Assembly (NCBI GenBank): GCA_030427905.1
Contig: JAUICL010000003.1
Location: 124,001 to 188,000, forward strand
Direction of reading: 5' to 3'
DNA length: 64,000 bases
Origin: Bacteroidia bacterium
GTDB taxonomy: Bacteria; Bacteroidota; Bacteroidia; Flavobacteriales_D; Cryomorphaceae
The notes beneath the pieces were generated by a model. The model searched no databases and was not told the DNA's origin. It was given only the letters and a program-made list of their open reading frames with translations. The position numbers and the translations under genes are program-made. Positions 1 to 64,000 of this stretch are shown here, in pieces. Numbering within the stretch: the first letter of the stretch is position 1; every line of letters starts with the position of its first letter.

Positions 1-753
1 CTTGGGCTAGGTTTTTCACGTGACAGGTATGAACCGATTGGTGCCGAAATGAGCAAGATAGATTTTAACGCAGCTTATCACTTGCGTATTTCGCAGACCG
101 CTATGATGGCAGCAGGCCTATCGGCTACGCTCGATCAAAAACGCTTTGGATCTGGTGAAGGAAGATGGGGAAGTCAGTACACTGGCTATGAGTACGACCC
201 TTCGATAAGCAGTGGCGAAGCGAGCTTTGCCGACAAGGAAACCGCTCTAGACATGGGCCTTGGCGTGATTTTTAAAACAGAAAAAGAGCCCACAAAGCGA
301 AACAGATACGTCGTTAAAAAGCTTGAAGCTGGCTTGGGTGCCTACCACATCGGCAATGTGAAAATATCGGAGAGTCAATCCCTCCATCTCGAAGAGCAGA
401 TTCGATATTCTGCCTTTCTCACCTATCAATTTCCGATGAGTGAAGTAATCGGACTGGCCCCAGCTGCTTACTTCGATCAACACCAAGGACACTCCCGATT
501 TACTGTCGGCTCACAAATCATGTTTTTGCTTATTCGTGGAAAGTCCTTCATTCACGACTTGAAGACATCTTACCTATCTGTCGGAGTATTTGCAAGAACG
601 ACGTCTACAGTGATCTTTCAAACGGAAGCCCGCTGGGGCGACTATACCATTGGGTTGGCCTACGACTTGAGCAATAGCGATGCGAAGGAATATGTCAACG
701 CTGGAAATGCGGTGGAAATCGGGTTAAAGTGGACGATGAATAGAAAGCCTTAG
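1..753 (+). CDS. PorP/SprF-like T9SS outer-membrane protein (5' end missing)
   Basis: The reading frame is open from the first base with no stop before 753, so the gene starts outside the window; the ATG at 49 is internal. About 250 codons are visible. The N-terminal stretch (LGLGFSRDRYEPIG) followed by an alternating amphipathic pattern and the YTGYEYDP segment fit the PorP/SprF family, outer-membrane beta-barrel-like proteins that often accompany gliding or type IX secretion genes. The family is usually about 300-350 residues, so roughly a quarter is missing. It converges on the patatin gene and their stop codons overlap by 4 bp. The assignment rests on overall pattern; a generic outer-membrane protein is the alternative. 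Confidence 0.7.
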   Translation, partial: LGLGFSRDRYEPIGAEMSKIDFNAAYHLRISQTAMMAAGLSATLDQKRFGSGEGRWGSQYTGYEYDPSISSGEASFADKETALDMGLGVIFKTEKEPTKRNRYVVKKLEAGLGAYHIGNVKISESQSLHLEEQIRYSAFLTYQFPMSEVIGLAPAAYFDQHQGHSRFTVGSQIMFLLIRGKSFIHDLKTSYLSVGVFARTTSTVIFQTEARWGDYTIGLAYDLSNSDAKEYVNAGNAVEIGLKWTMNRKP

Positions 754-3035
754 TCGCTGTAGTTCATCGAAAAGCCAAAAGAGAAGAAGTACCTGAATGA
801 GCCATCTTCCGTGTTGGAGCTCATGCCCGCTGAAATGGGGCCCAAGGGTGACTTTAAAGAAACATCGATACCGTATCCGAGCAGACTATTTTCTTCTAAC
901 TCACGTAATGCGTAGGCATCTGAAGCTTGCTCTAGCGGCACGTAATCATGGGAGGTAATGTAATTGGCTCCGTAGTTGACGAATAGCTTATTGAAGAGTA
1001 CGTGCTGAATTCTCAACCCTCCTACAGCAAAATTTGGCGTTTGAAGCTCCGCATAGTTCAAGCCATAAGCTGGATTATCATCAATAGTTACCTGCTGATA
1101 CCCACCTACGTACCAATCGTCTACAAAGGACAGTTCTCGCGAATTTCCGAGTGACGATGCTAAAGCCGCATAAGGAACCAGTTGTGTTTTATTTGTAAGA
1201 GGAACAAACCAAGTCCCTCTCAAAAGAATTGAAAGGTAGGGCTCTGGGGCGAGCTCATCTTCTATGAAATTGACCGCTTCCTGAAAAATCTCATCTGCAT
1301 CGTCCGGCACCGTAACTTCAAAACTTGAATTGACATAGAACCTAACCAAGGCCAAGGCATCCACACCATGAGTCGGAAAATTTCGATTGTCTAAACGGTT
1401 TCGCAGGTATGAAAATTCTATGTACGACAAACGCTCATCGATCCGCTCTATCTCCTCTCTCGATGCAATATCGTACTTGGACCGTGTGCGCCTGAACTCC
1501 GTGTTGAACCCGAGACTAAATGACTGATTGAGCGATTGGGTGGTCAGCACGCGTGCACTGAGAATGTGGGCTCTGTCCTGCCGCACATCCTGTAATTCTC
1601 CGTTGTCATAAACAGGCAGCTGCTCATTGAAAAAGTCGTAGCGAAAGTTTAGCGCCAAACTTTTCTTTATCCCAAAATACTTGTAGTAGTCCGTCCTAAA
1701 CCTAGGGTTCTTGCTTATATCAGCCGCAATGATTGTTCGGGATTCCTTGCCCAAAAGGTCGCGACTTTGAAAATTGAGCACGAGACCAGCCGCAAATACA
1801 TTGTCGACATGAAGAGAAGTCGCAATGCGACTCTTAGGCTTCTCATCCAGCTCGAGCTCAATATCGCAAGCATTTTCGGCATCCAGATTCAGATTGTACG
1901 TCACCTTGTTGAACCCATTTATTCCATATACTCTTCTGATCCCTTCGTCAAGCTCTTCGCGATTTAAAGTGTCTCCGGGTTCATACCCCAGCTTGCTCTT
2001 GATCAACTCTTCTGAGAACAGTTCATTGTTTTCAACCGTAAGTTCATCGATCCTATATGACTTAACTTCAAGAGCCTTAATTGAAATTGGCTTTTCCACA
2101 CCCAATTGCTTCTTCAGAGCATTAAACTGTTCTTTATGGGCATGTCCGGCCAAGAGACCCATTTCTAGGATTTCACCCCCCTTGCTAAAAGATCCTGTAG
2201 AATAAAGCGACATATCGGGCTCGATGTAAATATCACAGCGCTCGATCTGCTCTTTTAGTTTTGCCGTGGAAGGTATCATGGCCAAAGACATGAGAATATC
2301 GGCAATGGAGCTCGGGAGTTCTTCTTCAAGGGTGGTGCTCACATTTACTCCAATGATGATTTCGGCCCCCATCTCTTCTACAATATCAACCGGGAAATTA
2401 TTGGTCACCCCGCCATCTACAAGTAAGGTGCTATCGACAGCTACCGCAGTAAATGCCGAAGGCAAAGCCATACTAGATCGCAGCGCAAGCGGCAGTGGTC
2501 CGTCTTCAAACACCACGGGTAAACCCGTTTTCACATCAGTAGCTACACACCTAAAAGGTATTGGAAACTCATCGAAGTGATTGTAATTGTAAGATGGCCA
2601 GCAATAGTGTTGAATCATCTCGCTGAGCATCTGCCCTTCGATCAACCCCGACGGCAGTTTTACCGAAAGATCTTCCACCGGAAACTCGAGCATAAAGCGG
2701 TTGAAGTATTCCTTTTCTTCAAAAGAAATATAGTTGAGCGGCACCTGATTGGAAAGTACGAGTCCCCAATCTACATCCCCGATCATTTTTTCGATTTCGT
2801 CAGCCGAATAGCCTATGGCATAGAGTCCACCAACAATGGCTCCCATACTGGTTCCTGCAATGTAGTCAGGGCGGATTCCAGACTCTTCTAGTGCCTTTAA
2901 AACGCCTATATGAGCGATTCCCTTCGCGCCGCCACCACTGAGCACCAATCCTACCTTTGGCCTATCTTGAGCCAAGGAAACGTGAGTCAGAACAATCTGA
3001 AAAAATAGTAACACTGAAGCCCACGCGAATTTCAT
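750..3035 (-). CDS. Patatin-like phospholipase with C-terminal BamA-type beta-barrel
   Basis: Exported 761-residue protein. A signal peptide covers residues 1-22 (ending VSLAQ). The patatin domain runs from about 27 to 230, with the oxyanion loop SGGGAKG (33-39), nucleophile motif GTSMG (61-65, Ser63) and DGG (207-209, Asp207) forming the Ser-Asp dyad. Residues about 340-410 look like a POTRA domain and the rest is a predicted outer-membrane barrel of the bacterial surface antigen type. The layout matches PlpD/type Vd-like proteins, in which a lipase is coupled to its own outer-membrane pore; whether the lipase domain is released cannot be told. All catalytic motifs are intact. Confidence 0.93.
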   Translation of the reverse strand: MKFAWASVLLFFQIVLTHVSLAQDRPKVGLVLSGGGAKGIAHIGVLKALEESGIRPDYIAGTSMGAIVGGLYAIGYSADEIEKMIGDVDWGLVLSNQVPLNYISFEEKEYFNRFMLEFPVEDLSVKLPSGLIEGQMLSEMIQHYCWPSYNYNHFDEFPIPFRCVATDVKTGLPVVFEDGPLPLALRSSMALPSAFTAVAVDSTLLVDGGVTNNFPVDIVEEMGAEIIIGVNVSTTLEEELPSSIADILMSLAMIPSTAKLKEQIERCDIYIEPDMSLYSTGSFSKGGEILEMGLLAGHAHKEQFNALKKQLGVEKPISIKALEVKSYRIDELTVENNELFSEELIKSKLGYEPGDTLNREELDEGIRRVYGINGFNKVTYNLNLDAENACDIELELDEKPKSRIATSLHVDNVFAAGLVLNFQSRDLLGKESRTIIAADISKNPRFRTDYYKYFGIKKSLALNFRYDFFNEQLPVYDNGELQDVRQDRAHILSARVLTTQSLNQSFSLGFNTEFRRTRSKYDIASREEIERIDERLSYIEFSYLRNRLDNRNFPTHGVDALALVRFYVNSSFEVTVPDDADEIFQEAVNFIEDELAPEPYLSILLRGTWFVPLTNKTQLVPYAALASSLGNSRELSFVDDWYVGGYQQVTIDDNPAYGLNYAELQTPNFAVGGLRIQHVLFNKLFVNYGANYITSHDYVPLEQASDAYALRELEENSLLGYGIDVSLKSPLGPISAGMSSNTEDGSFRYFFSFGFSMNYSD

Positions 3036-3193
3036 AGCCGCAACTTAAGAAACTCTCGCGAGCTGCTGATAAGTTCAGCGGATAAAAACCAAATAGTCTT
3101 TGCTCCACTGGTACATCGATTGCTCATGATTATCACGATCAAAATGAAATAAAGGTGGAATCTCAAGCAGGAACTGCTTATATTTCCAATCAG

Positions 3194-3820
3194 ATGCAAG
3201 CAACTGATAACGATTTGATTGAGGAAGTCGAAGCCTATGTGGTGGACACTTTGAGACGGCAACTGCCAGCCAAAATCAAATACCACAACCTGGTGCACAC
3301 CAAGAAAGTGGTACAGAAAACACGGCTTATGGCCGAACACTCGGGAGTAAATCAAGAAGAAAAGACGCTCTTGATTATCGCGGCCTGGTTTCACGATATT
3401 GGCTTTATCAAAACGGAAGAAGGTCATGAAGAAGTGAGTGCGGAAATGGCCGAAGACTTTCTGACTGGAAAACTCAGTAAAGCCCAAATTGAATCGGTTA
3501 AGAAAATAATTCTGGCTACCCGAATAGATGAAAAACCCAATTCGCTTTTGGAAGAGATCATTAAAGATGGAGATATGGCACATCTCGGTGGCAAAGACTA
3601 TTTTGAACGTTCAAATGCCTTGAGACAAGAATGGAAAAACTGTGACAATAGAGTGTACACCGATGAAGAGTGGTTTAAAATCAATGAAGATTTTATGCTG
3701 AATCAGCAATACAGGACGGTAGCCGGACAAGAAATCTTTAATGCGCAAAAGGAGAAAAACCTGGCTTCGTTGAGGAAGAAAATGGCCGACTCAAACGAGC
3801 CACAGGCATTTCGAAAATAA
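3194..3820 (+). CDS. HD-domain phosphohydrolase-like protein, related to the N-terminal part of Pycsar-type effectors
   Basis: 208 residues from the ATG at 3194. An in-frame ATG at 3155 would add 13 residues with no conserved look, so the internal start is preferred. An HD domain occupies most of the protein: YHNLVHT supplies the first His and AAWFHDIGF the HD pair, followed by the Asp-containing segment IKDGDMAHLG. The nearest family I recall is the HD domain that in many Bacteroidota precedes a two-helix membrane domain annotated as Pycsar effector. Here the chain ends soon after the HD domain with no membrane helices. The substrate is unknown; a nucleotide or cyclic nucleotide is plausible. 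It is divergent from the patatin gene. Confidence 0.75.
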   Translation: MQATDNDLIEEVEAYVVDTLRRQLPAKIKYHNLVHTKKVVQKTRLMAEHSGVNQEEKTLLIIAAWFHDIGFIKTEEGHEEVSAEMAEDFLTGKLSKAQIESVKKIILATRIDEKPNSLLEEIIKDGDMAHLGGKDYFERSNALRQEWKNCDNRVYTDEEWFKINEDFMLNQQYRTVAGQEIFNAQKEKNLASLRKKMADSNEPQAFRK

Positions 3821-3853
3821 TTTTTGAACTCGGTTTCAGTATCTCCTGAACTA

Positions 3854-3885
3854 TTTGGTGGCGGGTGCCGATAATCGTACTTTTG
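3854..3885 (+). promoter_or_regulatory. Bacteroidota-type promoter of the transaldolase gene
   Basis: TTTG at 3854-3857, a 20-bp spacer and TACTTTTG at 3878-3885 match the phylum consensus (TTTG, about 19-20 bp, TAnnTTTG) exactly. It lies 17 bp upstream of the ATG at 3903. This also argues against a longer upstream start for the gene, because the boxes would fall inside the coding region. Confidence 0.8.
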
Positions 3886-3902
3886 CAGCCAAATACAGAC
3901 CC

Positions 3903-4559
3903 ATGAAATTCTTTATTGACACAGCAAACCTAGATCAGATCAAAGAAGCCCAAGCATTGGGAGTTCTTGATGGTGTTACCACAAACCCTTCGCTTATGGC
4001 CAAAGAGGGCATTAGTGGTGATGAGAATGTAATTCAGCACTACCTCGATATCTGCGCAATTGTAGATGGACCCGTGAGCGCCGAAGTCATCTCTACAGAC
4101 TACGAAGGAATGATCGCCGAAGGAGAACGCCTTGCCGCTCTTCACGAAAACATCGTCGTGAAAATCCCGATGATCAAAGACGGTGTGAAAGCCCTACGCT
4201 ACTTTTCTGACAAAGGGATCAAAACCAATTGTACCCTCGTGTTTTCTGCTGGTCAAGCACTGCTCGCTGCCAAAGCTGGAGCTACTTACGTCTCGCCGTT
4301 TATCGGACGTTTGGACGACATATCGTTCGACGGTTTACAGCTTATCGAGCAAATCAGATTGATTTACGATAACTACGGATTCGATACGCAAATCCTTTCG
4401 GCATCAGTGAGACACACCATGCACGTGATCTCCTGTGCAGAAGTGGGGTCTGATGTAATGACAGGACCTTTGAGCGCTATCGTTGGTCTTTTGAACCACC
4501 CTCTGACCGATATCGGTTTAGAGAAGTTTTTGGCCGACCACGCCAAGGTGAATTCGTAA
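3903..4559 (+). CDS. tal: Transaldolase, small (TalC/FSA-like) type
   Basis: 218-residue cytosolic aldolase of the pentose phosphate pathway; it transfers dihydroxyacetone units between sugar phosphates, or acts as fructose-6-phosphate aldolase. The start [10 protein letters not shown] is the classic N-terminus of the family. TTNPS (26-30) is the signature region and Lys87 in VVKIPM is the Schiff-base lysine. Length is typical for the short decameric subfamily. Transaldolase and FSA activities cannot be separated from sequence alone. It has its own promoter upstream and a strong terminator downstream, so it is probably monocistronic. Confidence 0.95.
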
Positions 4560-4580
4560 GCTAAAGAATTGATAAAATAT

Positions 4581-4613
4581 AGCCGCCCCGAAGGTTTTGG
4601 GGCGGCTTTTTTT
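4581..4613 (+). terminator. Rho-independent terminator after transaldolase
   Basis: A perfect 9-bp GC-rich stem (AGCCGCCCC at 4581-4589, GGGGCGGCT at 4599-4607) with a 9-nt loop is followed by a run of T to 4613. It lies 22 bp after the transaldolase stop codon. Confidence 0.92.
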
Positions 4614-4647
4614 ATTCTACTTTTATAGAAAGTCAATACTCGAAATC

Positions 4648-5259
4648 ATGCTACTCAACATCCATCCAGACAATCCCGACGAGAAAAAGATGAAGCAAGT
4701 GGTCGATGTGCTTCGCAAAGGCGGAGTGATCATCTACCCTACCGATACCGTGTACAGTATTGGTTGTGATGTAATGAATTCGAAAGCCGTAGCGCGGATT
4801 GCCAAGATAAAAGGGATCAAACCAGAAAAAGCTAACTTCTCTGTGATCTTTTACGATCTCAGCCATATCTCGCAGTACGCCCGCGTTGATACACCCGACT
4901 ATAAACTACTCAAGAAAAACCTTCCCGGGCCCTTCACGTTTATCCTAAACGGAAGCTCGAACCTGCCAAAGATTTTTAAGAATAAGCGAAAAGAAGTTGG
5001 GATACGAATTCCCGACAACAATATTGCCCGGCAGCTGGTGGAAGGATTGGGAAATCCGTTGATTGCGACTTCGGTTCACGACGATGACGAAATACTGGAA
5101 TACACCACCGATCCAGGACTCATCCACGAGAAATACCAAAATCAAGTAGACTTGGTAATCGATGGAGGCTATGGCCACAACGAAGCTTCGACCATTGTGA
5201 ACCTAACCGAAGGTGACGTAGAAATCGTTCGTCAGGGAATTGGCGAACTAAACCCTTAA
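4648..5259 (+). CDS. YrdC/Sua5/YciO-family protein, probable L-threonylcarbamoyladenylate synthase or paralogue
   Basis: 203 residues from ATG 4648 (MLLNIHPDNP); a longer frame from 4597 would begin inside the upstream terminator. The YrdC fold is shown by GGVIIYPTDTVYSIGCD near residues 24-40, the KANFSVI segment and the IRIPDN...GNPLIATS region that line the nucleotide/threonine pocket. TsaC/Sua5 make threonylcarbamoyl-AMP for t6A37 tRNA modification. The short length without a Sua5 C-terminal domain is compatible with TsaC or with the less understood YciO branch. A near-consensus -7 box (TACTTTTA, 4618-4625) precedes it. It is convergent with the next gene and their stops overlap. Confidence 0.85.
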   Translation: MLLNIHPDNPDEKKMKQVVDVLRKGGVIIYPTDTVYSIGCDVMNSKAVARIAKIKGIKPEKANFSVIFYDLSHISQYARVDTPDYKLLKKNLPGPFTFILNGSSNLPKIFKNKRKEVGIRIPDNNIARQLVEGLGNPLIATSVHDDDEILEYTTDPGLIHEKYQNQVDLVIDGGYGHNEASTIVNLTEGDVEIVRQGIGELNP

Positions 5260-6353
5260 TTGGACGCAGGCACCAACTGCACTTCGTAAAGTTTAGACCA
5301 GTACTTTCCAGTAACCAGCATATTCCCCGTTTTTGGGTGAAAGGCTATTCCGTTCAGTACATCCATGTTTCTAGTGGCATCGGCCTGATCCACAATTCCA
5401 CGAGCTACAATCCGATCGGTAACCATACCCGTTTTCGGGTCTATGATTACTATTTCAGCGGATGTGTAAATGTTGGCGTAAATGGATCCATTTCGGTATT
5501 CGAGTTCATTCAGGAGCTCTACTTCACCGAGGTTGTCAAAAACTTTTAGTCGCTTCAATTCTGAGAAACTAGCTGGATCAAGGAAGTACAGATTCGGACT
5601 TCCATCCGAGGCAATTAAGACCGAATCATTGTGTGTGAGCCCCCACCCTTCGCCCGTGTGAAAATTGAAGCTGTGCTCACTTTGGCGTTCCAAGGTCTCC
5701 ACATCGTACACAAAAGCTCGCGATGATTTGTAAGTCAGCTGGTAGAGCTTGTCATCGAAAATGGTGATCCCTTCCCCAAAAATATCATCTTCCAAGGGCA
5801 TTTCCTGAAGGACTTTCCCGGACTCGATTTCTAGTTTTCGCAAACGCGTGCCACCGTAGTTTCCAGTTCCTTCATACAATACGCCATCCTCTACTTCCAG
5901 TCCTTGGGTAAAAGACTCCCGGTCGTGCGGGTACTTTTTCAAGACCTTGAGCTCCCAAGCACGGGGCTTTTCTGGCGCAAGTATCTCCAGCTCCTTGTAC
6001 CGCGATGACTTTAGTCCATTTGAAAATACGGCTTCGCACTTCAACCTGATATTCCCACCACCGAGCATAGTTGTTGGCACTGCGATGCTATTGGATTTAG
6101 TCTCCTGAGCATACGATCCGTCAATCTGGGTGATGCTGTAGGAAACATCCTGAGCGGCTGTATCATTAAAAGAAAAAGAAAGCTGAATGGTATCCCCAAA
6201 ACCAACGGGGCTTGGCTTGTCCAATCGCACTTTGAGCGAAGGTCCCTTCTTACTCTTTTTCGGACTCGGGGTTCGCTGTTCATTCTTCTGTGGCCCACAA
6301 AAGCTGATGATTCCAACCAGCAAAAGTGCTCCAATTACTCTAATTACTCTCAT
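5256..6353 (-). CDS. Glutaminyl-peptide cyclotransferase, lipoprotein
   Basis: 365 residues with a lipoprotein signal: basic N-terminus, hydrophobic core and lipobox with Cys19 (ISFCG). Residues about 25-110 are an Ig-like or linker region. The rest is the five-bladed beta-propeller of plant-type glutamine cyclotransferases, with FTQGLE, YEGTGNYG and GEGWGLT motifs. It would cyclise N-terminal Gln of exported proteins to pyroglutamate in the periplasm or at the surface. In T9SS bacteria many exported proteins carry N-terminal Gln after signal cleavage, so the role fits the host (inference). Its start overlaps the end of nnr by 14 bp, indicating translational coupling. Confidence 0.9.
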   Translation of the reverse strand: MRVIRVIGALLLVGIISFCGPQKNEQRTPSPKKSKKGPSLKVRLDKPSPVGFGDTIQLSFSFNDTAAQDVSYSITQIDGSYAQETKSNSIAVPTTMLGGGNIRLKCEAVFSNGLKSSRYKELEILAPEKPRAWELKVLKKYPHDRESFTQGLEVEDGVLYEGTGNYGGTRLRKLEIESGKVLQEMPLEDDIFGEGITIFDDKLYQLTYKSSRAFVYDVETLERQSEHSFNFHTGEGWGLTHNDSVLIASDGSPNLYFLDPASFSELKRLKVFDNLGEVELLNELEYRNGSIYANIYTSAEIVIIDPKTGMVTDRIVARGIVDQADATRNMDVLNGIAFHPKTGNMLVTGKYWSKLYEVQLVPASN

Positions 6354-7851
6354 AGCCTATGGCGTTAAAGGCACGCCCTAAATTTTCAATAACACAAGTG
6401 GCCGAAAGGGTTTCGAAGCTCTCATTCTCTAGAGCCAGATCTCCTGCCAGACCATGCAAATATGCACCAAAAATAGCTGCCTTCGCAGGCGAATATCCAG
6501 CGGAGATCAATCCAGTAATAATTCCAGTGAGCACATCCCCCATTCCACCAGTAGCCATTCCAGGATTTCCGGTGGTGTTGAACCAAACCTGGCCGCTGGG
6601 CAAACTTACCGATGTGTGTGCACCTTTGAGCAAAATTACCACCCCATGCTTTTGGCTCCACTCCCGCTGTACTTCAAGCGCTTCAAAGTGGCTTCCACTG
6701 TGGCCTGTAAGCCGGGAAAACTCACCCGGATGTGGTGTCAAAATGCTACCCGCTGGAAGAAATGAAAGCCAGGTTCTATTCTCAGCCAAGATGTTTATCG
6801 CATCAGCATCAATGACTAAGGGTACCTTACTCTCTTGGATCAATAGCTTCAAGGCTCTTGCCGTTTGCTCATCTTGTCCCAGACCCGGCCCAATTCCGAT
6901 GGCGCTGACTCCTGTCAATGCAGGAACTTGTGTCCAGTGACTATCGCATTCATCAGCTTGGTACATGACTTCAGGCACGGCGCAGTGGATGATATGACCG
7001 CCGTTTCCTCCCGAATTCACGGACACCAATCCCGCACCCGCTTTCAAACAGGCCTTGGCGCTCATCACCGCTGCGCCCCACATGCCATCGCTACCAGCTA
7101 TCAGCAAGGCGCGACCATAAGTTCCCTTGTGCGAAAACTTAGTGCGCTTCTTTCTTAGCGCTGTTGCGTCATCCGATTCGAACGTGAAGAAATGGCTTTC
7201 TGCCTCCTGAATGAACGTTTGATCGAGTCCAATATCCAGACAGATCACCTCTCCAACAAATGGAGCATTTTCCGCGAGGTAAAAAGCCAATTTAGGAACT
7301 TGAAAAGTCAAGGTAAAATTAGCGCGAACGATGGCTTCGAATTCTTGCTCACTCGGGTTGTCGCAAAACATGCCGCTCGGGATATCGACTGACACTACTT
7401 CTGCGCTAAGCGTGTTGACAGCTTCGATTGCTTCGGCATGCTCTCCTTCTGGTTTTCGAGAAAGACCGGTTCCGAAAAGTGCATCTACCACTACTAGGTT
7501 TTCCTGAGAAACTCCATCAAGTGAGCTGCGCATTTCAATCTCCGGGCATTCCTGTTGAATCCGGTCCAGATTAATCTTAAAATCGGCCGACCCCTTTTCG
7601 GCTTGGCCTACAATACGGACCAAAACCTGCTTCCCAGCCTTAGCCATCATTCGGGCTATTGCCAGGCCATCGCCACCATTATTGCCGGTACCTGCTAAAA
7701 CTAAAAAGGCTTCCTTTTCAGGATAAAGTGTCGTGATTGCTTCAAATGCAGCCTTTGAAGCCCGTTCCATCAAGTCTATTGACGAGATAGGCTCGTGAGC
7801 AATGGTGCAGGCATCTGCTGCCCGAATAGACTGGGCATCGAGAATTTTCAA
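6340..7851 (-). CDS. nnr: Bifunctional NAD(P)H-hydrate repair enzyme (epimerase + ADP-dependent dehydratase)
   Basis: 503-residue metabolite-repair enzyme. The N-terminal half (about 1-215) is the NnrE epimerase/YjeF_N domain, with the GTGNNGGDGL motif. The C-terminal half (about 230-500) is the NnrD dehydratase, a ribokinase-like fold with a GPGLGQ-type motif and NPGMATGGMGDVLTG near the C-terminus. Together they reconvert damaged NADHX and NADPHX. Both halves are full length and intact. It sits in a tight minus-strand group: 4 bp after the upstream outer-membrane gene and overlapping the downstream cyclotransferase gene. Confidence 0.96.
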   Translation of the reverse strand: MKILDAQSIRAADACTIAHEPISSIDLMERASKAAFEAITTLYPEKEAFLVLAGTGNNGGDGLAIARMMAKAGKQVLVRIVGQAEKGSADFKINLDRIQQECPEIEMRSSLDGVSQENLVVVDALFGTGLSRKPEGEHAEAIEAVNTLSAEVVSVDIPSGMFCDNPSEQEFEAIVRANFTLTFQVPKLAFYLAENAPFVGEVICLDIGLDQTFIQEAESHFFTFESDDATALRKKRTKFSHKGTYGRALLIAGSDGMWGAAVMSAKACLKAGAGLVSVNSGGNGGHIIHCAVPEVMYQADECDSHWTQVPALTGVSAIGIGPGLGQDEQTARALKLLIQESKVPLVIDADAINILAENRTWLSFLPAGSILTPHPGEFSRLTGHSGSHFEALEVQREWSQKHGVVILLKGAHTSVSLPSGQVWFNTTGNPGMATGGMGDVLTGIITGLISAGYSPAKAAIFGAYLHGLAGDLALENESFETLSATCVIENLGRAFNAIGYESN

Positions 7852-7855
7852 ATCA

Positions 7856-8728
7856 CTAGAAATAGAAATTCATGAATAGCGCTCCACCTGAATTGTCGTT
7901 GTCAATTCTGAAAGTAGAATTTCCACCGGTATCTTCAATGGTGGTCACATACTGCTCATTGGTTCCACCAACGGGCACAGTCCACTGCTCAGACGTTGTG
8001 CTTCCATTGCCTGTGTAGAAAAACGCTGCGCTAAATCCGTATTCAAATCCTACCGACCACTTTGGGAATACAAAGACTTCTGCCCCGATAAAGGCCCGAG
8101 CACCCAGGCTAAACGTAGCCCCCTTCTTGAGCTCAGTGATGTATCCACCAGCATCATTGACATTGGTCATCTCGGTTGGATCGTTCTGAAACTGAATTTC
8201 GTAAACCGTTCTGTCTGGCGTAGTATTCTCATTTGTGATGTCATTCCCGTATTCAAACTTGTGGTTTTCCGTACCAAAACCGATCATAGCTTCTGCACCA
8301 TAGAATCCCTGCACACGCGTTTTTCCTTTACGCTTTTCTACTCCAAGAGATAGGTACACGTTGTTGAAATTGCGCGTGTATTTATCTTCAACCGTGGTAT
8401 TGGTGGGATCTACACTAAATTCTGGGCTAAACGAACGCTGCGTTTCACTCAAAAAATTGAGTCGCAGACCACCTCTGTACGCAAAGTTGTCCGTTTTGAA
8501 ATATTTACCCGTGATCGCAAAATTGTTGTTTTCGAAGCTGCTAGTAGGCGCCTCGTTATCGCTATCCGAGAAGAAATTACCCAAGTAGTCAAAGAATGGC
8601 ATTGCATCCACGCCTATCGACCAATCGCCTTGTTCAGGAAGGATATACTCCCCTTTTTTAGAAACAGGTTGAGCAAAAACAGAAGCACAAAGGCCAAGGA
8701 AAGCGAAGGATAGTAAGTACTTTTTCAT
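7856..8728 (-). CDS. Exported outer-membrane beta-barrel-like protein, function unknown
   Basis: 290 residues with a clear signal peptide (residues 1-19, ending ASVFAQ). The mature part consists of alternating strand-like segments, with aromatic residues, GLRLNFLSE, VYLSLGVEKRKGK and a C-terminal Phe (MNFYF), as in outer-membrane barrels. No catalytic motif is seen. It is the first gene of the minus-strand group leading into nnr with a 4-bp gap, so the three are probably cotranscribed, though the pairing has no obvious functional logic. Confidence 0.75.
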   Translation of the reverse strand: MKKYLLSFAFLGLCASVFAQPVSKKGEYILPEQGDWSIGVDAMPFFDYLGNFFSDSDNEAPTSSFENNNFAITGKYFKTDNFAYRGGLRLNFLSETQRSFSPEFSVDPTNTTVEDKYTRNFNNVYLSLGVEKRKGKTRVQGFYGAEAMIGFGTENHKFEYGNDITNENTTPDRTVYEIQFQNDPTEMTNVNDAGGYITELKKGATFSLGARAFIGAEVFVFPKWSVGFEYGFSAAFFYTGNGSTTSEQWTVPVGGTNEQYVTTIEDTGGNSTFRIDNDNSGGALFMNFYF

Positions 8729-8791
8729 GTGATGATTATCATTAATTGGTACAAGGTAAACTCTTTTGTACGAAATTTATTTTGTCTGGTC

Positions 8792-9445
8792 TCAATACGA
8801 CTGCTTATCTTCTAGCATTGGAACAAACTTAAACGCCCCGTGTTCAGTCTGTTCGAGCGTTCCATCAGCATTTTTAATGATGCGAATCATAGTTTGAGAA
8901 TCGCCTTCACCAACGGGGATAACCATGATACCACCTACTTTGAGTTGATCGATCAGGTCATTGGGAATGTAAGGTGCCCCACAGGTGATCAGTACCCGAT
9001 CGAATGGAGCAAATGCCGGAAGCCCTTTATAGCCGTCACCGTAAAAGGTCTTGGCTGTGGAATTCATCTGGCTCAGTATTTTCTTTGAATTTCTGTGAAG
9101 GAGCTTCTGTCGTTCGATGCTGAAAACCTTGCAGCCCAAATTGGTGAGCACCAGCGTTTGGTAACCGCTTCCAGTTCCCACTTCCAATACTTTCATTCCG
9201 GGCTTGAGCTCCAATAAGCTCGACTGAAAAGCCACCGTGTAGGGTTGCGAGATGGTCTGCCCAGCTCCAATTGGAAATGCTTTATCGTCGTATGCAAAGT
9301 TGATAAAGGCCGAATCGAGAAAAAGGTGACGCGGAATTTTGAGCATCGCAGCGAGCACTTCTTCTGATTCTATCCCCTTTTCGCGCAAGAGTGCTATGAG
9401 CTGTCTGCGCATTCCTTGATGCTTATATGTGTCGACCCAATTCAT
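8792..9445 (-). CDS. pcm: Protein-L-isoaspartate O-methyltransferase
   Basis: 217-residue SAM-dependent methyltransferase that repairs isoaspartyl damage in proteins. The start MNWVDTYKHQG at 9445 is preferred over an upstream ATG at 9505 because family similarity begins there. Hallmarks are GAGQTISQP (substrate loop), LEVGTGSGYQT (SAM motif I), and FDRVLITCGAP with VIPVGEG further on. Length is normal. It is divergent from the oxidoreductase gene at 9557, with 111 bp between the two starts. Confidence 0.94.
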   Translation of the reverse strand: MNWVDTYKHQGMRRQLIALLREKGIESEEVLAAMLKIPRHLFLDSAFINFAYDDKAFPIGAGQTISQPYTVAFQSSLLELKPGMKVLEVGTGSGYQTLVLTNLGCKVFSIERQKLLHRNSKKILSQMNSTAKTFYGDGYKGLPAFAPFDRVLITCGAPYIPNDLIDQLKVGGIMVIPVGEGDSQTMIRIIKNADGTLEQTEHGAFKFVPMLEDKQSY

Positions 9446-9507
9446 TCTGTGAAAGTATGTATTTCGACATTCCATCTTGTGCATGTTGATAAAAATGAAA
9501 TCCACAA

Positions 9508-9538
9508 TTCGCGGTGCAAATCACTTGTCCTAAATTTG
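9508..9538 (+). promoter_or_regulatory. Predicted promoter of the Gfo/Idh/MocA oxidoreductase gene
   Basis: TAAATTTG at 9531-9538 is a perfect -7 box. The -33 element is TTCG at 9508-9511 (3 of 4 bases) with a 19-bp spacer. It ends 18 bp before the ATG at 9557, supporting that start rather than the longer frame reaching back into the pcm gene. Confidence 0.65.
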
Positions 9539-9556
9539 CAGAAAACACGTGCAAAC

Positions 9557-10552
9557 ATGCTTAAGATTGGCGTACTAGGTGCCGGACACCTAGGAAAGAT
9601 ACATATCCGATTAAACAAAGAGATTGAAGCCTTTGATTTGGTAGGCTTTTACGACCCAAATCCACAGGTAGCAACGGAGACGGCTCAGAAACTAGGAGTG
9701 AAAAAATTTGACTCGATGGACGAGTTGATCGATGCGGTGGATGTCGTAGACATTGTTACTCCGACGCTTAGTCACTACGAATGTGCTGCCAAGGCGCTTA
9801 AAAAATCGAAGCACGTATTTATCGAAAAGCCAATCACCAATACCATCGAAGAAGCTAAATCGCTTATCTCATTGGCGCACGAAGCCAATGTAAAAGTACA
9901 AGTGGGCCACGTGGAGCGTTTTAATCCCGCATTCACAGCAGCCGTTGAGCACTTCGACAATCCCATGTTTATCGAGACCCACCGTCTGGCGCAATTCAAT
10001 CCGCGTGGCACAGATGTATCTGTAGTACTCGATTTGATGATTCACGATCTAGACATAGTGCTGAGCGTGGTCAAGTCGAATGTTAAAAACATTAACGCCA
10101 GTGGTGTGGCCGTGGTGAGCGATGAACCGGATATCGCAAACGCCCGTATCGAATTTGACAATGGCTGTGTTGCCAATCTTACCGCGAGCCGTTTCTCCCT
10201 AAAGAACATGCGTAAATCGCGCTTCTTCCAGCGAAACGCCTATATCGCTGTTGATTTTCTTGACAAAGAAACAGAGGTGGTTCAGATGCGCGACGTAGTG
10301 GGAGAAGTCGATCCCTTTTCGCTCAGCATTGACCTTGGCGATGGAAAAGGTTCCAAAGAGATTTACTTCGAAAAACCTAAAATCGAAGAAAACAATGCCA
10401 TAAAAGATGAGCTCAGCGCATTTGCTCACGCCATCAACACCAATACCCAACCCCCTGTAACTATCGAAGATGGGTACAAGGCTCTGGACGTTGCCTACAA
10501 AATTGTAGATAAGCTCAACAAGGCTTCTGCAGCGGCCAACAGAGAATCTTAG
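9557..10552 (+). CDS. Gfo/Idh/MocA-family oxidoreductase
   Basis: 331-residue NAD(P)-dependent oxidoreductase. The Rossmann motif GVLGAGHLGKIH begins at residue 4. An EKPI motif, with the conserved lysine, follows in the first domain, and GHVERFNP opens the C-terminal alpha/beta domain typical of sugar or inositol dehydrogenase relatives. The substrate cannot be read from the sequence. It lies upstream of a lipoprotein, a sugar-phosphate transferase and hbd; a link to sugar-nucleotide or envelope metabolism is possible but is inference. Confidence 0.88.
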   Translation: MLKIGVLGAGHLGKIHIRLNKEIEAFDLVGFYDPNPQVATETAQKLGVKKFDSMDELIDAVDVVDIVTPTLSHYECAAKALKKSKHVFIEKPITNTIEEAKSLISLAHEANVKVQVGHVERFNPAFTAAVEHFDNPMFIETHRLAQFNPRGTDVSVVLDLMIHDLDIVLSVVKSNVKNINASGVAVVSDEPDIANARIEFDNGCVANLTASRFSLKNMRKSRFFQRNAYIAVDFLDKETEVVQMRDVVGEVDPFSLSIDLGDGKGSKEIYFEKPKIEENNAIKDELSAFAHAINTNTQPPVTIEDGYKALDVAYKIVDKLNKASAAANRES

Positions 10553-10620
10553 ACAAGGGATACAATAATTGGTTTAACCCTTCGTTAAAATTCTGTTTAC
10601 GGTTGTGGTTTAAGGCTTCC

Positions 10621-10650
10621 TTCGAGGCTTTGACCATTTTCTTACATTTG
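10621..10650 (+). promoter_or_regulatory. Predicted promoter before the lipoprotein-polyprenyl transferase-hbd operon
   Basis: TACATTTG at 10643-10650 is a full match to the -7 consensus. The best -33 candidate is TTCG at 10621-10624, with an 18-bp spacer. The ATG at 10671 lies 20 bp downstream. Confidence 0.55.
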
Positions 10651-10670
10651 CCACCTTATTCTTGAAATTT

Positions 10671-11528
10671 ATGAAGCATTTTACATGGATGCTTTTGGTA
10701 TTGACTCTTTATTCTTGTGATGTATTCGACAAGGAAGAAACAGTGCCTGGCTATGTCGTTGTAAAGTCCGCGAACTTGATTACCAATGAGCAAACTCAAG
10801 GTGCAAACACGAGCAGTATTGTGGATGCTACCATCTATGTGGACGGTGATTTTATTGGTACGTATGAAATGCCCACCACCGCGGCAGCCCTTAAGAATGG
10901 CAATGTGAACGTGCAGGTAGCCGCGGGAATAAAAAACAACGGAATCTCAAACGACCGGCAGATCTACCCTTTCTACGACTTTTACGAGACCGATATTGAG
11001 TTGTTGCCCGATGGCAGAGTAGCCTTGGAAGACGACTCAGTGCTGACGTTTCGCTACTTTGATGGATTGACTTTTTACATCGATGATTTTGAAAATCTTG
11101 GGACGAGTTTGACTCCTGGCGATGACAATACGGCTACCATTACCCAAACTTCTGACCCCAACGATGTGCTCTCTGGAAATCAAAGTTTGAAGGTGGAAAT
11201 GACACAAGAAAACGATGTGTTCACGGCCTACGCCAACTGGGATCTTACTAATGTCCCTGTCGGAAACAACATGTACTTGGAGATCGATTTTAAAGGAGAT
11301 CAATTTCTCGAAATCGGAATCTACATTCCAGAGCTTAACCAACGTGTTTTTGTCGCGGGAATCCTTCCGCAAGATGAATGGACCAAGGTCTATTTTGACA
11401 TGAGAACGGCCATTTCTCAGCTCATTTTCAATTATTCTGACATTCAGATCTATCTGCACAGCAATTTGAGCAATACCGATGGGTCGAAAACAATCTTTGT
11501 CGATAATCTCAAGTTTATCCATCCCTAA
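10671..11528 (+). CDS. Lipoprotein of unknown function with a probable C-terminal beta-sandwich
   Basis: 285 residues from ATG 10671 (a TTG start 9 bp earlier is less likely). The lipobox is LYSCD, giving an acylated Cys near residue 16. The middle carries YVDGDFIGTYEMP, suggesting a beta-sandwich. The C-terminal half (from about FYIDDFENLG) resembles a carbohydrate-binding-type jelly roll ending KTIFVDNLKF. No enzyme motif is seen. The gene is followed 3 bp later by the polyprenyl glycosylphosphotransferase, so it is part of that operon and probably sits on the envelope. Confidence 0.7.
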   Translation: MKHFTWMLLVLTLYSCDVFDKEETVPGYVVVKSANLITNEQTQGANTSSIVDATIYVDGDFIGTYEMPTTAAALKNGNVNVQVAAGIKNNGISNDRQIYPFYDFYETDIELLPDGRVALEDDSVLTFRYFDGLTFYIDDFENLGTSLTPGDDNTATITQTSDPNDVLSGNQSLKVEMTQENDVFTAYANWDLTNVPVGNNMYLEIDFKGDQFLEIGIYIPELNQRVFVAGILPQDEWTKVYFDMRTAISQLIFNYSDIQIYLHSNLSNTDGSKTIFVDNLKFIHP

Positions 11529-11531
11529 TTG

Positions 11532-12944
11532 ATGAATAAAAGGCTTCAAGTCATAAAATACCTGGTATCCGATCTCATATCGGCGGGGGTAGCTTGGGTC
11601 TTGTTTTTCATATTTCGGAAGAAGTACATCGAGCCAGAGAAGTACGGCGAATTCGTGGGCATGGAGTTCGATTCCAATTTTTACCTCGGGCTTGCCTTTA
11701 TCCCACTTTTTTGGGTGGCGCTCTACGCGCTGCTTGGGATGTACAAGAGCATCTACCACCGGCACCGCGTTAGAGAATTGGGCCAAGTATTGATGGCATC
11801 GGCTCTCGGAGTCATCATTCTGTTTTTCATCGTGCTCTTAGATGATGAAATAGCCAATTATCAATTTTACTACAAGTCATTGATCGCGCTTTTCACCATG
11901 CACTTTCTGCTGACTTTCATCCCACGATTCATCTACACCACTCAGACGGTTAAGCGCATTCACAAGCGCGTGATAGGCTTTAAAACCGCTATTATCGGTG
12001 GAAACGAAGAAGGACTAAAGGTGTATCGTGAAATGGAGACGATGGTGCCTGCTCCTGGTTTCGATTTTGTGGGCTACGTTTCGGTAAATGGAAAGGATCA
12101 CCTGCTCGAAAACGAGCTCACCTGGCTGGGTAAGTTTCAGAAAATAGAAGAAATAATAAAGGAGCACCAGATCGAAGAAGTGATTATCGCCATCGAATCT
12201 TCGGAACATAAAAATCTGGGAAGCATCATCACCAACCTGGAAGGTCTTGGGGTGAATATCAAGATCATCCCCGATATGTACGACATCTTGAGTGGATCGG
12301 TAAAAATGTCGAGCATTTTTGGTGCGCCGCTCATCCAGATCGACACCCAGATTATGCCGGGTTGGCAGTTTTTCATCAAGCGTTTGATGGATTTTGTAGG
12401 CTCATTTATCGCTATCATACTCCTGTTTCCGGTCTATATCATCTTGGCCATTTTGGTCAAGCTTTCATCTCCAGGCGAGATTATCTTCAAGCAGGAGCGT
12501 ATCGGTCAGCACAACAAGCCTTTCTACATTTTCAAGTTTCGATCTATGTGTCAGGATGCGGAAAAAGCAGGGCCACAACTCTCGAGCACCCACGACAATC
12601 GCATCACGCCAATCGGGAAATTCATGCGGAAGACTCGGATGGATGAACTACCACAGTTCTTCAATGTTTTGCGCGGTGAGATGAGCTTGGTTGGTCCACG
12701 TCCGGAGCGACAGTTTTACATCGATCAAATTTCGAAAGTAGCGCCCCACTACCGCCACCTGCAGAAGGTGAAGCCTGGCATCACGAGTTGGGGTCAGGTG
12801 AAGTACGGCTATGCCGAAAACGTAGATCAAATGGTGCAGCGTCTCAAGTACGACGTGCTTTACATCGAAAATATGTCCTTGGCTATTGACCTGAAAATCA
12901 TGGCCTATACCTTAATCATTATATTCAAAGGCTCAGGAAAATAA
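11532..12944 (+). CDS. Polyprenyl glycosylphosphotransferase (initiating sugar-phosphate transferase for polysaccharide)
   Basis: 470-residue membrane protein of the WbaP/WcaJ-like family, which loads the first sugar phosphate onto undecaprenyl phosphate. Hydrophobic segments lie near residues 12-27, 50-68, 83-102 and 118-138. A Rossmann-like CoA-binding region (FKTAIIGGNEEG) follows. The C-terminal catalytic domain starts with KRLMDFVGS and a re-entrant membrane helix, then KQERIG, FKFRSM, TRMDELPQ and MSLVGPRPE, all signature motifs with the catalytic Asp-Glu pair present. It points to exopolysaccharide or O-antigen synthesis, but no other glycosyltransferases are in the window. The ATG at 11532 is used. 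Confidence 0.93.
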   Translation: MNKRLQVIKYLVSDLISAGVAWVLFFIFRKKYIEPEKYGEFVGMEFDSNFYLGLAFIPLFWVALYALLGMYKSIYHRHRVRELGQVLMASALGVIILFFIVLLDDEIANYQFYYKSLIALFTMHFLLTFIPRFIYTTQTVKRIHKRVIGFKTAIIGGNEEGLKVYREMETMVPAPGFDFVGYVSVNGKDHLLENELTWLGKFQKIEEIIKEHQIEEVIIAIESSEHKNLGSIITNLEGLGVNIKIIPDMYDILSGSVKMSSIFGAPLIQIDTQIMPGWQFFIKRLMDFVGSFIAIILLFPVYIILAILVKLSSPGEIIFKQERIGQHNKPFYIFKFRSMCQDAEKAGPQLSSTHDNRITPIGKFMRKTRMDELPQFFNVLRGEMSLVGPRPERQFYIDQISKVAPHYRHLQKVKPGITSWGQVKYGYAENVDQMVQRLKYDVLYIENMSLAIDLKIMAYTLIIIFKGSGK

Positions 12945-12954
12945 AGAAACCCTT

Positions 12955-13845
12955 ATGAAAAACATTGCTGTAATTGGAGCGGGTACCATGGGTAATGGAA
13001 TCGCCCATGTATTTGCTCAAAACGGATTTAACGTCAAACTAATTGACATCTCAGAAGATGCGCTAAACCGCGCCGTAGCCACCATCACCAAAAACCTGGA
13101 CAGAATGGTAGCTAAGGAGAAAATCACCGAAGCCGATAAGAACGCGGCCCTGGCTAACCTCAACACCACCACCGATATGGCGAGCGGTGTATCTGATGCC
13201 AATCTCGTGGTAGAAGCGGCAACGGAAAACGTTGATTTGAAGCTGAAAATCTTCAAGCAGATGGATGAAGCGGCTCCGGCTGACAGCATCCTGGCAACCA
13301 ATACTAGCTCGATTTCGATTACGAAAATTGCCGCTGCGACATCGCGTCCCGACAAGGTGATCGGTATGCACTTTATGAACCCGGTTCCGATTATGAAGCT
13401 GGTTGAAATCATCCGTGGATACGCCACCAGCGATGCCACGACAGAAGCTGTTGTGGACATGTCGAAGCAATTGGGGAAAATCCCGGTAGAGTGCAACGAC
13501 TACCCTGGGTTTGTGGCCAACCGAATTTTGATGCCGATGATCAACGAAGCCATCATCACCTTGCACGAAGGCGTGGCAGGCGTAGCCGAGATCGACTCGA
13601 TTATGAAGCTTGGAATGGCTCACCCGATGGGACCACTCCAACTGGCCGACTTTATCGGGTTGGACGTTTGTCTCTCAATTATGAACGTGCTTTACGAAGG
13701 ACTCGGAAATCCAAAATACGCGCCTTGCCCCCTACTCGTGAATATGGTAACCGCAGGAAAGCTTGGTGTGAAGTCGGGTGAAGGTTTTTATACCCACGTT
13801 CGTGGAAGTAAGGATTTGGTGGTAGCGCCAAATTTCAACAAGTAA
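12955..13845 (+). CDS. hbd: 3-hydroxybutyryl-CoA dehydrogenase
   Basis: 296-residue soluble dehydrogenase oxidising 3-hydroxyacyl-CoA (short chain) with NAD(P). The N-terminal Rossmann motif is VIGAGTMGNGIAHVFA (residues 5-20); LATNTSSISIT and GMHFMNPVPIMKLVEII carry the catalytic His and conserved MNP; PGFVANRI marks the hinge to the helical C-terminal domain. Length is typical of the stand-alone enzyme, without the hydratase part of FadB. The gene starts 10 bp after the transferase and is followed by a strong terminator, so it ends the operon. Confidence 0.95.
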   Translation: MKNIAVIGAGTMGNGIAHVFAQNGFNVKLIDISEDALNRAVATITKNLDRMVAKEKITEADKNAALANLNTTTDMASGVSDANLVVEAATENVDLKLKIFKQMDEAAPADSILATNTSSISITKIAAATSRPDKVIGMHFMNPVPIMKLVEIIRGYATSDATTEAVVDMSKQLGKIPVECNDYPGFVANRILMPMINEAIITLHEGVAGVAEIDSIMKLGMAHPMGPLQLADFIGLDVCLSIMNVLYEGLGNPKYAPCPLLVNMVTAGKLGVKSGEGFYTHVRGSKDLVVAPNFNK

Positions 13846-13867
13846 TTAGAAAACAATTAGAATTTGG

Positions 13868-13893
13868 AAGGCCGGGGTTACCCGGCCTTTTTT
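13868..13893 (+). terminator. Rho-independent terminator after hbd
   Basis: GCCGGG (13871-13876), loop GTTA, and CCCGGC (13881-13886) form a stem extended by flanking AAG/CTT, followed by a run of T to 13893. Confidence 0.93.
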
Positions 13894-13910
13894 GTTGGAT
13901 CGTTGAGCTC

Positions 13911-14047
13911 TTTGATGAATAGGTAAAGAATTAAGTCGGTATAAACAATTTACCAAAACATCCTATTTGAGTCACTTCGAGTGCCGCTGATCGACCACAA
14001 GGAGCATCAGTGGTGTATCGAGAAGTTATATACCAACATCAGTACCT
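13911..14047. repeat. Intergenic repeat copy 1 (TCACTTCGAGTG ... GTATCGAGAAG type)
   Basis: This approximately 137-bp block recurs, diverged, at 14241-14375. Its core (13970-14027) begins AGTCACTTCGAGTG and ends GTGTATCGAGAAG; inside, CGCTGAT and ATCAGTG form an imperfect hairpin. A third, shorter relative with the same ends but a different hairpin lies at 16531-16574. No ORF is supported here. It resembles palindromic intergenic repeats scattered in Bacteroidota genomes. Confidence 0.8.
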
Positions 14048-14069
14048 AATTGGTTCTCAGCTGCTCCGT

Positions 14070-14098
14070 ATTTCCGCCTGAGGCGGAGCTGCGGAAAT
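14070..14098. repeat. Hairpin between the two intergenic repeat copies
   Basis: ATTTCCGC (14070-14077) and GCGGAAAT (14091-14098) are perfect inverted arms, with a smaller CCGCCTGAGGCGG palindrome overlapping on the left. No T run follows, so it is not a typical terminator. The surrounding 14048-14240 holds no supported gene. Confidence 0.6.
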
Positions 14099-14240
14099 TG
14101 TTGTTGCTTGGTTCGATTTAGTCGACGGTAACGTTAAAACATTTATTGCTGCATGGCTAAAACGAATTCAATCAGTTTCCCAAGAAACCACGCGATACGC
14201 CTTCGGCTAATCGCGCAGTAGCGAATGTATCGTTGCGCTA

Positions 14241-14375
14241 TTTGAAGAATAGGTAAAGAAAGAAGGCCCGATTAACAATTCACCAAAACACCTTGTTTGA
14301 GTCACTTCGAGTGTCGCTGATCGACCATAGGGAGCATCGGTGATGTATCGAGAAGTTATATGTCAACATGAGCAT
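14241..14375. repeat. Intergenic repeat copy 2 (TCACTTCGAGTG ... GTATCGAGAAG type)
   Basis: Diverged second copy of the block at 13911-14047, including the GAATAGGTAAAGAA lead-in, AGTCACTTCGAGTG, the CGCTGATCGACCA centre and GATGTATCGAGAAG. A lone inverted half-site (TTCTCGATACA) follows near 14383. The tandem placement suggests local duplication. Confidence 0.8.
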
Positions 14376-14436
14376 CTTAAGGTTCTCGATACAACTATGA
14401 CCCAAAACTCTCGGAACAAATCCTTTCTTTGAAGAA

Positions 14437-15165
14437 TCACCCGTTCTTCCTTGCGGCCTTCTTTTTCTGGCGTTTGATCTTCCGCTCCAGCCGTTTGCTT
14501 TTATTGCTCAGCACTTCGCTGGCCGCCTTGGTTTTCACTTCTCTTACTTCTACGGGTACCTGACCCGTCTCAATTAGCTGTACGATCTCTTCGATGATCT
14601 CATCAGTCTCGTTGTTTTCGGGATCGTAGTTCGACTTCAAGTCATTCCCGAAGAGCTTCGCTACACCCTGCCACATAAAGGCCGTAAAACCGCTCTTGAG
14701 ATCCTTGATCAGCTCGTAGCTGGTTCGACCCGTTTCCCTATCGATAAGCTTGATCAAGACTTTTCCCTGACTCATGGTCATCTTGCGGAGATCGCCATCA
14801 AACTCGGCTTTGAGATCTTCTTCACATTGATCGAGATATGCGTCGCGCTCAGCTTGGGTCTCCAGCTCGGCCAGGTTGTGGTTGTACTCCGTGATGAGTT
14901 CACCCGCTACCTTGGCGTAGGGATAAGTCTTTACTACGTTTCTAAAAATCTTGTTGCGCTTCCGCTGATAGCGCTTGCTGCGCTTCTTTCTATTGGCCGA
15001 GATGCTCGTAGGCCGCAGCGTAACAATGGGAATGGTATCGCCATCCACCACGATCGTTTCCAAAATATAAAGCCCGTTGTGAGATTCGACGTTTTCGGGC
15101 ACTTGCGCGGAAACGGCGAACCACAACGGGCTTAAAGCTATTATTAGGACCAGGTATCGCAGCAT
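14437..15165 (-). CDS. DUF4294-family exported protein
   Basis: 242 residues with a signal peptide ending VSAQ (about 1-21). The segment ETIVVDGDTIPIVTLRP, the basic stretch RKKRSKRYQRKRNK and YPYAKVAGEL are the recognisable DUF4294 pattern, a family restricted mainly to Bacteroidota and of unknown function. The C-terminus is very Lys/Arg rich (KRLERKIKRQKKKAARK), which could bind nucleic acid or anionic polymer, but that is speculation. It lies upstream of and separate from sucC on the same strand, 64 bp apart. Confidence 0.85.
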   Translation of the reverse strand: MLRYLVLIIALSPLWFAVSAQVPENVESHNGLYILETIVVDGDTIPIVTLRPTSISANRKKRSKRYQRKRNKIFRNVVKTYPYAKVAGELITEYNHNLAELETQAERDAYLDQCEEDLKAEFDGDLRKMTMSQGKVLIKLIDRETGRTSYELIKDLKSGFTAFMWQGVAKLFGNDLKSNYDPENNETDEIIEEIVQLIETGQVPVEVREVKTKAASEVLSNKSKRLERKIKRQKKKAARKNG

Positions 15166-15229
15166 GGTATGATAACGTGGGCTTCGCGAAAATCTTATTC
15201 GCCTGCCCTACCATGCAAAGGTGCAATTC

Positions 15230-16420
15230 TTAGGCCAATACTTCTTTTACTTTATCGGCAGCTTCTTGGAGTAGTACAGCAGAGTGCACTTTAAGTCCAG
15301 ATTCATCGATCAATTTCTTCGCTTCTTCAGCGTTTGTACCCTGAAGACGAACGATGATTGGCACATTGATGTCACCAATGTTGTTGTAGGCATCAACGAT
15401 ACCCTGAGCAACGCGGTCGCAACGTACGATACCACCAAAGATGTTGACCAAAATGGCTTTCACCTTCGTGTCTTTCAAGATGATTCTGAAAGCCGTCTCA
15501 ACGCGTTTTGCGTCAGCCGTACCCCCTACATCTAGGAAGTTAGCCGGATCACCACCCGATAGTTTGATGATATCCATCGTAGCCATGGCCAGACCAGCTC
15601 CGTTTACCATACACCCTACGTTTCCATCGAGTTGTACGTAGTTGAGTCCTACGGCTCCAGCTTCCACTTCTGTAGGATCTTCTTCCGTCAGGTCTCGCAT
15701 TTCTGCGTAGTCTGGGTGACGGTACAGAGCGTTGGCATCAAGCGTTACTTTTGAGTCAACGGCGATGATGCGGTCGTCAGACGTTTTAAGAACTGGATTG
15801 ATTTCGAAAAGGCTTGCATCACATCCGATGTACGCTTTGTAAAGGTTGGCCACAAATTTGGTCATTTCCTTAAACGCCTTTCCTGAAAGACCCAGGTTGA
15901 AAGCGATCTTACGACACTGGAATCCTTGAATTCCAACCGCTGGATCGATCTCTTCCTTAAAGATCAAGTGCGGCGTCTTTTCAGCTACCGCTTCGATGTC
16001 CATACCACCTTCAGTAGAGTACATGATCGTCACGCGACCCTTGGCTCTGTCTAGAAGCACAGACATGTATATTTCACTCGGCTCACTCTCACCCGGATAG
16101 TACACATCCTCGGCTACGAGCACCTTGTTTACTTTCTTTCCTGTAGGAGGCGTTTGCGGTGTGATCAATTGCATTCCGATAATATCAGAAGAGATTGAGT
16201 TCACATCATCGTAACTCTTAGCGAGTTTCACCCCACCACCTTTACCACGACCACCAGCGTGAATTTGCGCCTTAACCACAAACCACTCTGATCCCGTTTC
16301 TTCATTGATTTTTTTAGCAGCTTCTACCGCTTCTTCTGGCGTATCAGCTACCAGACCTCTTTGGATGGCAACTCCGTAAGATGCCAATATAGATTTTCCC
16401 TGGTATTCGTGAAGATTCAT
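15230..16420 (-). CDS. sucC: Succinate-CoA ligase (ADP-forming), beta subunit
   Basis: 396-residue TCA-cycle enzyme subunit that binds nucleotide and CoA; the alpha subunit sucD is not in the window. [12 protein letters not shown] is the standard N-terminus, so the ATG at 16420 is chosen over the longer frame to 16453, which would run into the promoter. [12 protein letters not shown] is part of the ATP-grasp loop, INPVLKT and [10 protein letters not shown] hold metal ligands, and [11 protein letters not shown] is the conserved C-terminal loop. A consensus promoter lies just upstream. Confidence 0.97.
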
Positions 16421-16440
16421 TCCTTGAACGTTGTTTGCGG

Positions 16441-16471
16441 CAAATGTACACACCGAGTATGGTTTATCAAA
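16441..16471 (-). promoter_or_regulatory. Consensus promoter of sucC
   Basis: On the minus strand: TTTG (complement of 16468-16471), a 19-bp spacer and TACATTTG (complement of 16441-16448). Both boxes are perfect. The -7 box is 20 bp upstream of the sucC ATG, implying a very short leader and confirming the start at 16420. Confidence 0.85.
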
Positions 16472-16530
16472 GGTGATTTAGAGAGTTTTTCCCTGAGTTT
16501 TTAAAGGGGCATACACCTTCAAATAATGTA

Positions 16531-16574
16531 AGTCACTTCGAGTGCCCCGAAAGCTTTCGGGGTGTATCGAGAAG
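16531..16574. repeat. Intergenic repeat copy 3 with an 18-bp perfect palindrome
   Basis: It has the same ends as the 13,970 and 14,299 elements (AGTCACTTCGAGTG and TGTATCGAGAAG), but the centre is the perfect palindrome CCCCGAAAGCTTTCGGGG (16545-16562). The stretch 16472-16806 otherwise holds no supported gene. Confidence 0.75.
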
Positions 16575-16806
16575 GACGGCAAGATACCCCTACCAAGAGA
16601 CATTCCCTATGGTTTTTATGCCTAGATCAAAAAAGAAAGAGTGTTCATGAATGATTCGACGAAATCTTGACTTTCAAGCTGCCCTAGTCAAGATTGAGTG
16701 CGTTCTGCCTAGAAACTCAGATGGAAGATTTTTCGCATATTTGAGGAAGGACGAATTTGGGTGGACAGGCTGGCGGTTGTTTGGAAAAAGTTATTCGTGT
16801 ATAGAC

Positions 16807-16901
16807 GTTTAATAACGGCTAAATGTTGAATGAATAGGAAATACAAAAAACAAAACCATAGCGGTATATCACACAGGGTGTGTTATTACCCGTTGCCACA
16901 C
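16807..16901. repeat. Palindromic junction 0, upstream edge of the cassette-like array
   Basis: The left arm AATAACGGCTAAATG (from 16811) is loosely complementary to the right arm ending GTTATTACCCGTTGCC. Inside lies a CACAC-AGGG-TGTG hairpin (about 16870-16882). The right edge GTTGCCACAC (16892-16901) is the exact reverse complement of the sequence just after the next gene (17531-17540). Confidence 0.5.
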
Positions 16902-16910
16902 ATTAAAAAA

Positions 16911-17519
16911 ATGAAGACACTGATATACATTTTGACTGTCCTGACAATAATTGGGTGTAGTAATTCAAACGACAATGGAAGAGTGTCTGAAACCATTGAA
17001 ACTGAATCACAGTCTTTAACTGATTCAACAATTGAAGTTGAAGAAACTCAAACTGCAAATAATGAAGTTGAGCAAATCGAATCAAGTAAATGCTCAGGAA
17101 CAATAAGCGACTTTTTGAAACTTAACCATCAAGACCTACAAACAGACTTGTTCGAAAAAATTGATTCTATTCGAAAAGTTCAGTATCCCGAAAATGACCA
17201 GGAAACTTCAATAATGGTCGACTTGACAGCAGAGTATTTGACTCGATTCTTAAATGACATTGACGCTGATTCGTTGACGAAAAATCAACGATTTGAAAAA
17301 GAGTATCATTTTAATATTGCACCTGAAGGTTTTACTGACCCAACGGACTGTAAAGACAAAATCGCAGTCAGTTTTGATGACAAGGACTGTTCATTTAGAT
17401 TGAATATTTACAATACGTTTCTTGTTGAACCAAATTGGTGCACGGAATCAATGGTTGTTTATGGTTTCAAAATCAAAAACAGCAGAATCATTGACTTTTG
17501 GAGACAGGAAGCAGGATAA
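16911..17519 (+). CDS. Small lipoprotein, unknown function (cassette-like gene 1)
   Basis: 202 residues from ATG 16911. A frame from 16830 exists, but the signal sequence begins at MKTLIYIL, so the later start is right. The lipobox is TIIGCS with Cys16, followed by a Ser/Thr/Glu-rich linker to about residue 60 and a soluble domain with several Cys (KCSG, DCKDK, KDCSF, NWCTES) that could form disulfides. No family is recognised. It is bounded by a perfect 10-bp inverted repeat (16892-16901 and 17531-17540). AT-rich codon use resembles its accessory neighbours more than the flanking chromosome. Confidence 0.75.
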   Translation: MKTLIYILTVLTIIGCSNSNDNGRVSETIETESQSLTDSTIEVEETQTANNEVEQIESSKCSGTISDFLKLNHQDLQTDLFEKIDSIRKVQYPENDQETSIMVDLTAEYLTRFLNDIDADSLTKNQRFEKEYHFNIAPEGFTDPTDCKDKIAVSFDDKDCSFRLNIYNTFLVEPNWCTESMVVYGFKIKNSRIIDFWRQEAG

Positions 17520-17530
17520 AAAATAAAAAC

Positions 17531-17730
17531 GTGTGGCAACAAAACCTATACGCAATGCGGGCTGAAGGAATAAAAGAAAGGTCGGTGCTTTTAGCCCGCC
17601 AAAGCTCCGCTTTGACGTTTTTGTTGAATGAATTTAAAAACACAAAACACAGCTTTGGCTACAGTTCGTGCAAGATTGAAAGTTTCGGCTTTTCAATCCC
17701 GCACTGCGCATAGCCGGGTCGTTGCCGCAC
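17531..17730. repeat. 200-bp imperfect palindrome between cassette-like genes 1 and 2
   Basis: GTGTGGCAAC (17531-17540) plus 17541-17561 on the left is complementary, with mismatches, to 17698-17720 plus GTTGCCGCAC (17721-17730) on the right. The inner part has two further hairpins, AAAGC-TCC-GCTTT (about 17608) and TTGAAAG...CTTTTCAA. An apparent 71-codon frame across it is not a gene. The two outermost cores differ at one position, and each matches the boundary of its own neighbouring gene. Confidence 0.7.
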
Positions 17731-17746
17731 ATGCAAAAAAACAGAC

Positions 17747-18406
17747 ATGGAATTAAAAATTGACTCGGAAGACTTAGAAGACATGCTTCTTAAAATCGAA
17801 GACTCGTTCGACATTCGATTTGAGACAAATGAATTAGCCCATGTTAGAACTTATGGCGAATTCTGTGACGCGATAAAAGATAAAATCAGTCTCGACCATT
17901 CTGAAGATTGTACCACTCAACAAGCTTTTTATAAGCTAAGGGAAGCGATAACAAAATCGACTGATATTGACAGAAAAGATATCACTCCGACTACAACACT
18001 TGCGGAATTATTCCCAAAGAAGAATAGAAAGAATCAGATAAAAATCCTCGAAATGACTTTAGGATTTAAGCTGTTAATCTTACGACCGCCATACTTTGTT
18101 TCCGGGTCTTTAGCGTTTTTGTTGTTAGCTTCTTTTATTATGCTTTTCGTTCATTGGCAATATGGACTTATTGGACTTGGAATATCAATAGGCGGCATTT
18201 GGATTGCGAGTAAATTAGGTAATGAACTTGCCGTGGCGACTATTGGAGATTTATCCGAAAAGATGACAAGAGAGCATTACGTAAAATCTAGAAGGAACTC
18301 AAAGACGATTAATAAGAATGAGCTTGATAGAATTCTCGAAGATTGGTTTGTAGACTTCTTAGGAGTTAGAAAGTCTGAATTGACAAAAGAAGCTCAACTA
18401 TTTTGA
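17747..18406 (+). CDS. Membrane protein with ACP-like termini, unknown function (cassette-like gene 2)
   Basis: 219 residues. Residues about 8-46 (LEDMLLKIEDSFDIRF...TYGEFCDAI) have the helix spacing of an acyl-carrier protein but no DSL serine. Residues about 198-219 (LDRILEDWFVDFLGV) look like the first helix of another such domain. Two membrane helices lie in the middle, near residues 122-138 and 141-157. No family name can be given; the ACP resemblance is by eye. It is bounded by GTTGCCGC before (17721) and GCGGCAAC after (18425-18432). Confidence 0.65.
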   Translation: MELKIDSEDLEDMLLKIEDSFDIRFETNELAHVRTYGEFCDAIKDKISLDHSEDCTTQQAFYKLREAITKSTDIDRKDITPTTTLAELFPKKNRKNQIKILEMTLGFKLLILRPPYFVSGSLAFLLLASFIMLFVHWQYGLIGLGISIGGIWIASKLGNELAVATIGDLSEKMTREHYVKSRRNSKTINKNELDRILEDWFVDFLGVRKSELTKEAQLF

Positions 18407-18422
18407 AATAGATAAAAACCCA

Positions 18423-18490
18423 ACGCGGCAACAACGAGTTTTGTGTATGACCTGCAGGACACGCACCATACACAAAATGTTGTAGGTAAT
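18423..18490. repeat. Palindromic junction between cassette-like genes 2 and 3
   Basis: The arms ACAAC-GAG-TTTTGTGTATG and CATACACAAAA-T-GTTGT flank a short centre with CCTGCAGG. The left outer core GCGGCAAC (18425-18432) mirrors the start of gene 2's unit; the right core GTTGTAGGTA (18479-18488) mirrors TACCTACAAC after gene 3. One arm has extra bases, the asymmetry also typical of integron attC stems. Confidence 0.7.
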
Positions 18491-18494
18491 TGAA

Positions 18495-18887
18495 ATGGAT
18501 AAACTTATATCTGCATATATAACGCTGATTACATTACTGTCCTGCTCATTCAGCACTGACATGAGAGACAGGCAACCTTCAGGATATTGGACGGTTGACC
18601 CTAATATTGAGCTTGAATGCAAGACATATTATATCCAAAAGTCGAAACTTAGAAAAAACCAACATGGCTATTTCTTTAATGAGCCAGGCCAAGTCACAAT
18701 TCGCATGAACGCTGCGGGATGTGCGATTGTCGATGAAAAAGGCGATACCCACACTCTTTTATCTGATGTAAAAGGGAAATACGAACGGATAGGTGAAAAC
18801 TTGTATTTATTGACTTATGAATCATTTATGGGGGTCCATAAAGATGTTGTCTATTTCGACGGACAAAAAATGTATTTGAGACATTAG
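18495..18887 (+). CDS. Small lipoprotein, unknown function (cassette-like gene 3)
   Basis: 130 residues with a lipoprotein signal (LITLLSCS, Cys17) and a small domain likely to be all-beta (GYWTVDPN, GQVTIRMN, VYFDGQKMYLRH). No family is recognised. Its unit is bounded by a perfect inverted pair, GTTGTAGGTA (18479-18488) and TACCTACAAC (18893-18902). Confidence 0.7.
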   Translation: MDKLISAYITLITLLSCSFSTDMRDRQPSGYWTVDPNIELECKTYYIQKSKLRKNQHGYFFNEPGQVTIRMNAAGCAIVDEKGDTHTLLSDVKGKYERIGENLYLLTYESFMGVHKDVVYFDGQKMYLRH

Positions 18888-18903
18888 ACAACTACCTACA
18901 ACT

Positions 18904-19055
18904 ACTAAGCCTTCGTTTGGTCTGAAAGTTTAAAAGCTGGAATAGGTTCGAGTTAAATTTAGGTCTGATTCCACAACCTGTCCTAATGCATTGGAATCCT
19001 TGTTCAACATATATAAGAGATTTAAACTAAATTGGTGGTTTTTGCGGGGGACTCC
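18904..19055. repeat. 152-bp intergenic repeat, copy 1
   Basis: Begins ACTAAGCCTTCG directly after the TACCTACAAC boundary of gene 3 and ends GCGGGGGACTCC. It is nearly identical to 19449-19600 and 21999-22149 (about 5-8 differences each). Internal inverted pairs are AGTTTAAA with TTTAAACT and GATTCCA with TGGAATC, around a CCTAATGCATTGG centre. No coding capacity. Confidence 0.95.
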
Positions 19056-19074
19056 CGATGGGCACAATTAGAAT

Positions 19075-19437
19075 ATGAAAACTCTGACAACATTCATCTT
19101 AAGCATGGGGCTTTTATTTTCTGGATTTGTCATTTATGTGATTGACCTAGAAAATGGAGATAAGGGTGTAATCGGTCTCTACGTGGTGGTATTTGCTTTA
19201 CCCATTCTTACGCTTGGAATATTAAATACAGTAGTCCTCGAATTCGCGAAAGCCAGAAAGACAGTGATGAGAAGAAGGCTTTGGAGCTTGATCCCTATTT
19301 TATTAATGGCACTGCTTGCAGTCTCAAAAATGACTATTTTCGACGCTGGCATTTGGTTTCTCGGAATTGTTGCAATTCCAGCTTTTTCCATTACTAACTT
19401 GCTTTGGAACTTAAAATTGAAGAAAGAAATAAAATAG
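19075..19437 (+). CDS. Small multi-helix membrane protein, unknown function
   Basis: 120 residues, mostly hydrophobic, with probable membrane helices near residues 5-22, 33-53, 71-87 and 92-110, and a basic loop (KARKTVMRRRLW). No family is recognised. It lies between repeat copies 1 and 2 as a single-gene unit; its stop codon is followed 11 bp later by copy 2. Confidence 0.65.
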   Translation: MKTLTTFILSMGLLFSGFVIYVIDLENGDKGVIGLYVVVFALPILTLGILNTVVLEFAKARKTVMRRRLWSLIPILLMALLAVSKMTIFDAGIWFLGIVAIPAFSITNLLWNLKLKKEIK

Positions 19438-19448
19438 CTGAGCCAACA

Positions 19449-19600
19449 ACTAAGCCTTCGTTTGGTCTGAAAGTTTAAAAGCTGGAATAGGGTCGAGTTA
19501 AATTCAGGTCTGATTCCACAAGCTGTCCTAATGCATTGGAATCCTTGTTCAACACATAATAAGAGATTTAAACTAAATTGGTGGATTTTGCGGGGGCTCC
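19449..19600. repeat. 152-bp intergenic repeat, copy 2
   Basis: Same limits as copy 1 (ACTAAGCC to GGGGGCTCC). The three copies share their ends exactly but not the sequence beyond them, which defines the element. Confidence 0.95.
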
Positions 19601-19628
19601 AGTCACAAGCTAAACAAACATCCTTTAA

Positions 19629-19964
19629 ATGAAAGAACTCTTGTTTTCATACGGAACACTTCAACTCAAAAAGGTGCAACTCGAATCATTCGGACGAGAA
19701 CTGAACGGCACAAAAGAAATACTAACAGGCTACAAATTGGAACAACTTGAAATAACGAACAAGACTGTTCTTGACAAAAGCCAACAGAATTTTCACCCTA
19801 TCGCTGTTCCAACTCATGACCCAAATGACCAAATAACAGGAACACTCTATGAAATTTCCGAAGAAGAACTCAAGCAAGCAGACTTGTACGAAGTCAATGA
19901 TTACAAAAGAGTTAAGGCAACATTTCATTCGGATAAGCAAGGTTGGGTTTATGTGAAATCTTAA
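19629..19964 (+). CDS. Gamma-glutamylcyclotransferase-like (AIG2/GGCT fold) protein
   Basis: 111 residues with the GGCT fold signature FSYGTLQ at residues 6-12 (substrate-binding YGT/SL loop) and a conserved acidic residue in DLYEVNDYKRV, the position of the catalytic Glu. Family members cleave gamma-glutamyl amines or peptides to 5-oxoproline; the substrate here is unknown. It is the first gene after repeat copy 2 and lacks the MarR-type operator seen before the following genes. Confidence 0.8.
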   Translation: MKELLFSYGTLQLKKVQLESFGRELNGTKEILTGYKLEQLEITNKTVLDKSQQNFHPIAVPTHDPNDQITGTLYEISEEELKQADLYEVNDYKRVKATFHSDKQGWVYVKS

Positions 19965-19970
19965 ATTTAA

Positions 19971-20001
19971 TTTGTTTCGTTAGGACTCCTTACTATATTT
20001 G
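19971..20001 (+). promoter_or_regulatory. Promoter with embedded palindromic operator before the thioredoxin-like gene
   Basis: TTTG (19971-19974), a 19-bp spacer and TATATTTG (19994-20001) are a perfect phylum promoter. Within the spacer lies GTTAGGA-C-TCCTTAC (19979-19993), a 15-bp near-perfect palindrome. Related palindromes occur at 20293-20326 and 21340-21354, so this is probably the binding site of the MarR regulator encoded at 21385. Binding there would block RNA polymerase. Confidence 0.75.
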
Positions 20002-20041
20002 TAAGGCAATAATGCAATAACAGTTTAAATTCATTCAGAAA

Positions 20042-20275
20042 ATGAGCAAATCAATTTTTTATCACGCAGGTTGTCCAGTTTGTGTAAGTGCAGAACAGGA
20101 CATAGTAAACTTAATCGGAGTTGACAACGTGGAAGTTGTTCACATTGGCGAAGACAGGTCCAGAATTTCAGAAGCTGAAAATGCAGGCGTAAAATCTGTA
20201 CCAGCATTGGTAACGCCAAAAGGAAATGCCCTTCACATCAACTTTGGTGCATCAATGGCAGATGTAAAAGCCTAA
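20042..20275 (+). CDS. Small thioredoxin/glutaredoxin-like protein with CPVC motif
   Basis: 77 residues. The redox motif is Cys11-Pro-Val-Cys14 after a first strand (SIFYHAG). SVPALV supplies the cis-proline loop of the thioredoxin fold. The protein is much shorter than classical thioredoxin, closer to a glutaredoxin-like or minimal fold, and has no signal peptide, so it acts in the cytoplasm. It follows the operator-bearing promoter and is grouped with DUF2024 and MarR genes, which suggests a thiol-linked function (inference). Confidence 0.8.
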   Translation: MSKSIFYHAGCPVCVSAEQDIVNLIGVDNVEVVHIGEDRSRISEAENAGVKSVPALVTPKGNALHINFGASMADVKA

Positions 20276-20291
20276 AATTTTTAGACCACAT

Positions 20292-20326
20292 AGTTAGGAT
20301 TCCGAATTATTATTGGAGTCCTAACT
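20292..20326. promoter_or_regulatory. Double operator before the exported-protein gene
   Basis: AGTTAGGATTCC (20292-20303) and GGAGTCCTAACT (20315-20326) form a long inverted repeat. They can also be read as two adjacent imperfect copies of the GTTAGGA-N-TCCTAAC site, with centres 18 bp apart. It lies 19 bp before the ATG at 20345. No clear -7 box was found, so this gene may also be read from the upstream promoter. Confidence 0.7.
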
Positions 20327-20344
20327 TACTTAATCATTAAAAAT

Positions 20345-21070
20345 ATGAAATCAATTCTATTAATACTTTCAGCAACAATGCTTTTGAGCACCACAAAGTC
20401 GTGTGCACAGGAAAGCACATATAAAAATGATGACTTTGCAATAAAGGAAGTTCGCGTAACGAACAAATCTGACTTGGGAATAACCGTTTGGGAAATTGAC
20501 GTCAACGGAACCGCAGGAAAAACAACGCCTAAAAAAGCAGGACAGTTGGACGGAGCACCAATTTTGGGCTATGTCTTCCCTACCAATTTAAAGCCGACTG
20601 ACGTAGGGTTTGGAGAAACTGACGGAATCGTTGCACTCGCACTAACATCTCATCCCGATTTTGACGACACACCACTTTGGGACGAAAACAACGATAGAAT
20701 TTTTGACAATGACGGTCTTGTTTGGCATCCACATTGGGTGGTCTTGACCAAAGATGAAAGAGTCACAGGTGGACTTTCGGTAAAACAATTTATAAAAGGA
20801 GACAAAACCGTGGTATTGCCACCAACCAACCCAGGAATGCCGATGTATATGGACTCGCCAGGATTTCCTGTAACCACAAGCGGAAACACGATAAAAATCA
20901 TTGTTCCAAATTACAGAATGAACAATCAATCAAATTTTAATTATGATGGTGTTACAGCATTTATGAAAGTGAACACGAGCAAAGAGAATATGCCAATGTT
21001 GGGCGTTTACGAAGTGTATGGCGTTGCAAGTGGCGATTTATCATTGCCTTACACCGTTAAAAAACAATAA
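20345..21070 (+). CDS. Exported protein of unknown function in the MarR-controlled group
   Basis: 241 residues with a signal sequence ending TTKSCAQ: either a lipoprotein (Cys20) or cleaved after AQ. The mature part is rich in beta-prone sequence (ITVWEIDVNG, WHPHWVVLTKDERV, GNTIKIIVPN) with His/Trp clusters (VWHPHWVVL) that could bind metal. I recall no characterised family. It sits between the thioredoxin-like and DUF2024 genes and is preceded by the double operator. Confidence 0.7.
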   Translation: MKSILLILSATMLLSTTKSCAQESTYKNDDFAIKEVRVTNKSDLGITVWEIDVNGTAGKTTPKKAGQLDGAPILGYVFPTNLKPTDVGFGETDGIVALALTSHPDFDDTPLWDENNDRIFDNDGLVWHPHWVVLTKDERVTGGLSVKQFIKGDKTVVLPPTNPGMPMYMDSPGFPVTTSGNTIKIIVPNYRMNNQSNFNYDGVTAFMKVNTSKENMPMLGVYEVYGVASGDLSLPYTVKKQ

Positions 21071-21071
21071 A

Positions 21072-21335
21072 ATGAGAGTTTCAGTTTGGGATACCTACGT
21101 TCAACGAGAAGACGGAAAAGTGATGCATTTTGACATCCTCGTGCCAAACACAATTACAGACGAAGAAACTATTTTTGGTTTCGGCAAGCAATTTTTAAAA
21201 ACAAAACCTTTTGACACAAGGCATCTTGCGGCAAAAGAATGCAGGTTTTGCCATATAGAACAAGCTACCGAACAAATAATTTCGTCCATTCAAAGAGTTG
21301 GCTTTCACATCATTGAAATGGAAAATTGTAATTAA
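21072..21335 (+). CDS. DUF2024-family protein
   Basis: 87 residues starting MRVSVWDTYVQREDG, immediately (1 bp) after the stop of the exported-protein gene, so translationally coupled. The pattern VWDTYV...MHFDI...CRFCHIE is the DUF2024 signature, a small cytoplasmic alpha/beta fold of unknown function. The CRFCH stretch gives two closely spaced Cys and a His, possibly metal- or redox-active. A hairpin with a T run lies after it. Confidence 0.85.
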   Translation: MRVSVWDTYVQREDGKVMHFDILVPNTITDEETIFGFGKQFLKTKPFDTRHLAAKECRFCHIEQATEQIISSIQRVGFHIIEMENCN

Positions 21336-21339
21336 TATA

Positions 21340-21358
21340 ATTAGGATTGCTAACTTTA
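21340..21358 (+). promoter_or_regulatory. Operator and probable -7 box of the marR gene
   Basis: ATTAGGA-T-TGCTAAC (21340-21354) is a 15-bp imperfect palindrome of the same type as at 19979 and 20292. It overlaps TAACTTTA (21351-21358), a -7 box with one mismatch. The arrangement suggests that the MarR protein represses its own gene. Confidence 0.6.
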
Positions 21359-21359
21359 T

Positions 21360-21384
21360 CCCGTTGAACAAACGGGACTTTTTT
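21360..21384 (+). terminator. Terminator-like hairpin ending at the marR start codon
   Basis: CCCGTT (21360-21365), a 5-nt loop and AACGGG (21371-21376) are followed by AC and six T (21379-21384), and the ATG of the MarR gene is the very next base. It would stop transcripts from the upstream DUF2024 gene or act as an attenuator/leader hairpin for marR. Confidence 0.65.
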
Positions 21385-21996
21385 ATGGATAATAGCTTAT
21401 TTAACCCAAAACAACAGGAAATAGATACTTCGAGTAAAATCGTTGCAGGATTGGAACGTATTTCGGAAGTGTTCAAAGTATTGCTATGGGAAAAAGCCAA
21501 AATGGTAGGTTTAAGTCCAATCCAAATTCAGATACTAATTTTTATAGCATTCCACAAGCAGGAATTGTGCAATGTGAGCCATTTAGCCAAAGAGTTTAAT
21601 GTAACCAAGCCAACAATCAGCGATGCGGTCAAGGTTTTGGACAAAAAAGGAATGGTTTCAAAAAACTTTTCAACTTCGGACAGTCGTAGCTACTTACTAC
21701 AGCTGACCGAAATGGGAAAAAAATTGGTGACAGAAACAAATGATTTCGCTACATCTCTCAAAAAGCAGATTGACAAATTCAATGAAAGTGAATTGGAAAG
21801 CCTTTTTAGTACAATAAGCCAACTTATTTTTAAATTAAACCGAAGTGGAATATTGACTGTTCAACGTACTTGTTATGGATGCACATATTATCAAAAAAAT
21901 AACGGAATAGACTACTGTAACCTACTACAAAAAGAATTAAAGACTACTGAAATTCGCTTGGATTGCCCAGAATTTGAAGAGAAAGCCAGTGGCTAA
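21385..21996 (+). CDS. MarR-family regulator with C-terminal cysteine cluster
   Basis: 203 residues from ATG 21385. The winged helix-turn-helix lies at about residues 45-115: LAKEFNVTKPTISDAVKVLDKKG is the recognition region and SDSRSYLLQLTEMG the wing. After the dimerisation helix comes a tail of about 45 residues with four Cys (CYGCTYY, DYCNLL, LDCPEF), longer than plain MarR proteins. The spacing suggests a metal or iron-sulfur site, or a thiol switch. Probable targets are its own gene and the thioredoxin-like and exported-protein genes, by the shared palindrome. Its stop codon abuts repeat copy 3. Confidence 0.88.
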   Translation: MDNSLFNPKQQEIDTSSKIVAGLERISEVFKVLLWEKAKMVGLSPIQIQILIFIAFHKQELCNVSHLAKEFNVTKPTISDAVKVLDKKGMVSKNFSTSDSRSYLLQLTEMGKKLVTETNDFATSLKKQIDKFNESELESLFSTISQLIFKLNRSGILTVQRTCYGCTYYQKNNGIDYCNLLQKELKTTEIRLDCPEFEEKASG

Positions 21997-21998
21997 CA

Positions 21999-22149
21999 AC
22001 TAAGCCTTCGTTTGGTCTGAAAGTTTAATAGCTGGAATAGGGTCGAGTTAAATTCAGGTCTGATTCCACAACCTGTCCTAATGCATTGGAATCCTTGTTC
22101 AACACATAATAAGAGATTTAAACTAAATTGGTGTTTTTGCGGGGGCTCC
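21999..22149. repeat. 151-bp intergenic repeat, copy 3
   Basis: Starts 2 bp after the marR stop codon (ACTAAGCC) and ends GGGGGCTCC. It marks the downstream edge of the accessory region. The 330 bp after it, to 22482, contain only short frames broken by stops, with no gene supported. Confidence 0.95.
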
Positions 22150-22482
22150 TGTTGAGTGTTGTCTGGAATATCACGCCGTGGTAGCATTATCCCTTATTCC
22201 GAAATCACTACTTTGAAAAAGTCGTCAATCTTCTCTAAAACACTAGAGAAATTCATCGAGAAAAACTTCCCTAAACTTCGATTGTTTCTTTTACCAAATC
22301 AATAGAAGTAGCTTCAAACCTACTAGAGATAGAAGGAGTTAAGAAACTTGTAGATTACAATACATCAGCATACGACTAATTAATTAGATTAAAACAACTT
22401 GGTGTGGAAGATGCCAATCTTTTATCGAACTTAGTTATATTGCAAATGCATCCCTGGATACTGGGAAACCCACAGCTACGAA

Positions 22483-24327
22483 GTGAATCGAATTAAGTAT
22501 GTCGTTCTTCTACTGTTTGCAATGGCTTTCAGTACTTTCTTGATCTTCGGTCAGTCGAGTTATTCTCCAGAACAGCTCAAACAATTTGAAAACGTCCTCA
22601 AGCACTACCCCTACCCCACAGATGGCAATGATCGCTTCGACCTATATCAAGAATTGTTCAAAAACTACTACTTTGCGAATGTTCCCGCGCGTGATAGTTT
22701 GTGGCGGATCATCAATGCCATGCCTGTCGGGAGCTCTGGAGTCGATTCTGCTACACATGAAGCTTTCCAGGGTCTCGAATATTACTTCAACCGCGCTTAC
22801 GATAAGGCTATCCCACATTTTACCAAAGCAATTGTTCTCTTCGAGAGAGAAGCTTATTGGTCTGGGTATCTCGAGATGAAAAGGCAACTTTACAATGTAA
22901 CCTACATCCAGAAAGCAGTTGATAAAGCATACGAGGGGTATAAAGAAATATACGAACATCCCCACGCTTCAAACTACATGAAGTCTAGAGTGGTTCACAA
23001 TATGGGGGCTCTCCTCATGGAACTTGAAGAAGACATCTACAGAGGTGCTCCCGGCCAAAGAAAAGATAGCATAATTTCAATAATAGCAGGGCATTTAAGA
23101 GAGTCGCTTGCCTTGGTGAAGGAAAAAGATTCATACAGCAAAGCTTCTACTTATACCATATTGATCGATGTGTATCTCGAAAACCAACAGTTCGACAGTG
23201 CGCTCTATTACACAAACAAATCGTATCAGATGGCTGAAGCGATGAATGACCTCGGAGGACTGGCATTCATCAACATCAAGAAATCAGCTTTACTCGATTC
23301 TCTTGGCTTGCATGAAGCATCTTTAGCTTGTTTGGATGACGCGATAGATTACTATCAATCCATCAACGAGTATGATCAGCGCTTGCATGCGCTCACCAGG
23401 AAAGCAGAGACACTTTTACTTATGGACAAACCGGTAGAAGCCTATGAAATCGCAAATCTGAACGTCCGATTGATGTCCGAAAAAATGTCGACTGAAATGG
23501 CTCAGTCGTTAGCAAAACACCAAGCGGAATTTGAGGTCGCATCGAAAGAGTTGACCATCAAAAATCAAGAGATTACAATTTCAAATCGAACCAGATGGAT
23601 TCTTTTACTAGCTCTTGGTATCGTGTTGACGCTTTCCATATTCACTTTCTTCTTTCAAAGAAACAAGCGCATAGCTTCTCAGGAAAAAGCGGTGCTGATT
23701 ATTCAAACGAAACAAGAAAACATCAATGCGGTAATCCACGCCCAAGAAGAAGAACGAAAGAGAATTGCGAAAGATTTACATGACGGAATTGTGCAGCGTT
23801 TGGGCGGATTAAAATTGGGTCTTCAAAATTTGTTTCACTCTTACCCATCTGATGAAGCAAACAAACTTCTCGGTGTACTTGATGAATCCGCAGAAGAATT
23901 GCGACAACTCTCCCACCAGATGATGCCGAAAGCACTTTCTGATTTCGGGTTGGTTCCTGCTTTGAAAGATATGCTCGAAAATAGTTTAGGGCATTCCAAA
24001 ATGAAGTATCAATTTGAGCACTTTCGGATGGAAGAGCGTATAGATCAAAGGAAAGAAACCGCATTGTATCGCATAGCGCAAGAATTGGTCAACAACGTTA
24101 TTAAACACAGCGAAGCGACTTTGGTGAATATTCAACTCATCAAAAACAAGAATCACATTATTCTCATTGTTGAAGACAATGGCAAGGGGATTTCTAAGGA
24201 CAAACAAGAAAAAGGCATCGGTCTAATGAATATTCATTCTCGACTAGACACCGTAAAAGGCAACGTAAACTTCGAACCGAGTCCGAACAGCGGAACGATA
24301 GTTACCATTAAAATTCCACTGGAATGA
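22483..24327 (+). CDS. Sensor histidine kinase (NarL-partner type) with TPR-like sensor domain
   Basis: 614 residues from a GTG start at 22483; no in-frame ATG precedes the signal sequence, which ends FGQSS. The sensor part (about 25-350) is alpha-helical with TPR-like repeats, and a coiled coil precedes a single membrane helix at about 372-392. The HisKA_3 dimerisation domain has the phospho-acceptor His433 in DLHDGIVQRLGG. The HATPase_c domain shows NNVIKH (N box), VEDNGKGI (G1) and KGIGLMNI (G2). The TPR region probably faces the periplasm. It overlaps the response-regulator gene by 4 bp (ATGA), so the pair is coupled. Confidence 0.93.
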   Translation: MNRIKYVVLLLFAMAFSTFLIFGQSSYSPEQLKQFENVLKHYPYPTDGNDRFDLYQELFKNYYFANVPARDSLWRIINAMPVGSSGVDSATHEAFQGLEYYFNRAYDKAIPHFTKAIVLFEREAYWSGYLEMKRQLYNVTYIQKAVDKAYEGYKEIYEHPHASNYMKSRVVHNMGALLMELEEDIYRGAPGQRKDSIISIIAGHLRESLALVKEKDSYSKASTYTILIDVYLENQQFDSALYYTNKSYQMAEAMNDLGGLAFINIKKSALLDSLGLHEASLACLDDAIDYYQSINEYDQRLHALTRKAETLLLMDKPVEAYEIANLNVRLMSEKMSTEMAQSLAKHQAEFEVASKELTIKNQEITISNRTRWILLLALGIVLTLSIFTFFFQRNKRIASQEKAVLIIQTKQENINAVIHAQEEERKRIAKDLHDGIVQRLGGLKLGLQNLFHSYPSDEANKLLGVLDESAEELRQLSHQMMPKALSDFGLVPALKDMLENSLGHSKMKYQFEHFRMEERIDQRKETALYRIAQELVNNVIKHSEATLVNIQLIKNKNHIILIVEDNGKGISKDKQEKGIGLMNIHSRLDTVKGNVNFEPSPNSGTIVTIKIPLE

Positions 24328-24971
24328 TTGAAGTTATACTCGCAGATGACCACCCGCTCATTACCCAAGGGATTTCGGATTTACTCGCCAATGAAAGTGG
24401 CATTGCTGTAAGTCAGGTCTTCCGAAATGGCCGAGAAGTGATTACCTATTTAGAAGAAAATAGGTCATCATTGCCAAACGTCCTTCTACTCGACATAGAC
24501 ATGCCTGTGATGAATGGAATTGCATGTTCGAAAGAAGTGCTGAGTCGCTTTCCCTCAGTGCATATTGGTATGTTGACCATGCATAGCGAGAAAGCATTGA
24601 TTTCTGAATTGATGGAGACGGGCATTAAAGGATACCTCTTGAAAACCATTGATAGAAATGAGCTATTGCATGCCGTTAAGGTAATAGCAGAAGGGAAAGA
24701 ATACTTTACAAGTGATGTCACTAAAGCATTGATTCTTCCTGACCGCAAGCCCCATCCCCTGAATGCTAGCCCGCTGCTTCAAACTTTATCAGAGCGCGAA
24801 AAAGAGATCGTCCGTTTACTCGCCACCGGTTTATCGAACAAAGAAATCGGCAAAAAACTATCTATCAGTCACCGTACTGCTGATACCCATCGGACGAATA
24901 TCATGAAAAAACTGGGTGTAAAAAACGTTGCTGGTGTTATACGGTTCGCTTTTGAAAACGGACTAGCCTGA
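24324..24971 (+). CDS. NarL/LuxR-family response regulator
   Basis: 215 residues. The receiver domain (1-120) has acidic residues DD (8-9), phospho-acceptor Asp57 in LLLDIDMP and the conserved Lys in YLLKTID. The C-terminal LuxR-type helix-turn-helix (about 150-205) contains LSEREKEIVRLLATGLSNKEIG. It is the cognate partner of the kinase immediately upstream. Targets are unknown; the T9SS cargo gene 210 bp downstream is a candidate by position only. Confidence 0.94.
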   Translation: MIEVILADDHPLITQGISDLLANESGIAVSQVFRNGREVITYLEENRSSLPNVLLLDIDMPVMNGIACSKEVLSRFPSVHIGMLTMHSEKALISELMETGIKGYLLKTIDRNELLHAVKVIAEGKEYFTSDVTKALILPDRKPHPLNASPLLQTLSEREKEIVRLLATGLSNKEIGKKLSISHRTADTHRTNIMKKLGVKNVAGVIRFAFENGLA

Positions 24972-25181
24972 GGCTGTTTTTCACCTATCTCTACGACTAA
25001 TCACGTAGAAATTTCAGTTGAACCCCCTATTTCAAACCAGGCTAACTAGGGGTAACTTTGAAACGTTGGTTTTCAGAACACTACACCTTTTAAATCACTA
25101 ATTGAATGAGTCCACTCCCACTTGAGAATGGCTCTGAAACCAACTATGGAATGGGCCTCATCAGAACTTAATATTTACAAC

Positions 25182-26378
25182 ATGAAAACACTTTACACTT
25201 TAATCATCTCTTGTGTTCTTCTATCCTTCCATTCCAATGCACAGGTAATTGACACGTTGAACACACGTGCTGAAATTCAGCAGTTTGCTTTCCATGAACC
25301 GGGGTTCGATATCAATCAAAGCGATGGAACCTTGTATTATGGGGGCTCAACAGGCCTTTACTACTCTACCGATAATGGAGATACATGGAACTACAACCCT
25401 TTTTTGGTAAACGGAAATGAACGCGGAATTCATTACATCGAGATCAATCAAAACACAGGAAGAGTTTATGTATCAAGCACCTCAGGTGGATTCGCTTATA
25501 CCGACAACAATGGTAGTACATGGGAAGTTCTGAATACGAATAGTTCCTACGCGATACATATTGAAAACAATATCTGTTTAGCCGCAGTGGGCGCCGTGTT
25601 TCGATTTCAAGATGGCGATTGGGCGAATAGAGTGAACACAGGTGTTCAAGCCGATAAAATCACTTCTGGAAACAACGGATATCTCTACGCCGTTTCTGAG
25701 GGTGCAGATAAAATATACTACTCTCTTGATCAAGGTTCAAATTGGGAAGTGGGTATCGACGCTGATGACGAAGCCAAGTTTATTATACCGAAGGCGAATA
25801 ATGAAGTAATCTATAGCATATGGGGCGAAGGCCTGTTTGAATCCCCAGAAGATCTCAGTTCGGATGGAGAGAATATTGGAGGAACCTTTTTAGACGGTAT
25901 CGGCTTAGAAAGCGGTTTCATGTGGCTTATCGCTTCCAATACTACCTGGCTGATGTCTTTTGATGAAGGAGAAAATTTCGAAACTTATTACGGTTCATCC
26001 ACCACAGAGTTGTTAAACGGCGTAGAGCCTCCGAGCATAGATGCCGACGGTATACGTGACCAACTCGACACATATAATGGAAAAATCTACCTTGCAGAAA
26101 CCGAGGGAAGAATTTACACCGTAGATCCTATGCCCTTGAACGTCTTACAAGAAGAAAATAGCACTTTCAACATCTACCCCAACCCGGTGGCGAAAGGCGA
26201 CTACCTGAATATTGAAGGAGCACCTTCAGCTTATCAAATCTTTGATTTAACTGGAAGATTAGTAAGAACATCTCCTATGAGCACCCGCATTTCCACCGCC
26301 GAAATGAAAGAGGGTATTTACTTTCTAAAATCAAAAAACAATGAACGATCACAACTAGTAAAATTCATTGTGCAATAA
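25182..26378 (+). CDS. T9SS type A-secreted protein with BNR/beta-propeller repeats
   Basis: 398 residues from ATG 25182 (MKTLYTLIIS), which opens a clear signal peptide ending SNAQ; the frame from 25122 is rejected. Repeated STDNGDTW, TDNNGSTW and SLDQGSNW motifs are Asp-box/BNR repeats of a beta-propeller. The last 75 or so residues are the Por secretion tail (NIYPNPV...YQIFDLTGRLV...GIYFLKS), directing export by the type IX system. Binding or glycan-related roles are possible; catalytic residues of a sialidase are not evident. A terminator follows. Confidence 0.88.
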   Translation: MKTLYTLIISCVLLSFHSNAQVIDTLNTRAEIQQFAFHEPGFDINQSDGTLYYGGSTGLYYSTDNGDTWNYNPFLVNGNERGIHYIEINQNTGRVYVSSTSGGFAYTDNNGSTWEVLNTNSSYAIHIENNICLAAVGAVFRFQDGDWANRVNTGVQADKITSGNNGYLYAVSEGADKIYYSLDQGSNWEVGIDADDEAKFIIPKANNEVIYSIWGEGLFESPEDLSSDGENIGGTFLDGIGLESGFMWLIASNTTWLMSFDEGENFETYYGSSTTELLNGVEPPSIDADGIRDQLDTYNGKIYLAETEGRIYTVDPMPLNVLQEENSTFNIYPNPVAKGDYLNIEGAPSAYQIFDLTGRLVRTSPMSTRISTAEMKEGIYFLKSKNNERSQLVKFIVQ

Positions 26379-26403
26379 ACTATACTAGTACAGTAAAAGA
26401 AAG

Positions 26404-26439
26404 ACCCCGTTGAGCTGAAAGCTGATTGGGGTTTTTGTT
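26404..26439 (+). terminator. Terminator after the T9SS cargo gene
   Basis: ACCCC (26404-26408) pairs with GGGGT (26428-26432), with an inner AGCT-GAA-AGCT hairpin, followed by a T-rich run to 26439. Confidence 0.7.
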
Positions 26440-26687
26440 TTTTGCGGGCATTCTCAAAACCGCTACTCAACCTACCCGAGGAAAGGGAGACACACTTCAT
26501 TCAAGGGACGATGCAAATCGAAACCTGGATTCTGACAAACTTCATTTACCTAAATTAAAGCTTTACCAAGTCGCTAATAGCGGTTTAAGCCCTTAGCCAG
26601 ACAGGGGCTTCCACCTATCAATGAACTCTTCTTTCATTAGATTATCTCCTCAAGAGATATGCGAAAAAATCTACGAGAATAATAGGG

Positions 26688-27115
26688 GTGACGCCAGATC
26701 CGCGATGGTCGCACACGACAAATCATTTAATAACGTTTGAAAAGAAGGTTGGTATTTTGAAAGATCTTAGTGACATTAATAGAATACTCTGTTTTATCCC
26801 CTTCATTTCGATGATGGCATTTCTTACTATTGGCTTGATTGGAGTCATGGTGCGCAACGAGATTCCTGTTTTGGGGTAAACCCTGCCCCCTACTCCTTGG
26901 GAATTGACTGGATAAATGTAGTGGCCATATTGCTCTCTGTTTTGAGTATTCTAACAATCCCGATGTCATTTTCTATTATAACTCACTTGACATTGAACCA
27001 TGTGGAGCTTCGGAAATCAGACTACCTAAGTATTTCGGTCATGATATTCTCAATTGTAGGTTTAATCTTTCTGAGATATGAAATGACAGACTTTTTTCTT
27101 TGGATTGTTGACTAA
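26688..27115 (+). pseudogene. Small membrane protein gene split by a one-base frameshift
   Basis: Two adjacent frames each look like part of one protein. The first (to 26879) has one membrane helix after KDLSDINR and ends at NEIPVLG. The second (open from about 26870, TTG at 26897, to 27115) continues FGVNPAPYSLGIDW and has two more helices. They join if one T is added to the T run at about 26867-26870. The most probable original start is TTG 26757 or nearby. The joined product would be about 120 residues with three helices; the family is unknown. It is either a true frameshift mutation or a homopolymer sequencing error. Confidence 0.5.
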
Positions 27116-27211
27116 GTAATCAATACCTAACATTTACAAGTCATTTCTCTTGCTTCTCATTAGAGCTCGATTGTGCCCAACAGGAAAAATGCATTATCTT
27201 CCATATGGCTA

Positions 27212-27778
27212 ATGGAAAAGATTCACGCGTACTACAAGCAAAATTTCAACATATCAGATTCTGATTGGGACTACTTTTCTTCCAAACTGACCCAGCAGAA
27301 CTTTAAGAAGAAAACTAAAATCCTGAACATCGGTGAAACAGAAAAACACCTTTCATTCATCGACAAAGGAATTGTGCGGCTTTTCATCCCGAAGGAAGAT
27401 TACGACTTCACATTTGGTTTTACTTTCGCTGACTCGTTTCACTCCGTTTACGACTCATTTCTAAATCAATCGCCTTCCACTTGTTGCGCTGAAGCGATAA
27501 CTGACACCACCTTGTGGCGATTGACATTCGATGATTTACAATCGGTTTATGCCAAAACATCAATAGGAAACCTGATAGGCCGCAAGGCGGCGGAGCAGCT
27601 GTACTTGTTCAAAGCTCAACGAGAATTCTCGCTACTCAACAAAACAGCCGAAGAACGCTACCTAGAGCTTTTTGAAATGAGACCTGAATTGATTAGACAT
27701 ATTCCTTTGAAATATATCGCATCCTATATAGGCGTTACCCCTCAGGCTTTGAGCAGAATACGCCGGCGAATTACTTAA
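27212..27778 (+). CDS. Crp/Fnr-family transcriptional regulator
   Basis: 188 residues from ATG 27212 (MEKIHAYY). The N-terminal cyclic-nucleotide-binding-like jelly roll (about 20-120) lacks the canonical phosphate-binding Arg motif, as is common in Bacteroidota members. The C-terminal helix-turn-helix has IPLKYIASYIGVTPQALSRIRRR. The ligand is unknown. It lies 63 bp upstream of the DUF2141-DoxX operon in the same direction, and that operon has its own promoter, making it a likely target. Confidence 0.9.
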   Translation: MEKIHAYYKQNFNISDSDWDYFSSKLTQQNFKKKTKILNIGETEKHLSFIDKGIVRLFIPKEDYDFTFGFTFADSFHSVYDSFLNQSPSTCCAEAITDTTLWRLTFDDLQSVYAKTSIGNLIGRKAAEQLYLFKAQREFSLLNKTAEERYLELFEMRPELIRHIPLKYIASYIGVTPQALSRIRRRIT

Positions 27779-27787
27779 CCTAGGTTC

Positions 27788-27819
27788 ATTGTTTCGACCT
27801 GAAGCTCCCTCTAATTTTG
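27788..27819 (+). promoter_or_regulatory. Promoter of the DUF2141-DoxX operon
   Basis: TAATTTTG (27812-27819) fits TAnnTTTG. ATTG (27788-27791) is the -33 element (3 of 4) with a 20-bp spacer. The ATG at 27842 is 22 bp downstream. Confidence 0.65.
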
Positions 27820-27841
27820 GCACATCCAAAATGAAGAAACA

Positions 27842-28279
27842 ATGAAAGCAAACACTAAAATTTTATTTGCGTTGATCATTGGCCTATTGCTTCTCAATAC
27901 GAGCCATGGCCAGACCACAGAACAAAATGTAAAAGTCACCAATCTTGAGGGTTTAGAAGGAACTCTATACATTGGCTGGTACAATTCTCCAACTGACTTC
28001 CGCATAAATGACAAAGCCGTGTACAGGGCCGAAATAGAAGTTGGAAATCAGTCTGAAGAAACCATTCCATTTTCCAACATCCCTCCTGGAACATATGCTA
28101 TTGCCGTGTTTTTGGATGAGAACGGAAACTATGAGTTGGAAAAAAACATATTTGGAATACCTACTGAGAAGTACGGATTCTCGAATAACACACTTCCTAC
28201 CTTCAGGCCGGCAACTTACCATGAATCGGCCTTTACCGTGAATCCAGGCGAAACCAACATATCTATTGAACTCAAGTAA
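27842..28279 (+). CDS. DUF2141-family exported protein
   Basis: 145 residues with a signal peptide ending SHGQ (about 1-23). The domain has the DUF2141 pattern: GTLYIGWYNSP near the start, IPPGTYAIAVFLDENGN and a FGIPTEKYGFSNN segment. It is a small beta-sandwich found mainly in Bacteroidota and Proteobacteria, of unknown function. It is the first gene of a three-gene operon with the DoxX-like protein (3 bp gap). Confidence 0.9.
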   Translation: MKANTKILFALIIGLLLLNTSHGQTTEQNVKVTNLEGLEGTLYIGWYNSPTDFRINDKAVYRAEIEVGNQSEETIPFSNIPPGTYAIAVFLDENGNYELEKNIFGIPTEKYGFSNNTLPTFRPATYHESAFTVNPGETNISIELK

Positions 28280-28282
28280 ACC

Positions 28283-28735
28283 ATGAAACCACTAATCGTA
28301 CTTATCTCCGTATTTGTCATCTCGGTATTAGCACTAAAGGTTTTCCGTGGTGAATACCACCTTCCACTTGCGGGTCGAATAGCCCTTTCAGCCATGCTTT
28401 TGCTTACTGCCTCTGGTCATTTCATATTTCCAAAAGGCATGTCCATGATGGTACCTGGCTTTATACCGTTCAAAACAGAACTGATTTACCTTACAGGTGT
28501 TTTTGAAATTGTAGCTGCAATAGGGCTCTTTGTTCCAAGCTTCAGAATACTCACTGGGTGGTTCCTTATTGCGTTCCTTGTATTGATGCTTCCTGCAAAC
28601 ATCTACGCGTCCATCAATCACATAAACTATCAAAGTGGAACTTTTGATGGGCCGGGACTTTCATATCTGTGGTTTAGAATTCCTCTTCAAATCTTGTTTA
28701 TCGCATGGACGTACTTCGCTGCAATCAAGTATTGA
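28283..28735 (+). CDS. DoxX-like integral membrane protein
   Basis: 150 residues with four predicted membrane helices: about 2-18, 31-48, 66-86 and 90-108, plus a C-terminal helix near 130-148. TGVFEIVAAIGLFVP matches the DoxX/DoxD-like membrane fold. The function of this branch is unknown; members are often linked with oxidative or thiol stress or solute exchange. It is coupled to the DUF2141 gene upstream and followed by a small soluble gene 70 bp later. Confidence 0.85.
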   Translation: MKPLIVLISVFVISVLALKVFRGEYHLPLAGRIALSAMLLLTASGHFIFPKGMSMMVPGFIPFKTELIYLTGVFEIVAAIGLFVPSFRILTGWFLIAFLVLMLPANIYASINHINYQSGTFDGPGLSYLWFRIPLQILFIAWTYFAAIKY

Positions 28736-28805
28736 CCTAAAATGCAAGAGCCACTGAACCCGGCAGAAGATTCCCTATTTTCTAGTTTTCAAAGTCTATG
28801 CAGCG

Positions 28806-29018
28806 ATGATCTATGTATTCAAAACTTCCCTGAAATCTCAAAAATCACTTGAAGAATTAACTCCACAACTCAATCAATTAGTAGGTCCATCTAATTGGCA
28901 CGTTGACTTGGAAGATTGCGATCGAATATTGAGAATTATCAGCAGAAGAAATGTTTCTCTGGAAATGCGCAAAACCTTGCACGCCTGCGGTTATACCTGT
29001 GAAGAACTCTTGGACTAA
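28806..29018 (+). CDS. Small HMA-like (ferredoxin-fold) cytoplasmic protein
   Basis: 70 residues, MIYVFKTSL start. The beta-alpha-beta pattern with VDLEDCDRILRI and a C-terminal CGYTCEELLD resembles small heavy-metal-associated-fold proteins common in Bacteroidota. The usual N-terminal CxxC is absent, and the two Cys lie near the C-terminus instead, so metal chaperone function is not assured. It is probably the last gene of the DUF2141-DoxX operon; an 8-bp hairpin follows. Confidence 0.65.
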   Translation: MIYVFKTSLKSQKSLEELTPQLNQLVGPSNWHVDLEDCDRILRIISRRNVSLEMRKTLHACGYTCEELLD

Positions 29019-29022
29019 GTCG

Positions 29023-29042
29023 ACCTTGTCCATTGACAAGGT
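29023..29042 (+). other. Hairpin after the small HMA-like gene
   Basis: ACCTTGTC-CATT-GACAAGGT is a perfect 8-bp stem with a 4-nt loop, beginning 4 bp after the stop codon. There is no T run, so termination is only possible. The remaining bases to 29200 show no gene. Confidence 0.6.
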
Positions 29043-29200
29043 TTCAAACTGAGTGTGCATTCAGTAATGAATCTCTGACGCTGAAAAAAGTACTTGAAGT
29101 GTTTTAAAAACGATTTCGGCTTGGCCGACTGTCAATTGAGTTTCCATATCCCCTATCTTTAGAGCTTTGCGCAAAAAGCCCGCACCAAAACCCGATCCCT

Positions 29201-30853
29201 ATGAAAAACTCATTTCACCTATTTCTGATTGTCCTAATAAGTGTGGTGGGGATCTCAGAAGTCTGTGCCCAAGAACTCAAGTTGAGCGGTCTGCAAGAGA
29301 AAATCGAATCGTTGGTGCCGCCTGCGGTAAACGATACTACCCCGGGGCTGGTGATCGGTGTGGTGCACAATGGGGAGCTTATTTTTAAAAAGGGCTACGG
29401 GATGGCCAATCTCTCATACGGCATTCCAAACAATACCGAAATGATCTACAACCTCGGGTCGGTGAGCAAGCAGTTTCTGGGCTATGCCTTCGCTATGCTC
29501 CAAGCCGAAGGCAAGCTCAATGTGGATGATCCCGTTGGGAAATACCTGGACGACTGGCCGGAGTTTGATCAAGAAGTGACCATCAGGCATCTGCTCACCC
29601 ATACCAGCGGGTATCGCGAAGCCTACACCATCTCGAATTTGGCGGGACGAATCGTAGAAGTGGACCGCCTGAGCAGAGAAGAATGCCTGGAAGTGGTGCG
29701 AAGACAACCCGAGCTCGAGTTTGAGCCTGGGAGCCGGTACAGTTATAATAGCACAGCCTGGGTTATTCTAGCTGAAATACTCGAAGAAGCGACGGGCCAA
29801 TCGGCTGACGAATGGGTAAAAGTGCAGATTTTTGATCCCCTGGGAATGGACCACACCTACATCGAATCTTTTGTGGGTGAAGTGATGCCCAACGCCGCGG
29901 AGTCGTACTTTCACGACCCGAATCGGGGTTATGGCAACTCAAAGAGTAACCGAGCCATTTTCGGAGCGGCCGATATTTGTTCATCGATTGATGACATGAG
30001 TCTTTGGCTTGCACATTTTCAGACTCAAGTAGTGGGAAATGAAGCGATCATGAACGACTTCCTGACGCCCTACACCCTGACCGATGGAACCAATTCAGAA
30101 TACGGGTTTGGGATCCAAAACCGAATTCACAAAGGCCTGAAGCTCTATAGCCATACGGGTGGTCACGAGTCGTTTGCCACCCAGCTTAGGTATTATCCTG
30201 AACACGATTTGGGTATCATCACCGTCTCCAACTACGGCGGTCGCGGCTGGATTCCCACCAATCAGATCGCCGAGTATGTTTTGGAAGAGTTCATGACATT
30301 TCCCGAAGAAGTGGAACATAAACCCTTCAAAATATCGAGTAAGGTGCTGAAGCGCTATGCTGGGCTGTACATCTCTCCTACGCGCAATTCGACCAATGAA
30401 CTGGAGTTGAAAAACGACACGCTGACCATTTGGGGCGGCACCCAGCTTATTCCCATTTCCGAAAACCGGTTCTACTCCAATACCTGGGGTGGTCAATTTG
30501 AATTGATTGAAGTAAAAGGGCAGCCCACTCAACTTATCATCCACGGTGATTCGAAGAGCTCTTACACCAAAGTAGAAGACTGGACGCCATCGAAAGCAGA
30601 TCTGGAAGCATACGTATCGGACTACTACAGCGCCGAGATCGAAGCGATCTATCACATGGTGATCAAGGATGATCAGCTAGTCATAGAGCATCGATGGTTG
30701 GGCGAAATGGCTCTGACACCCGTCACCAAGGACTTGTTTCGATCAGACTGGGGGATGTTCGTGGAGTTCACAAGGTCGCCAAGTGGTAAAATTCTCGGAT
30801 TTAACCTGAGCAGTGGGCGAACGCTTAATGTGTTTTTTAAGAGGAGGGAATAG
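29201..30853 (+). CDS. Exported serine hydrolase, class C beta-lactamase/esterase fold
   Basis: 550 residues with a signal peptide ending VCAQ (about 1-24). The beta-lactamase-like domain (about 35-380) has the nucleophile SVSK (Ser87, Lys90) and HTGG, the HxG/KTG-equivalent motif. The usual YxN motif reads Y181-N-S183, so the third residue is Ser rather than Asn. The last 170 or so residues form a separate DUF3471-like domain (ending LSSGRTLNVFF). It probably acts as peptidase or esterase rather than a resistance enzyme; the substrate is unknown. Confidence 0.9.
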   Translation: MKNSFHLFLIVLISVVGISEVCAQELKLSGLQEKIESLVPPAVNDTTPGLVIGVVHNGELIFKKGYGMANLSYGIPNNTEMIYNLGSVSKQFLGYAFAMLQAEGKLNVDDPVGKYLDDWPEFDQEVTIRHLLTHTSGYREAYTISNLAGRIVEVDRLSREECLEVVRRQPELEFEPGSRYSYNSTAWVILAEILEEATGQSADEWVKVQIFDPLGMDHTYIESFVGEVMPNAAESYFHDPNRGYGNSKSNRAIFGAADICSSIDDMSLWLAHFQTQVVGNEAIMNDFLTPYTLTDGTNSEYGFGIQNRIHKGLKLYSHTGGHESFATQLRYYPEHDLGIITVSNYGGRGWIPTNQIAEYVLEEFMTFPEEVEHKPFKISSKVLKRYAGLYISPTRNSTNELELKNDTLTIWGGTQLIPISENRFYSNTWGGQFELIEVKGQPTQLIIHGDSKSSYTKVEDWTPSKADLEAYVSDYYSAEIEAIYHMVIKDDQLVIEHRWLGEMALTPVTKDLFRSDWGMFVEFTRSPSGKILGFNLSSGRTLNVFFKRRE

Positions 30854-30916
30854 TTGCTCAGTGACGCCAGAAAGAAGTGGAAAAAAGAAATGTAGCAGAA
30901 ATCAAGTTTAAAAGTA

Positions 30917-31630
30917 ATGTTCGGCCTTCTCAAAAAGAAATTCAAACAAGAATCTGAACTCGAATTCTTCAAGAAATTCTGTCAAACCGATTATCCCAAC
31001 TTTGCGAAAATTCTCTTCCCTATTCGGGTCTATACCAAACTACCAAGTCATCCTAGAAACTTATCGTGGCCGAATCTCCGAACCTACATTCTGGATAATC
31101 TAATTTCAAGTTCGTTCGCAGACGAATTTGAAAGGTCATACCAAAAAACGAATCCTGATCGGTTTGAAATTATTGAAAACGCAGAAAAAGGAGACATCAA
31201 TCTAACGAAGCGAGACACACTTGTTCACCATTTTCTGGAGAGTCAACCTAGTATTTTCTTGTCCAATCTTGAATTTAAAGATTCCGAACATAAGCTAGGT
31301 GATTTGAATGTCTTTCCACAATTCCTGGACTATACGCCGCAATACATCCTTGAAGAAGTACTCAAAACGATTCATGCGGTATTCCCAAATTCACGACTAT
31401 CATGGCAGAGACACTCCTACGAATGTAAGGATTGGAATTTAAGCGAGGTGCTGAATGCACTTGATGACCTTGAACCTTTCAGCTTTTTAGACAGGATGTA
31501 TGATAAAAACGGAACTTGGGAACTGCTTCAACCAGAAGAAAGCCCCTTTCTGCTAATTGGAACCAGCTCTAAAGAGTTGATTCATGAACTAAGTAGAAAA
31601 CTGGAAATTGAGAATATGGGGAGTTCTTAG
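30917..31630 (+). CDS. Hypothetical cytoplasmic protein
   Basis: 237 residues, no signal peptide or membrane segment; charged and aromatic, with a mixed alpha/beta pattern. No family is recognised. It follows the serine hydrolase by 64 bp in the same direction and is convergent with the next gene. Codon use is more AT-rich than in the hydrolase, a possible sign of different origin, though a weak one. Confidence 0.55.
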   Translation: MFGLLKKKFKQESELEFFKKFCQTDYPNFAKILFPIRVYTKLPSHPRNLSWPNLRTYILDNLISSSFADEFERSYQKTNPDRFEIIENAEKGDINLTKRDTLVHHFLESQPSIFLSNLEFKDSEHKLGDLNVFPQFLDYTPQYILEEVLKTIHAVFPNSRLSWQRHSYECKDWNLSEVLNALDDLEPFSFLDRMYDKNGTWELLQPEESPFLLIGTSSKELIHELSRKLEIENMGSS

Positions 31631-31715
31631 TTTGTACTTTAGTCCTTCCACGACAAGCCTGCTTAAGTCCTCTGCAGCCCAAAGATTAAGGTTAGATAAC
31701 CCACGAATTTCGGAC

Positions 31716-32132
31716 TCAAATATTCTTCTTCCTCGCAATAAAAACAGTCAACCCACAAAGAGTGAGCGTGACAGCTGTACCAAAGATTAGTTCGGCTGTG
31801 GTGGTAGAGAAGAGATTTCCGATTGTGTTTAGTCCGAAAAATGCCGCTATAACCCAAAGTAAAACATTGGTAGCACGCTGCTCTCTACCCTGCGCTACAT
31901 GCCGACTTTTGAGTAAAAAGACCACAGCAATTACGACCACCACAAAAATGGAGAAGGCCTCGTACTGCAACATTTCTTCCACGGAATTTAAGCGCCCCGC
32001 CCAAACCATTTCGTAGGGTACAACCTGAAAAATGATCAGAAAATGATAGAGCATCATGACAGCCAAAAGCATGAATACGATATTCAGCGCGCAGGGCTTG
32101 GTGATCTTAAAATACGGCCTTCTCATATTCAT
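31716..32132 (-). CDS. Small integral membrane protein, unknown function
   Basis: 138 residues with four hydrophobic helices: about 17-36, 57-77, 89-106 and 110-131, plus a basic C-terminus (ARKKN). It looks like a conserved small membrane family of Bacteroidota, but I cannot name it. It is downstream of the exported protein at 32170-32820 on the same strand, with a 37-bp gap, so they may be cotranscribed. Confidence 0.65.
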   Translation of the reverse strand: MNMRRPYFKITKPCALNIVFMLLAVMMLYHFLIIFQVVPYEMVWAGRLNSVEEMLQYEAFSIFVVVVIAVVFLLKSRHVAQGREQRATNVLLWVIAAFFGLNTIGNLFSTTTAELIFGTAVTLTLCGLTVFIARKKNI

Positions 32133-32169
32133 GCTTTTGTGTTTTGGTCATGCCAGGGTTATCGTTCCC

Positions 32170-32820
32170 TTAAAATTTAAACCCTAAATAAATATTCGGT
32201 TCGAAAAGAAAGTAATCTTTCCACTCATCGTCAAGTTCTGCGAAACCTTCTGGTGCCGCAGTCTCAAACATCCAGTGCTGGCAGTGAAGTTGTGGCTCTA
32301 CAAAAAACTGCTTCTTTCCCCCAAAAGCCAGGTGATAACCGATGTGGTAGGAGTTGTACAGCTTAAAGCCATCATCTATTTTCTTGTTGTTTTCATCAAG
32401 GTAGGTCTGAAACAAGGGCAGCACTTCCACCGCTGCGAAGAGCCCCTTCCACAACATGCGCTGATAAGACACCCCTACTCCCGACTCGCGAACGTGCCCA
32501 GGGTAAAACTGACTTTCGTCCTTGAGCTTGTCCCGTAATCCATCCGTCCAAAGAATACCCATGGGCTGAAAAAGGCGCCAAGTAGCCAGTTTGACCCCCA
32601 CAATGTTTTTGTCGTCAAGCTCCCGCTTCACATGTAGTTCGAAATGTTGGGTATTCTGCACATCGTCCCAAGAAGTGGTGAAGAGCTGGGGAATGATAAT
32701 ACCGGGAACACTGATACGGTATTTGTGTTTTGGTTCAGTTTCAGTAGCCGCGTCTTTTTTTGTTTGAGCGAACGCTCCTAGGGTGCAAAAGATCAGGAAA
32801 AAGAGAATGGCGTGTTTCAT
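32170..32820 (-). CDS. Exported outer-membrane-like protein, unknown function
   Basis: 216 residues with a signal peptide ending GAFAQ (1-19). The mature part has beta-strand-like segments with many aromatic residues (GVGVSYQRMLW, GLFAAVEVLPLF, SYHIGYHLAFGGKKQFFVEPQ) and ends in Phe (IYLGFKF), which fits a small outer-membrane barrel. No catalytic motif is seen. It lies 39 bp downstream of the serine hydrolase lipoprotein gene on the same strand. Confidence 0.65.
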   Translation of the reverse strand: MKHAILFFLIFCTLGAFAQTKKDAATETEPKHKYRISVPGIIIPQLFTTSWDDVQNTQHFELHVKRELDDKNIVGVKLATWRLFQPMGILWTDGLRDKLKDESQFYPGHVRESGVGVSYQRMLWKGLFAAVEVLPLFQTYLDENNKKIDDGFKLYNSYHIGYHLAFGGKKQFFVEPQLHCQHWMFETAAPEGFAELDDEWKDYFLFEPNIYLGFKF

Positions 32821-32859
32821 CTTGAGTTGTTTTGGTTGAGAATCGAAATATTGTTTTGA

Positions 32860-33933
32860 TTAGAATTCGTTTTTCGCAATAGCGCGGAGAATGCTATCGA
32901 GCTGTGGGGTTTTATCTGTGCGGTTGCTCAGGAGAATTACCAGGCTATTGGTTTCAGGAAAAAGCCCAATCAGAGCTGAGAAGCCGTCGATATTGCCACC
33001 GTGGTAGTAACAGAGATTTCCACTCATCTGCCCCGTAAACCATCCGAAGCCCACCGTGGCCACACCTTCTTCGTGGTAAGGTTGCTCAAAGACATCTGTC
33101 TTTTCATCGGCCGAGAGAAAATCGCCCATCAGTCCATCGCCCCAGCGTTCTAGATCGTAAACTGAGCTCTCGAGGTAGCCCGCAGAAAATGCGATCTGCA
33201 TTTGGTAGGGCTCTACTTGCCCAGCGTCGTCATAACCTTGTGCCCGATTGATACCGGTAATCATGTCTTCGCCAGGACGGGTATCCGTCATACCCAGCTC
33301 CGAGAAGATGTGCTGGTGCAAGTAGGCGTCAAAACTCATTCCGGAGAGTTCTTCGACTAGTGTTCCGAGCAAGAAATAGTTGGAATTGCTGTAGGAAAAG
33401 TATTCGCCCGGGGTAAATTGGAGTCCATCTTCTTCAATGGCTTCAACAATAGCATCCATAATCTCATCGCGATCCACGTAGCTCCCTGTAGCGTCTACAT
33501 AGTCTTCAACAGGGCCTACATAATCAGGTATACCCGTGTGGTGTCGCAAGAGGTGTCGTATGGTTATCTGATCGCCTTGGGGAAAAGTATCGTCGAAGTC
33601 GGAAATAGGCTGATCAAAGCTTTCGATCAGGCCATCGCGCTTGAGCTGCACTACGGCAAAAGCCGTGAAAGCCTTAGTAACCGAACCTATTCGGTATACC
33701 AAGTCTGTAGCATTGGGCATACCCGTAGACTCGTTTGCCAGTCCGTAGCCCTTGTCGAGCAACACATCTTCGCCACTTCTCACATAAGCAGCACCGACAA
33801 AATCCATGTCAGCGATGTACTGATCAGCTGACGAATATGCCGGAGTAGAAACCTGGTTAGTATCATCGTCCTTGTCGCACGAAACGAGAAAGACAAGCGC
33901 TAACGACAAGAATATGAATTGTTTATAGTTCAT
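32860..33933 (-). CDS. Serine hydrolase lipoprotein, beta-lactamase fold
   Basis: 357 residues from ATG 33933 (MNYKQFIF). The lipobox VSCD has Cys19, followed by an acidic DKDDD stretch typical of Bacteroidota surface lipoproteins. The nucleophile motif is SVTK (Ser84, Lys87), then YSNSNY (catalytic Tyr in YSN) and HGGN (HxG). It probably cleaves peptides or esters at the cell surface. It is independent of the larger serine hydrolase at 29201, which differs in its tail domain and YxN motif. Confidence 0.92.
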   Translation of the reverse strand: MNYKQFIFLSLALVFLVSCDKDDDTNQVSTPAYSSADQYIADMDFVGAAYVRSGEDVLLDKGYGLANESTGMPNATDLVYRIGSVTKAFTAFAVVQLKRDGLIESFDQPISDFDDTFPQGDQITIRHLLRHHTGIPDYVGPVEDYVDATGSYVDRDEIMDAIVEAIEEDGLQFTPGEYFSYSNSNYFLLGTLVEELSGMSFDAYLHQHIFSELGMTDTRPGEDMITGINRAQGYDDAGQVEPYQMQIAFSAGYLESSVYDLERWGDGLMGDFLSADEKTDVFEQPYHEEGVATVGFGWFTGQMSGNLCYYHGGNIDGFSALIGLFPETNSLVILLSNRTDKTPQLDSILRAIAKNEF

Positions 33934-34025
33934 TTTGATTGGGTTTTGATTTTGACGGGGCAAAGGTGTAGCCGAAGGAAGGATGAGACGCCCTGATTTT
34001 CACATCGGGTACTAAAAAGTGAGAA

Positions 34026-34907
34026 TCAGGACTTTTTTATTCGGTCGGCTTCGGTGGTAAAATGGTTGCGCAGGCGACGCTCTCCGTAGCGCGGGGCTAC
34101 TTGGTCGTATGCCATCATGGTTAGAAAGAACTCGTAAGGTCCATAGTATTTTTGGGAGGTGAATGTCCGAAGGAAGAAGAGCATAAGCTTTCGAGTCCAG
34201 TCGGGTAAGTGCGTTATTTTCTCCGGCTTAGATAGTGCAGCGAGCGCCAATTGGCCTATTTCTTCTTGAGTGAATATATCGGGCCCACCTACATCCAAAT
34301 CGGTGTTAGCGCGATCTAGCTCATCGAGAATGGCATTGGCCAAATCGGCACCATGGATAGGGTTCAGTCGTTTCTTTCCATCTCCAAATAGGTAAACGCG
34401 GCCCTGCCGAGCCATGTCTAGAAAATCACCCATATCAGAGTAGAACCCATTTGGACGCACCACGATATAGTCCACTCCCGATCCCTTGAGCAAGTCAACA
34501 AACTTTTCTTTGGCTTGCAGTATTTTTAGATTTCGGTGTTGGTCACCATTTAATACCGAGATGTAAACGAACTTCTTGACGCCTGCACGTTTAGCTTCTT
34601 CGAGTAGGTTAGCATTGGCCTGATAGTCCACATCCATATAGGTGAGTCCATCCTTCTGCCGCGTAATACCGATGGTGGATATCAGGACATCTACGTCCTT
34701 GAGACATCCACTTAGCGATTCTGCTTCTGTGGGTTGAGCCACTACAATTTGCTCAGGCTGTAGACCGTGTGCTTGCAGTTTTTCTGGCTTTCGAGCCATC
34801 GCCTTAAAATTAAAAGATCGACGCTTGAGCTCCTTCACAATATGGCCACCTAGGTAGCCTGTAGAGCCAGCGACTAAAACAGTTGGGTTGTTTTCTCTAA
34901 GTTTCAT
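34026..34907 (-). CDS. NAD(P)-binding oxidoreductase, NmrA/atypical SDR-like
   Basis: 293 residues from ATG 34907 (MKLRENNPTV). The Rossmann motif AGSTGYLGGHIV and dinucleotide-binding KAMARKPEKL are present. DVLISTIGITRQ and KKFVYISVLNGDQ fit atypical short-chain dehydrogenases (NmrA-like). A catalytic YxxxK is not in its usual place, so it could be a redox sensor or an NAD(P)H-quinone-type enzyme. It is downstream of the TPR/AraC regulator on the same strand and may be its target (inference). Confidence 0.85.
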   Translation of the reverse strand: MKLRENNPTVLVAGSTGYLGGHIVKELKRRSFNFKAMARKPEKLQAHGLQPEQIVVAQPTEAESLSGCLKDVDVLISTIGITRQKDGLTYMDVDYQANANLLEEAKRAGVKKFVYISVLNGDQHRNLKILQAKEKFVDLLKGSGVDYIVVRPNGFYSDMGDFLDMARQGRVYLFGDGKKRLNPIHGADLANAILDELDRANTDLDVGGPDIFTQEEIGQLALAALSKPEKITHLPDWTRKLMLFFLRTFTSQKYYGPYEFFLTMMAYDQVAPRYGERRLRNHFTTEADRIKKS

Positions 34908-35000
34908 CTGAATCGTTTTGATGGCACAAAACTCCTTCAGAATCACCGATTAAACGACCGAGATTACAAATCAGGACTTCTTTGGGTCAATCCGCAAGTA

Positions 35001-36785
35001 TCAGGTGGAATGAAGCTTAACCCATTTGCTCGGTGTCTCACCTACCGATTTCTTGAAATAGTCGTTAAAGACCGACTTAGAATTGAAGCCACATTCGTAA
35101 GCGAGACCAAGCAGGCTGAGATGTCCATATGCTGGATCGATCGCTCGCTTTTGAAACTCCGTTACCCGACTTTGATTAACAAACTCACTAAAGTTTTTTC
35201 CCACTTGATCGTTTAAGTACCAAGAGAGCTTATTGGGGTTGATACCGATCTGACTCGCCAAACCTCTAAGCGACAAGCCGGGATCTAGATAGACACCATC
35301 TTCGAAAAGCTGGTCGAGTGCTTCCCCGATCGACCTGATTTCTTCCGGGTCAATTTGGACTTTTTTTACTTCTCTTTTCTTAGTGGAACTCCCTGCTATT
35401 TTAGGAATCCGATCTGCCGAAAGCATCTCTGCGGCGAGTTGCTTAAACCGAGGCGAATGGCGCAAAGGCTCCAAGAGGGGCAAATGAACAAAATTGACGT
35501 ATTGCCCTTCCTTGTTTTCAACCACTTGTTCCAGAAGGTCTAGCCCGGCTTCAGTATCGCCCGAATGCGTGAGTAGATAAAGCTCCCATCCCACCAGCCC
35601 TGTATCTTCGATAGTCGGCAGAAATTCGGCAATTTCACGTTTCATATCTGGTGACACAGTTGGTGCATTGACAATGGCGCCCAACAGTTCGCAAGCTCTG
35701 CGGTGAATTGGGGATTCAACCCCTTCGACGTGTATGGCCAGCTTCTCGAGCTCACCGAGATCGATAAGTGCGAGAGCTTTGTAAAACAGCGAGTGCAAAA
35801 ATTTAGGATCGACCCGCAGTCCGGAATTGAAGTAGTTAAGTCCCTGTTCGCTACGCCCTTGCTGGTAGTGAATATTACCCATTGTGAACAGGTGATTGGC
35901 CGAAATAGGGTTGACTTTGAGCGCACGAGCTGTGAGTTCATCAGCTTGTTCGAAATGCCCGATAGCGATGTAGAGCTCAGCCAGGCCTTCCATTGCTTCA
36001 GAATTTACCGGGTTCAATTCAAAGGCCTTTAGATAAGCTTTTTCGCCTTCCAAAAAATTCCAGTGCCCCCAAAACTCCAACGTTCCTTTTGCGAAGTAAC
36101 CCAGATCAGACTCTGCATCTAAGGCAAACCCTTTCTCGATGTGATCGGCTGAAAGATCGAGCAAATCAGGTCGCTTAGCCCAGGAGCCAATCATGCTGTA
36201 ACAGTAGCTCAAACCGAAGTGGGGCAATGCAAAATTGGGGTCCGCGGCGATACTCTCTCCGTAGTACATCAGTGCATTCTGAAGACCTTCCCAATCCCAT
36301 TTCAAGTGATTATACCGGCCTTTTAAGTACAACTCATAGGCGTGTATGCTCACGGTAGATGGTTTGGCGAGATGCTTGGCTATTTCAAGGTGGCCGTAGT
36401 TCTCCCGAATTCGATCGGCTATGTCCAAGGCTATTTCATCTTGCAGCAAGAAAATGTCTTCCATTTCCCGGTCAAAATTTTCTGACCAGATGTGAAATCC
36501 ATTATCGGTACGCGTTAAGTGAGCGCTGATCCGCACGCGATGCCCTACCCTTCTGATGCTTCCTTCCAGCACCGTACTCACGCCCAACTCATTACCAATC
36601 AGCCGTACATCAATGCGTTTGCCTTTATAGCTGAATGAAGAAGTACGTGCCGTGACCTTTAATCCCTGAATTTTGGCCAAGGCGTTGATGATCTCTTCGG
36701 TGATTCCATCGGCCAGAAAATCATTCTCTTGATCTGCACTCAGGTTTTCGAAGGGAAGTACGGCAATGGACTTTTGGTTGGTCAT
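35001..36785 (-). CDS. Regulator with TolB-like N-terminal domain, TPRs and AraC-type DNA-binding domain
   Basis: 594 residues with three parts. Residues 1-140 are the TolB-like/FlgO-type domain seen at the front of adenylate-cyclase and TPR proteins (SIAVLPFENLSADQEND, GITEEIINAL). Residues about 150-400 are tetratricopeptide repeats. Residues about 480-594 are an AraC helix-turn-helix (LRGLASQIGINPNKLSWYLN and LLGLAYECGFNSKSVFNDYFKK). It has no membrane helix, so it is a one-component cytosolic regulator. The probable ligand or partner is unknown. The oxidoreductase immediately downstream is a likely member of its regulon. Confidence 0.9.
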   Translation of the reverse strand: MTNQKSIAVLPFENLSADQENDFLADGITEEIINALAKIQGLKVTARTSSFSYKGKRIDVRLIGNELGVSTVLEGSIRRVGHRVRISAHLTRTDNGFHIWSENFDREMEDIFLLQDEIALDIADRIRENYGHLEIAKHLAKPSTVSIHAYELYLKGRYNHLKWDWEGLQNALMYYGESIAADPNFALPHFGLSYCYSMIGSWAKRPDLLDLSADHIEKGFALDAESDLGYFAKGTLEFWGHWNFLEGEKAYLKAFELNPVNSEAMEGLAELYIAIGHFEQADELTARALKVNPISANHLFTMGNIHYQQGRSEQGLNYFNSGLRVDPKFLHSLFYKALALIDLGELEKLAIHVEGVESPIHRRACELLGAIVNAPTVSPDMKREIAEFLPTIEDTGLVGWELYLLTHSGDTEAGLDLLEQVVENKEGQYVNFVHLPLLEPLRHSPRFKQLAAEMLSADRIPKIAGSSTKKREVKKVQIDPEEIRSIGEALDQLFEDGVYLDPGLSLRGLASQIGINPNKLSWYLNDQVGKNFSEFVNQSRVTEFQKRAIDPAYGHLSLLGLAYECGFNSKSVFNDYFKKSVGETPSKWVKLHST

Positions 36786-37245
36786 TCTAAGAGGTAATCG
36801 GTATGAATAGGGAACTCAATAATAGTGACTTAGAAATAAAGATGCAGGAAACCTCCACATGAATTTTAAAATATCGGTACGATTCTGGTCGGATTCGAAT
36901 TTCAGAATCCACAAATAAAGGAACATTCTACCACTTGCTTCCTAACTCGCCTACCAACCACCACAGGCCTGTGCCCTTCCTTTGTCAAAGCGACTGAGAC
37001 TGGATTGGTTGATATTTTTCCCTTATTTGAAAAGCATGTGTAGAGTGAAGCGGAGAAATTCATTACTCGGATTAGAACTAGCTGGATCTAATACCAGTTT
37101 AGAAAAATTTAGAAACGATCAATCAGCCATTAGGTTCAATAGCTATATACTGCGCATGCCGAAGTCTGTGCCACCGCTAGCACATCACACCGGACGCTTC
37201 AGGCTTAGTATGTGATTCAAGTGTAGAATTTCAGGCAAAGTTAAA

Positions 37246-37277
37246 GTTGTCCGATAAGACAACATTCTTTATCTTTG
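37246..37277 (+). promoter_or_regulatory. Promoter of the HigBA-like toxin-antitoxin pair
   Basis: TATCTTTG (37270-37277) matches the -7 consensus. GTTG (37246-37249, 3 of 4) lies 20 bp upstream. The toxin ATG at 37282 is only 4 bp downstream, so the transcript is nearly leaderless. The interval 36786-37245 shows no supported gene; a 77-codon frame at 36982-37215 has no coding character. Confidence 0.65.
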
Positions 37278-37281
37278 ATGT

Positions 37282-37622
37282 ATGTCGAAAAAGCGAGAGC
37301 TATTTTTCTTCAAGGATTACTTTGAAAAGTTTTTGACAGTCAAGATGACAAGGTCAAAAAGAAAATATTGTGGACTTTACGGGTGATCACTGAACTAGAT
37401 CAAGTTCCTGAGATTTATTTAAAGCACATCAAGAACTCTTCGGGAATTTACGAAATCAGAGTCCAGGTCGGGAACAACATATTTCGAATCTTCTGCTTCT
37501 TCGATATCGACAAATTGGTAGTCATTGGTCACGGATTCCAAAAAAAGACTCAAAAGACACCGAAGCAACAAATTGAGAGAGCCGAACAAATAAAACGGGA
37601 ATATTATGAAAGCAAGGAATAG
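37282..37622 (+). pseudogene. HigB/RelE-like toxin with a one-base frameshift near the N-terminus
   Basis: The frame from ATG 37282 reads MSKKRELFFFKDYFEKF and then shifts at a run of five T (37330-37334). Adding one T restores DSQDDKVKKKILWTLRVI and the rest of the domain, with YEIRVQVGNNIFRIFCFF and QKKTQKTP, which matches the intact homologue at 42783-43124. Without correction the toxin cannot be made from this start; a shorter product from TTG 37368 would lack the first helix. It overlaps the antitoxin gene by 17 bp. It is either an inactivated toxin or a sequencing error in a homopolymer. Confidence 0.8.
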
Positions 37623-37914
37623 AAACCTGACGAGTCTTGACGAGTTCATCGACAAGAAAGTCGGTAAAATCGGTACAGAAAGTCGGGAGCTATTTGAGAG
37701 TGAATATGACACGTATAAGCTCGGCGTTCTAATCCAGCAAGCCCGCGAGAAAAAGGGGTTGACACAAGAACAGCTGGCTAAACTTGCGGGAACCAACAAG
37801 TCTTACATTTCGAGATTAGAACGGAATTTAAAGGACATCCGATTCTCGACTCTACAGCGCATTATCAATGATGGACTAGGTGGACACCTTGATATCTCAA
37901 TCAACTTGGACTAA
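37606..37914 (+). CDS. XRE-family antitoxin (HigA-like)
   Basis: 102 residues. The helix-turn-helix covers about residues 45-98: IQQAREKKGLTQEQLAKLAGTNKSYISRLER. The N-terminal 40 residues (SLDEFIDKKVGKIGTESRELFESEY) are the toxin-neutralising extension typical of HigA-like antitoxins encoded after their toxin. It overlaps the toxin gene and probably represses the shared promoter. It is intact, unlike its partner. Confidence 0.92.
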   Translation: MKARNRNLTSLDEFIDKKVGKIGTESRELFESEYDTYKLGVLIQQAREKKGLTQEQLAKLAGTNKSYISRLERNLKDIRFSTLQRIINDGLGGHLDISINLD

Positions 37915-38005
37915 TAAACGAAGTGCGCAAGCCCAACATTGTGCTTAGTGCATAGCATCCTAAGGTCGGCTGCGACGTTGTACGCGAGCCAGATGGATTA
38001 AATTA

Positions 38006-38527
38006 ATGAGAAAGCGAAATTTCATAGAAAACATAAGTGCGTTGTCGAAATTTCGTCTTGCATTAAGAAAGCTGTCGGAAAAGTCTTTGCTGGAAAACTC
38101 CCTGTACCGACATGTTCTCACGGGTGAACTGTGGGAGCGGTACGAGTTTGACTGTACAGACCAGTATTCTTTTGGAACTGGTTTCCGCACCTATCCCTAT
38201 CCCGAAACTTCGGAGTTAATCCAAACAGCTTTAACTTCAGATTTTGATGATGAAATTATCGGCGCTTGCCGCCTACTATACAGACTTGAGTTTATCGGAA
38301 TTGAATTCAGAGAGTATTTGGTTAAAGGAATGGAAGGTAAGTCCAAGAATATTTCTGAAAAAAGGTTCGCTCTAATCTATGAATATGCGAACTTGGGTAA
38401 CCAAGGAAATCTGAGGGAAATCATGAATAAGACTAATGGAGAGATTGAAGAAGATTTCGATTATTACCAGGATTTATATCATCGAGCCTTGGAATTAAAA
38501 AGAAGAATTAATGCCAATAAGGTGTGA
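38006..38527 (+). CDS. Hypothetical protein in the accessory zone
   Basis: 173 residues, no signal peptide or membrane helix. It is rich in charged residues and mostly helical (LYHRALELKRRINANK, EKRFALIYEYANLG). No family is recognised. It lies 91 bp after the antitoxin gene and shares the AT-rich character of the neighbouring genes. Confidence 0.55.
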   Translation: MRKRNFIENISALSKFRLALRKLSEKSLLENSLYRHVLTGELWERYEFDCTDQYSFGTGFRTYPYPETSELIQTALTSDFDDEIIGACRLLYRLEFIGIEFREYLVKGMEGKSKNISEKRFALIYEYANLGNQGNLREIMNKTNGEIEEDFDYYQDLYHRALELKRRINANKV

Positions 38528-38589
38528 AATGTATAGATTCAGAACGTTAGTCGCGACAACTTAAACTGAGCGATGGGCATAATAAATAA

Positions 38590-39165
38590 ATGGAAGATAT
38601 CTTTTCTAAATTTTCATCTGGGAACATCAAATGTAAGTATCAGGTAGTGAAATTGGAGTTTAAGCCATGGCGAAAAATTGTGGCTTTGTTTTTTTATCTC
38701 TTTCCTTTGTTTCTACCGTTCATATTGTCGAACGGACTAATTGCAATAATTTCTAGTTCATTGTGCCTTTTTTTCGTTTCGCCGCAGTTAGTGAAACAAT
38801 TTTTACCTTACAGTAGAACCGAGCAACTACTAATTTTCGAAGGTGAATCAATAAGATTGGAAGTTGGGAACACAAAAGTTTGGGAGTATCCAATTAAAAA
38901 AATAAAATGGATCAAAGCATGGGTCGGAATTGGACCTTACTTGCCAACAAAAACTGGTGGATTGAGCAATGCGGTGGTAATAAATCTCGAATTTGACATT
39001 GACAATTCAAACCACAACTTCTCTCTTAAAAACGAACTCTATTTCAGCGATGATGATCAATCACATTTTAGAAGGATCCCTCCAAACCTGTGGTGCACAC
39101 TGGAATTGATTCAGGAGAAATTCAGATTAAAAGTGCTTAATAAAAGTGGAAAAGAAAGGAGTTAA
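38590..39165 (+). CDS. Membrane protein with two N-terminal helices and a cytosolic domain, unknown function
   Basis: 191 residues. Two adjacent membrane helices lie at about 30-46 and 48-65; the rest is a soluble domain with beta-rich sequence (LLIFEGESIRLEVGNTKVWEYP). This could be a PH-like fold as in other small membrane proteins, but that is only a guess. No motifs. It lies 62 bp after the preceding hypothetical gene. Confidence 0.55.
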   Translation: MEDIFSKFSSGNIKCKYQVVKLEFKPWRKIVALFFYLFPLFLPFILSNGLIAIISSSLCLFFVSPQLVKQFLPYSRTEQLLIFEGESIRLEVGNTKVWEYPIKKIKWIKAWVGIGPYLPTKTGGLSNAVVINLEFDIDNSNHNFSLKNELYFSDDDQSHFRRIPPNLWCTLELIQEKFRLKVLNKSGKERS

Positions 39166-39275
39166 ATTCTAAAGGGAAGAGAACTGATCTTAAAACTTGA
39201 AGAAATTGGTTCTGGCCAAGTTAGAAACCAAGTATATTTCTTGGACTCGGATGCTAGAGAAGTGAAGAAATGGTC

Positions 39276-39365
39276 ATGAGTAAACCTAAAATACCGGGTA
39301 AGAAGTTTGGCCAAACTCTGGGTACTATTGCCAGAACTCGTGATAATTTTGGATATTTAGAATAA
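39276..39365 (+). other. Possible 29-residue ORF or gene remnant
   Basis: ATG 39276 opens a short basic frame (MSKPKIPGKKFGQ...). Its start overlaps the stop of another open stretch (about 39167-39279, no ATG) in the ATGA manner of coupled genes. Both may be the remains of a decayed pair such as a toxin-antitoxin module. No family is recognised. Confidence 0.2.
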
Positions 39366-39376
39366 ATAAGTAGGAA

Positions 39377-39619
39377 ATGGCAACAGTTGATAAAATAAGA
39401 AGTCAGTTAATCGACAAAATAATGGCTATTAAGAATAAAGATTTTCTGGAAGCCCTCGATAACCTTGTAGCTTCTAGCAGTTCGGCTTCAGACGTTGTAG
39501 AACTTACGTCTGAGCAAAAAGAGATGCTCGAAATGAGTGAAATGGATATTGAAGCCGGTCGACTTATTTCTCAAGACGCAATGAACAAACGTAATCTTGA
39601 ATGGCTAAACGGACAGTAG
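39377..39619 (+). CDS. Antitoxin of a ParDE/RelBE-like pair
   Basis: 80 residues. The pattern (IRSQLIDKIMAIKNKDFLEALDNL, then LTSEQKEMLEMSEMDIEAGRLIS) is that of short Bacteroidota antitoxins that precede a RelE/ParE toxin; the C-terminal acidic helix wraps the toxin. It overlaps the toxin gene by 19 bp, so the two are translationally coupled. The DNA-binding part is not clear. Confidence 0.85.
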   Translation: MATVDKIRSQLIDKIMAIKNKDFLEALDNLVASSSSASDVVELTSEQKEMLEMSEMDIEAGRLISQDAMNKRNLEWLNGQ

Positions 39620-39915
39620 TTTGGACAAGAACAGCAGACATTCAATACGCCGGCATTCTTCAATTCTGGGTCGATAAAAACAAATCAAATACTTACTCGA
39701 AGAAGCTAATAAAGCGGGTATCCGCTCGCACCGAGCAAATTGCCAAGAATCCCTTTCTCTATAAATCAGCTGACTTCAAGAATACGCGTGTAGCCTCTCT
39801 TGGACATTTCAGTATATATTACCAAGTGCTCGAGAATAAGATAATTGTTACCGCATTCTGGGACAATAGACAGGACTCCAAAAAATTGATGGAAATTTTA
39901 AAGGCTAAAAAATAA
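39601..39915 (+). CDS. RelE/ParE-family toxin
   Basis: 104 residues with the RelE/ParE fold pattern: N-terminal VVWTRTADIQYAGILQFW, central ARTEQIAKNPFLYKS, and C-terminal HFSIYYQVLENKIIVTAFWDNRQD. The FWDNRQDSKKL tail is typical of the Bacteroidota ParE-like branch. Members inhibit DNA gyrase or cleave mRNA; which applies here is unknown. The frame is intact. It follows its antitoxin directly. Confidence 0.9.
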   Translation: MAKRTVVWTRTADIQYAGILQFWVDKNKSNTYSKKLIKRVSARTEQIAKNPFLYKSADFKNTRVASLGHFSIYYQVLENKIIVTAFWDNRQDSKKLMEILKAKK

Positions 39916-40162
39916 CAATTGACAGTCTTCGTAGCTGATACTGACAAACCTTTTGGCAGGCATACGTTTCTTGTCAGTGCCTATTAGAAACACACTTCTC
40001 AAACAAAAAGTCATGAACTAAATCTAATATAGTTGGCCACGCTAGTGTGAGATATGCCATTCTTCAACTTAGTGTTGTCCCTCAACCTTGCCCCAAATCT
40101 CTTCAAGAAAAATCAATTGAAGATGTTACTTTTCAGGAGCTAACTTCGTCACATAGGCGACT

Positions 40163-42775
40163 ATGACCAAAAAACTCCTTTTAACCACCATCTTGGCTTG
40201 CTTTGCGGCGGCCATTTCCTTCGCACAAAACTTAAGCGGCCTCGTCCTGGACGACGAGGGAAATCCGCTGGCTTTTACTACCATTTTCATTAAAGAAACG
40301 GGAAGCGGAAGCATTTCAAATGAAGCGGGTAAATACGAGCTTCGTCTCGATCCAGGAACCTACAACATCATTTTTCAGCACCTGGGCTACCAAACCCAAA
40401 AACTAAATGTTACCGTGACCAATGCGAAGCAACGCAGAGATGTGGTGATGGTCAAGCAGGCCTACCTTCTTCAGGAGGCTGAGATAGACGGCGGAAAGGA
40501 AGACCCCTCCTACCCTGTGATCAGAAAGGCGCAGGCCAAAAGCGCCTACCACCGTCAGCAAGTGGAGAAGTACACCTGCGAAGTATACCTAAAAGGTGGC
40601 GGTAGATTGGTCTCGGTGCCGTGGTTTTTGGAGTCGGCGCTCGAAGAAGAAGGGATCGACACCTCGGCCACTTTCGTGACGGAGAGTATTTCAGAGATCA
40701 CATACACTCGACCTAACAATTACGAAGAAAAAGTCATCAGCATCCGCACTTCGGGCGATTCGCGAAATACGAGTCCGATGAACTACGTGAACGGGTCATT
40801 TTACGACCCCAAGGTGGGTGGGCTGGTATCGCCCCTTGCACCAAACGCCTTTGCATACTACAAGTTTCGCCATATCCGAACCTTTGAAGACCAAGGGTTT
40901 CAGATCAACGAGATCAAAGTTATGCCGCGCAGCCGCGGTGAAGACGTGGTTTCGGGCTATATCTACATCGTAGAAGATCTCTGGTGTATTCACAGCCTCG
41001 ACTTTAGTTCTCAGGTGCAAGGAATCAAGGTCGATTTCAAGCAAATTTTTACGCCGGTACGCGAGGCGGTTTGGATGCCGGTTTCCCACCAGTTCGACGG
41101 CAGCGGGAAGATTCTGGGTGTGGCCTTCGAATTTCAATACCTCGCCACCGTGAGCAAATACGATGTGGAGCTCAACACCGATCTCGCTACCGATTTTGTG
41201 CTATTGGATGAGAAATCGGAGAAGGATGAAATCGAAGCACGGGATGAGAAGCTCGAAATAGCCGTTCCAGATATGAGCGAAACCGAAGAGAAGCTAGTCA
41301 ATGGCGATGAAGTGACTCGAAAGGAGCTCCGCAAATTACTTAGGGAATACGAGAAAGAATCGCGTAAGGAGAAGGAGGAGCCCACAGTGATGGAAACGCG
41401 GAAGATGAGCATCGACTCCCTCGCCTACAAGAGCGATAGCGCCTACTGGGCAGAAAAAAGGCCGATAGCACTTACCACGCGAGAAGTGAAGGGCTACGCC
41501 GTGCAAGACAGCATGGTAGCGGCTCAGGAAGCCAAGGCCATTGGCGACACCCTTGACATCGGTGAGAAGGGATTTAAAGCTTCGCATCTTCTATTGGGAA
41601 ACCGATACAACTTGGGCAAGGACAATTATCTGGAGCTAAAACCGCTCTGGACTGGGATCAATTTCAATACAGTAGATGGTTGGAATGGAGAGGTGAGAAT
41701 GGAGTATTTCAAGCGATTTGATAGCAACAGGCGGTTGCGCATTTCACCCGCTGCCAGATATGGATTCTCTCGCGAGAAGTTTATGGCTAAGGTAGATGGA
41801 GAATACCGCTATGGATCAGGGCTCAAGAAAGGAGTCATCGAAGCTAGTGGTGGATCCTACTACAGCCAGTTCAACCCAAAAAATCCACTTGACCCTTTCT
41901 TAAACACTTTCATTTCCTTGTTTAACGAGCGAAACTATATGAAGGTCTACGACAAAAACTGGGGTGAAGTGGAATGGCGGCATATGGTGCGCCACAACGT
42001 GACATTGGCCGTGCGCAGCTCCTACACAGAGCGTATTGAAACCTTCAACTCTACCAGCCAGGTCTGGACCAAGCACGATCACCGCAGCTACACAGCCAAC
42101 GCTCCCGAAAACGTGGAGTTGGCTTCTACTAGCTTTGACCGTTCTACGGCGTTCAAGGCCCGTATTGCCTTGGATATTCGCCCTGGCGCTCGGTATCGGA
42201 AGTCGGAGGACAATTACTACCGCGTCAATCGCCCACCTAGGCTGGTTCTAGCCTACGAGAAGGCCATCCCGGGTGTGGCCGACGCATTTATCGATTACGA
42301 TTTAGCCACGGCTTCACTTGAGCACAGGTTTGATTTCAACCTGTTCGGAAAGTTTGGATTTAAGACTACCGCCGGAAAGTTTTTGAGAGATGATCGGATG
42401 GATTTCACAGATTTTGCGCACTTCCAAGGCAATCAGACAGCCCTGACCCGAAATGGCCAGATGAAAGGCTATGCCATGTTGCCATACTACGCCCTTTCGA
42501 CGGGCGATGAGTTCTGGAGCACGTACCTAAACTATGAATTCCGACAGTTCCTATTCACCAATATCACCGCCTTAAGGCTAACCGGTGTGAAGGAAAATAT
42601 CAATGTCAACCATTTGATCACACCATCGGTACAGAACTATCTCGAAGTGGGGTACAGCGTCGACAATATCTTCCGTTTTCTGCGGTTTGACCTTACCGCG
42701 AGCTTTATTGATGGGAAGTATGAAGATTTCCAATTCCAGATCGGTATCACATCAGACATGTTGACATTTGATTGA
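40163..42775 (+). CDS. Outer-membrane protein with carboxypeptidase-like domain and DUF5686
   Basis: 870 residues with a signal peptide ending ISFAQ (1-21). Residues about 23-105 are a CarbopepD_reg-like beta-sandwich (LSGLVLDDEGNPLAFTTIFI). The remainder is the DUF5686 region, large and beta-rich, with an acidic/basic helical insert (about 350-450, EYEKESRKEKEEP) and a C-terminal barrel-like part. The family is specific to Bacteroidota, resembles TonB-dependent receptors without a plug, and has no established substrate. A weak -7 box (TACTTTTC, 40127-40134) precedes it. Confidence 0.88.
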   Translation: MTKKLLLTTILACFAAAISFAQNLSGLVLDDEGNPLAFTTIFIKETGSGSISNEAGKYELRLDPGTYNIIFQHLGYQTQKLNVTVTNAKQRRDVVMVKQAYLLQEAEIDGGKEDPSYPVIRKAQAKSAYHRQQVEKYTCEVYLKGGGRLVSVPWFLESALEEEGIDTSATFVTESISEITYTRPNNYEEKVISIRTSGDSRNTSPMNYVNGSFYDPKVGGLVSPLAPNAFAYYKFRHIRTFEDQGFQINEIKVMPRSRGEDVVSGYIYIVEDLWCIHSLDFSSQVQGIKVDFKQIFTPVREAVWMPVSHQFDGSGKILGVAFEFQYLATVSKYDVELNTDLATDFVLLDEKSEKDEIEARDEKLEIAVPDMSETEEKLVNGDEVTRKELRKLLREYEKESRKEKEEPTVMETRKMSIDSLAYKSDSAYWAEKRPIALTTREVKGYAVQDSMVAAQEAKAIGDTLDIGEKGFKASHLLLGNRYNLGKDNYLELKPLWTGINFNTVDGWNGEVRMEYFKRFDSNRRLRISPAARYGFSREKFMAKVDGEYRYGSGLKKGVIEASGGSYYSQFNPKNPLDPFLNTFISLFNERNYMKVYDKNWGEVEWRHMVRHNVTLAVRSSYTERIETFNSTSQVWTKHDHRSYTANAPENVELASTSFDRSTAFKARIALDIRPGARYRKSEDNYYRVNRPPRLVLAYEKAIPGVADAFIDYDLATASLEHRFDFNLFGKFGFKTTAGKFLRDDRMDFTDFAHFQGNQTALTRNGQMKGYAMLPYYALSTGDEFWSTYLNYEFRQFLFTNITALRLTGVKENINVNHLITPSVQNYLEVGYSVDNIFRFLRFDLTASFIDGKYEDFQFQIGITSDMLTFD

Positions 42776-42782
42776 TGCCACT

Positions 42783-43124
42783 ATGCACGAGAGAAGGATT
42801 ACTAAATACGGCGACCATTTTGATCAGTTCTATGCTCAACACGACCAAAAGGTGAAGGACAAAATTGATTGGACATTAGATCAAATCAAGTCCTTAGACC
42901 ATGTTCCTGCCGATCATTTAAAGCATCTGGTTGGAAGCGAAGGCCTATATGAGATTCGGATACACACGGAAGGCAATCAATACAGGATTTTCTGCTTTTT
43001 TGCCGACGACAACCAACTCGTCTTACTCAATGCGATTCAAAAGAAAAGCCGTAAAACACACCACCACGATCTGGCCCACGCCGCCGAATTAAAACATGCC
43101 TTTTTGGAAGGTAGGAATGGATAG
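42783..43124 (+). CDS. Orphan HigB/RelE-like toxin
   Basis: 113 residues from ATG 42783; its start lies just after the DUF5686 stop codon (8 bp). The domain carries YEIRIHTEGNQYRIFCFF and QKKSRKTH, closely resembling the toxin at 37282. Here the frame is intact, but no XRE antitoxin follows: the next 100 bases have no helix-turn-helix and then give way to palindromic repeats. Either the antitoxin was lost or displaced, or the toxin is neutralised elsewhere, for instance by the related antitoxin at 37606 (inference). Confidence 0.85.
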   Translation: MHERRITKYGDHFDQFYAQHDQKVKDKIDWTLDQIKSLDHVPADHLKHLVGSEGLYEIRIHTEGNQYRIFCFFADDNQLVLLNAIQKKSRKTHHHDLAHAAELKHAFLEGRNG

Positions 43125-43230
43125 TGGCGGCGGAATTTTGGTTGAAATCGAAAATGATTTAACGAATGATCCATTTAATGCTACTTTTTCAATCATTTGC
43201 CATTTCTCGATATGAAATCATAGGTCGTTA

Positions 43231-43665
43231 ATTATGCGACCCCTTCAGGGTCGGTCGGTTTCTTTGCAATTACGGGCAATAGATATGCAACCCCGTTGGG
43301 AAAGAGCTAGTGGAGGGGCTATCAAACGAAAATCGAGTAAAGACCAATGCTAATGGTGGAATAATTGGACACATGACACACAGTAACGTCTGAATGAAAA
43401 CTGATGAAAGCTTTGGAATGACTCTGACGGGGGTCACATTCATTTAGAACAAATTTGATACAGGCCAATAAGAATATTGGTTGAAAATCGTTGGTTCGCA
43501 TGGATTGACCCTGCATGGGTCACATTTTTATAGAACAAAATTCGATCGATTCGAATAAGAATGTCCCATTGTAAAAGGTTGGTATTCGTTGAATGACCCC
43601 GAAGGGGTCACATATCGATAGAATATCGTTACAACAGAAAAACGACCCTGAAGGGGTCGCATAAT
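43231..43665. repeat. Palindrome cluster A beside the IS200/IS605-type transposase gene
   Basis: At least six related GACCC...GGGTC hairpins lie at 43236-43254, 43287-43300 (weak), 43419-43438, 43506-43522, 43594-43610 and 43643-43660. The outermost ends, 43231-43253 and 43643-43665, are exact 23-bp reverse complements (beginning ATTATGCGACCCC). The first 65 or so bases recur at 44236. No gene lies inside. The arrangement is that of REP/BIME-type clusters. Confidence 0.9.
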
Positions 43666-43773
43666 ATTTCAGCCGTATACGTTCCATTCAAAAGCATATA
43701 ATGTCGCAGCAATTTATTCTGGAATGGGTATATTACAATCAAGAGCCATAGAGTCGAACAAATCTGAATCAAT

Positions 43774-44235
43774 ATGCCTGGAACATTTTCACAAATCTAT
43801 ATCCAAATTGTATTTGCTGTGAAAGCAAGGGCAAGCCTAATCAATCCACTTTGGGAAGACGAGCTGTTCAAATACATCGCTGGGACAATCAAAAAACAAG
43901 ATCAAAAACCATTGGCGATAAACGGAATGCCCGACCACATTCACATTTTCATTGGGATGAAGCCATCATGTTGCCTATCTGATTTGGTGAGAGAAATCAA
44001 AAAGGCTTCAAATGAATTCGTTAATCAAAAGCAGCTTGTCAAAGGAAAATTTCAATGGCAAGCAGGATTCGGAGCCTTCTCTTATTCGCATTCTTCAAAA
44101 GGCAATGTGATTACATATATCAACAACCAAAAGAACCATCATCAAAAGAAATCATTCAAAGATGAATACAAAGGTCTTTTATCTGACTTTCATATGGAAT
44201 ACAAAGACGAATACCTCTTTGATTGGATAGAATAA
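43774..44235 (+). mobile_element. IS200/IS605-type Y1 (HUH) transposase with flanking palindromes
   Basis: 153-residue TnpA-like transposase. The HUH metal-binding motif is HIHIF (after NGMPD), and the probable catalytic Tyr lies in VITYINNQKNHH. Conserved CCLSDLVREIKKASNEF and FGAFSYSHS are typical of the Bacteroidota branch. Such enzymes move single-stranded DNA by recognising hairpins at element ends. The stop codon is 1 bp before the 23-bp end of cluster B, and cluster A ends 108 bp before the gene. No TnpB is present. It looks intact. Confidence 0.93.
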
Positions 44236-44505
44236 TTATGCGACCCCTTCAGGGTCGGTCGGCTTCTATGCAATTATGGGCAATAGATATGCAACCCCTT
44301 CGGGGTTGGAAGGCGCAGTGCTATTGTTTGATCCAACAAAAATCGAATGATAACCATCAATGGTATGCTGAATGCTTGAACATCTTTACTATAAACTAGG
44401 TCTATTTGCATATGGTTGGTATGCATGGATTGACCCTGGAAGGGTCACATGTTTATTGAATGAAATTTGGTCGATGAGAAAACGACCCTGAAGGGGTCGC
44501 ATAAT
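44236..44505. repeat. Palindrome cluster B downstream of the transposase gene
   Basis: Hairpins lie at 44240-44258, 44291-44309 (GCAACCCC-TTC-GGGGTTG), 44431-44447 and 44483-44500. The ends 44236-44258 and 44483-44505 are exact 23-bp reverse complements, identical to the ends of cluster A. It is shorter than A but has the same order of a left-end block, variable hairpins and a right end. The stretch from 44506 to 44655 shows nothing further. Confidence 0.9.
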
Positions 44506-44655
44506 CTTTCCACTATCGTTCATCCGCCGAGCCCTATTATCGGCATGGGACATATCACAGTCGAACAGCTTTCTCCAAATGAGCTAAATGATTTGGCTGT
44601 GTTTAGCTAAAACAATTCTAGCATTCTAATCCCAAATTCACCTATTAGAAAACCC

Positions 44656-46512
44656 CTAATTACTCAACACCTGCAAATTACCTTCTTTGGTGATTCGGTC
44701 GCCGACTAGGCTAATTCCCGAAATAACGTAGTAATAGGTACCATCACTTGCATCGCTTGGATCCCATACATCAAAACTACCTAGCTCCCCTACTTCCACT
44801 CGGTCTTCGTGAACCAAAGTTCCCCAGCGATCATAGATAATCACATCCAACTCCTGGAGCCCCATCATCATTACCGTCAGCTTATCATTTCTTCCGTCCC
44901 CATTTGGCGTGAGCACGTTCGGAATGAAGAGATCGATAAGCTCCGTCACCTGAACCACCACTTCAGCAGTATCCGAGCAAGCCAAAGAGTTATTCCACGC
45001 TACTTGCGAAATGACAAAACTCCCTGCATCTTCAAACGTGATGGACTGCGTGTTTCCAGGAAATACCTCATCACCCACGAAATAAAGGATGTTGGTATTA
45101 TTGGTGCTTAAGTCAGTGAGATTGACAACCAAAGGGTTGAACCCTTCAAGGGGATCGGCGACAAAATCGGCATTCACCAAAAGATCACTATTTACTGTGA
45201 AATTCTCTGAAATAAAACACCCATCTTGACTGGTCACAGTGAGCGTGTAAAAGCCTTGAGCCAAATTATCGAACACGCTATCTGACTGAGAAGCCCCACC
45301 GATATCAAAGAAATACGCCGTACCGCTTCCTTCCACACTTTCTACCATTAACTGCCCCGTTTCTTCTCCGCAAATGGTATTCACCACCGCGTAATCTACC
45401 CCAGTTACACCATCACCTAGACTCACTACCACGGTATCCGAACCGTAACAATTGCCTTGGTTGGCATCGACGTAATAAGTTCCAGGTACCTCCACCGAAA
45501 TAGATGGCGCTTCACTGCCAGTTGACCATTCAAAATCGTAATCACCACCCGGGTTGAGCTCTGCACTTTCACCAGGACAAAGGCTAAAGTCGGGTCCCAG
45601 ATCAATATCCAAATACTCGACGTCGATACGGGTGCTGTCGATCTGCGTAACGCCACAAAGATCAGTATAGGTCAGCACGAAAGTGGTGGTGTCATAGACC
45701 ACCGCTGTTGGGTTAGGAATGGTCGCGTCGTCAAGGTATTCTGCCGGCTCCCAGCTATAAGTTCCAATCACTGTCTCGCTAAAGATGAGTTGGACTTCAT
45801 CACCAGGACAGGCCGTGTAGACTTCAGGAAGACCAAGGATGTATGGATCGAGACAGAGATTCATCTCGGCAAACTGACCGCCTGTAGCTCCGGTAAATCC
45901 CCAGAAAACCATCGGGTCTCCTTCAAAAACGTCATTGATCAGGTCTGTTGTCGCTTCCACACGGAGCTCACAATCAAACCAGCAAGAGAGCAAGTTTGAA
46001 TTCGGATCCCAGGAAATTTGAACGATATGGTCAAGTCCATCTTCTATGTTCGGATCGGTTAGTGAAGCCTGCACAGGGCCGCCCAGATTGGTCGGGGCAT
46101 TGTGATCTACACTTCCATTGCTAATGATAGCGATGTGATCGAAAATGGGATCGGAACGATTGCCGTTTTGGTAGATATCAAACTCGATTCCCACCGAAGG
46201 GTCAAATCCACCAAAGCCGATATCGCCACCGTCGGTTCCTACCACGGTATTGCTCACCTGCTGAAACACGAAGACCATTCCATCTGCTCCCGCTTCGCTA
46301 TCATCAAAGTTGGCGGTAAACTGAATATCAAATGGTTCATTGAGATCGATTTGGTCGTTGTACCAAATGCTTCCAGATTGATTTGTTACCGGCGGGGTGA
46401 TATTGTAGCAATTGCCACCAAGTTCGGAGGCATCACCATTTACGGTGTATCCTTGCGAAAATGTGGTAAGCACGACCACTAGAGCCGTAAAAGTGAGAGC
46501 AAAAGATTTCAT
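44656..46512 (-). CDS. Secreted lectin-like protein with T9SS type B (gliding motility-associated) C-terminal domain
   Basis: 618 residues with a signal peptide ending TTFSQG (1-21). Residues about 25-230 resemble an L-type (legume-like) lectin domain, with GADGMVFVFQ, GIEFDIYQNG and a DHIAI strand. They are followed by PKD/Ig-like repeats (LGPDFSLCPGES, YYVDANQGNCYGSD). The last 90 or so residues are the type B tail: IPNVLTPNGDGRND, VIIYDRWGTLV and DGTYYYVISG. It should be exported by the type IX system and bind glycans on cells or surfaces. Confidence 0.9.
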   Translation of the reverse strand: MKSFALTFTALVVVLTTFSQGYTVNGDASELGGNCYNITPPVTNQSGSIWYNDQIDLNEPFDIQFTANFDDSEAGADGMVFVFQQVSNTVVGTDGGDIGFGGFDPSVGIEFDIYQNGNRSDPIFDHIAIISNGSVDHNAPTNLGGPVQASLTDPNIEDGLDHIVQISWDPNSNLLSCWFDCELRVEATTDLINDVFEGDPMVFWGFTGATGGQFAEMNLCLDPYILGLPEVYTACPGDEVQLIFSETVIGTYSWEPAEYLDDATIPNPTAVVYDTTTFVLTYTDLCGVTQIDSTRIDVEYLDIDLGPDFSLCPGESAELNPGGDYDFEWSTGSEAPSISVEVPGTYYVDANQGNCYGSDTVVVSLGDGVTGVDYAVVNTICGEETGQLMVESVEGSGTAYFFDIGGASQSDSVFDNLAQGFYTLTVTSQDGCFISENFTVNSDLLVNADFVADPLEGFNPLVVNLTDLSTNNTNILYFVGDEVFPGNTQSITFEDAGSFVISQVAWNNSLACSDTAEVVVQVTELIDLFIPNVLTPNGDGRNDKLTVMMMGLQELDVIIYDRWGTLVHEDRVEVGELGSFDVWDPSDASDGTYYYVISGISLVGDRITKEGNLQVLSN

Positions 46513-46628
46513 TCGTGCGTAATGTGGTTAAACAAAGGGCTTGAAAGTAATCAAGTTAGTTGATTTACGCCGAAACTTCAACACAGTTGTCTCGCTGACT
46601 CCACAGATTGGGGTGAAAATCCGCCCGA

Positions 46629-48992
46629 TTACCGACGTCGACCCGAATAGGTCATGGTCTCCCCTTTTCCGAATCCATAGCTCAAACCAAGGGTAAAGAA
46701 GGTACCGCGTTGTGAGAAGGAATAATTATTGAATGTAGGCTGGTATACATAGTTCTCGCGAAATCGCGATGCAAAAATGTCGCGAACCCCCATGCTAGCC
46801 ACCAATTTCCCTTTCATAAAATCCTTTCGCAGTCCGGCATTGGCAAATGCGAACCCAGATACATCGCCTTGCACCGTTTCGTACTCAGACCTGTAATTCC
46901 CCGAAACTTCGACGGTGAATTTCGCTGGGAGCTTAATCTTGGTAGTGATCTCGGCACTCCACTGATCGCCCGTGAAATCGAAACTTTGATCTTCAAAACT
47001 TCCCTTTCTATCGAAGTAGCCATAGTTAAAATCCCAGTTGAAAGTCAGCCACTTTTCCGGACTGTATTTTCCGTTGAGTTCTAGCCCAATTTTGTCGTTG
47101 GTTCCGATGTTAATCGGCATCGTAACTGTCACATTGTCTTCGGAGAACGAGACACGTTCGCGCACATCTGTTGTATATAAATAGTAAGCGCTGGCGTTGA
47201 GCGACACTTTTTCGAAAATGAAAATACCTGTCACTTCATATGAATCAGCGTACTCTGGTTGTAGTTTTGGGTTTCCGCGGCGAATATTGTAGTTGTTTCG
47301 AATATTGAAGAACGGATTCAAATCCCAAAGCCGTGGCCGGAAAATACGTCGAGAATACCCCGCTTGCAGCGAAAACATTTCGTTGATCTTGTAGGAGGTG
47401 TGAACACTTGGGAAGAAATCAGTGTAGTTCTGACTATCTTTTTGATCCGTATCGACAAGCAATGTGTTCAGGTCGGTGCTTTCTACACGGAGCCCTACTT
47501 TCACCCCCCATCGCTCTCCTTCGTACGATCCGGTTCCGTATACCCCCAGTACTTTTTGAACATATTCAAAATCGTTGGTCAACCCGTAATCGGGAACAAA
47601 AATCCCATTTTCTTCATTGAATACGGCGTAGTCATTTCCGACATCATTAATTTCGTAAAGCGCTCCAGTTTCAACTGTTATGCGGTCGGAAATAGGATTG
47701 GTATAGTCGAGTTTGAAGGTGAAATCGCGCTGATAAAAATTGGTCTCCGTCTTTTGATTGGGGTCTACATCGGTTCCAAAAATGGCAGTGTTGGTAAAGT
47801 CAGACTTCTGCTCTTTACCGAAGAAGCTACCAAGGGTGCTAAACATCAAGACGTGGTCTTCCTTTTTGAAATCCTTCTTGTATTGCAGGTCGTACTGATA
47901 TTTTGGGTTGGAAGCTTGAGTGGACTCTTCTCTTCGCCAAGCCGACTCCGCAACACCACTTTCACCAAAAAACTCAAAATCGGTTTCAGATGGTTGGTCT
48001 TCATCTTCGAAGGCAAAGTTTCCTGAAAGGGTGATCACATCGTTTTCGGTGAGATAGTAATCAGACCCCAAGGTGATGTTGTAAAAGGCTTCATTGCGGT
48101 AGGCCGTACCATCAGACTCGATCACAGTTTGGTTTACCAAATCTTCGTTTCGGCTCTCATTGTAATTGGGCATTGATCGGTACCCTGCTCCAAATTGGGT
48201 AAAGAGATTGAATTTTTCTGTCCGGCGATTTAAAGATACGCCCACGCTATGATTGGCTGGATACCCTGCATTGGCCGAAATCGAACCATTGAATCCTTTT
48301 TTCTCTTCCTTTTTCAGAATGATATTGAGAATTCCGGATGTCCCTTCAGCTTCGTACTTGGCAGATGGATTGGTGATGACCTCAACGCTTTCGATCATAT
48401 CGGCGGTGATGGTTCCTAGCGCATTTCCTTCCTGATCGGCCAGTACGGATGGCTTTCCATCTATGAGAATTTGCACCCCAGAATTTCCACGCAGGGTGAT
48501 TTGTCCTTCAATATCCACATTTACCGAAGGCACATTATCGAGTACATCCAAAGCACCCATTCCAGTGTTCGAAATATCTTTTCCAACATTAAAAACCCGC
48601 TTGTCGAGTTTAAATTCCATGGTTGACTTTTCAGCTGTAATCTCCACTTCATCCAGCCCCAGCGCGTTAGACTCCATCACGATGGTGCCCAGACTCACTA
48701 CGCCGCCATTCGCATCAAACTCTTTGACCACTTTTTTCTCATAACCTATGAAACTCACTTCCACATAAAAGTCGGTCAGATTGGTTTGTATGCTGAAAAT
48801 CCCTTGATCGTTTGTCGTGGTACCTGTAGCTATTTCATCTGTGGTGCCATTTACTATGGCTACTGTAGCATACGGAACAGGCTGCCCTGACTCCTTGTCG
48901 TGAACTTTTCCCGAAACGGTGACTTGACCAATCGCTTCGATAGACAATACTGCAAATACGAAAAGACAAATTGTGCGTAAAATGTGCTGCAT
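46629..48992 (-). CDS. TonB-dependent receptor-like outer-membrane protein
   Basis: 787 residues with a signal peptide ending AIGQ (1-23). A CarbopepD_reg-like domain (about 24-110, VSGKVHDKESGQPVPYATV) is followed by a plug domain (about 125-225, LDNVPSVNVDIEGQITLRG and VEVITNPSAKYEAEGTSG) and a large beta-barrel ending in GLSYGFGKG. This belongs to the outer-membrane beta-barrel group without TonB-box certainty. The substrate is unknown. It diverges from the LytS-type kinase gene at 49160, which may control it. Confidence 0.92.
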   Translation of the reverse strand: MQHILRTICLFVFAVLSIEAIGQVTVSGKVHDKESGQPVPYATVAIVNGTTDEIATGTTTNDQGIFSIQTNLTDFYVEVSFIGYEKKVVKEFDANGGVVSLGTIVMESNALGLDEVEITAEKSTMEFKLDKRVFNVGKDISNTGMGALDVLDNVPSVNVDIEGQITLRGNSGVQILIDGKPSVLADQEGNALGTITADMIESVEVITNPSAKYEAEGTSGILNIILKKEEKKGFNGSISANAGYPANHSVGVSLNRRTEKFNLFTQFGAGYRSMPNYNESRNEDLVNQTVIESDGTAYRNEAFYNITLGSDYYLTENDVITLSGNFAFEDEDQPSETDFEFFGESGVAESAWRREESTQASNPKYQYDLQYKKDFKKEDHVLMFSTLGSFFGKEQKSDFTNTAIFGTDVDPNQKTETNFYQRDFTFKLDYTNPISDRITVETGALYEINDVGNDYAVFNEENGIFVPDYGLTNDFEYVQKVLGVYGTGSYEGERWGVKVGLRVESTDLNTLLVDTDQKDSQNYTDFFPSVHTSYKINEMFSLQAGYSRRIFRPRLWDLNPFFNIRNNYNIRRGNPKLQPEYADSYEVTGIFIFEKVSLNASAYYLYTTDVRERVSFSEDNVTVTMPINIGTNDKIGLELNGKYSPEKWLTFNWDFNYGYFDRKGSFEDQSFDFTGDQWSAEITTKIKLPAKFTVEVSGNYRSEYETVQGDVSGFAFANAGLRKDFMKGKLVASMGVRDIFASRFRENYVYQPTFNNYSFSQRGTFFTLGLSYGFGKGETMTYSGRRR

Positions 48993-49147
48993 GGTACACC
49001 TGAAATTTATTGGGCAAAGATGATGATGAATGGTGACTCCTTAAAATACTTTGCGCCAAACAGCATTTTTGTATTGCCAAACGGCAGGTTGACCTTCCTA
49101 TTCATGTCGTTCGCCCGAATCTTCTTTTCGCAAATAGATTCTAATTG

Positions 49148-49155
49148 TACGTTTG
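49148..49155 (+). promoter_or_regulatory. -7 box of the LytS-type kinase gene
   Basis: TACGTTTG fits TAnnTTTG and lies 4 bp before the ATG at 49160, so the transcript would be leaderless or nearly so. No convincing -33 box was found at the right distance. Confidence 0.5.
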
Positions 49156-49159
49156 TAAT

Positions 49160-50194
49160 ATGCCGAACAACGCAAAGCGGGTAAAACTGAACATTTGGGA
49201 AGCTGTTTTTCAGCTCGTGCTTCTCGTACTCGTTTTTATCTTCTACTCATTCCGCAGAAACGATCAGACAATTTCGAGCTTTGAAGTCGGAATTTTTCTG
49301 AGCTACGTGGCCGCGGCCTACTTGATCAACTACTTTCTCCTCCCCCGATTTCTCTACAAAAAGAAGTACGTATCATTCGCCATTTACGTGGTGATCGTCA
49401 TTGCGGCTGTAATTTATATAGAAGAAGGAGTTCTCGAAAAGATCTACTTCGCCAACACCCCACGTGCACTGCGCTTTCCCGGTGTGTTTTTCAATCTGGT
49501 AAGCGCCCTTCCGACCATCGTTATTCTCACGGGGTTCAAATTTGCCTGGGATGCACTGACCAAGGAACGCCAATTGGAAGAATTGCAAAATGCAGCCAGA
49601 GAGAGTGAATTGCTTTACTTGAAGTCGCAGATCAATCCGCATTTCTTATTCAATAATCTCAACAACCTTTACGCCCACGCATTGGAGCAATCGCCCAAAA
49701 CCCCAGAGATAATCCTGGAGCTTTCTTCGGTGCTACGCTATATGCTGTACGAGTGCCAGGAGCGCTATGTGCCCCTCCACAAGGAGATTGACCAGCTTAA
49801 GAGTTTTGTAGAACTGAGCAAGTTACAACTCGAAGATCGCGGAACGGTGAGCTTAAACTTCGACGATGCCCCGGAGCACGTTCGAATCGCGCCATTGATT
49901 CTTCCCGTTTTTGTTGAAAATGCTTTCAAACACAGCTTGAGCAGCGTGAACGATAACATTGAAATCAGGATCGATTTGCACCTCGATGAAAGTGATAGAC
50001 TCCACTTTCTTTGCCAAAACTCTTTCTCGCTGGAGACCAATACCGACGATCTTTCGAAGGGAATAGGCCTAGCAAATGTTCGGAAGCGTCTCGAACTCTT
50101 GTATCCCGATTCGCACCAGCTGCACATTGAGCCTGGGAGAGACCGGTATCAGGTAGAGCTAAAAATTGATCTAACCAATTCTGATCAGGCATGA
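49160..50194 (+). CDS. LytS-type membrane histidine kinase
   Basis: 344 residues from ATG 49160 (MPNNAKRVK). Four membrane helices lie in the first 135 residues (about 14-30, 46-64, 75-91, 110-128), with a short coiled segment (RQLEELQNAARESELLYLKSQ). The His_kinase domain has INPHFLFNNLNNLYAH (His-box) and a C-terminal ATPase with LPVFVENAFKHS and GIGLANVRKRL. It overlaps the LytTR regulator gene by 4 bp. The signal is unknown, and there is no extracytoplasmic sensor domain. Confidence 0.93.
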   Translation: MPNNAKRVKLNIWEAVFQLVLLVLVFIFYSFRRNDQTISSFEVGIFLSYVAAAYLINYFLLPRFLYKKKYVSFAIYVVIVIAAVIYIEEGVLEKIYFANTPRALRFPGVFFNLVSALPTIVILTGFKFAWDALTKERQLEELQNAARESELLYLKSQINPHFLFNNLNNLYAHALEQSPKTPEIILELSSVLRYMLYECQERYVPLHKEIDQLKSFVELSKLQLEDRGTVSLNFDDAPEHVRIAPLILPVFVENAFKHSLSSVNDNIEIRIDLHLDESDRLHFLCQNSFSLETNTDDLSKGIGLANVRKRLELLYPDSHQLHIEPGRDRYQVELKIDLTNSDQA

Positions 50195-50874
50195 AGTGCA
50201 TTATCGTAGAAGATCAGTCGCCGGCGCAGCGTGTACTCAAAAAGTACATCAGCGATATGGGAACGCTCGATTTGGCGGGAACGTTTTCGAATGCCATCGA
50301 CGCGATGTCGTTTCTAAAGTCCGAACAGGTCGATTTGATGTTCCTCGACATCCACCTGCCCAAAATATCGGGAATGGACTTCTTAAAAACGCTGCAAAAT
50401 CCGCCGCAGGTCATTCTTACCACTGCCTTTAGCGAATACGCTGTGCAGAGCTATGAGCACGATGTGCTCGATTACTTGGTCAAACCATTTTCATTTGAAC
50501 GGTTTGTAAAAGCTGTAGCCAAATTTCAACCTGCCGCTCAGCAAGTGAAACTAGCGCATGATGGTCTCGACTTCTTTATCAAGTCGGGATACGAGTACAT
50601 TAAGCTCAATAGTCGGTCGATCACCCACATCAATACCGATATGGATTACACGGAATTACACACCATCGAAAAAAAGTACCTCAGCAATGAGACCCTGCAA
50701 AACTGGGAGAAAAAGCTGGGCAACCATCGATTTACCCGCGTACATAAATCTTATTTGATCAATCTTGACTTTGTCGAAAAAGTGGCCGGTAATCAAGTGT
50801 ACCTGAAAAATGAGACGGCTATACCAATCGGACGCGCGTATAAAGATGGATTTCTTTCAGCCTTTGTGAAATAG
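50191..50874 (+). CDS. LytTR-family response regulator
   Basis: 227 residues. The receiver domain (1-120) has EDQ at 7-9, phospho-acceptor Asp in MFLDIHLP (about residue 53) and the conserved Lys in YLVKPF. The LytTR DNA-binding domain (about 130-225) contains YIKLNSRSITHI, TRVHKSYLINL and AIPIGRAYKDG. It is paired with the kinase upstream (ATGA overlap). Confidence 0.95.
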   Translation: MKCIIVEDQSPAQRVLKKYISDMGTLDLAGTFSNAIDAMSFLKSEQVDLMFLDIHLPKISGMDFLKTLQNPPQVILTTAFSEYAVQSYEHDVLDYLVKPFSFERFVKAVAKFQPAAQQVKLAHDGLDFFIKSGYEYIKLNSRSITHINTDMDYTELHTIEKKYLSNETLQNWEKKLGNHRFTRVHKSYLINLDFVEKVAGNQVYLKNETAIPIGRAYKDGFLSAFVK

Positions 50875-50994
50875 GGCATTGGGAGACATTATCAAGGTTC
50901 AGAGTCTTTTTTTGCACGTCGTTTACATCAATTTACAATTGGTTTACCCTTGTAGGCTGGGCGTATCCGTAGATTAGAGAAAAAAACGAACAAC

Positions 50995-51777
50995 ATGAAA
51001 AAAGGAATTTTCTTCTCCATTCTCGGGCTCCTTTCTCTGGGACTCGCATTCGGATTGTCAAACACAGATGAAAAAGAGAAAAAAGCCAAAACGCCTCACA
51101 ATTCATCGTGTGCAGCCAGTGAAACAGCAAAACCAAAACTTGATTTCATCTACAAAGTCAGTAATCGATTTTTAAAAACCATTCCGCTAGAGAAAGCTTC
51201 GAATGCTCAGACCATATACGACTTGATGCCTGGAAATTACGAGGCCAGGGCTGACGTAAAAGAAGTACGACTTGAAATCTACGAAGATCAGGGTATGGTG
51301 CATCGTGAAGCCATCGGTGAAGGAGCAGATCTAAACGCCACGCAGCTCGATCTACTCAAAACACTCTCATACCGCTCTGACCTGCACGTATCGGCAGATA
51401 TAGAGTGGATGTCAAACAACGAGTCGGGACCAATCGCCGACGAGTTGGTTTTGTTTCTCACTGTAGTTCCAGAAACTGAAGCAGAATACCTGATTGGAAT
51501 TGATGGGCTCGAGAACTATCTCAGGGAATCCAGCAAGGCACAAATCGCAGATGTGGAAAGAGATAATCTAACACCCGGAAGAGTTAAATTCAACATAGGC
51601 CCCAAAGGGAATGTCATGCATGTTTGGACGGCTAGTTCTTGTGGATACAGCGATATTGATAGCCACATGCGGTCACTGATCCAAAATCTCCCTGGGTCAT
51701 GGAGCCCAGCCAAAGACAAGGACGGTAATCCCGTAGAGCAGGATTTCACTTTCTTTTATGGGATCATGGGATGCTAA
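50995..51777 (+). CDS. Exported protein with a TonB C-terminal-like domain
   Basis: 260 residues with a hydrophobic N-terminus (about 3-20, ending AFGLSN) that could be a signal peptide or anchor. The middle is unassigned. The C-terminal 60 or so residues (VKFNIGPKGNVMHVWTASSCGYSDID, then LPGSWSPAKDKDGNPV) resemble the TonB C-terminal fold. There is no proline-rich spanning region, so energy transduction is doubtful. It lies 120 bp downstream of the LytTR gene. Confidence 0.6.
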   Translation: MKKGIFFSILGLLSLGLAFGLSNTDEKEKKAKTPHNSSCAASETAKPKLDFIYKVSNRFLKTIPLEKASNAQTIYDLMPGNYEARADVKEVRLEIYEDQGMVHREAIGEGADLNATQLDLLKTLSYRSDLHVSADIEWMSNNESGPIADELVLFLTVVPETEAEYLIGIDGLENYLRESSKAQIADVERDNLTPGRVKFNIGPKGNVMHVWTASSCGYSDIDSHMRSLIQNLPGSWSPAKDKDGNPVEQDFTFFYGIMGC

Positions 51778-51810
51778 GTGATGGACTAAATCCAAAGCTC
51801 GCTATTATTG

Positions 51811-51818
51811 TAGATTTG
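51811..51818 (+). promoter_or_regulatory. Candidate -7 box of the propeller lipoprotein gene
   Basis: TAGATTTG is an exact TAnnTTTG match 19 bp before the TTG start at 51838. No clear TTTG at the -33 position. Confidence 0.45.
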
Positions 51819-51837
51819 ACTCAAACTCCATCGTGAA

Positions 51838-52938
51838 TTGAAGAATCATTTAGGAAGAATATTTTATCCAACATTTCAGGCTTTACTGGTAATAACGTTC
51901 TTTCTGACCCTCACATCCTGCGAGGGTCAGAAGGCGGAGTCTCCCAAAACACAAAGTCAGTTTGGAACTGAAATCTCCGCTCTTGGTCAATCGGCTTCAC
52001 GCATATTCGAAGATAGCAAAGGTCGGTACTGGTTTGCCAGCGATGGTGCGGTATGCTACGATGGCCAAAAAATGATCCGCTACACTACAGATGACGGGCT
52101 CAAAGCCAATCGCATCCGCGGATTTCGAGAAGGAGCCGATGGCCGTATTTATTTCGATTCTGGTGAAGGAATTTCCGTTTTCGACGAAAATTCTATCAAG
52201 CCAATCGATTTGGCCAAGCCTCCCTTTACTACCGATGCATACGGCTTGGGGTTTTCGGATATCTGGTTTGAAGGAAACTGGAGTAAAAATGGAGCTTACC
52301 GCTTTGATGGTGTTAAGCTTTATCACATTGAGTTGCCTGAGCATCCAGCAGAAGCTGAATTTCATGAATTAAACCCGAGTGCTTCTTTTATCCCTTACGA
52401 TGTGTACTACACATTTCGCGATTCGAAGCAGAATGTGTGGATCGGTACGTCTACATTTGGGGCTTGTCGGTATGATGGTAAGTCTTTCAAGTGGCTTTCG
52501 GAAAGGGAAATGACGGAACTCGACCCCGGCCCTGCCCCAGGCGTGCGGTGCATTGTAGAAGATCAAGATGGGTATTTTTGGTTCAATAGCAATCTCAATC
52601 ACAAGTATCGCATCTTAGAAACCGACGAATCGAATAATTCGGATGCATTGCAATACGAAAAGCTGCCAGGAATTGACACTGCGGGCGAGAAAAGTCTTCC
52701 ACCTTATGTCATGGCTATGGCGCAATCTGCTGACGGCACTTTTTGGTTGGCGCAGTACTCAGGTCGGGTCTGGACATACCGCGATGGTACGCTAAAGCCC
52801 ATCCAAGTGACCGTAGATGGCATCACCGCGGAGATTTTTTCCATTTACGTTGATCACCACGACAAAGTGTGGATTGGCACCCATAATGTCGGGGCCTTGT
52901 ATTACGATGGCAAAAAATTCACCCAATTTATGCCCTAG
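51838..52938 (+). CDS. Lipoprotein with two-component-regulator-type beta-propeller repeats
   Basis: 366 residues from a TTG start at 51838; no in-frame ATG lies close enough, and this start gives a proper lipoprotein signal (LTLTSCEG, Cys about 28). The rest is a beta-propeller with Reg_prop-like repeats: DSKGRYWFASDG, DSKQNVWIGTS, QDGYFWFNSN, ADGTFWLAQY and HDKVWIGTH. Such propellers are usually the sensor part of hybrid kinases; here no kinase is attached, so it may be a free surface sensor or binding protein. Confidence 0.8.
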   Translation: MKNHLGRIFYPTFQALLVITFFLTLTSCEGQKAESPKTQSQFGTEISALGQSASRIFEDSKGRYWFASDGAVCYDGQKMIRYTTDDGLKANRIRGFREGADGRIYFDSGEGISVFDENSIKPIDLAKPPFTTDAYGLGFSDIWFEGNWSKNGAYRFDGVKLYHIELPEHPAEAEFHELNPSASFIPYDVYYTFRDSKQNVWIGTSTFGACRYDGKSFKWLSEREMTELDPGPAPGVRCIVEDQDGYFWFNSNLNHKYRILETDESNNSDALQYEKLPGIDTAGEKSLPPYVMAMAQSADGTFWLAQYSGRVWTYRDGTLKPIQVTVDGITAEIFSIYVDHHDKVWIGTHNVGALYYDGKKFTQFMP

Positions 52939-53025
52939 ACAGATCAGTCTCTTTAAATTCGGCCAGACTCATCTCGATTTGAGTATTGGGAAAACAATTC
53001 AAGCTTGACTTTGTCAAGTACTGGC

Positions 53026-53745
53026 ATGAAACTTCTTATCAAATACAGTCTTTGTATCGTCTTCTTATCGAGTTGTGCTTTCAGCCAAAAAAAGGCTACA
53101 GCTTATCTTCAAGAAGCGAAAGAAAAAGGTCCTTACGATGCCATTATTGTTCCCGGTGTTCCACACGATGGCCAGTCCTGGTCGTCGACGATGGAAGGTC
53201 GGGTACGCTGGGCTAAGTATCTCTACGATCAAGGCTTGACCAATAACATCATATACTCAGGTGGAGCTGTTTATTCCGAATATTCCGAAGCAAAGATCAT
53301 GGCAGAATATGGAAAAGCGATGGGCATTCCGTCTGGACATATTTTTACGGATACGCTCGCAGAACATAGCGCTGAGAATGTGTATTACTCATATCGGCTT
53401 GCGAAAGAAAACGGATTTGAAAAAGTAGCCCTTGCAACAGATCCTTTCCAAGCCAAGCAAGTGTATCCCATGATAAAAAAACTGGGACTCCCAATCGGTT
53501 TGCTTCCTATCGTTTTCGACACACTGAAGACTGTTGACGGCAATCCCGAGCCAATAATAAATCCCGATCTGGCTAAGGAAGACTCTTTTGTCTCCATTAA
53601 GGAACGAGAATCTTTTTGGTTTCGTTTTCAAGGAACACTTGGCAAACAAATCATTTTCTACGAAGATGACATCAAGAATAAGAGGCTTCTGAAGAAATAC
53701 AAAAAAGACGGTCGGGTGATTTCCACTTCTGAACAGGTCAATTAA
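53026..53745 (+). CDS. YdcF/SanA-like DUF218 protein
   Basis: 239 residues from ATG 53026 (MKLLIKYS), with a signal peptide or lipoprotein signal (LSSCAFSQ). The DUF218 fold shows YDAIIVPGVP, NNIIYSGGAVYSEYSEA, the AEHSAENVYYSYRLAKENG segment and VALATDPFQAKQ. Relatives (SanA, YdcF, ElyC) are envelope-associated proteins implicated in barrier function and SAM or lipid-carrier metabolism; no catalysis can be assigned here. Confidence 0.85.
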   Translation: MKLLIKYSLCIVFLSSCAFSQKKATAYLQEAKEKGPYDAIIVPGVPHDGQSWSSTMEGRVRWAKYLYDQGLTNNIIYSGGAVYSEYSEAKIMAEYGKAMGIPSGHIFTDTLAEHSAENVYYSYRLAKENGFEKVALATDPFQAKQVYPMIKKLGLPIGLLPIVFDTLKTVDGNPEPIINPDLAKEDSFVSIKERESFWFRFQGTLGKQIIFYEDDIKNKRLLKKYKKDGRVISTSEQVN

Positions 53746-53841
53746 AAGAATCTGAAGGTTGCATTCCGCTTAAATCAGTAATTTCCGCTTCTTTGAACAC
53801 AAATCATTATCAAACCTACTGAGGCCATAGCGCAGAGAACC

Positions 53842-55032
53842 TTGCCAATAAAACTAGCTGGGGTATTTGTGATAGTGGTGGCAGTGGTCCTAAACGCCTG
53901 CAACACTGCTGAAGTACCTGAAGAAAAGCATTTGGAGTACGAGCTCTTTATTCAATGCAATGACTCCATAAAGGTGCATGAGAAATCCGACATCTCGCTC
54001 ACTCAGCGGATAAATGGGGTAGCACAGCCCAAAATCATTGGTAGGATAGAGCGCCGTGGTGGCTTCTCAATCAGCTATCCCAAATACTCTTATGAAATAG
54101 ATCTTTACGAGGACGTTTCCTTGGCTGGTTTGCCAAAAGACGACGACTGGATTCTCAATGCCAATTACATCGACAAGACATTTATACGTCACAAACTTAG
54201 CTACGATCTCTTTCGTGAGATGCGAGAAGAAAATAAGGCCCCGTACAGCAATTACATCACTTGCTTTTTTGATACCACCTACTACGGGTTCTTTCTTCTG
54301 ACTGAAAAGCTCGACCGCTCTTCGCTTGATGTCTCCAAGTCTGACACGTCTGCCTTTATTTTCAAAGAACCCCACGTCTTCAGGGAAACCTATGATGGCG
54401 TAATTCCACAGAAAGCGAACAATTTTCATCAACAGACTTTCCCAAAGAAATCAAGTCGCGACAAAGCTTGGGTTTTGAAAGAATTGCGAGCGATTATATT
54501 GGAAAGCGATGAGAGAACATTCGAAAATGAAATCCAAAACCGTCTCGATGTTGACAATGTGGTCGATTGGCATCTGCTTTTGCTTATCACCAACAATGGC
54601 GACGGAATTCTGAAGAATTTTTACATCTATAAGCCCGATGCCAATTCAAAAATGAGATTTGCTCCATGGGATTACGACCACAGTTTCGGACGGGACGGTG
54701 ACAATGAGCTGAATATGAACCAACGACAGGCAGTTTACGATAGATCCATCCTTCTGAAACGCCTATCGGAAAGCAGTTGGTACACCGAGCTTTTGAAAGC
54801 CCGGTGGAATGAGTTGAACCAGAAAGGAATCATGTCGGTAGCTGGTCTCCAAGGTCGGATTCAAGCACTTTCCTCAGAAGTAAAACTACGTGCCGAACGC
54901 AATTTTGAAAAATGGCCAGTAGATGGGGGCTTTTACTACGACAACAACTCATTCGATCAAGAAATCGAGATTATGAATGCATTTGTGGAGGCTAGGCATA
55001 AACATGTTCTTACCTATATCCAAGGCCTATAA
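53842..55032 (+). CDS. CotH kinase family lipoprotein
   Basis: 396 residues from a TTG start at 53842, the only start that preserves the lipoprotein signal (VVLNACN, Cys near 20). The CotH-like region includes RIERRGGFSISYPKYSYEID, DDDWILNANYIDKTFIRHKLSYDLF, YGFFLLTEKLDR and the acidic metal-binding WDYDHSFGRDGDN, typical of CotH protein kinases. In Bacteroidota most members are surface lipoproteins of unknown target. Confidence 0.9.
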   Translation: MPIKLAGVFVIVVAVVLNACNTAEVPEEKHLEYELFIQCNDSIKVHEKSDISLTQRINGVAQPKIIGRIERRGGFSISYPKYSYEIDLYEDVSLAGLPKDDDWILNANYIDKTFIRHKLSYDLFREMREENKAPYSNYITCFFDTTYYGFFLLTEKLDRSSLDVSKSDTSAFIFKEPHVFRETYDGVIPQKANNFHQQTFPKKSSRDKAWVLKELRAIILESDERTFENEIQNRLDVDNVVDWHLLLLITNNGDGILKNFYIYKPDANSKMRFAPWDYDHSFGRDGDNELNMNQRQAVYDRSILLKRLSESSWYTELLKARWNELNQKGIMSVAGLQGRIQALSSEVKLRAERNFEKWPVDGGFYYDNNSFDQEIEIMNAFVEARHKHVLTYIQGL

Positions 55033-55109
55033 GGCATCACCATGGAGCGGTAGCAAGTTCCTTACTATCAAAAACTTTCTTATCTTTTTGGGGTTCAAAA
55101 CTGAAAGAT

Positions 55110-55235
55110 ATGATTCTAGCCGCCGGCCCCATTACCCAAATTGGACTCATTGTAGGTTTCATTATTGCACTGATTTTGTTTGCCCGGTATCTCAATAGCA
55201 AATCGAGCAAAAAGAAAAGTCGAAAAAGAAGATAG
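55110..55235 (+). CDS. 41-residue single-pass membrane peptide
   Basis: ATG 55110 opens a short frame: a 10-residue N-terminus, one hydrophobic helix (IGLIVGFIIALILFARYL) and a very basic tail (Lys/Arg-rich to the TAG at 55233). The clear topology and basic positive-inside tail argue for a real small protein. A near-consensus -7 box (TATCTTTT) lies upstream at about 55081. It lies 39 bp before the LolD-like gene. Confidence 0.5.
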   Translation: MILAAGPITQIGLIVGFIIALILFARYLNSKSSKKKSRKRR

Positions 55236-55274
55236 TCATCAGAAAGGCATCAATTTCACTTATCTTAGCTGCGC

Positions 55275-55928
55275 ATGATTGTAGCAAGTGGCATCCGTAA
55301 GTCTTATGGAGACTTAGAAGTTCTCAAAGGGGTAGACCTCGAAGTGAAAAAGGGAGAAGTGGTTTCAATTGTCGGGGATTCAGGTGCCGGTAAAACCACC
55401 TTGCTTCAAATCCTTGGCACGCTAGACTCGCCCGATCAGGGTTCACTTGCTATTCACGGACAATCAATTGAGAAACTCACTCGCCAGCAGCTCTCAAAGT
55501 TTCGGAACAGAGAAATCGGATTCGTGTATCAATTCCACCATCTCTTTGCTGAGTTTACCGCACTCGAAAACATTGTTATTCCAGCCATGATCGGAAAAGA
55601 CGATCCGGACAATGCCGCTGAACGTGCAATGGAAATTTTGAAACTTCTAAACCTAACAAATAGAGCCCAACACAAGCCAAGCCAGATGTCGGGAGGAGAA
55701 CAGCAGCGCGTGGCCGTAGCTCGAGCGCTGATCAACCAACCAGCTGTAATCTTTGCTGATGAGCCTTCTGGCAACTTGGACTCAAAAAATGCCGATCAGC
55801 TCCATAAGCTCTTTTTCGACTTGAGAGACGAATTGGGACAAACCTTTGTGATTGTTACCCACAACCCAGAGCTTGCCGAAATGGCCGATCGAAAACTCAA
55901 AATGGTAGACGGAGTTATTGCCAAATGA
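55275..55928 (+). CDS. lolD: ABC transporter ATP-binding protein, LolD/MacB type
   Basis: 217 residues. Walker A is GDSGAGKTT, the Q-loop lies in FVYQFHHLF, the signature is [15 protein letters not shown], Walker B is [13 protein letters not shown], and the H-loop is IVTHNPE. The [14 protein letters not shown] segment is typical of LolD, the lipoprotein-release ATPase. The membrane partner (LolC/E) is not in the window, so the symbol is by similarity. Its stop overlaps the next gene by 4 bp. Confidence 0.85.
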
Positions 55929-56695
55929 GTGACAGAAAACTCCAAAAACTTCTTGACGATGCTGTAGAGCGGTACAATCGCCCCGACTTCATCGAATCAG
56001 ATCCCATACAGATTCCGCACCGATACGCGAAAAAGGAAGACATTGAGATAGCCGGGTTTCTGGCTTCAACCATTGCATGGGGCCAGCGCAAAACCATAAT
56101 CAATAACGCCAAGCGACTCATGGACTGGATGGATGATTCGCCCCATGATTTCATCATCAATCACTCGCCTAGAGATCTCAAGCGTTTTGAGCCGTTCGTT
56201 CATCGCACGTTCAACAGTGACGATTGCATCACCTATTTGAGTGTGCTCCAACACATCTATCGCGATCACGGCGGCTTAGAGCCCGTTTTGCTAGATGCTT
56301 TTCAGAGAGAATCGACACTCCCCGGCTCTGGGTGGAATCAATTCAAGGCTTTCTTCTTCTCATTTTCCCATTTACCGCGTACTCGAAAACACTTGCCCGA
56401 CCCGCTAAATGGATCGGCAGCTAAGCGCATGAACATGTACCTGCGCTGGATGGTACGCGCAGACAGTTGCGGTGTCGATTTCGGAATTTGGAAATCGTGG
56501 TCGGCAGCCAATCTATACATTCCACTCGACGTGCACACGTCCAACGTAGGAAGAAAACTAGGTCTGCTAGAGCGCAAACAAAACGACTGGAAATCGGTGG
56601 TGGAACTAACCAATCGGCTGAAGGAATTTGACCCAGCCGATCCGATCAAGTATGATTTTGCACTTTTTGGTCTCGGTGCGTTCGAAAAGTTTTAA
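55925..56695 (+). CDS. TIGR02757-family conserved protein
   Basis: 256 residues. The patterns [57 protein letters not shown] and [19 protein letters not shown] are those of TIGR02757, a family common in Bacteroidota and resembling helical DNA-glycosylase-like folds. Function is unknown. It overlaps the LolD-like gene by 4 bp, so it is cotranscribed. Confidence 0.88.
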
Positions 56696-56709
56696 TTTCA
56701 AAGGCACCT

Positions 56710-57696
56710 ATGAAAAAACTTGGAATAGCCATTCTCGCATTGGCCCTGATCTACCTACTCGGCCCTACCCCTTCCACACCGGAGTACGCCCCCGCTCTTC
56801 CTGATGTGCCAAACACACCTGGAGCGCTCGAAACGTACGTAGAAGCCATGGAGCAAGGCCACAAGGTAAAGCCTGACAACGAAGCGAGAATTCTATGGAA
56901 CGACGCGGAGACCAAAGCTAAAACCGAGTATGCCATTGTCTACCTACACGGGTTTTCGGCCAGCGAACACGAAGGGTTCCCGACCCATGTCGACTTTGCT
57001 AAAAAATTTGGGTGCAATATGTTTCTGGCTCGACTTTCTGATCACGGTATTGATACCACCGATGCCATGTACGCCCTCACAGCCGACCGACTCTGGAATT
57101 CGGCGAAGGAAGCCTACGCCATCGGAAAAAGCCTCGGCAAAAAGGTTATTTTGATGAGCACATCAACCGGTGGAACACTCGCTTTGAAATTGGCAGCAAC
57201 CTACCCAGAAATTGCTGGATGCATCAATTTTTCACCCAATATCGAAGTCAACGATCCACTGGCCTTTCTCCTCAACAATCCATGGGGTTTGCAGATTTCT
57301 AAAATGTACTTCGGGGGCAACTTTCGAGAGTTGGAAGCAAGCCAAGAAGCGCGGAAATATTGGTATGCCAAATACAGACTTGAATCAGTGGTAGCCCTTC
57401 AGGAATTGATTGAAACATCGTGTACCGAAGAGACATTTCGCGATGTACGTTGCCCAGTTTTCACTGGTGCCTACTACAAGGACGAGATTCACCAAGACCC
57501 CGTAGTTCGTGTGGACGCCATGCGATGGATGCATAGTTGCCTGAGTACTCCGGAAGAAAAAAAGCGTTTTGTTGAATTTCCAGATGCTGGCGACCATGTG
57601 ATCGCATATGGACCAAAGTCGGGCGCCCAACCCGAAGTTTTCGCTGCGGCTTCTATCTTTGCCGAACAGGTTTTAGGAATGAAACCTCTTCAATAA
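56710..57696 (+). CDS. Alpha/beta hydrolase, membrane-anchored or exported
   Basis: 328 residues. An N-terminal hydrophobic segment (residues 4-17, IAILALALIYLLG) is a signal anchor. The hydrolase core has the oxyanion strand AIVYLHGFSASEHEG, a nucleophile elbow reading STSTGG (first Gly replaced by Ser, still S-x-S-x-G), and a late GDHVI with the catalytic His. It is probably a carboxylesterase; substrate unknown. It lies 14 bp after the TIGR02757 gene and 12 bp before the next, within the same operon. Confidence 0.85.
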   Translation: MKKLGIAILALALIYLLGPTPSTPEYAPALPDVPNTPGALETYVEAMEQGHKVKPDNEARILWNDAETKAKTEYAIVYLHGFSASEHEGFPTHVDFAKKFGCNMFLARLSDHGIDTTDAMYALTADRLWNSAKEAYAIGKSLGKKVILMSTSTGGTLALKLAATYPEIAGCINFSPNIEVNDPLAFLLNNPWGLQISKMYFGGNFRELEASQEARKYWYAKYRLESVVALQELIETSCTEETFRDVRCPVFTGAYYKDEIHQDPVVRVDAMRWMHSCLSTPEEKKRFVEFPDAGDHVIAYGPKSGAQPEVFAAASIFAEQVLGMKPLQ

Positions 57697-57708
57697 TTAC
57701 CCCAATTT

Positions 57709-58668
57709 ATGAGAATGATCACCGCGCTATTTGGCGCTTTCCTTATTTTTGGCTGCACAGCACCCCAACCCGAGATTTTATTTAGCACAAAAGACACCGG
57801 AGTGGCTATGATCTTCAGAATAGATCAAGCCGACAGCGTGACTTTGGTTTCTTCTGGGAGTTCTAAAGCGCTCAATCCAGCCCTTTCGCCAACGGGAACT
57901 CAAGTAGCTTACTTGAGTGAAGAAATGGGCAATTGGGATATTCGTGTGAAGAATCTGGTTACTGGCGTTGACAGCAACTTTACCAACAGCCCTGAACTAG
58001 ATGCTGCACCCGCTTGGTCGAGCGACGGTAAACTGCTCGCATACATGTCTGGAAAAGCTGGAAATCGAGATATTTTCATACTAAATACCGAGTCTGGAGA
58101 GAGACATCAGGCCACCTTCAACCCAGCCATCGATGCCGACCCCGTCTTTCACGAGTCCGACCCGAACACCTTGTTTTTCACATCCCTTCGAAATAGGTAT
58201 GAAAACGTCTACAAACTCAATATCAGAGACAGCCTGGTTACAGAGCTTTCAGACCCCTTGTTCAGCAATAGCAAGCACGCTATGATCCCTGGTACCAACA
58301 GCATTTCTTATGTGCAAACTGATGCCATTAATTTTGCGCTGATCCGCTGCGATGTGGAAAGTGGTGAGCGCACTCCCCTGCTCAATACCGAAATCGAGAT
58401 TAAGTCTTACGAATGGTCATCAACAGGCTTACTGGCTATCGCTTTCCAGTCTTCCATTGCTATTTATGAATACGAGTCCGGATTAGATTTCTTGTTCGAA
58501 CTAGAATTGGCCGAAAATCCGGCTTGGTCCAAAGATGGCAAGACTTTGTACTACAACACCAAGGGGTTAGACAAAAGTCAGATCGTGGCATTGGATATGG
58601 AAACCGATCAGTATCAGTACCGCACACCAGAAGGATTTAACGCTTTCGACCCCATCCCAATCGAATAG
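57709..58668 (+). CDS. TolB-like/WD40-type beta-propeller lipoprotein
   Basis: 319 residues with a lipoprotein signal (LIFGCTA, Cys near 17). Repeats of about 45 residues (LNPALSPTGTQVAYLSEE, AAPAWSSDGKLLAYMSGK, ADPVFHESDPNTLFFTS, NPAWSKDGKTLYY) are PD40/TolB-type propeller blades. It is likely a binding or scaffold protein in the periplasm. Last gene of the operon begun by the LolD-like gene. Confidence 0.85.
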   Translation: MRMITALFGAFLIFGCTAPQPEILFSTKDTGVAMIFRIDQADSVTLVSSGSSKALNPALSPTGTQVAYLSEEMGNWDIRVKNLVTGVDSNFTNSPELDAAPAWSSDGKLLAYMSGKAGNRDIFILNTESGERHQATFNPAIDADPVFHESDPNTLFFTSLRNRYENVYKLNIRDSLVTELSDPLFSNSKHAMIPGTNSISYVQTDAINFALIRCDVESGERTPLLNTEIEIKSYEWSSTGLLAIAFQSSIAIYEYESGLDFLFELELAENPAWSKDGKTLYYNTKGLDKSQIVALDMETDQYQYRTPEGFNAFDPIPIE

Positions 58669-58691
58669 TAAAACAGAAGGAATTTTTAGCA

Positions 58692-58721
58692 TTTCTACTT
58701 CAAGTATTCCATGTATATTTG
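58692..58721 (+). promoter_or_regulatory. Promoter of the BatA-domain gene
   Basis: TATATTTG (58714-58721) is a perfect -7 box. TTTC (58692-58695, 3 of 4) lies 18 bp upstream. The ATG at 58729 is only 7 bp downstream. Confidence 0.65.
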
Positions 58722-58728
58722 ACACCCG

Positions 58729-60786
58729 ATGGAATTTTTGTATCCCGGATTTCTGTACGCGCTCATTGCTCTCGCTATACCTATCCTGGTTCACCTCTTC
58801 AATTTTCGTCGTTTCAAGAAAATCGAGTTTACCAATGTTCGGTTTCTAAAGGAAATCAAACACCAAACTCAGAATCAGAACAAGCTTAAGCACTTCCTTG
58901 TACTCGCTATGCGAATGCTCGCTCTGGCAGCTCTCGTTTTTGCCTTTGCTCAGCCATTCATTCCGCTCGAAGATCAAGTTACTAAAGTGGGCAAAAGACA
59001 GGTTTCAGTTTTTGTCGACAACTCCTTTAGCATGCAGGGCGAAAGCGAGTCTGGTGAACTCCTCGAAGTTGGGAAAAACAAAGCCATCGATATCGTTCAG
59101 GCACACGAGGTAGATGATCGGTTCCAACTCCTCACGCAAGACTTCAAGTCGGAGCATCAGCACTTCATTACGAGTGAGACATTTGCTAATTGGGCTACTC
59201 GAACGGAGTACTCACCGCGCACCAACCAGCTCTCTAAAATAGTGGAGCGACAAAATGATCAGTTGTTAAGAGATAGCGAAAGTGATCGACTGTCGGCCTA
59301 TATCATCAGTGATTTTCAAAAGTCGCAATTCAACTTTGAAGACTTACCGGTTGATTCCACAATCACTTACTCCCTTGTACATATCGAGCGGGCATACCCT
59401 GCCAATATTTTCATCGATACAGTATGGTTTGATTCGCCGGTCCGAACGATCGGAAATTCCGAAAAACTCAATATCCGGATTGTCAACACGGGTGCCAATC
59501 CTATTTCAGACATCCCGGTCAAACTGATCATCAACGGAGAACAAAAAGCCATTGGCTCTATTGGCGCAGGTGCCGAAACCGCCGTGGATACAGCGCTGCA
59601 CTTTGTACACAGCACTCCGGGAATTAAAGAGACCCGTGTACACGTCGATGACCATCCTGTAACGTACGACGATGAGTACTATTTTTCATACGCCGTTTAC
59701 AACCAAATAGATGTATTGGTTCTGGTGAATGGGGGCGAATCGAGCCCCAAAGGAATCCGTTCGGTTTTCAAGAGCGACTCGCTAATAGCGTATCGAGAAT
59801 CAGCGTACAATCAGATTGATTACAGCAAGCTCAACCAACAAGATTTGGTCATCTTAAATGAACTCCATGAGATTCCCACAGGATTGGCATCTGAGTTGGC
59901 AACTTTTTGTCAGAATGGTGGTACTGTATTGGTCAATCCAAGCGCCCAACTGGATCTGAGTTCTTACAATGGATTTTTGGCTCAACTGAATGGTGACGCT
60001 ATGCGCGAAGTGCGGTCTGGAGAATTTCAAGTAAGGGAAATCAACGTGGAGCACCCGATTTTCGAAGGTGTATTTGAGAAGATTCCAAAGAACGTAGCGC
60101 TTCCAACTTCTGGAGCTTACAATCCCCTTTCTCAAAACACGCGCTCGCGGTCAAATACCATTCTCGAATTTGGAAATGGCGATCCTTTCTTGACCTCCTA
60201 CCAAAAAGGTGGCGGAACGGCTTATGTGCTCACAACTCCGCTGAGCCAGCCTGAAAATAGCCTGAGCCGCAATGCGCTTTTTGTGCCAATCATGCTGCGT
60301 ATAGCCGAGTTGAGTAAAAGCAATACCCCTTTAATCGAGAAAATTGGCAAAAGCCTTTTCAGCCTTAACCTACCCAATGAATTTGTCCAAACCGATGAAT
60401 CGGTTGTGCACCTGATCAACGAAAGTAAGAGCGTGGATGTCATTCCAGGCTTTCAATTTAGAGAGGGAAAAGTACAAATCGATGCCTCGCAAGGAATTGA
60501 AGAAGCTGGCAACTATCAGGTCAGAATAAACGACGATTGGATCGGCTCGGTGGGAATGAACTACGACAGAAGCGAATCAGACTTAGCTTCATTCAATGCG
60601 GATGAAATCGCAGAAGAGCTGGAAAAGCATGGTCTCGGCAAAATTCGAATCTTCAACGGGCTTGCCGACGACTTTAAAAATGAAATAAATACCGCTTCGA
60701 CCGAAAAGGAGCTATGGAAAATCTGTCTAATTTTAGCATTGAGTTTTCTGCTCATCGAGTCACTCATTTTAAGATTCTGGAAATAG
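58729..60786 (+). CDS. BatA-domain membrane protein
   Basis: 685 residues. Two N-terminal membrane helices (about 6-24 and 55-77) with the basic loop NFRRFKKIEFTNVRFLKEI between them form the aerotolerance BatA domain. A von Willebrand A-like start (VFVDNSFSMQ, metal-site Asp-x-Ser-x-Ser) follows, then a long periplasmic region (about 230-660) with a DUF4159-like or gatase-like part (VLVLVNGGESSPKG), and a C-terminal membrane helix (about 664-682). Typical of Bacteroidota and linked to envelope stress. The dihydroorotase-like gene follows 7 bp later. Confidence 0.88.
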   Translation: MEFLYPGFLYALIALAIPILVHLFNFRRFKKIEFTNVRFLKEIKHQTQNQNKLKHFLVLAMRMLALAALVFAFAQPFIPLEDQVTKVGKRQVSVFVDNSFSMQGESESGELLEVGKNKAIDIVQAHEVDDRFQLLTQDFKSEHQHFITSETFANWATRTEYSPRTNQLSKIVERQNDQLLRDSESDRLSAYIISDFQKSQFNFEDLPVDSTITYSLVHIERAYPANIFIDTVWFDSPVRTIGNSEKLNIRIVNTGANPISDIPVKLIINGEQKAIGSIGAGAETAVDTALHFVHSTPGIKETRVHVDDHPVTYDDEYYFSYAVYNQIDVLVLVNGGESSPKGIRSVFKSDSLIAYRESAYNQIDYSKLNQQDLVILNELHEIPTGLASELATFCQNGGTVLVNPSAQLDLSSYNGFLAQLNGDAMREVRSGEFQVREINVEHPIFEGVFEKIPKNVALPTSGAYNPLSQNTRSRSNTILEFGNGDPFLTSYQKGGGTAYVLTTPLSQPENSLSRNALFVPIMLRIAELSKSNTPLIEKIGKSLFSLNLPNEFVQTDESVVHLINESKSVDVIPGFQFREGKVQIDASQGIEEAGNYQVRINDDWIGSVGMNYDRSESDLASFNADEIAEELEKHGLGKIRIFNGLADDFKNEINTASTEKELWKICLILALSFLLIESLILRFWK

Positions 60787-60793
60787 CGCTCAC

Positions 60794-62065
60794 ATGAAAA
60801 TCAAAATCTCCCAAGCCACCATAGTCGACAACCGCCACCCGCTGAACGGCCAAGTCAGAGACATTTTGATTGAAGATGGAATAATCTCTTCTATTTCTGA
60901 AAAGATCAGCGACAAGGCCGATGTGGAAATTTCGGAAGAAGGGCTTTGCGTATCCATTGGATGGATGGACATGCGTGCCAATTTTTGCGACCCGGGCGAT
61001 GAAATCAAAGAAGATATCCAATCGGGGCTCAAAGCAGCTGCCAATGGTGGATTCACTGCCGTGGCCACATCTGCTCAGACCAACCCACCGATTGACTCCA
61101 AAGGGCAGGTCAAATACCTGCTGGGAAGCGCTAGCGATAGCTTGGTTAAACTCTACCCAATTGGAACTGTATCGCAAGGATGCGAAGGCAAAAGCATGGC
61201 AGAAATGTACGACATGTACCTAGCGGGAGCCGTTGGGTTTGGCGATGGAAAACACGCCATCTCCGAATCGGGATTATTGCAAAGAGCCCTACTCTATTGC
61301 AAAAACTTCGATGCTGCCGTTTTGCAATTTCCGTATGACGATACTTTGATTCCCAATGGACAAATGAACGAAGGTGCGCTTTCGACATCGCTTGGCTTGA
61401 AAGGAATCCCCACCATCTCAGAAGAAATGGAAGTGCGCAGGGACCTTACCATTGCCGACTACACAGGTGGAAGGCTCCATCTCGGGCCACTTTCTACCGC
61501 TAAATCTATAGACCTGGTAACGAGCGCTAAAAAAGATGGCGTAAGTGTAACTGCTGAAGTGGCGGCCTCGCATTTGGCCTTTAACGAGTCTGAACTCGAA
61601 AATTTCAACTCCTTCTTCAAGGTTTTACCCCCGCTTCGAACGGAGGCTAACCAAGCTGCGATCATCGAAAAGCTCGAAGCTGGCGAGATTGACGTGATCA
61701 GCTCAGACCACAGCCCAGAAGACGAAGAACACAAAAAACTCGAGTTTGACTACGCCAATTTTGGCCAAGCCAATATTGAGACTTTCTTTCCAATGATTTG
61801 GAACACCTGCGAAGGTCGTGTAACACTGGACCGTCTAATCGCTACATTTACGACAGGGCCGCGTGCGATACTCAATATTGCTCAACCCGAAATTGCGGAA
61901 GGAGAGCCCGCAGAGCTCACACTGTTTACCCCAACGGGAGAAACCGTAGTAGACCGATCTAAAATGAACACCAAAGCATATAATACGATGAGCCAAGGTG
62001 TGAAAATGAAAGGCCGCGTGCTCGGAATTGTCAATAAAGGCCAGTACAAGGCTTCTACCCTTTAG
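60794..62065 (+). CDS. Dihydroorotase-like protein lacking the HxH metal motif (probably non-catalytic)
   Basis: 423 residues aligned throughout with dihydroorotase (amidohydrolase fold; pyrimidine synthesis). In active enzymes the segment GWxDxHxH binds zinc; here it reads GWMDMRANF, with Arg61 and Asn63 in place of the two His. The motif SSDHSPE near residue 305 keeps Asp-His, and the carboxylated-Lys strand is not in the usual GxK form. Such degenerate copies (PyrC' in pseudomonads) support aspartate transcarbamoylase as scaffolds. It follows the BatA gene and converges on the MBL gene (4-bp overlap). Whether another, active PyrC exists is unknown. Confidence 0.88.
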   Translation: MKIKISQATIVDNRHPLNGQVRDILIEDGIISSISEKISDKADVEISEEGLCVSIGWMDMRANFCDPGDEIKEDIQSGLKAAANGGFTAVATSAQTNPPIDSKGQVKYLLGSASDSLVKLYPIGTVSQGCEGKSMAEMYDMYLAGAVGFGDGKHAISESGLLQRALLYCKNFDAAVLQFPYDDTLIPNGQMNEGALSTSLGLKGIPTISEEMEVRRDLTIADYTGGRLHLGPLSTAKSIDLVTSAKKDGVSVTAEVAASHLAFNESELENFNSFFKVLPPLRTEANQAAIIEKLEAGEIDVISSDHSPEDEEHKKLEFDYANFGQANIETFFPMIWNTCEGRVTLDRLIATFTTGPRAILNIAQPEIAEGEPAELTLFTPTGETVVDRSKMNTKAYNTMSQGVKMKGRVLGIVNKGQYKASTL

Positions 62066-62835
62066 GAAAAACCAACTTCAAGCCCATCTTCAGCGAGAAA
62101 AACCCCATCGGGCAGTTCCCGTGCTACATCCGCATGCTTTCCCATCAGGTGCGAAATATGCGTCAAGTAAGCTCTCTTCGGCTTTAATTTCTCTATCACT
62201 TCAATAGCTTCATCCAGCGTGAAATGCGATATGTGCTTTTCCTTGCGCAGAGCATTCAAAACCAAAACGTCCAAACCTTCAAGTTTCTCCATCTCCTCTG
62301 GCGCAATGTAGTTTGCATCGGTAATGTAAGCCATATCTGACACTCGAAAACCGAGTACTGGCAACTTGTAATGCATCACCTCAATGGGAATGAAGCCCAC
62401 ACCATTCACATCAAACGGACTATCCTTGTTTATGGACTGGAGATTGAGCTGGGGAATACCTGGATATTTAAAATCGCTAAATACGTAGTGAAACTCCCGT
62501 TTCAGCGCATCCTGCACATCGGGTGTAGCGTAGATGTCCATGGCTCGTTTATTGAGAAAGTTAAAAGCACGCACATCATCTAATCCGGCAATGTGATCTT
62601 TATGTGCATGGGTGAATACGACCCCTTGCAAATCTCGAATACCAGTTCTGAGCATTTGCTGACGAAAATCTGGTCCGGTATCGATTACAATATGCTTATC
62701 ACCAACCGAAATCAAGGCCGATGTACGCAACCGATTATCCCTCGGATCTACCGACTTACAAACCGCACATTGACAACCAATAACGGGCACACCTTGTGAT
62801 GTTCCCGTTCCTAAAAATGTCAGTTTTTTCTCCAT
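62062..62835 (-). CDS. MBL-fold metallohydrolase, PhnP-like
   Basis: 257 residues. The N-terminal GTGTSQGVPVIGCQCAVC has a Cys cluster as in PhnP, followed by IDTGPDFRQQ and the metal motif THAHKDHIAG (HxHxDH), later ITDANYIAP and LTHISHLMG. Relatives hydrolyse cyclic phosphodiesters (PhnP) or are uncharacterised. It is convergent with the dihydroorotase-like gene. All metal ligands appear present. Confidence 0.92.
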   Translation of the reverse strand: MEKKLTFLGTGTSQGVPVIGCQCAVCKSVDPRDNRLRTSALISVGDKHIVIDTGPDFRQQMLRTGIRDLQGVVFTHAHKDHIAGLDDVRAFNFLNKRAMDIYATPDVQDALKREFHYVFSDFKYPGIPQLNLQSINKDSPFDVNGVGFIPIEVMHYKLPVLGFRVSDMAYITDANYIAPEEMEKLEGLDVLVLNALRKEKHISHFTLDEAIEVIEKLKPKRAYLTHISHLMGKHADVARELPDGVFLAEDGLEVGFS

Positions 62836-62935
62836 GTATAAGTCCTTCGGAAAAGCTTCGAAAAAGGTCTGTAAAATCTATGTTCTTTTATCGAAACACC
62901 CTAATATTGTACCGGATTAAAGTTAGAAAGAACTA

Positions 62936-64000
62936 TTGGAACGGGTCATTCTCACAGCCAAACAAAAAGCGCTAAGATTAAACTTAGATCCTAGCATTTA
63001 CGGAACCTTCTCGGAGATTGGCGCCGGACAAGAAGTTGTGCGTCACTTTTTTAGGGCTGGTGGTGCTTCCGGGACCATTGCGAAAACCATGTCGGCATAC
63101 GACAAGGATGTAAGCGATGCGATCTATGGAAAGGAAGAAAAGAATAGATATGTCTGCGAGCCGAGGCTTCGGAAGATGATAAACCACGAGTATGGCTTGA
63201 CGGAAGAGCGTCTGAATCGCGATGTACATCCATCTAAAAAGTTCTTTTCTTATGCCAATACGGTAGCCACCATCGACTTTAAGAAGCGATACAAGGGCCA
63301 CGGCTGGATGGGAATCAAATTCCAAACGAGTCCTGAGAAAGCGCCAAATGAAGTAATCTGCCACGTGCATTTGCATGAGAACGACGCGGCGCTTCAACAA
63401 GAAACGATCGGGGTGATCGGGGTAAACATGCTTTATGGCTGTTACTTCTACTACCAGAATCCCACTGAGTTTTTGAAGTCGCTCTACGACAACTTAGATC
63501 GTGACCAGATCGAAATCGATATGATTTCGATGGAAGGACCCGACTTTGAGCAAGTAGACAACCGACTACTTAGCCTTCAGCTCGTTAAGAATGGAATGAC
63601 CGATGCGGTTATTTTCAGCCCTGATGGCAAAAACTTACAGCCCGCCGATCTACTTTACAAGAAAAACATCTTAGCAATTCGCGGAAGCTTCCGCCCGGTA
63701 ACCAAGGTCAATATTGACATGATTATCAATGGGTACAATGCCTTCGTGAAAGAAAACCGCGTAGACCCGGACGATCTGAAAGTCTTATTTGAAATAACGC
63801 TCAGCAACTTGAAGGCCGATGGGAGCATTGATGAGCAAGATTTCCTCGACCGTGCAGATATTCTTTGCTCTTTGGGGCAGACGGTAATGATTTCGAACTA
63901 CTCGGAATATTACAAACTCATTCAGTACTTCTCTACGTTTACCAAGAAACGTATGGGCTTGATTATGGGTGTGAATCACATGATCGAACTTTTCAACGAG
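62936..64000 (+). CDS. Large conserved protein of unknown function (3' end cut)
   Basis: The frame is open from TTG 62936 to the window end, about 355 codons. The stop at 62924 and lack of nearby ATG make TTG the only sensible start (ERVILTAKQKALRLNLD). Well-conserved-looking blocks are YGTFSEIGAGQEVVRHFFRA, ASGTIAKTMSAYDK, GHGWMGIKFQ, VIGVNMLYGCYFY and SPDGKNLQPADLL. Members of this family in related bacteria are, as I recall, variously named; I cannot confirm any enzyme activity. No signal peptide. It diverges from the MBL gene. A candidate -7 box (TAATATTG, 62892-62899) precedes it. Confidence 0.7.
   Translation, partial: MERVILTAKQKALRLNLDPSIYGTFSEIGAGQEVVRHFFRAGGASGTIAKTMSAYDKDVSDAIYGKEEKNRYVCEPRLRKMINHEYGLTEERLNRDVHPSKKFFSYANTVATIDFKKRYKGHGWMGIKFQTSPEKAPNEVICHVHLHENDAALQQETIGVIGVNMLYGCYFYYQNPTEFLKSLYDNLDRDQIEIDMISMEGPDFEQVDNRLLSLQLVKNGMTDAVIFSPDGKNLQPADLLYKKNILAIRGSFRPVTKVNIDMIINGYNAFVKENRVDPDDLKVLFEITLSNLKADGSIDEQDFLDRADILCSLGQTVMISNYSEYYKLIQYFSTFTKKRMGLIMGVNHMIELFNE

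Follow-up and report, generated by a model that had tools for sequence, protein, structure and literature searches.

The closest described systems to the one reported here are the integrons with IntI, attI and attC, especially the large chromosomal ones of the Vibrio type. Both kinds have a leader site beside the integrase gene and unrelated genes lying mostly in one direction; every cassette carries a foldable site at its 3' end, exchange takes place at GTT and the bottom strand is preferred; rapid turnover of content and toxin-antitoxin genes in an array are also common to both. The I2 helix of IntI docks extrahelical bases and has been credited with being the innovation through which integrons gained recombination of single strands (PMC7790495). 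In the integrons of Treponema, which have an inverted intI, the integrase is transcribed toward its array (PMC3607928). The accessible part of the IntegronFinder 2.0 survey names one Bacteroidetes with a complete integron, Salinibacter ruber M1, states that complete integrons are rarely reported from Bacteroidetes and calls the patchy distribution of integrons intriguing; no arrays of the Bacteroidota kind are described in that part (PMC9024848). Our search of the open-access literature found no description of this system; preprints and subscription papers lay outside the search and may describe it. Canonical IntI above the cut-off was detected in 84 of 296 sampled Bacteroidota genomes outside the class to which the analysed DNA belongs, and was almost absent inside that class.

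The Bacteroidota system differs from the IntI integrons in both its enzyme and its sites. Its integrase lacks the I2 insertion, falls under the IntI cut-off, is transcribed toward the array and in most members has an additional domain of some 75 residues at its N-terminus, whereas its cores, which are 7-10 bp long and cassette-specific, consist of GTTR plus variable bases and not of GTTRRRY. The Treponema integrons are described with intI, while the Bacteroidota family has no IntI insertion. Xer and archaeal XerA recombinases likewise have no insertion, NF040815 is the closest curated family, and the best sequence and fold matches are 5hxy and 4a8e; unlike these proteins, the Bacteroidota integrases are linked to cassette arrays, and most of them have the extra domain.

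The window, that is, the whole stretch of 64,000 nt that was analysed, very probably contains at positions 16863-18902 an orphan three-cassette array of this integron-like Bacteroidota system. The basis of this reading is entirely comparative sequence; catalysis is inferred and recombination was not observed. The initial annotation had described three consecutive genes with their own matching boundaries, and all six cores (16892-16901/17531-17540; 17721-17728/18425-18432; 18479-18488/18893-18902) and all three ORFs were found where it had placed them. The features are as follows:

16863-16891, + strand: attI-like leader with the imperfect palindrome GGTATATCACAC-AGG-GTGTGTTATTACC, whose centre lies 15.5 bp ahead of the first GTT
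16892-17540, + strand: cassette 1, core to core, exact 10-bp cores GTTGCCACAC ... GTGTGGCAAC
16911-17519: cassette 1 gene, putative lipoprotein
17541-17720, - strand: attC-like site of cassette 1, arms CTATACGCAATGCGGG / CCCGCACTGCGCATAG, bottom-strand fold
17721-18432, + strand: cassette 2, core to core, matched 8-bp cores GTTGCCGC ... GCGGCAAC
17747-18406: cassette 2 gene, acyl-carrier-like N-terminus plus membrane segments
18433-18478, - strand: attC-like site of cassette 2, arms TTTTGTGTATG / CATACACAAAA
18479-18902, + strand: cassette 3, core to core, exact 10-bp cores GTTGTAGGTA ... TACCTACAAC
18495-18887: cassette 3 gene, small putative lipoprotein
18897-19050, + strand: 154-nt repeat after the last cassette, further copies at 19442-19595 and 21992-22145

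The cassette 1 protein matched no significant Pfam or NCBIfam family. For the cassette 2 protein, all matches to acyl carrier proteins were sub-threshold, and its membrane segments were read from the sequence. The G+C content of the array region is 37% versus about 46%, as expected of acquired DNA. The copies of the 154-nt direct repeat in the window are 82-95% alike, and every copy begins at a ...CAAC end; partial copies also close arrays elsewhere in the same genome, at C1:387199 and C4:9560 (contigs are denoted by C). It is possibly a site that marks the array end, or else a long site that has degenerated.

Whether the matched boundaries could be due to chance, a doubt already raised with the initial annotation, has a divided answer. 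Matched core pairs of at least 9 bp numbered 7 in the window and 7.45 in shuffles; they are no commoner than expected, so pairs alone prove nothing. The tiling of three units with inverted-repeat sites, on the other hand, is beyond chance. By a chain score that combines consecutive core-bounded units with inverted-repeat arms between the units, the three-unit chain of the window scored 37.7, against 18.3 for the best of 200 local shuffles, 20.3 for the best of 30 whole-window shuffles and 9.7 for the next-best chain in the window. With the matched cores, the hairpin sites between the genes and the attI-like palindrome before the first of them, this score bears out the cassette reading. Alternatively, the elements could be intergenic palindromes of another kind, either terminators in pairs or repeats, with matched cores that are coincidental or stem from duplicated repeats. 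Intergenic hairpins are indeed common in bacteria, and core pairs alone are equally common in shuffles, but the tiling lies far over the shuffles; further evidence on this explanation comes from the relatives (see below).

The proposed bottom-strand folds were supported for two of three stretches: z was -4.12 for 17531-17730 and -3.90 for 18423-18490, whereas 16807-16901 gave only -0.51. The element before gene 1, taken at first for another hairpin site, is therefore not one, and is instead an attI-like leader. For the site at 18433-18478, z was -3.90 on the bottom strand and -2.40 on the top strand, and in the site of cassette 1 (G000_C3) the bottom strand was also the stabler. An Rfam search of 20 kb of the window gave no match at the cassette sites, distant BLAST with the window array and a plasmid collection gave no match, and no second copy of the window cassettes was found, the genus being represented by one genome. 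The unit at 19979-20325, which has an 11-bp pair (GTTAGGACTCC) and a thioredoxin-like gene, was rejected as a cassette; it has no flanking hairpin sites and is close to chance.

A search of the genome for further core-bounded units had been proposed with the initial annotation, and such units were found. The genome was searched by family, by DNA and in chosen stretches, and the number of arrays is a lower bound. A DNA search with the site gave weak matches only, yet it led to an array on contig C1, where four tiled units with exact 9-10 bp cores (GTTGTAGCAC, GTTAGCTGC, GTTGTGCTT and GTTGGTAGGC) are preceded by a leader like that of the window and followed by the repeat that also closes the window array. 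On contig C8, a C-terminal tyrosine recombinase remnant (101 aa) comes first, and the leader palindrome behind it ends ATCCAATT/GTT; then come two cassettes, the second with GTTAGCGAGC, that have a hairpin site between them, and finally ParD/ParE-like genes. These toxin-antitoxin-like genes lie within the C8 array (L030 4236-4776), as in large chromosomal integrons. Thus the absence of an integrase, as first annotated, holds for the neighbourhood of the window array, but the genome does possess a member of the appropriate integrase family, the remnant on C8. No IntI above the TIGR02249 cut-off was found in the genome. With nothing but a fragment of the corresponding integrase left, and that on a different contig, we regard the window array as an orphan. 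Its sites are of a variant kind and are not canonical integron sites.

The first site of C8 is interrupted by a group II intron, identified by Rfam and TIGR04416 matches. It lies at TTGT/T in the orientation opposite to the cassettes, and the bottom-strand exons are AGCCATTGT / TATATGC, whose joining restores GTTATATGC, the core (barcode) of cassette 1 on C8. The known target of group IIC-attC introns is TTGT/T of R'' in the bottom strand of attC, where they lie in the orientation opposite to the cassettes (PMC7923331). The insertion fits this rule, and an unrelated mobile element, whose intron subclass was not typed, thus appears to treat the putative site as attC.

The integrase family, searched for with the C8 remnant as query and then with a full-length relative, was present in 72 of the 150 genomes of the order to which the window belongs, not all of them with arrays; the placement of the window's genome in Flavobacteriales is inferred from its relatives. 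Arrays were located directly downstream of the integrase in genomes G009 (23 cassettes), G099, G003, G105 and G141, one cassette was found in G004, and behind the integrases in G101 and G083 the chains were shorter; in most loci the array starts about 50-160 bp past the integrase stop codon. By the chain detector no array was found in G045 (L114) and G042 (L117), both of which have integrase relatives. A separate scan of named genomes revealed an array downstream in 10 of the 17 Bacteroidota integrase loci whose downstream flank measured 3 kb or longer, including those of Winogradskyella ursingii, Seonamhaeicola aphaedonensis, Aequorivita sinensis, Flavobacterium enshiense, Algibacter onchidii and Rufibacter sp.; in the other 7, which had room for an array, the chain detector found none. 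The 24 control loci of non-Bacteroidota recombinases had no array, and in the upstream flanks of the integrases chains were never above the shuffle range, the arrays being always on the 3' side. The draft contigs of six genomes (G010, G013, G125, G148, G074 and G075) end about 40-200 bp past the integrase stop codon, which suggests that downstream repeats break assemblies and thereby hide arrays.

In 10 of 17 leaders there is a palindrome whose centre lies 15.5-18 bp ahead of the first GTT, and the same arrangement occurs at C1, C4 and C8 of the window's own genome and downstream of intact integrases in the relatives. In 6 of the 17 (G009, L147, L164, L165, L166 and L167), the first cassette is preceded by the motif TAnnTTTG, the Bacteroidetes -7 promoter consensus; it is possibly the cassette promoter.

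Evidence for movement of cassettes came from G099, which carries several arrays on one chromosome. Among its 63 cassettes, one of 521 bp is present at four places, those of 526 and 583 bp at three places each and one of 394 bp at two, the copies being 99.7-100% identical; some of them belong to arrays that are separated by hundreds of kb. Five pairs are clean, in that the identity spans the gene and the whole 3' site (right extension 159-182 bp) and ends at, or a few bases past, the next GTT, where the next cassette differs; leftward, the identity is mostly gone within 5-16 bp of the GTT. Such an asymmetry is expected if exchange takes place at GTT and the site travels with the gene upstream of it. 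Congeneric species have sites in common, and no cassette body was shared among the matches listed.

It might be supposed that the cassettes were moved by homologous recombination between similar sites and not site-specifically. Many of the G099 sites are about 80-95% alike, some identical copies diverge inside the 3' site (breaks at 111-127 bp) and not at its end, and in one pair the identity continues 85 bp leftward; homologous exchange therefore probably also acts. As the whole explanation, it is opposed by the several copies that keep the whole 3' site, break at the next GTT and keep almost nothing on the left, by the cassette-specific matched cores, which need a circular intermediate, and by the many arrays elsewhere with dissimilar sites, and we give it a very slim chance. 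The same data bear on the terminators or repeat palindromes considered above: identical cassettes at differing positions with their ends at GTT, and the restriction of arrays to the 3' side of one integrase family, refute that explanation for the relatives. For the window the refutation rests on the identical anatomy and the chain score, and we leave terminators next to no chance of being correct.

Site-specific exchange of cassettes is also indicated by the cores. Across 170 cassettes, core positions 8, 9 and 10, which are unselected positions, match within a cassette in 92, 86 and 72% of cases, compared with 44, 43 and 34% across one palindrome. The intergenic palindromes are thus hybrids, as had been claimed from the window alone, and each cassette was probably once a circle. 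The cassette core is GTTR plus variable bases, and the sites, which vary too much in length for a covariance model, have the ends YAACG...TTGTTR. As was also noted at first, the consensus GTTRRRY is not satisfied: only 13 of the 170 cassettes fit it, at or below the 12.5% expected by chance after GTTR.

The bottom strand is the stabler one in 122 of 143 sites (p 1.6e-18), although the sites are related within arrays and the p-value overstates their independence; the arrays of L164 and G101 are exceptions, with a top strand that folds equally well or better. G.T pairing accounts for 160 imperfect pairs when the bottom strand is read and would account for 34 when the top strand is read. The Watson-Crick pairs in the best 12-bp window averaged 9.6 for the true partner arm and 6.8 for an arm from another array; per-site offsets were used here, and one offset for all sites did not work. 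These results agree with use of, or preference for, the folded bottom strand, for which the evidence is thermodynamic only.

The initial suspicion that a non-textbook recombination system is involved agrees with the failure of GTTRRRY and with the integrase itself. The array-linked integrases scored 184.5 and 189.1 bits with TIGR02249 (IntI), under the cut-off of 265, and 226.0 and 227.3 bits with NF040815 (XerA-type), over the cut-off of 220. Between two conserved motifs, 19 array-linked integrases have 52-54 residues (one has 58), while the same interval comprises 95 residues in all but one of the IntI rows, so that the array integrases are about 41 residues short. The alignment to PDB 2a3v, the structure of the V. 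cholerae integron integrase, was split. The catalytic residues of tyrosine recombinases are present, as read from the alignment. In the tree, the IntI rows grouped together (100/100), and the array integrases formed a separate, modestly supported clade (88/73); a tree joining the two was not rejected (p-AU 0.21), and whether they have one shared origin is not settled.

These data also bear on whether the window array is a canonical integron array (CALIN) formed by an ordinary IntI and missed through divergent cores. The YAACG...TTGTTR site ends, the attC-like strand choice, the treatment of one site as attC by a group II intron and the unrejected joint tree are all compatible with it, but the genome has no IntI over the cut-off, the array-linked integrases lack both the score and the residues of IntI, and GTTRRRY is no commoner than chance. 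A canonical array is mostly refuted by these data and retains only a slim chance. By its organisation and the mechanism that we infer for it the system is an integron; by the standard of an I2-bearing IntI and a GTTRRRY core it is not a canonical one.

The extra N-terminal domain gave weak resemblances only. One family member matches PF07443 (HARP) at E 0.00099, and the top two Foldseek matches were to the HARP domain of SMARCAL1 (4o66), at a weak E of 0.23-0.32; HARP was not among the rows listed by VIA-align, and the fold searches of the domain gave no clear match. The integrase of G141 lacks the domain, yet G141 has an array; the domain therefore cannot be strictly required. A 547-aa relative of the integrase (L055 114-1757, in G005) seemingly has the domain repeated three times. 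It is conceivable, though we hold it rather doubtful, that single-strand cassette capture arose twice and that in the Bacteroidota integrases, which lack I2, the hairpin is read perhaps by this N-terminal domain with its weak HARP-like, branched-DNA-binding resemblance.

As the sequences show, a cassette is the unit GTT-gene-AAC with its own 3' hairpin site, and its two cores match, as a former circle would require. In the mechanism that we infer for the integron-like system, the bottom strand of a cassette, which is either single-stranded or a circle, would fold into the site, and the integrase would cut there at the GTT. The cut cassette would be joined to the attI-like leader or to another site, all in the absence of the I2 helix that serves IntI for docking extrahelical bases. 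Cassettes could in this way be captured, excised and reshuffled, with expression probably coming from outside. The window array would be frozen unless an integrase comes from elsewhere.

Most of the 55 cassette proteins had no Pfam match, and each family that was found was matched once; they include superoxide dismutase, cation efflux, MerT, DNA methyltransferase and uracil-DNA glycosylase. PADLOC detected UzuA, LmuA, PD-Lambda-5_B, PDC-M48B and methyltransferases on cassettes. A recombinase family that is so frequent in the order, and that in Flavobacteriaceae and other groups stands at the head of arrays reaching 23 cassettes, would imply that a large reservoir of mobile genes, with defence genes (UzuA, LmuA, methyltransferases) among them, has been overlooked, because integron tools seek the IntI insertion and sites of the GTTRRRY type. 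The system also offers a way to test if single-strand recombination needs the I2 helix at all. The longest ORF lies on the + strand in 57 of 64 cassettes. Elsewhere in the window, at 37368-37914 and 39377-39915, there are two low-GC pairs of small genes that are toxin-antitoxin-like (HigBA-like and RelBE-like by eye).
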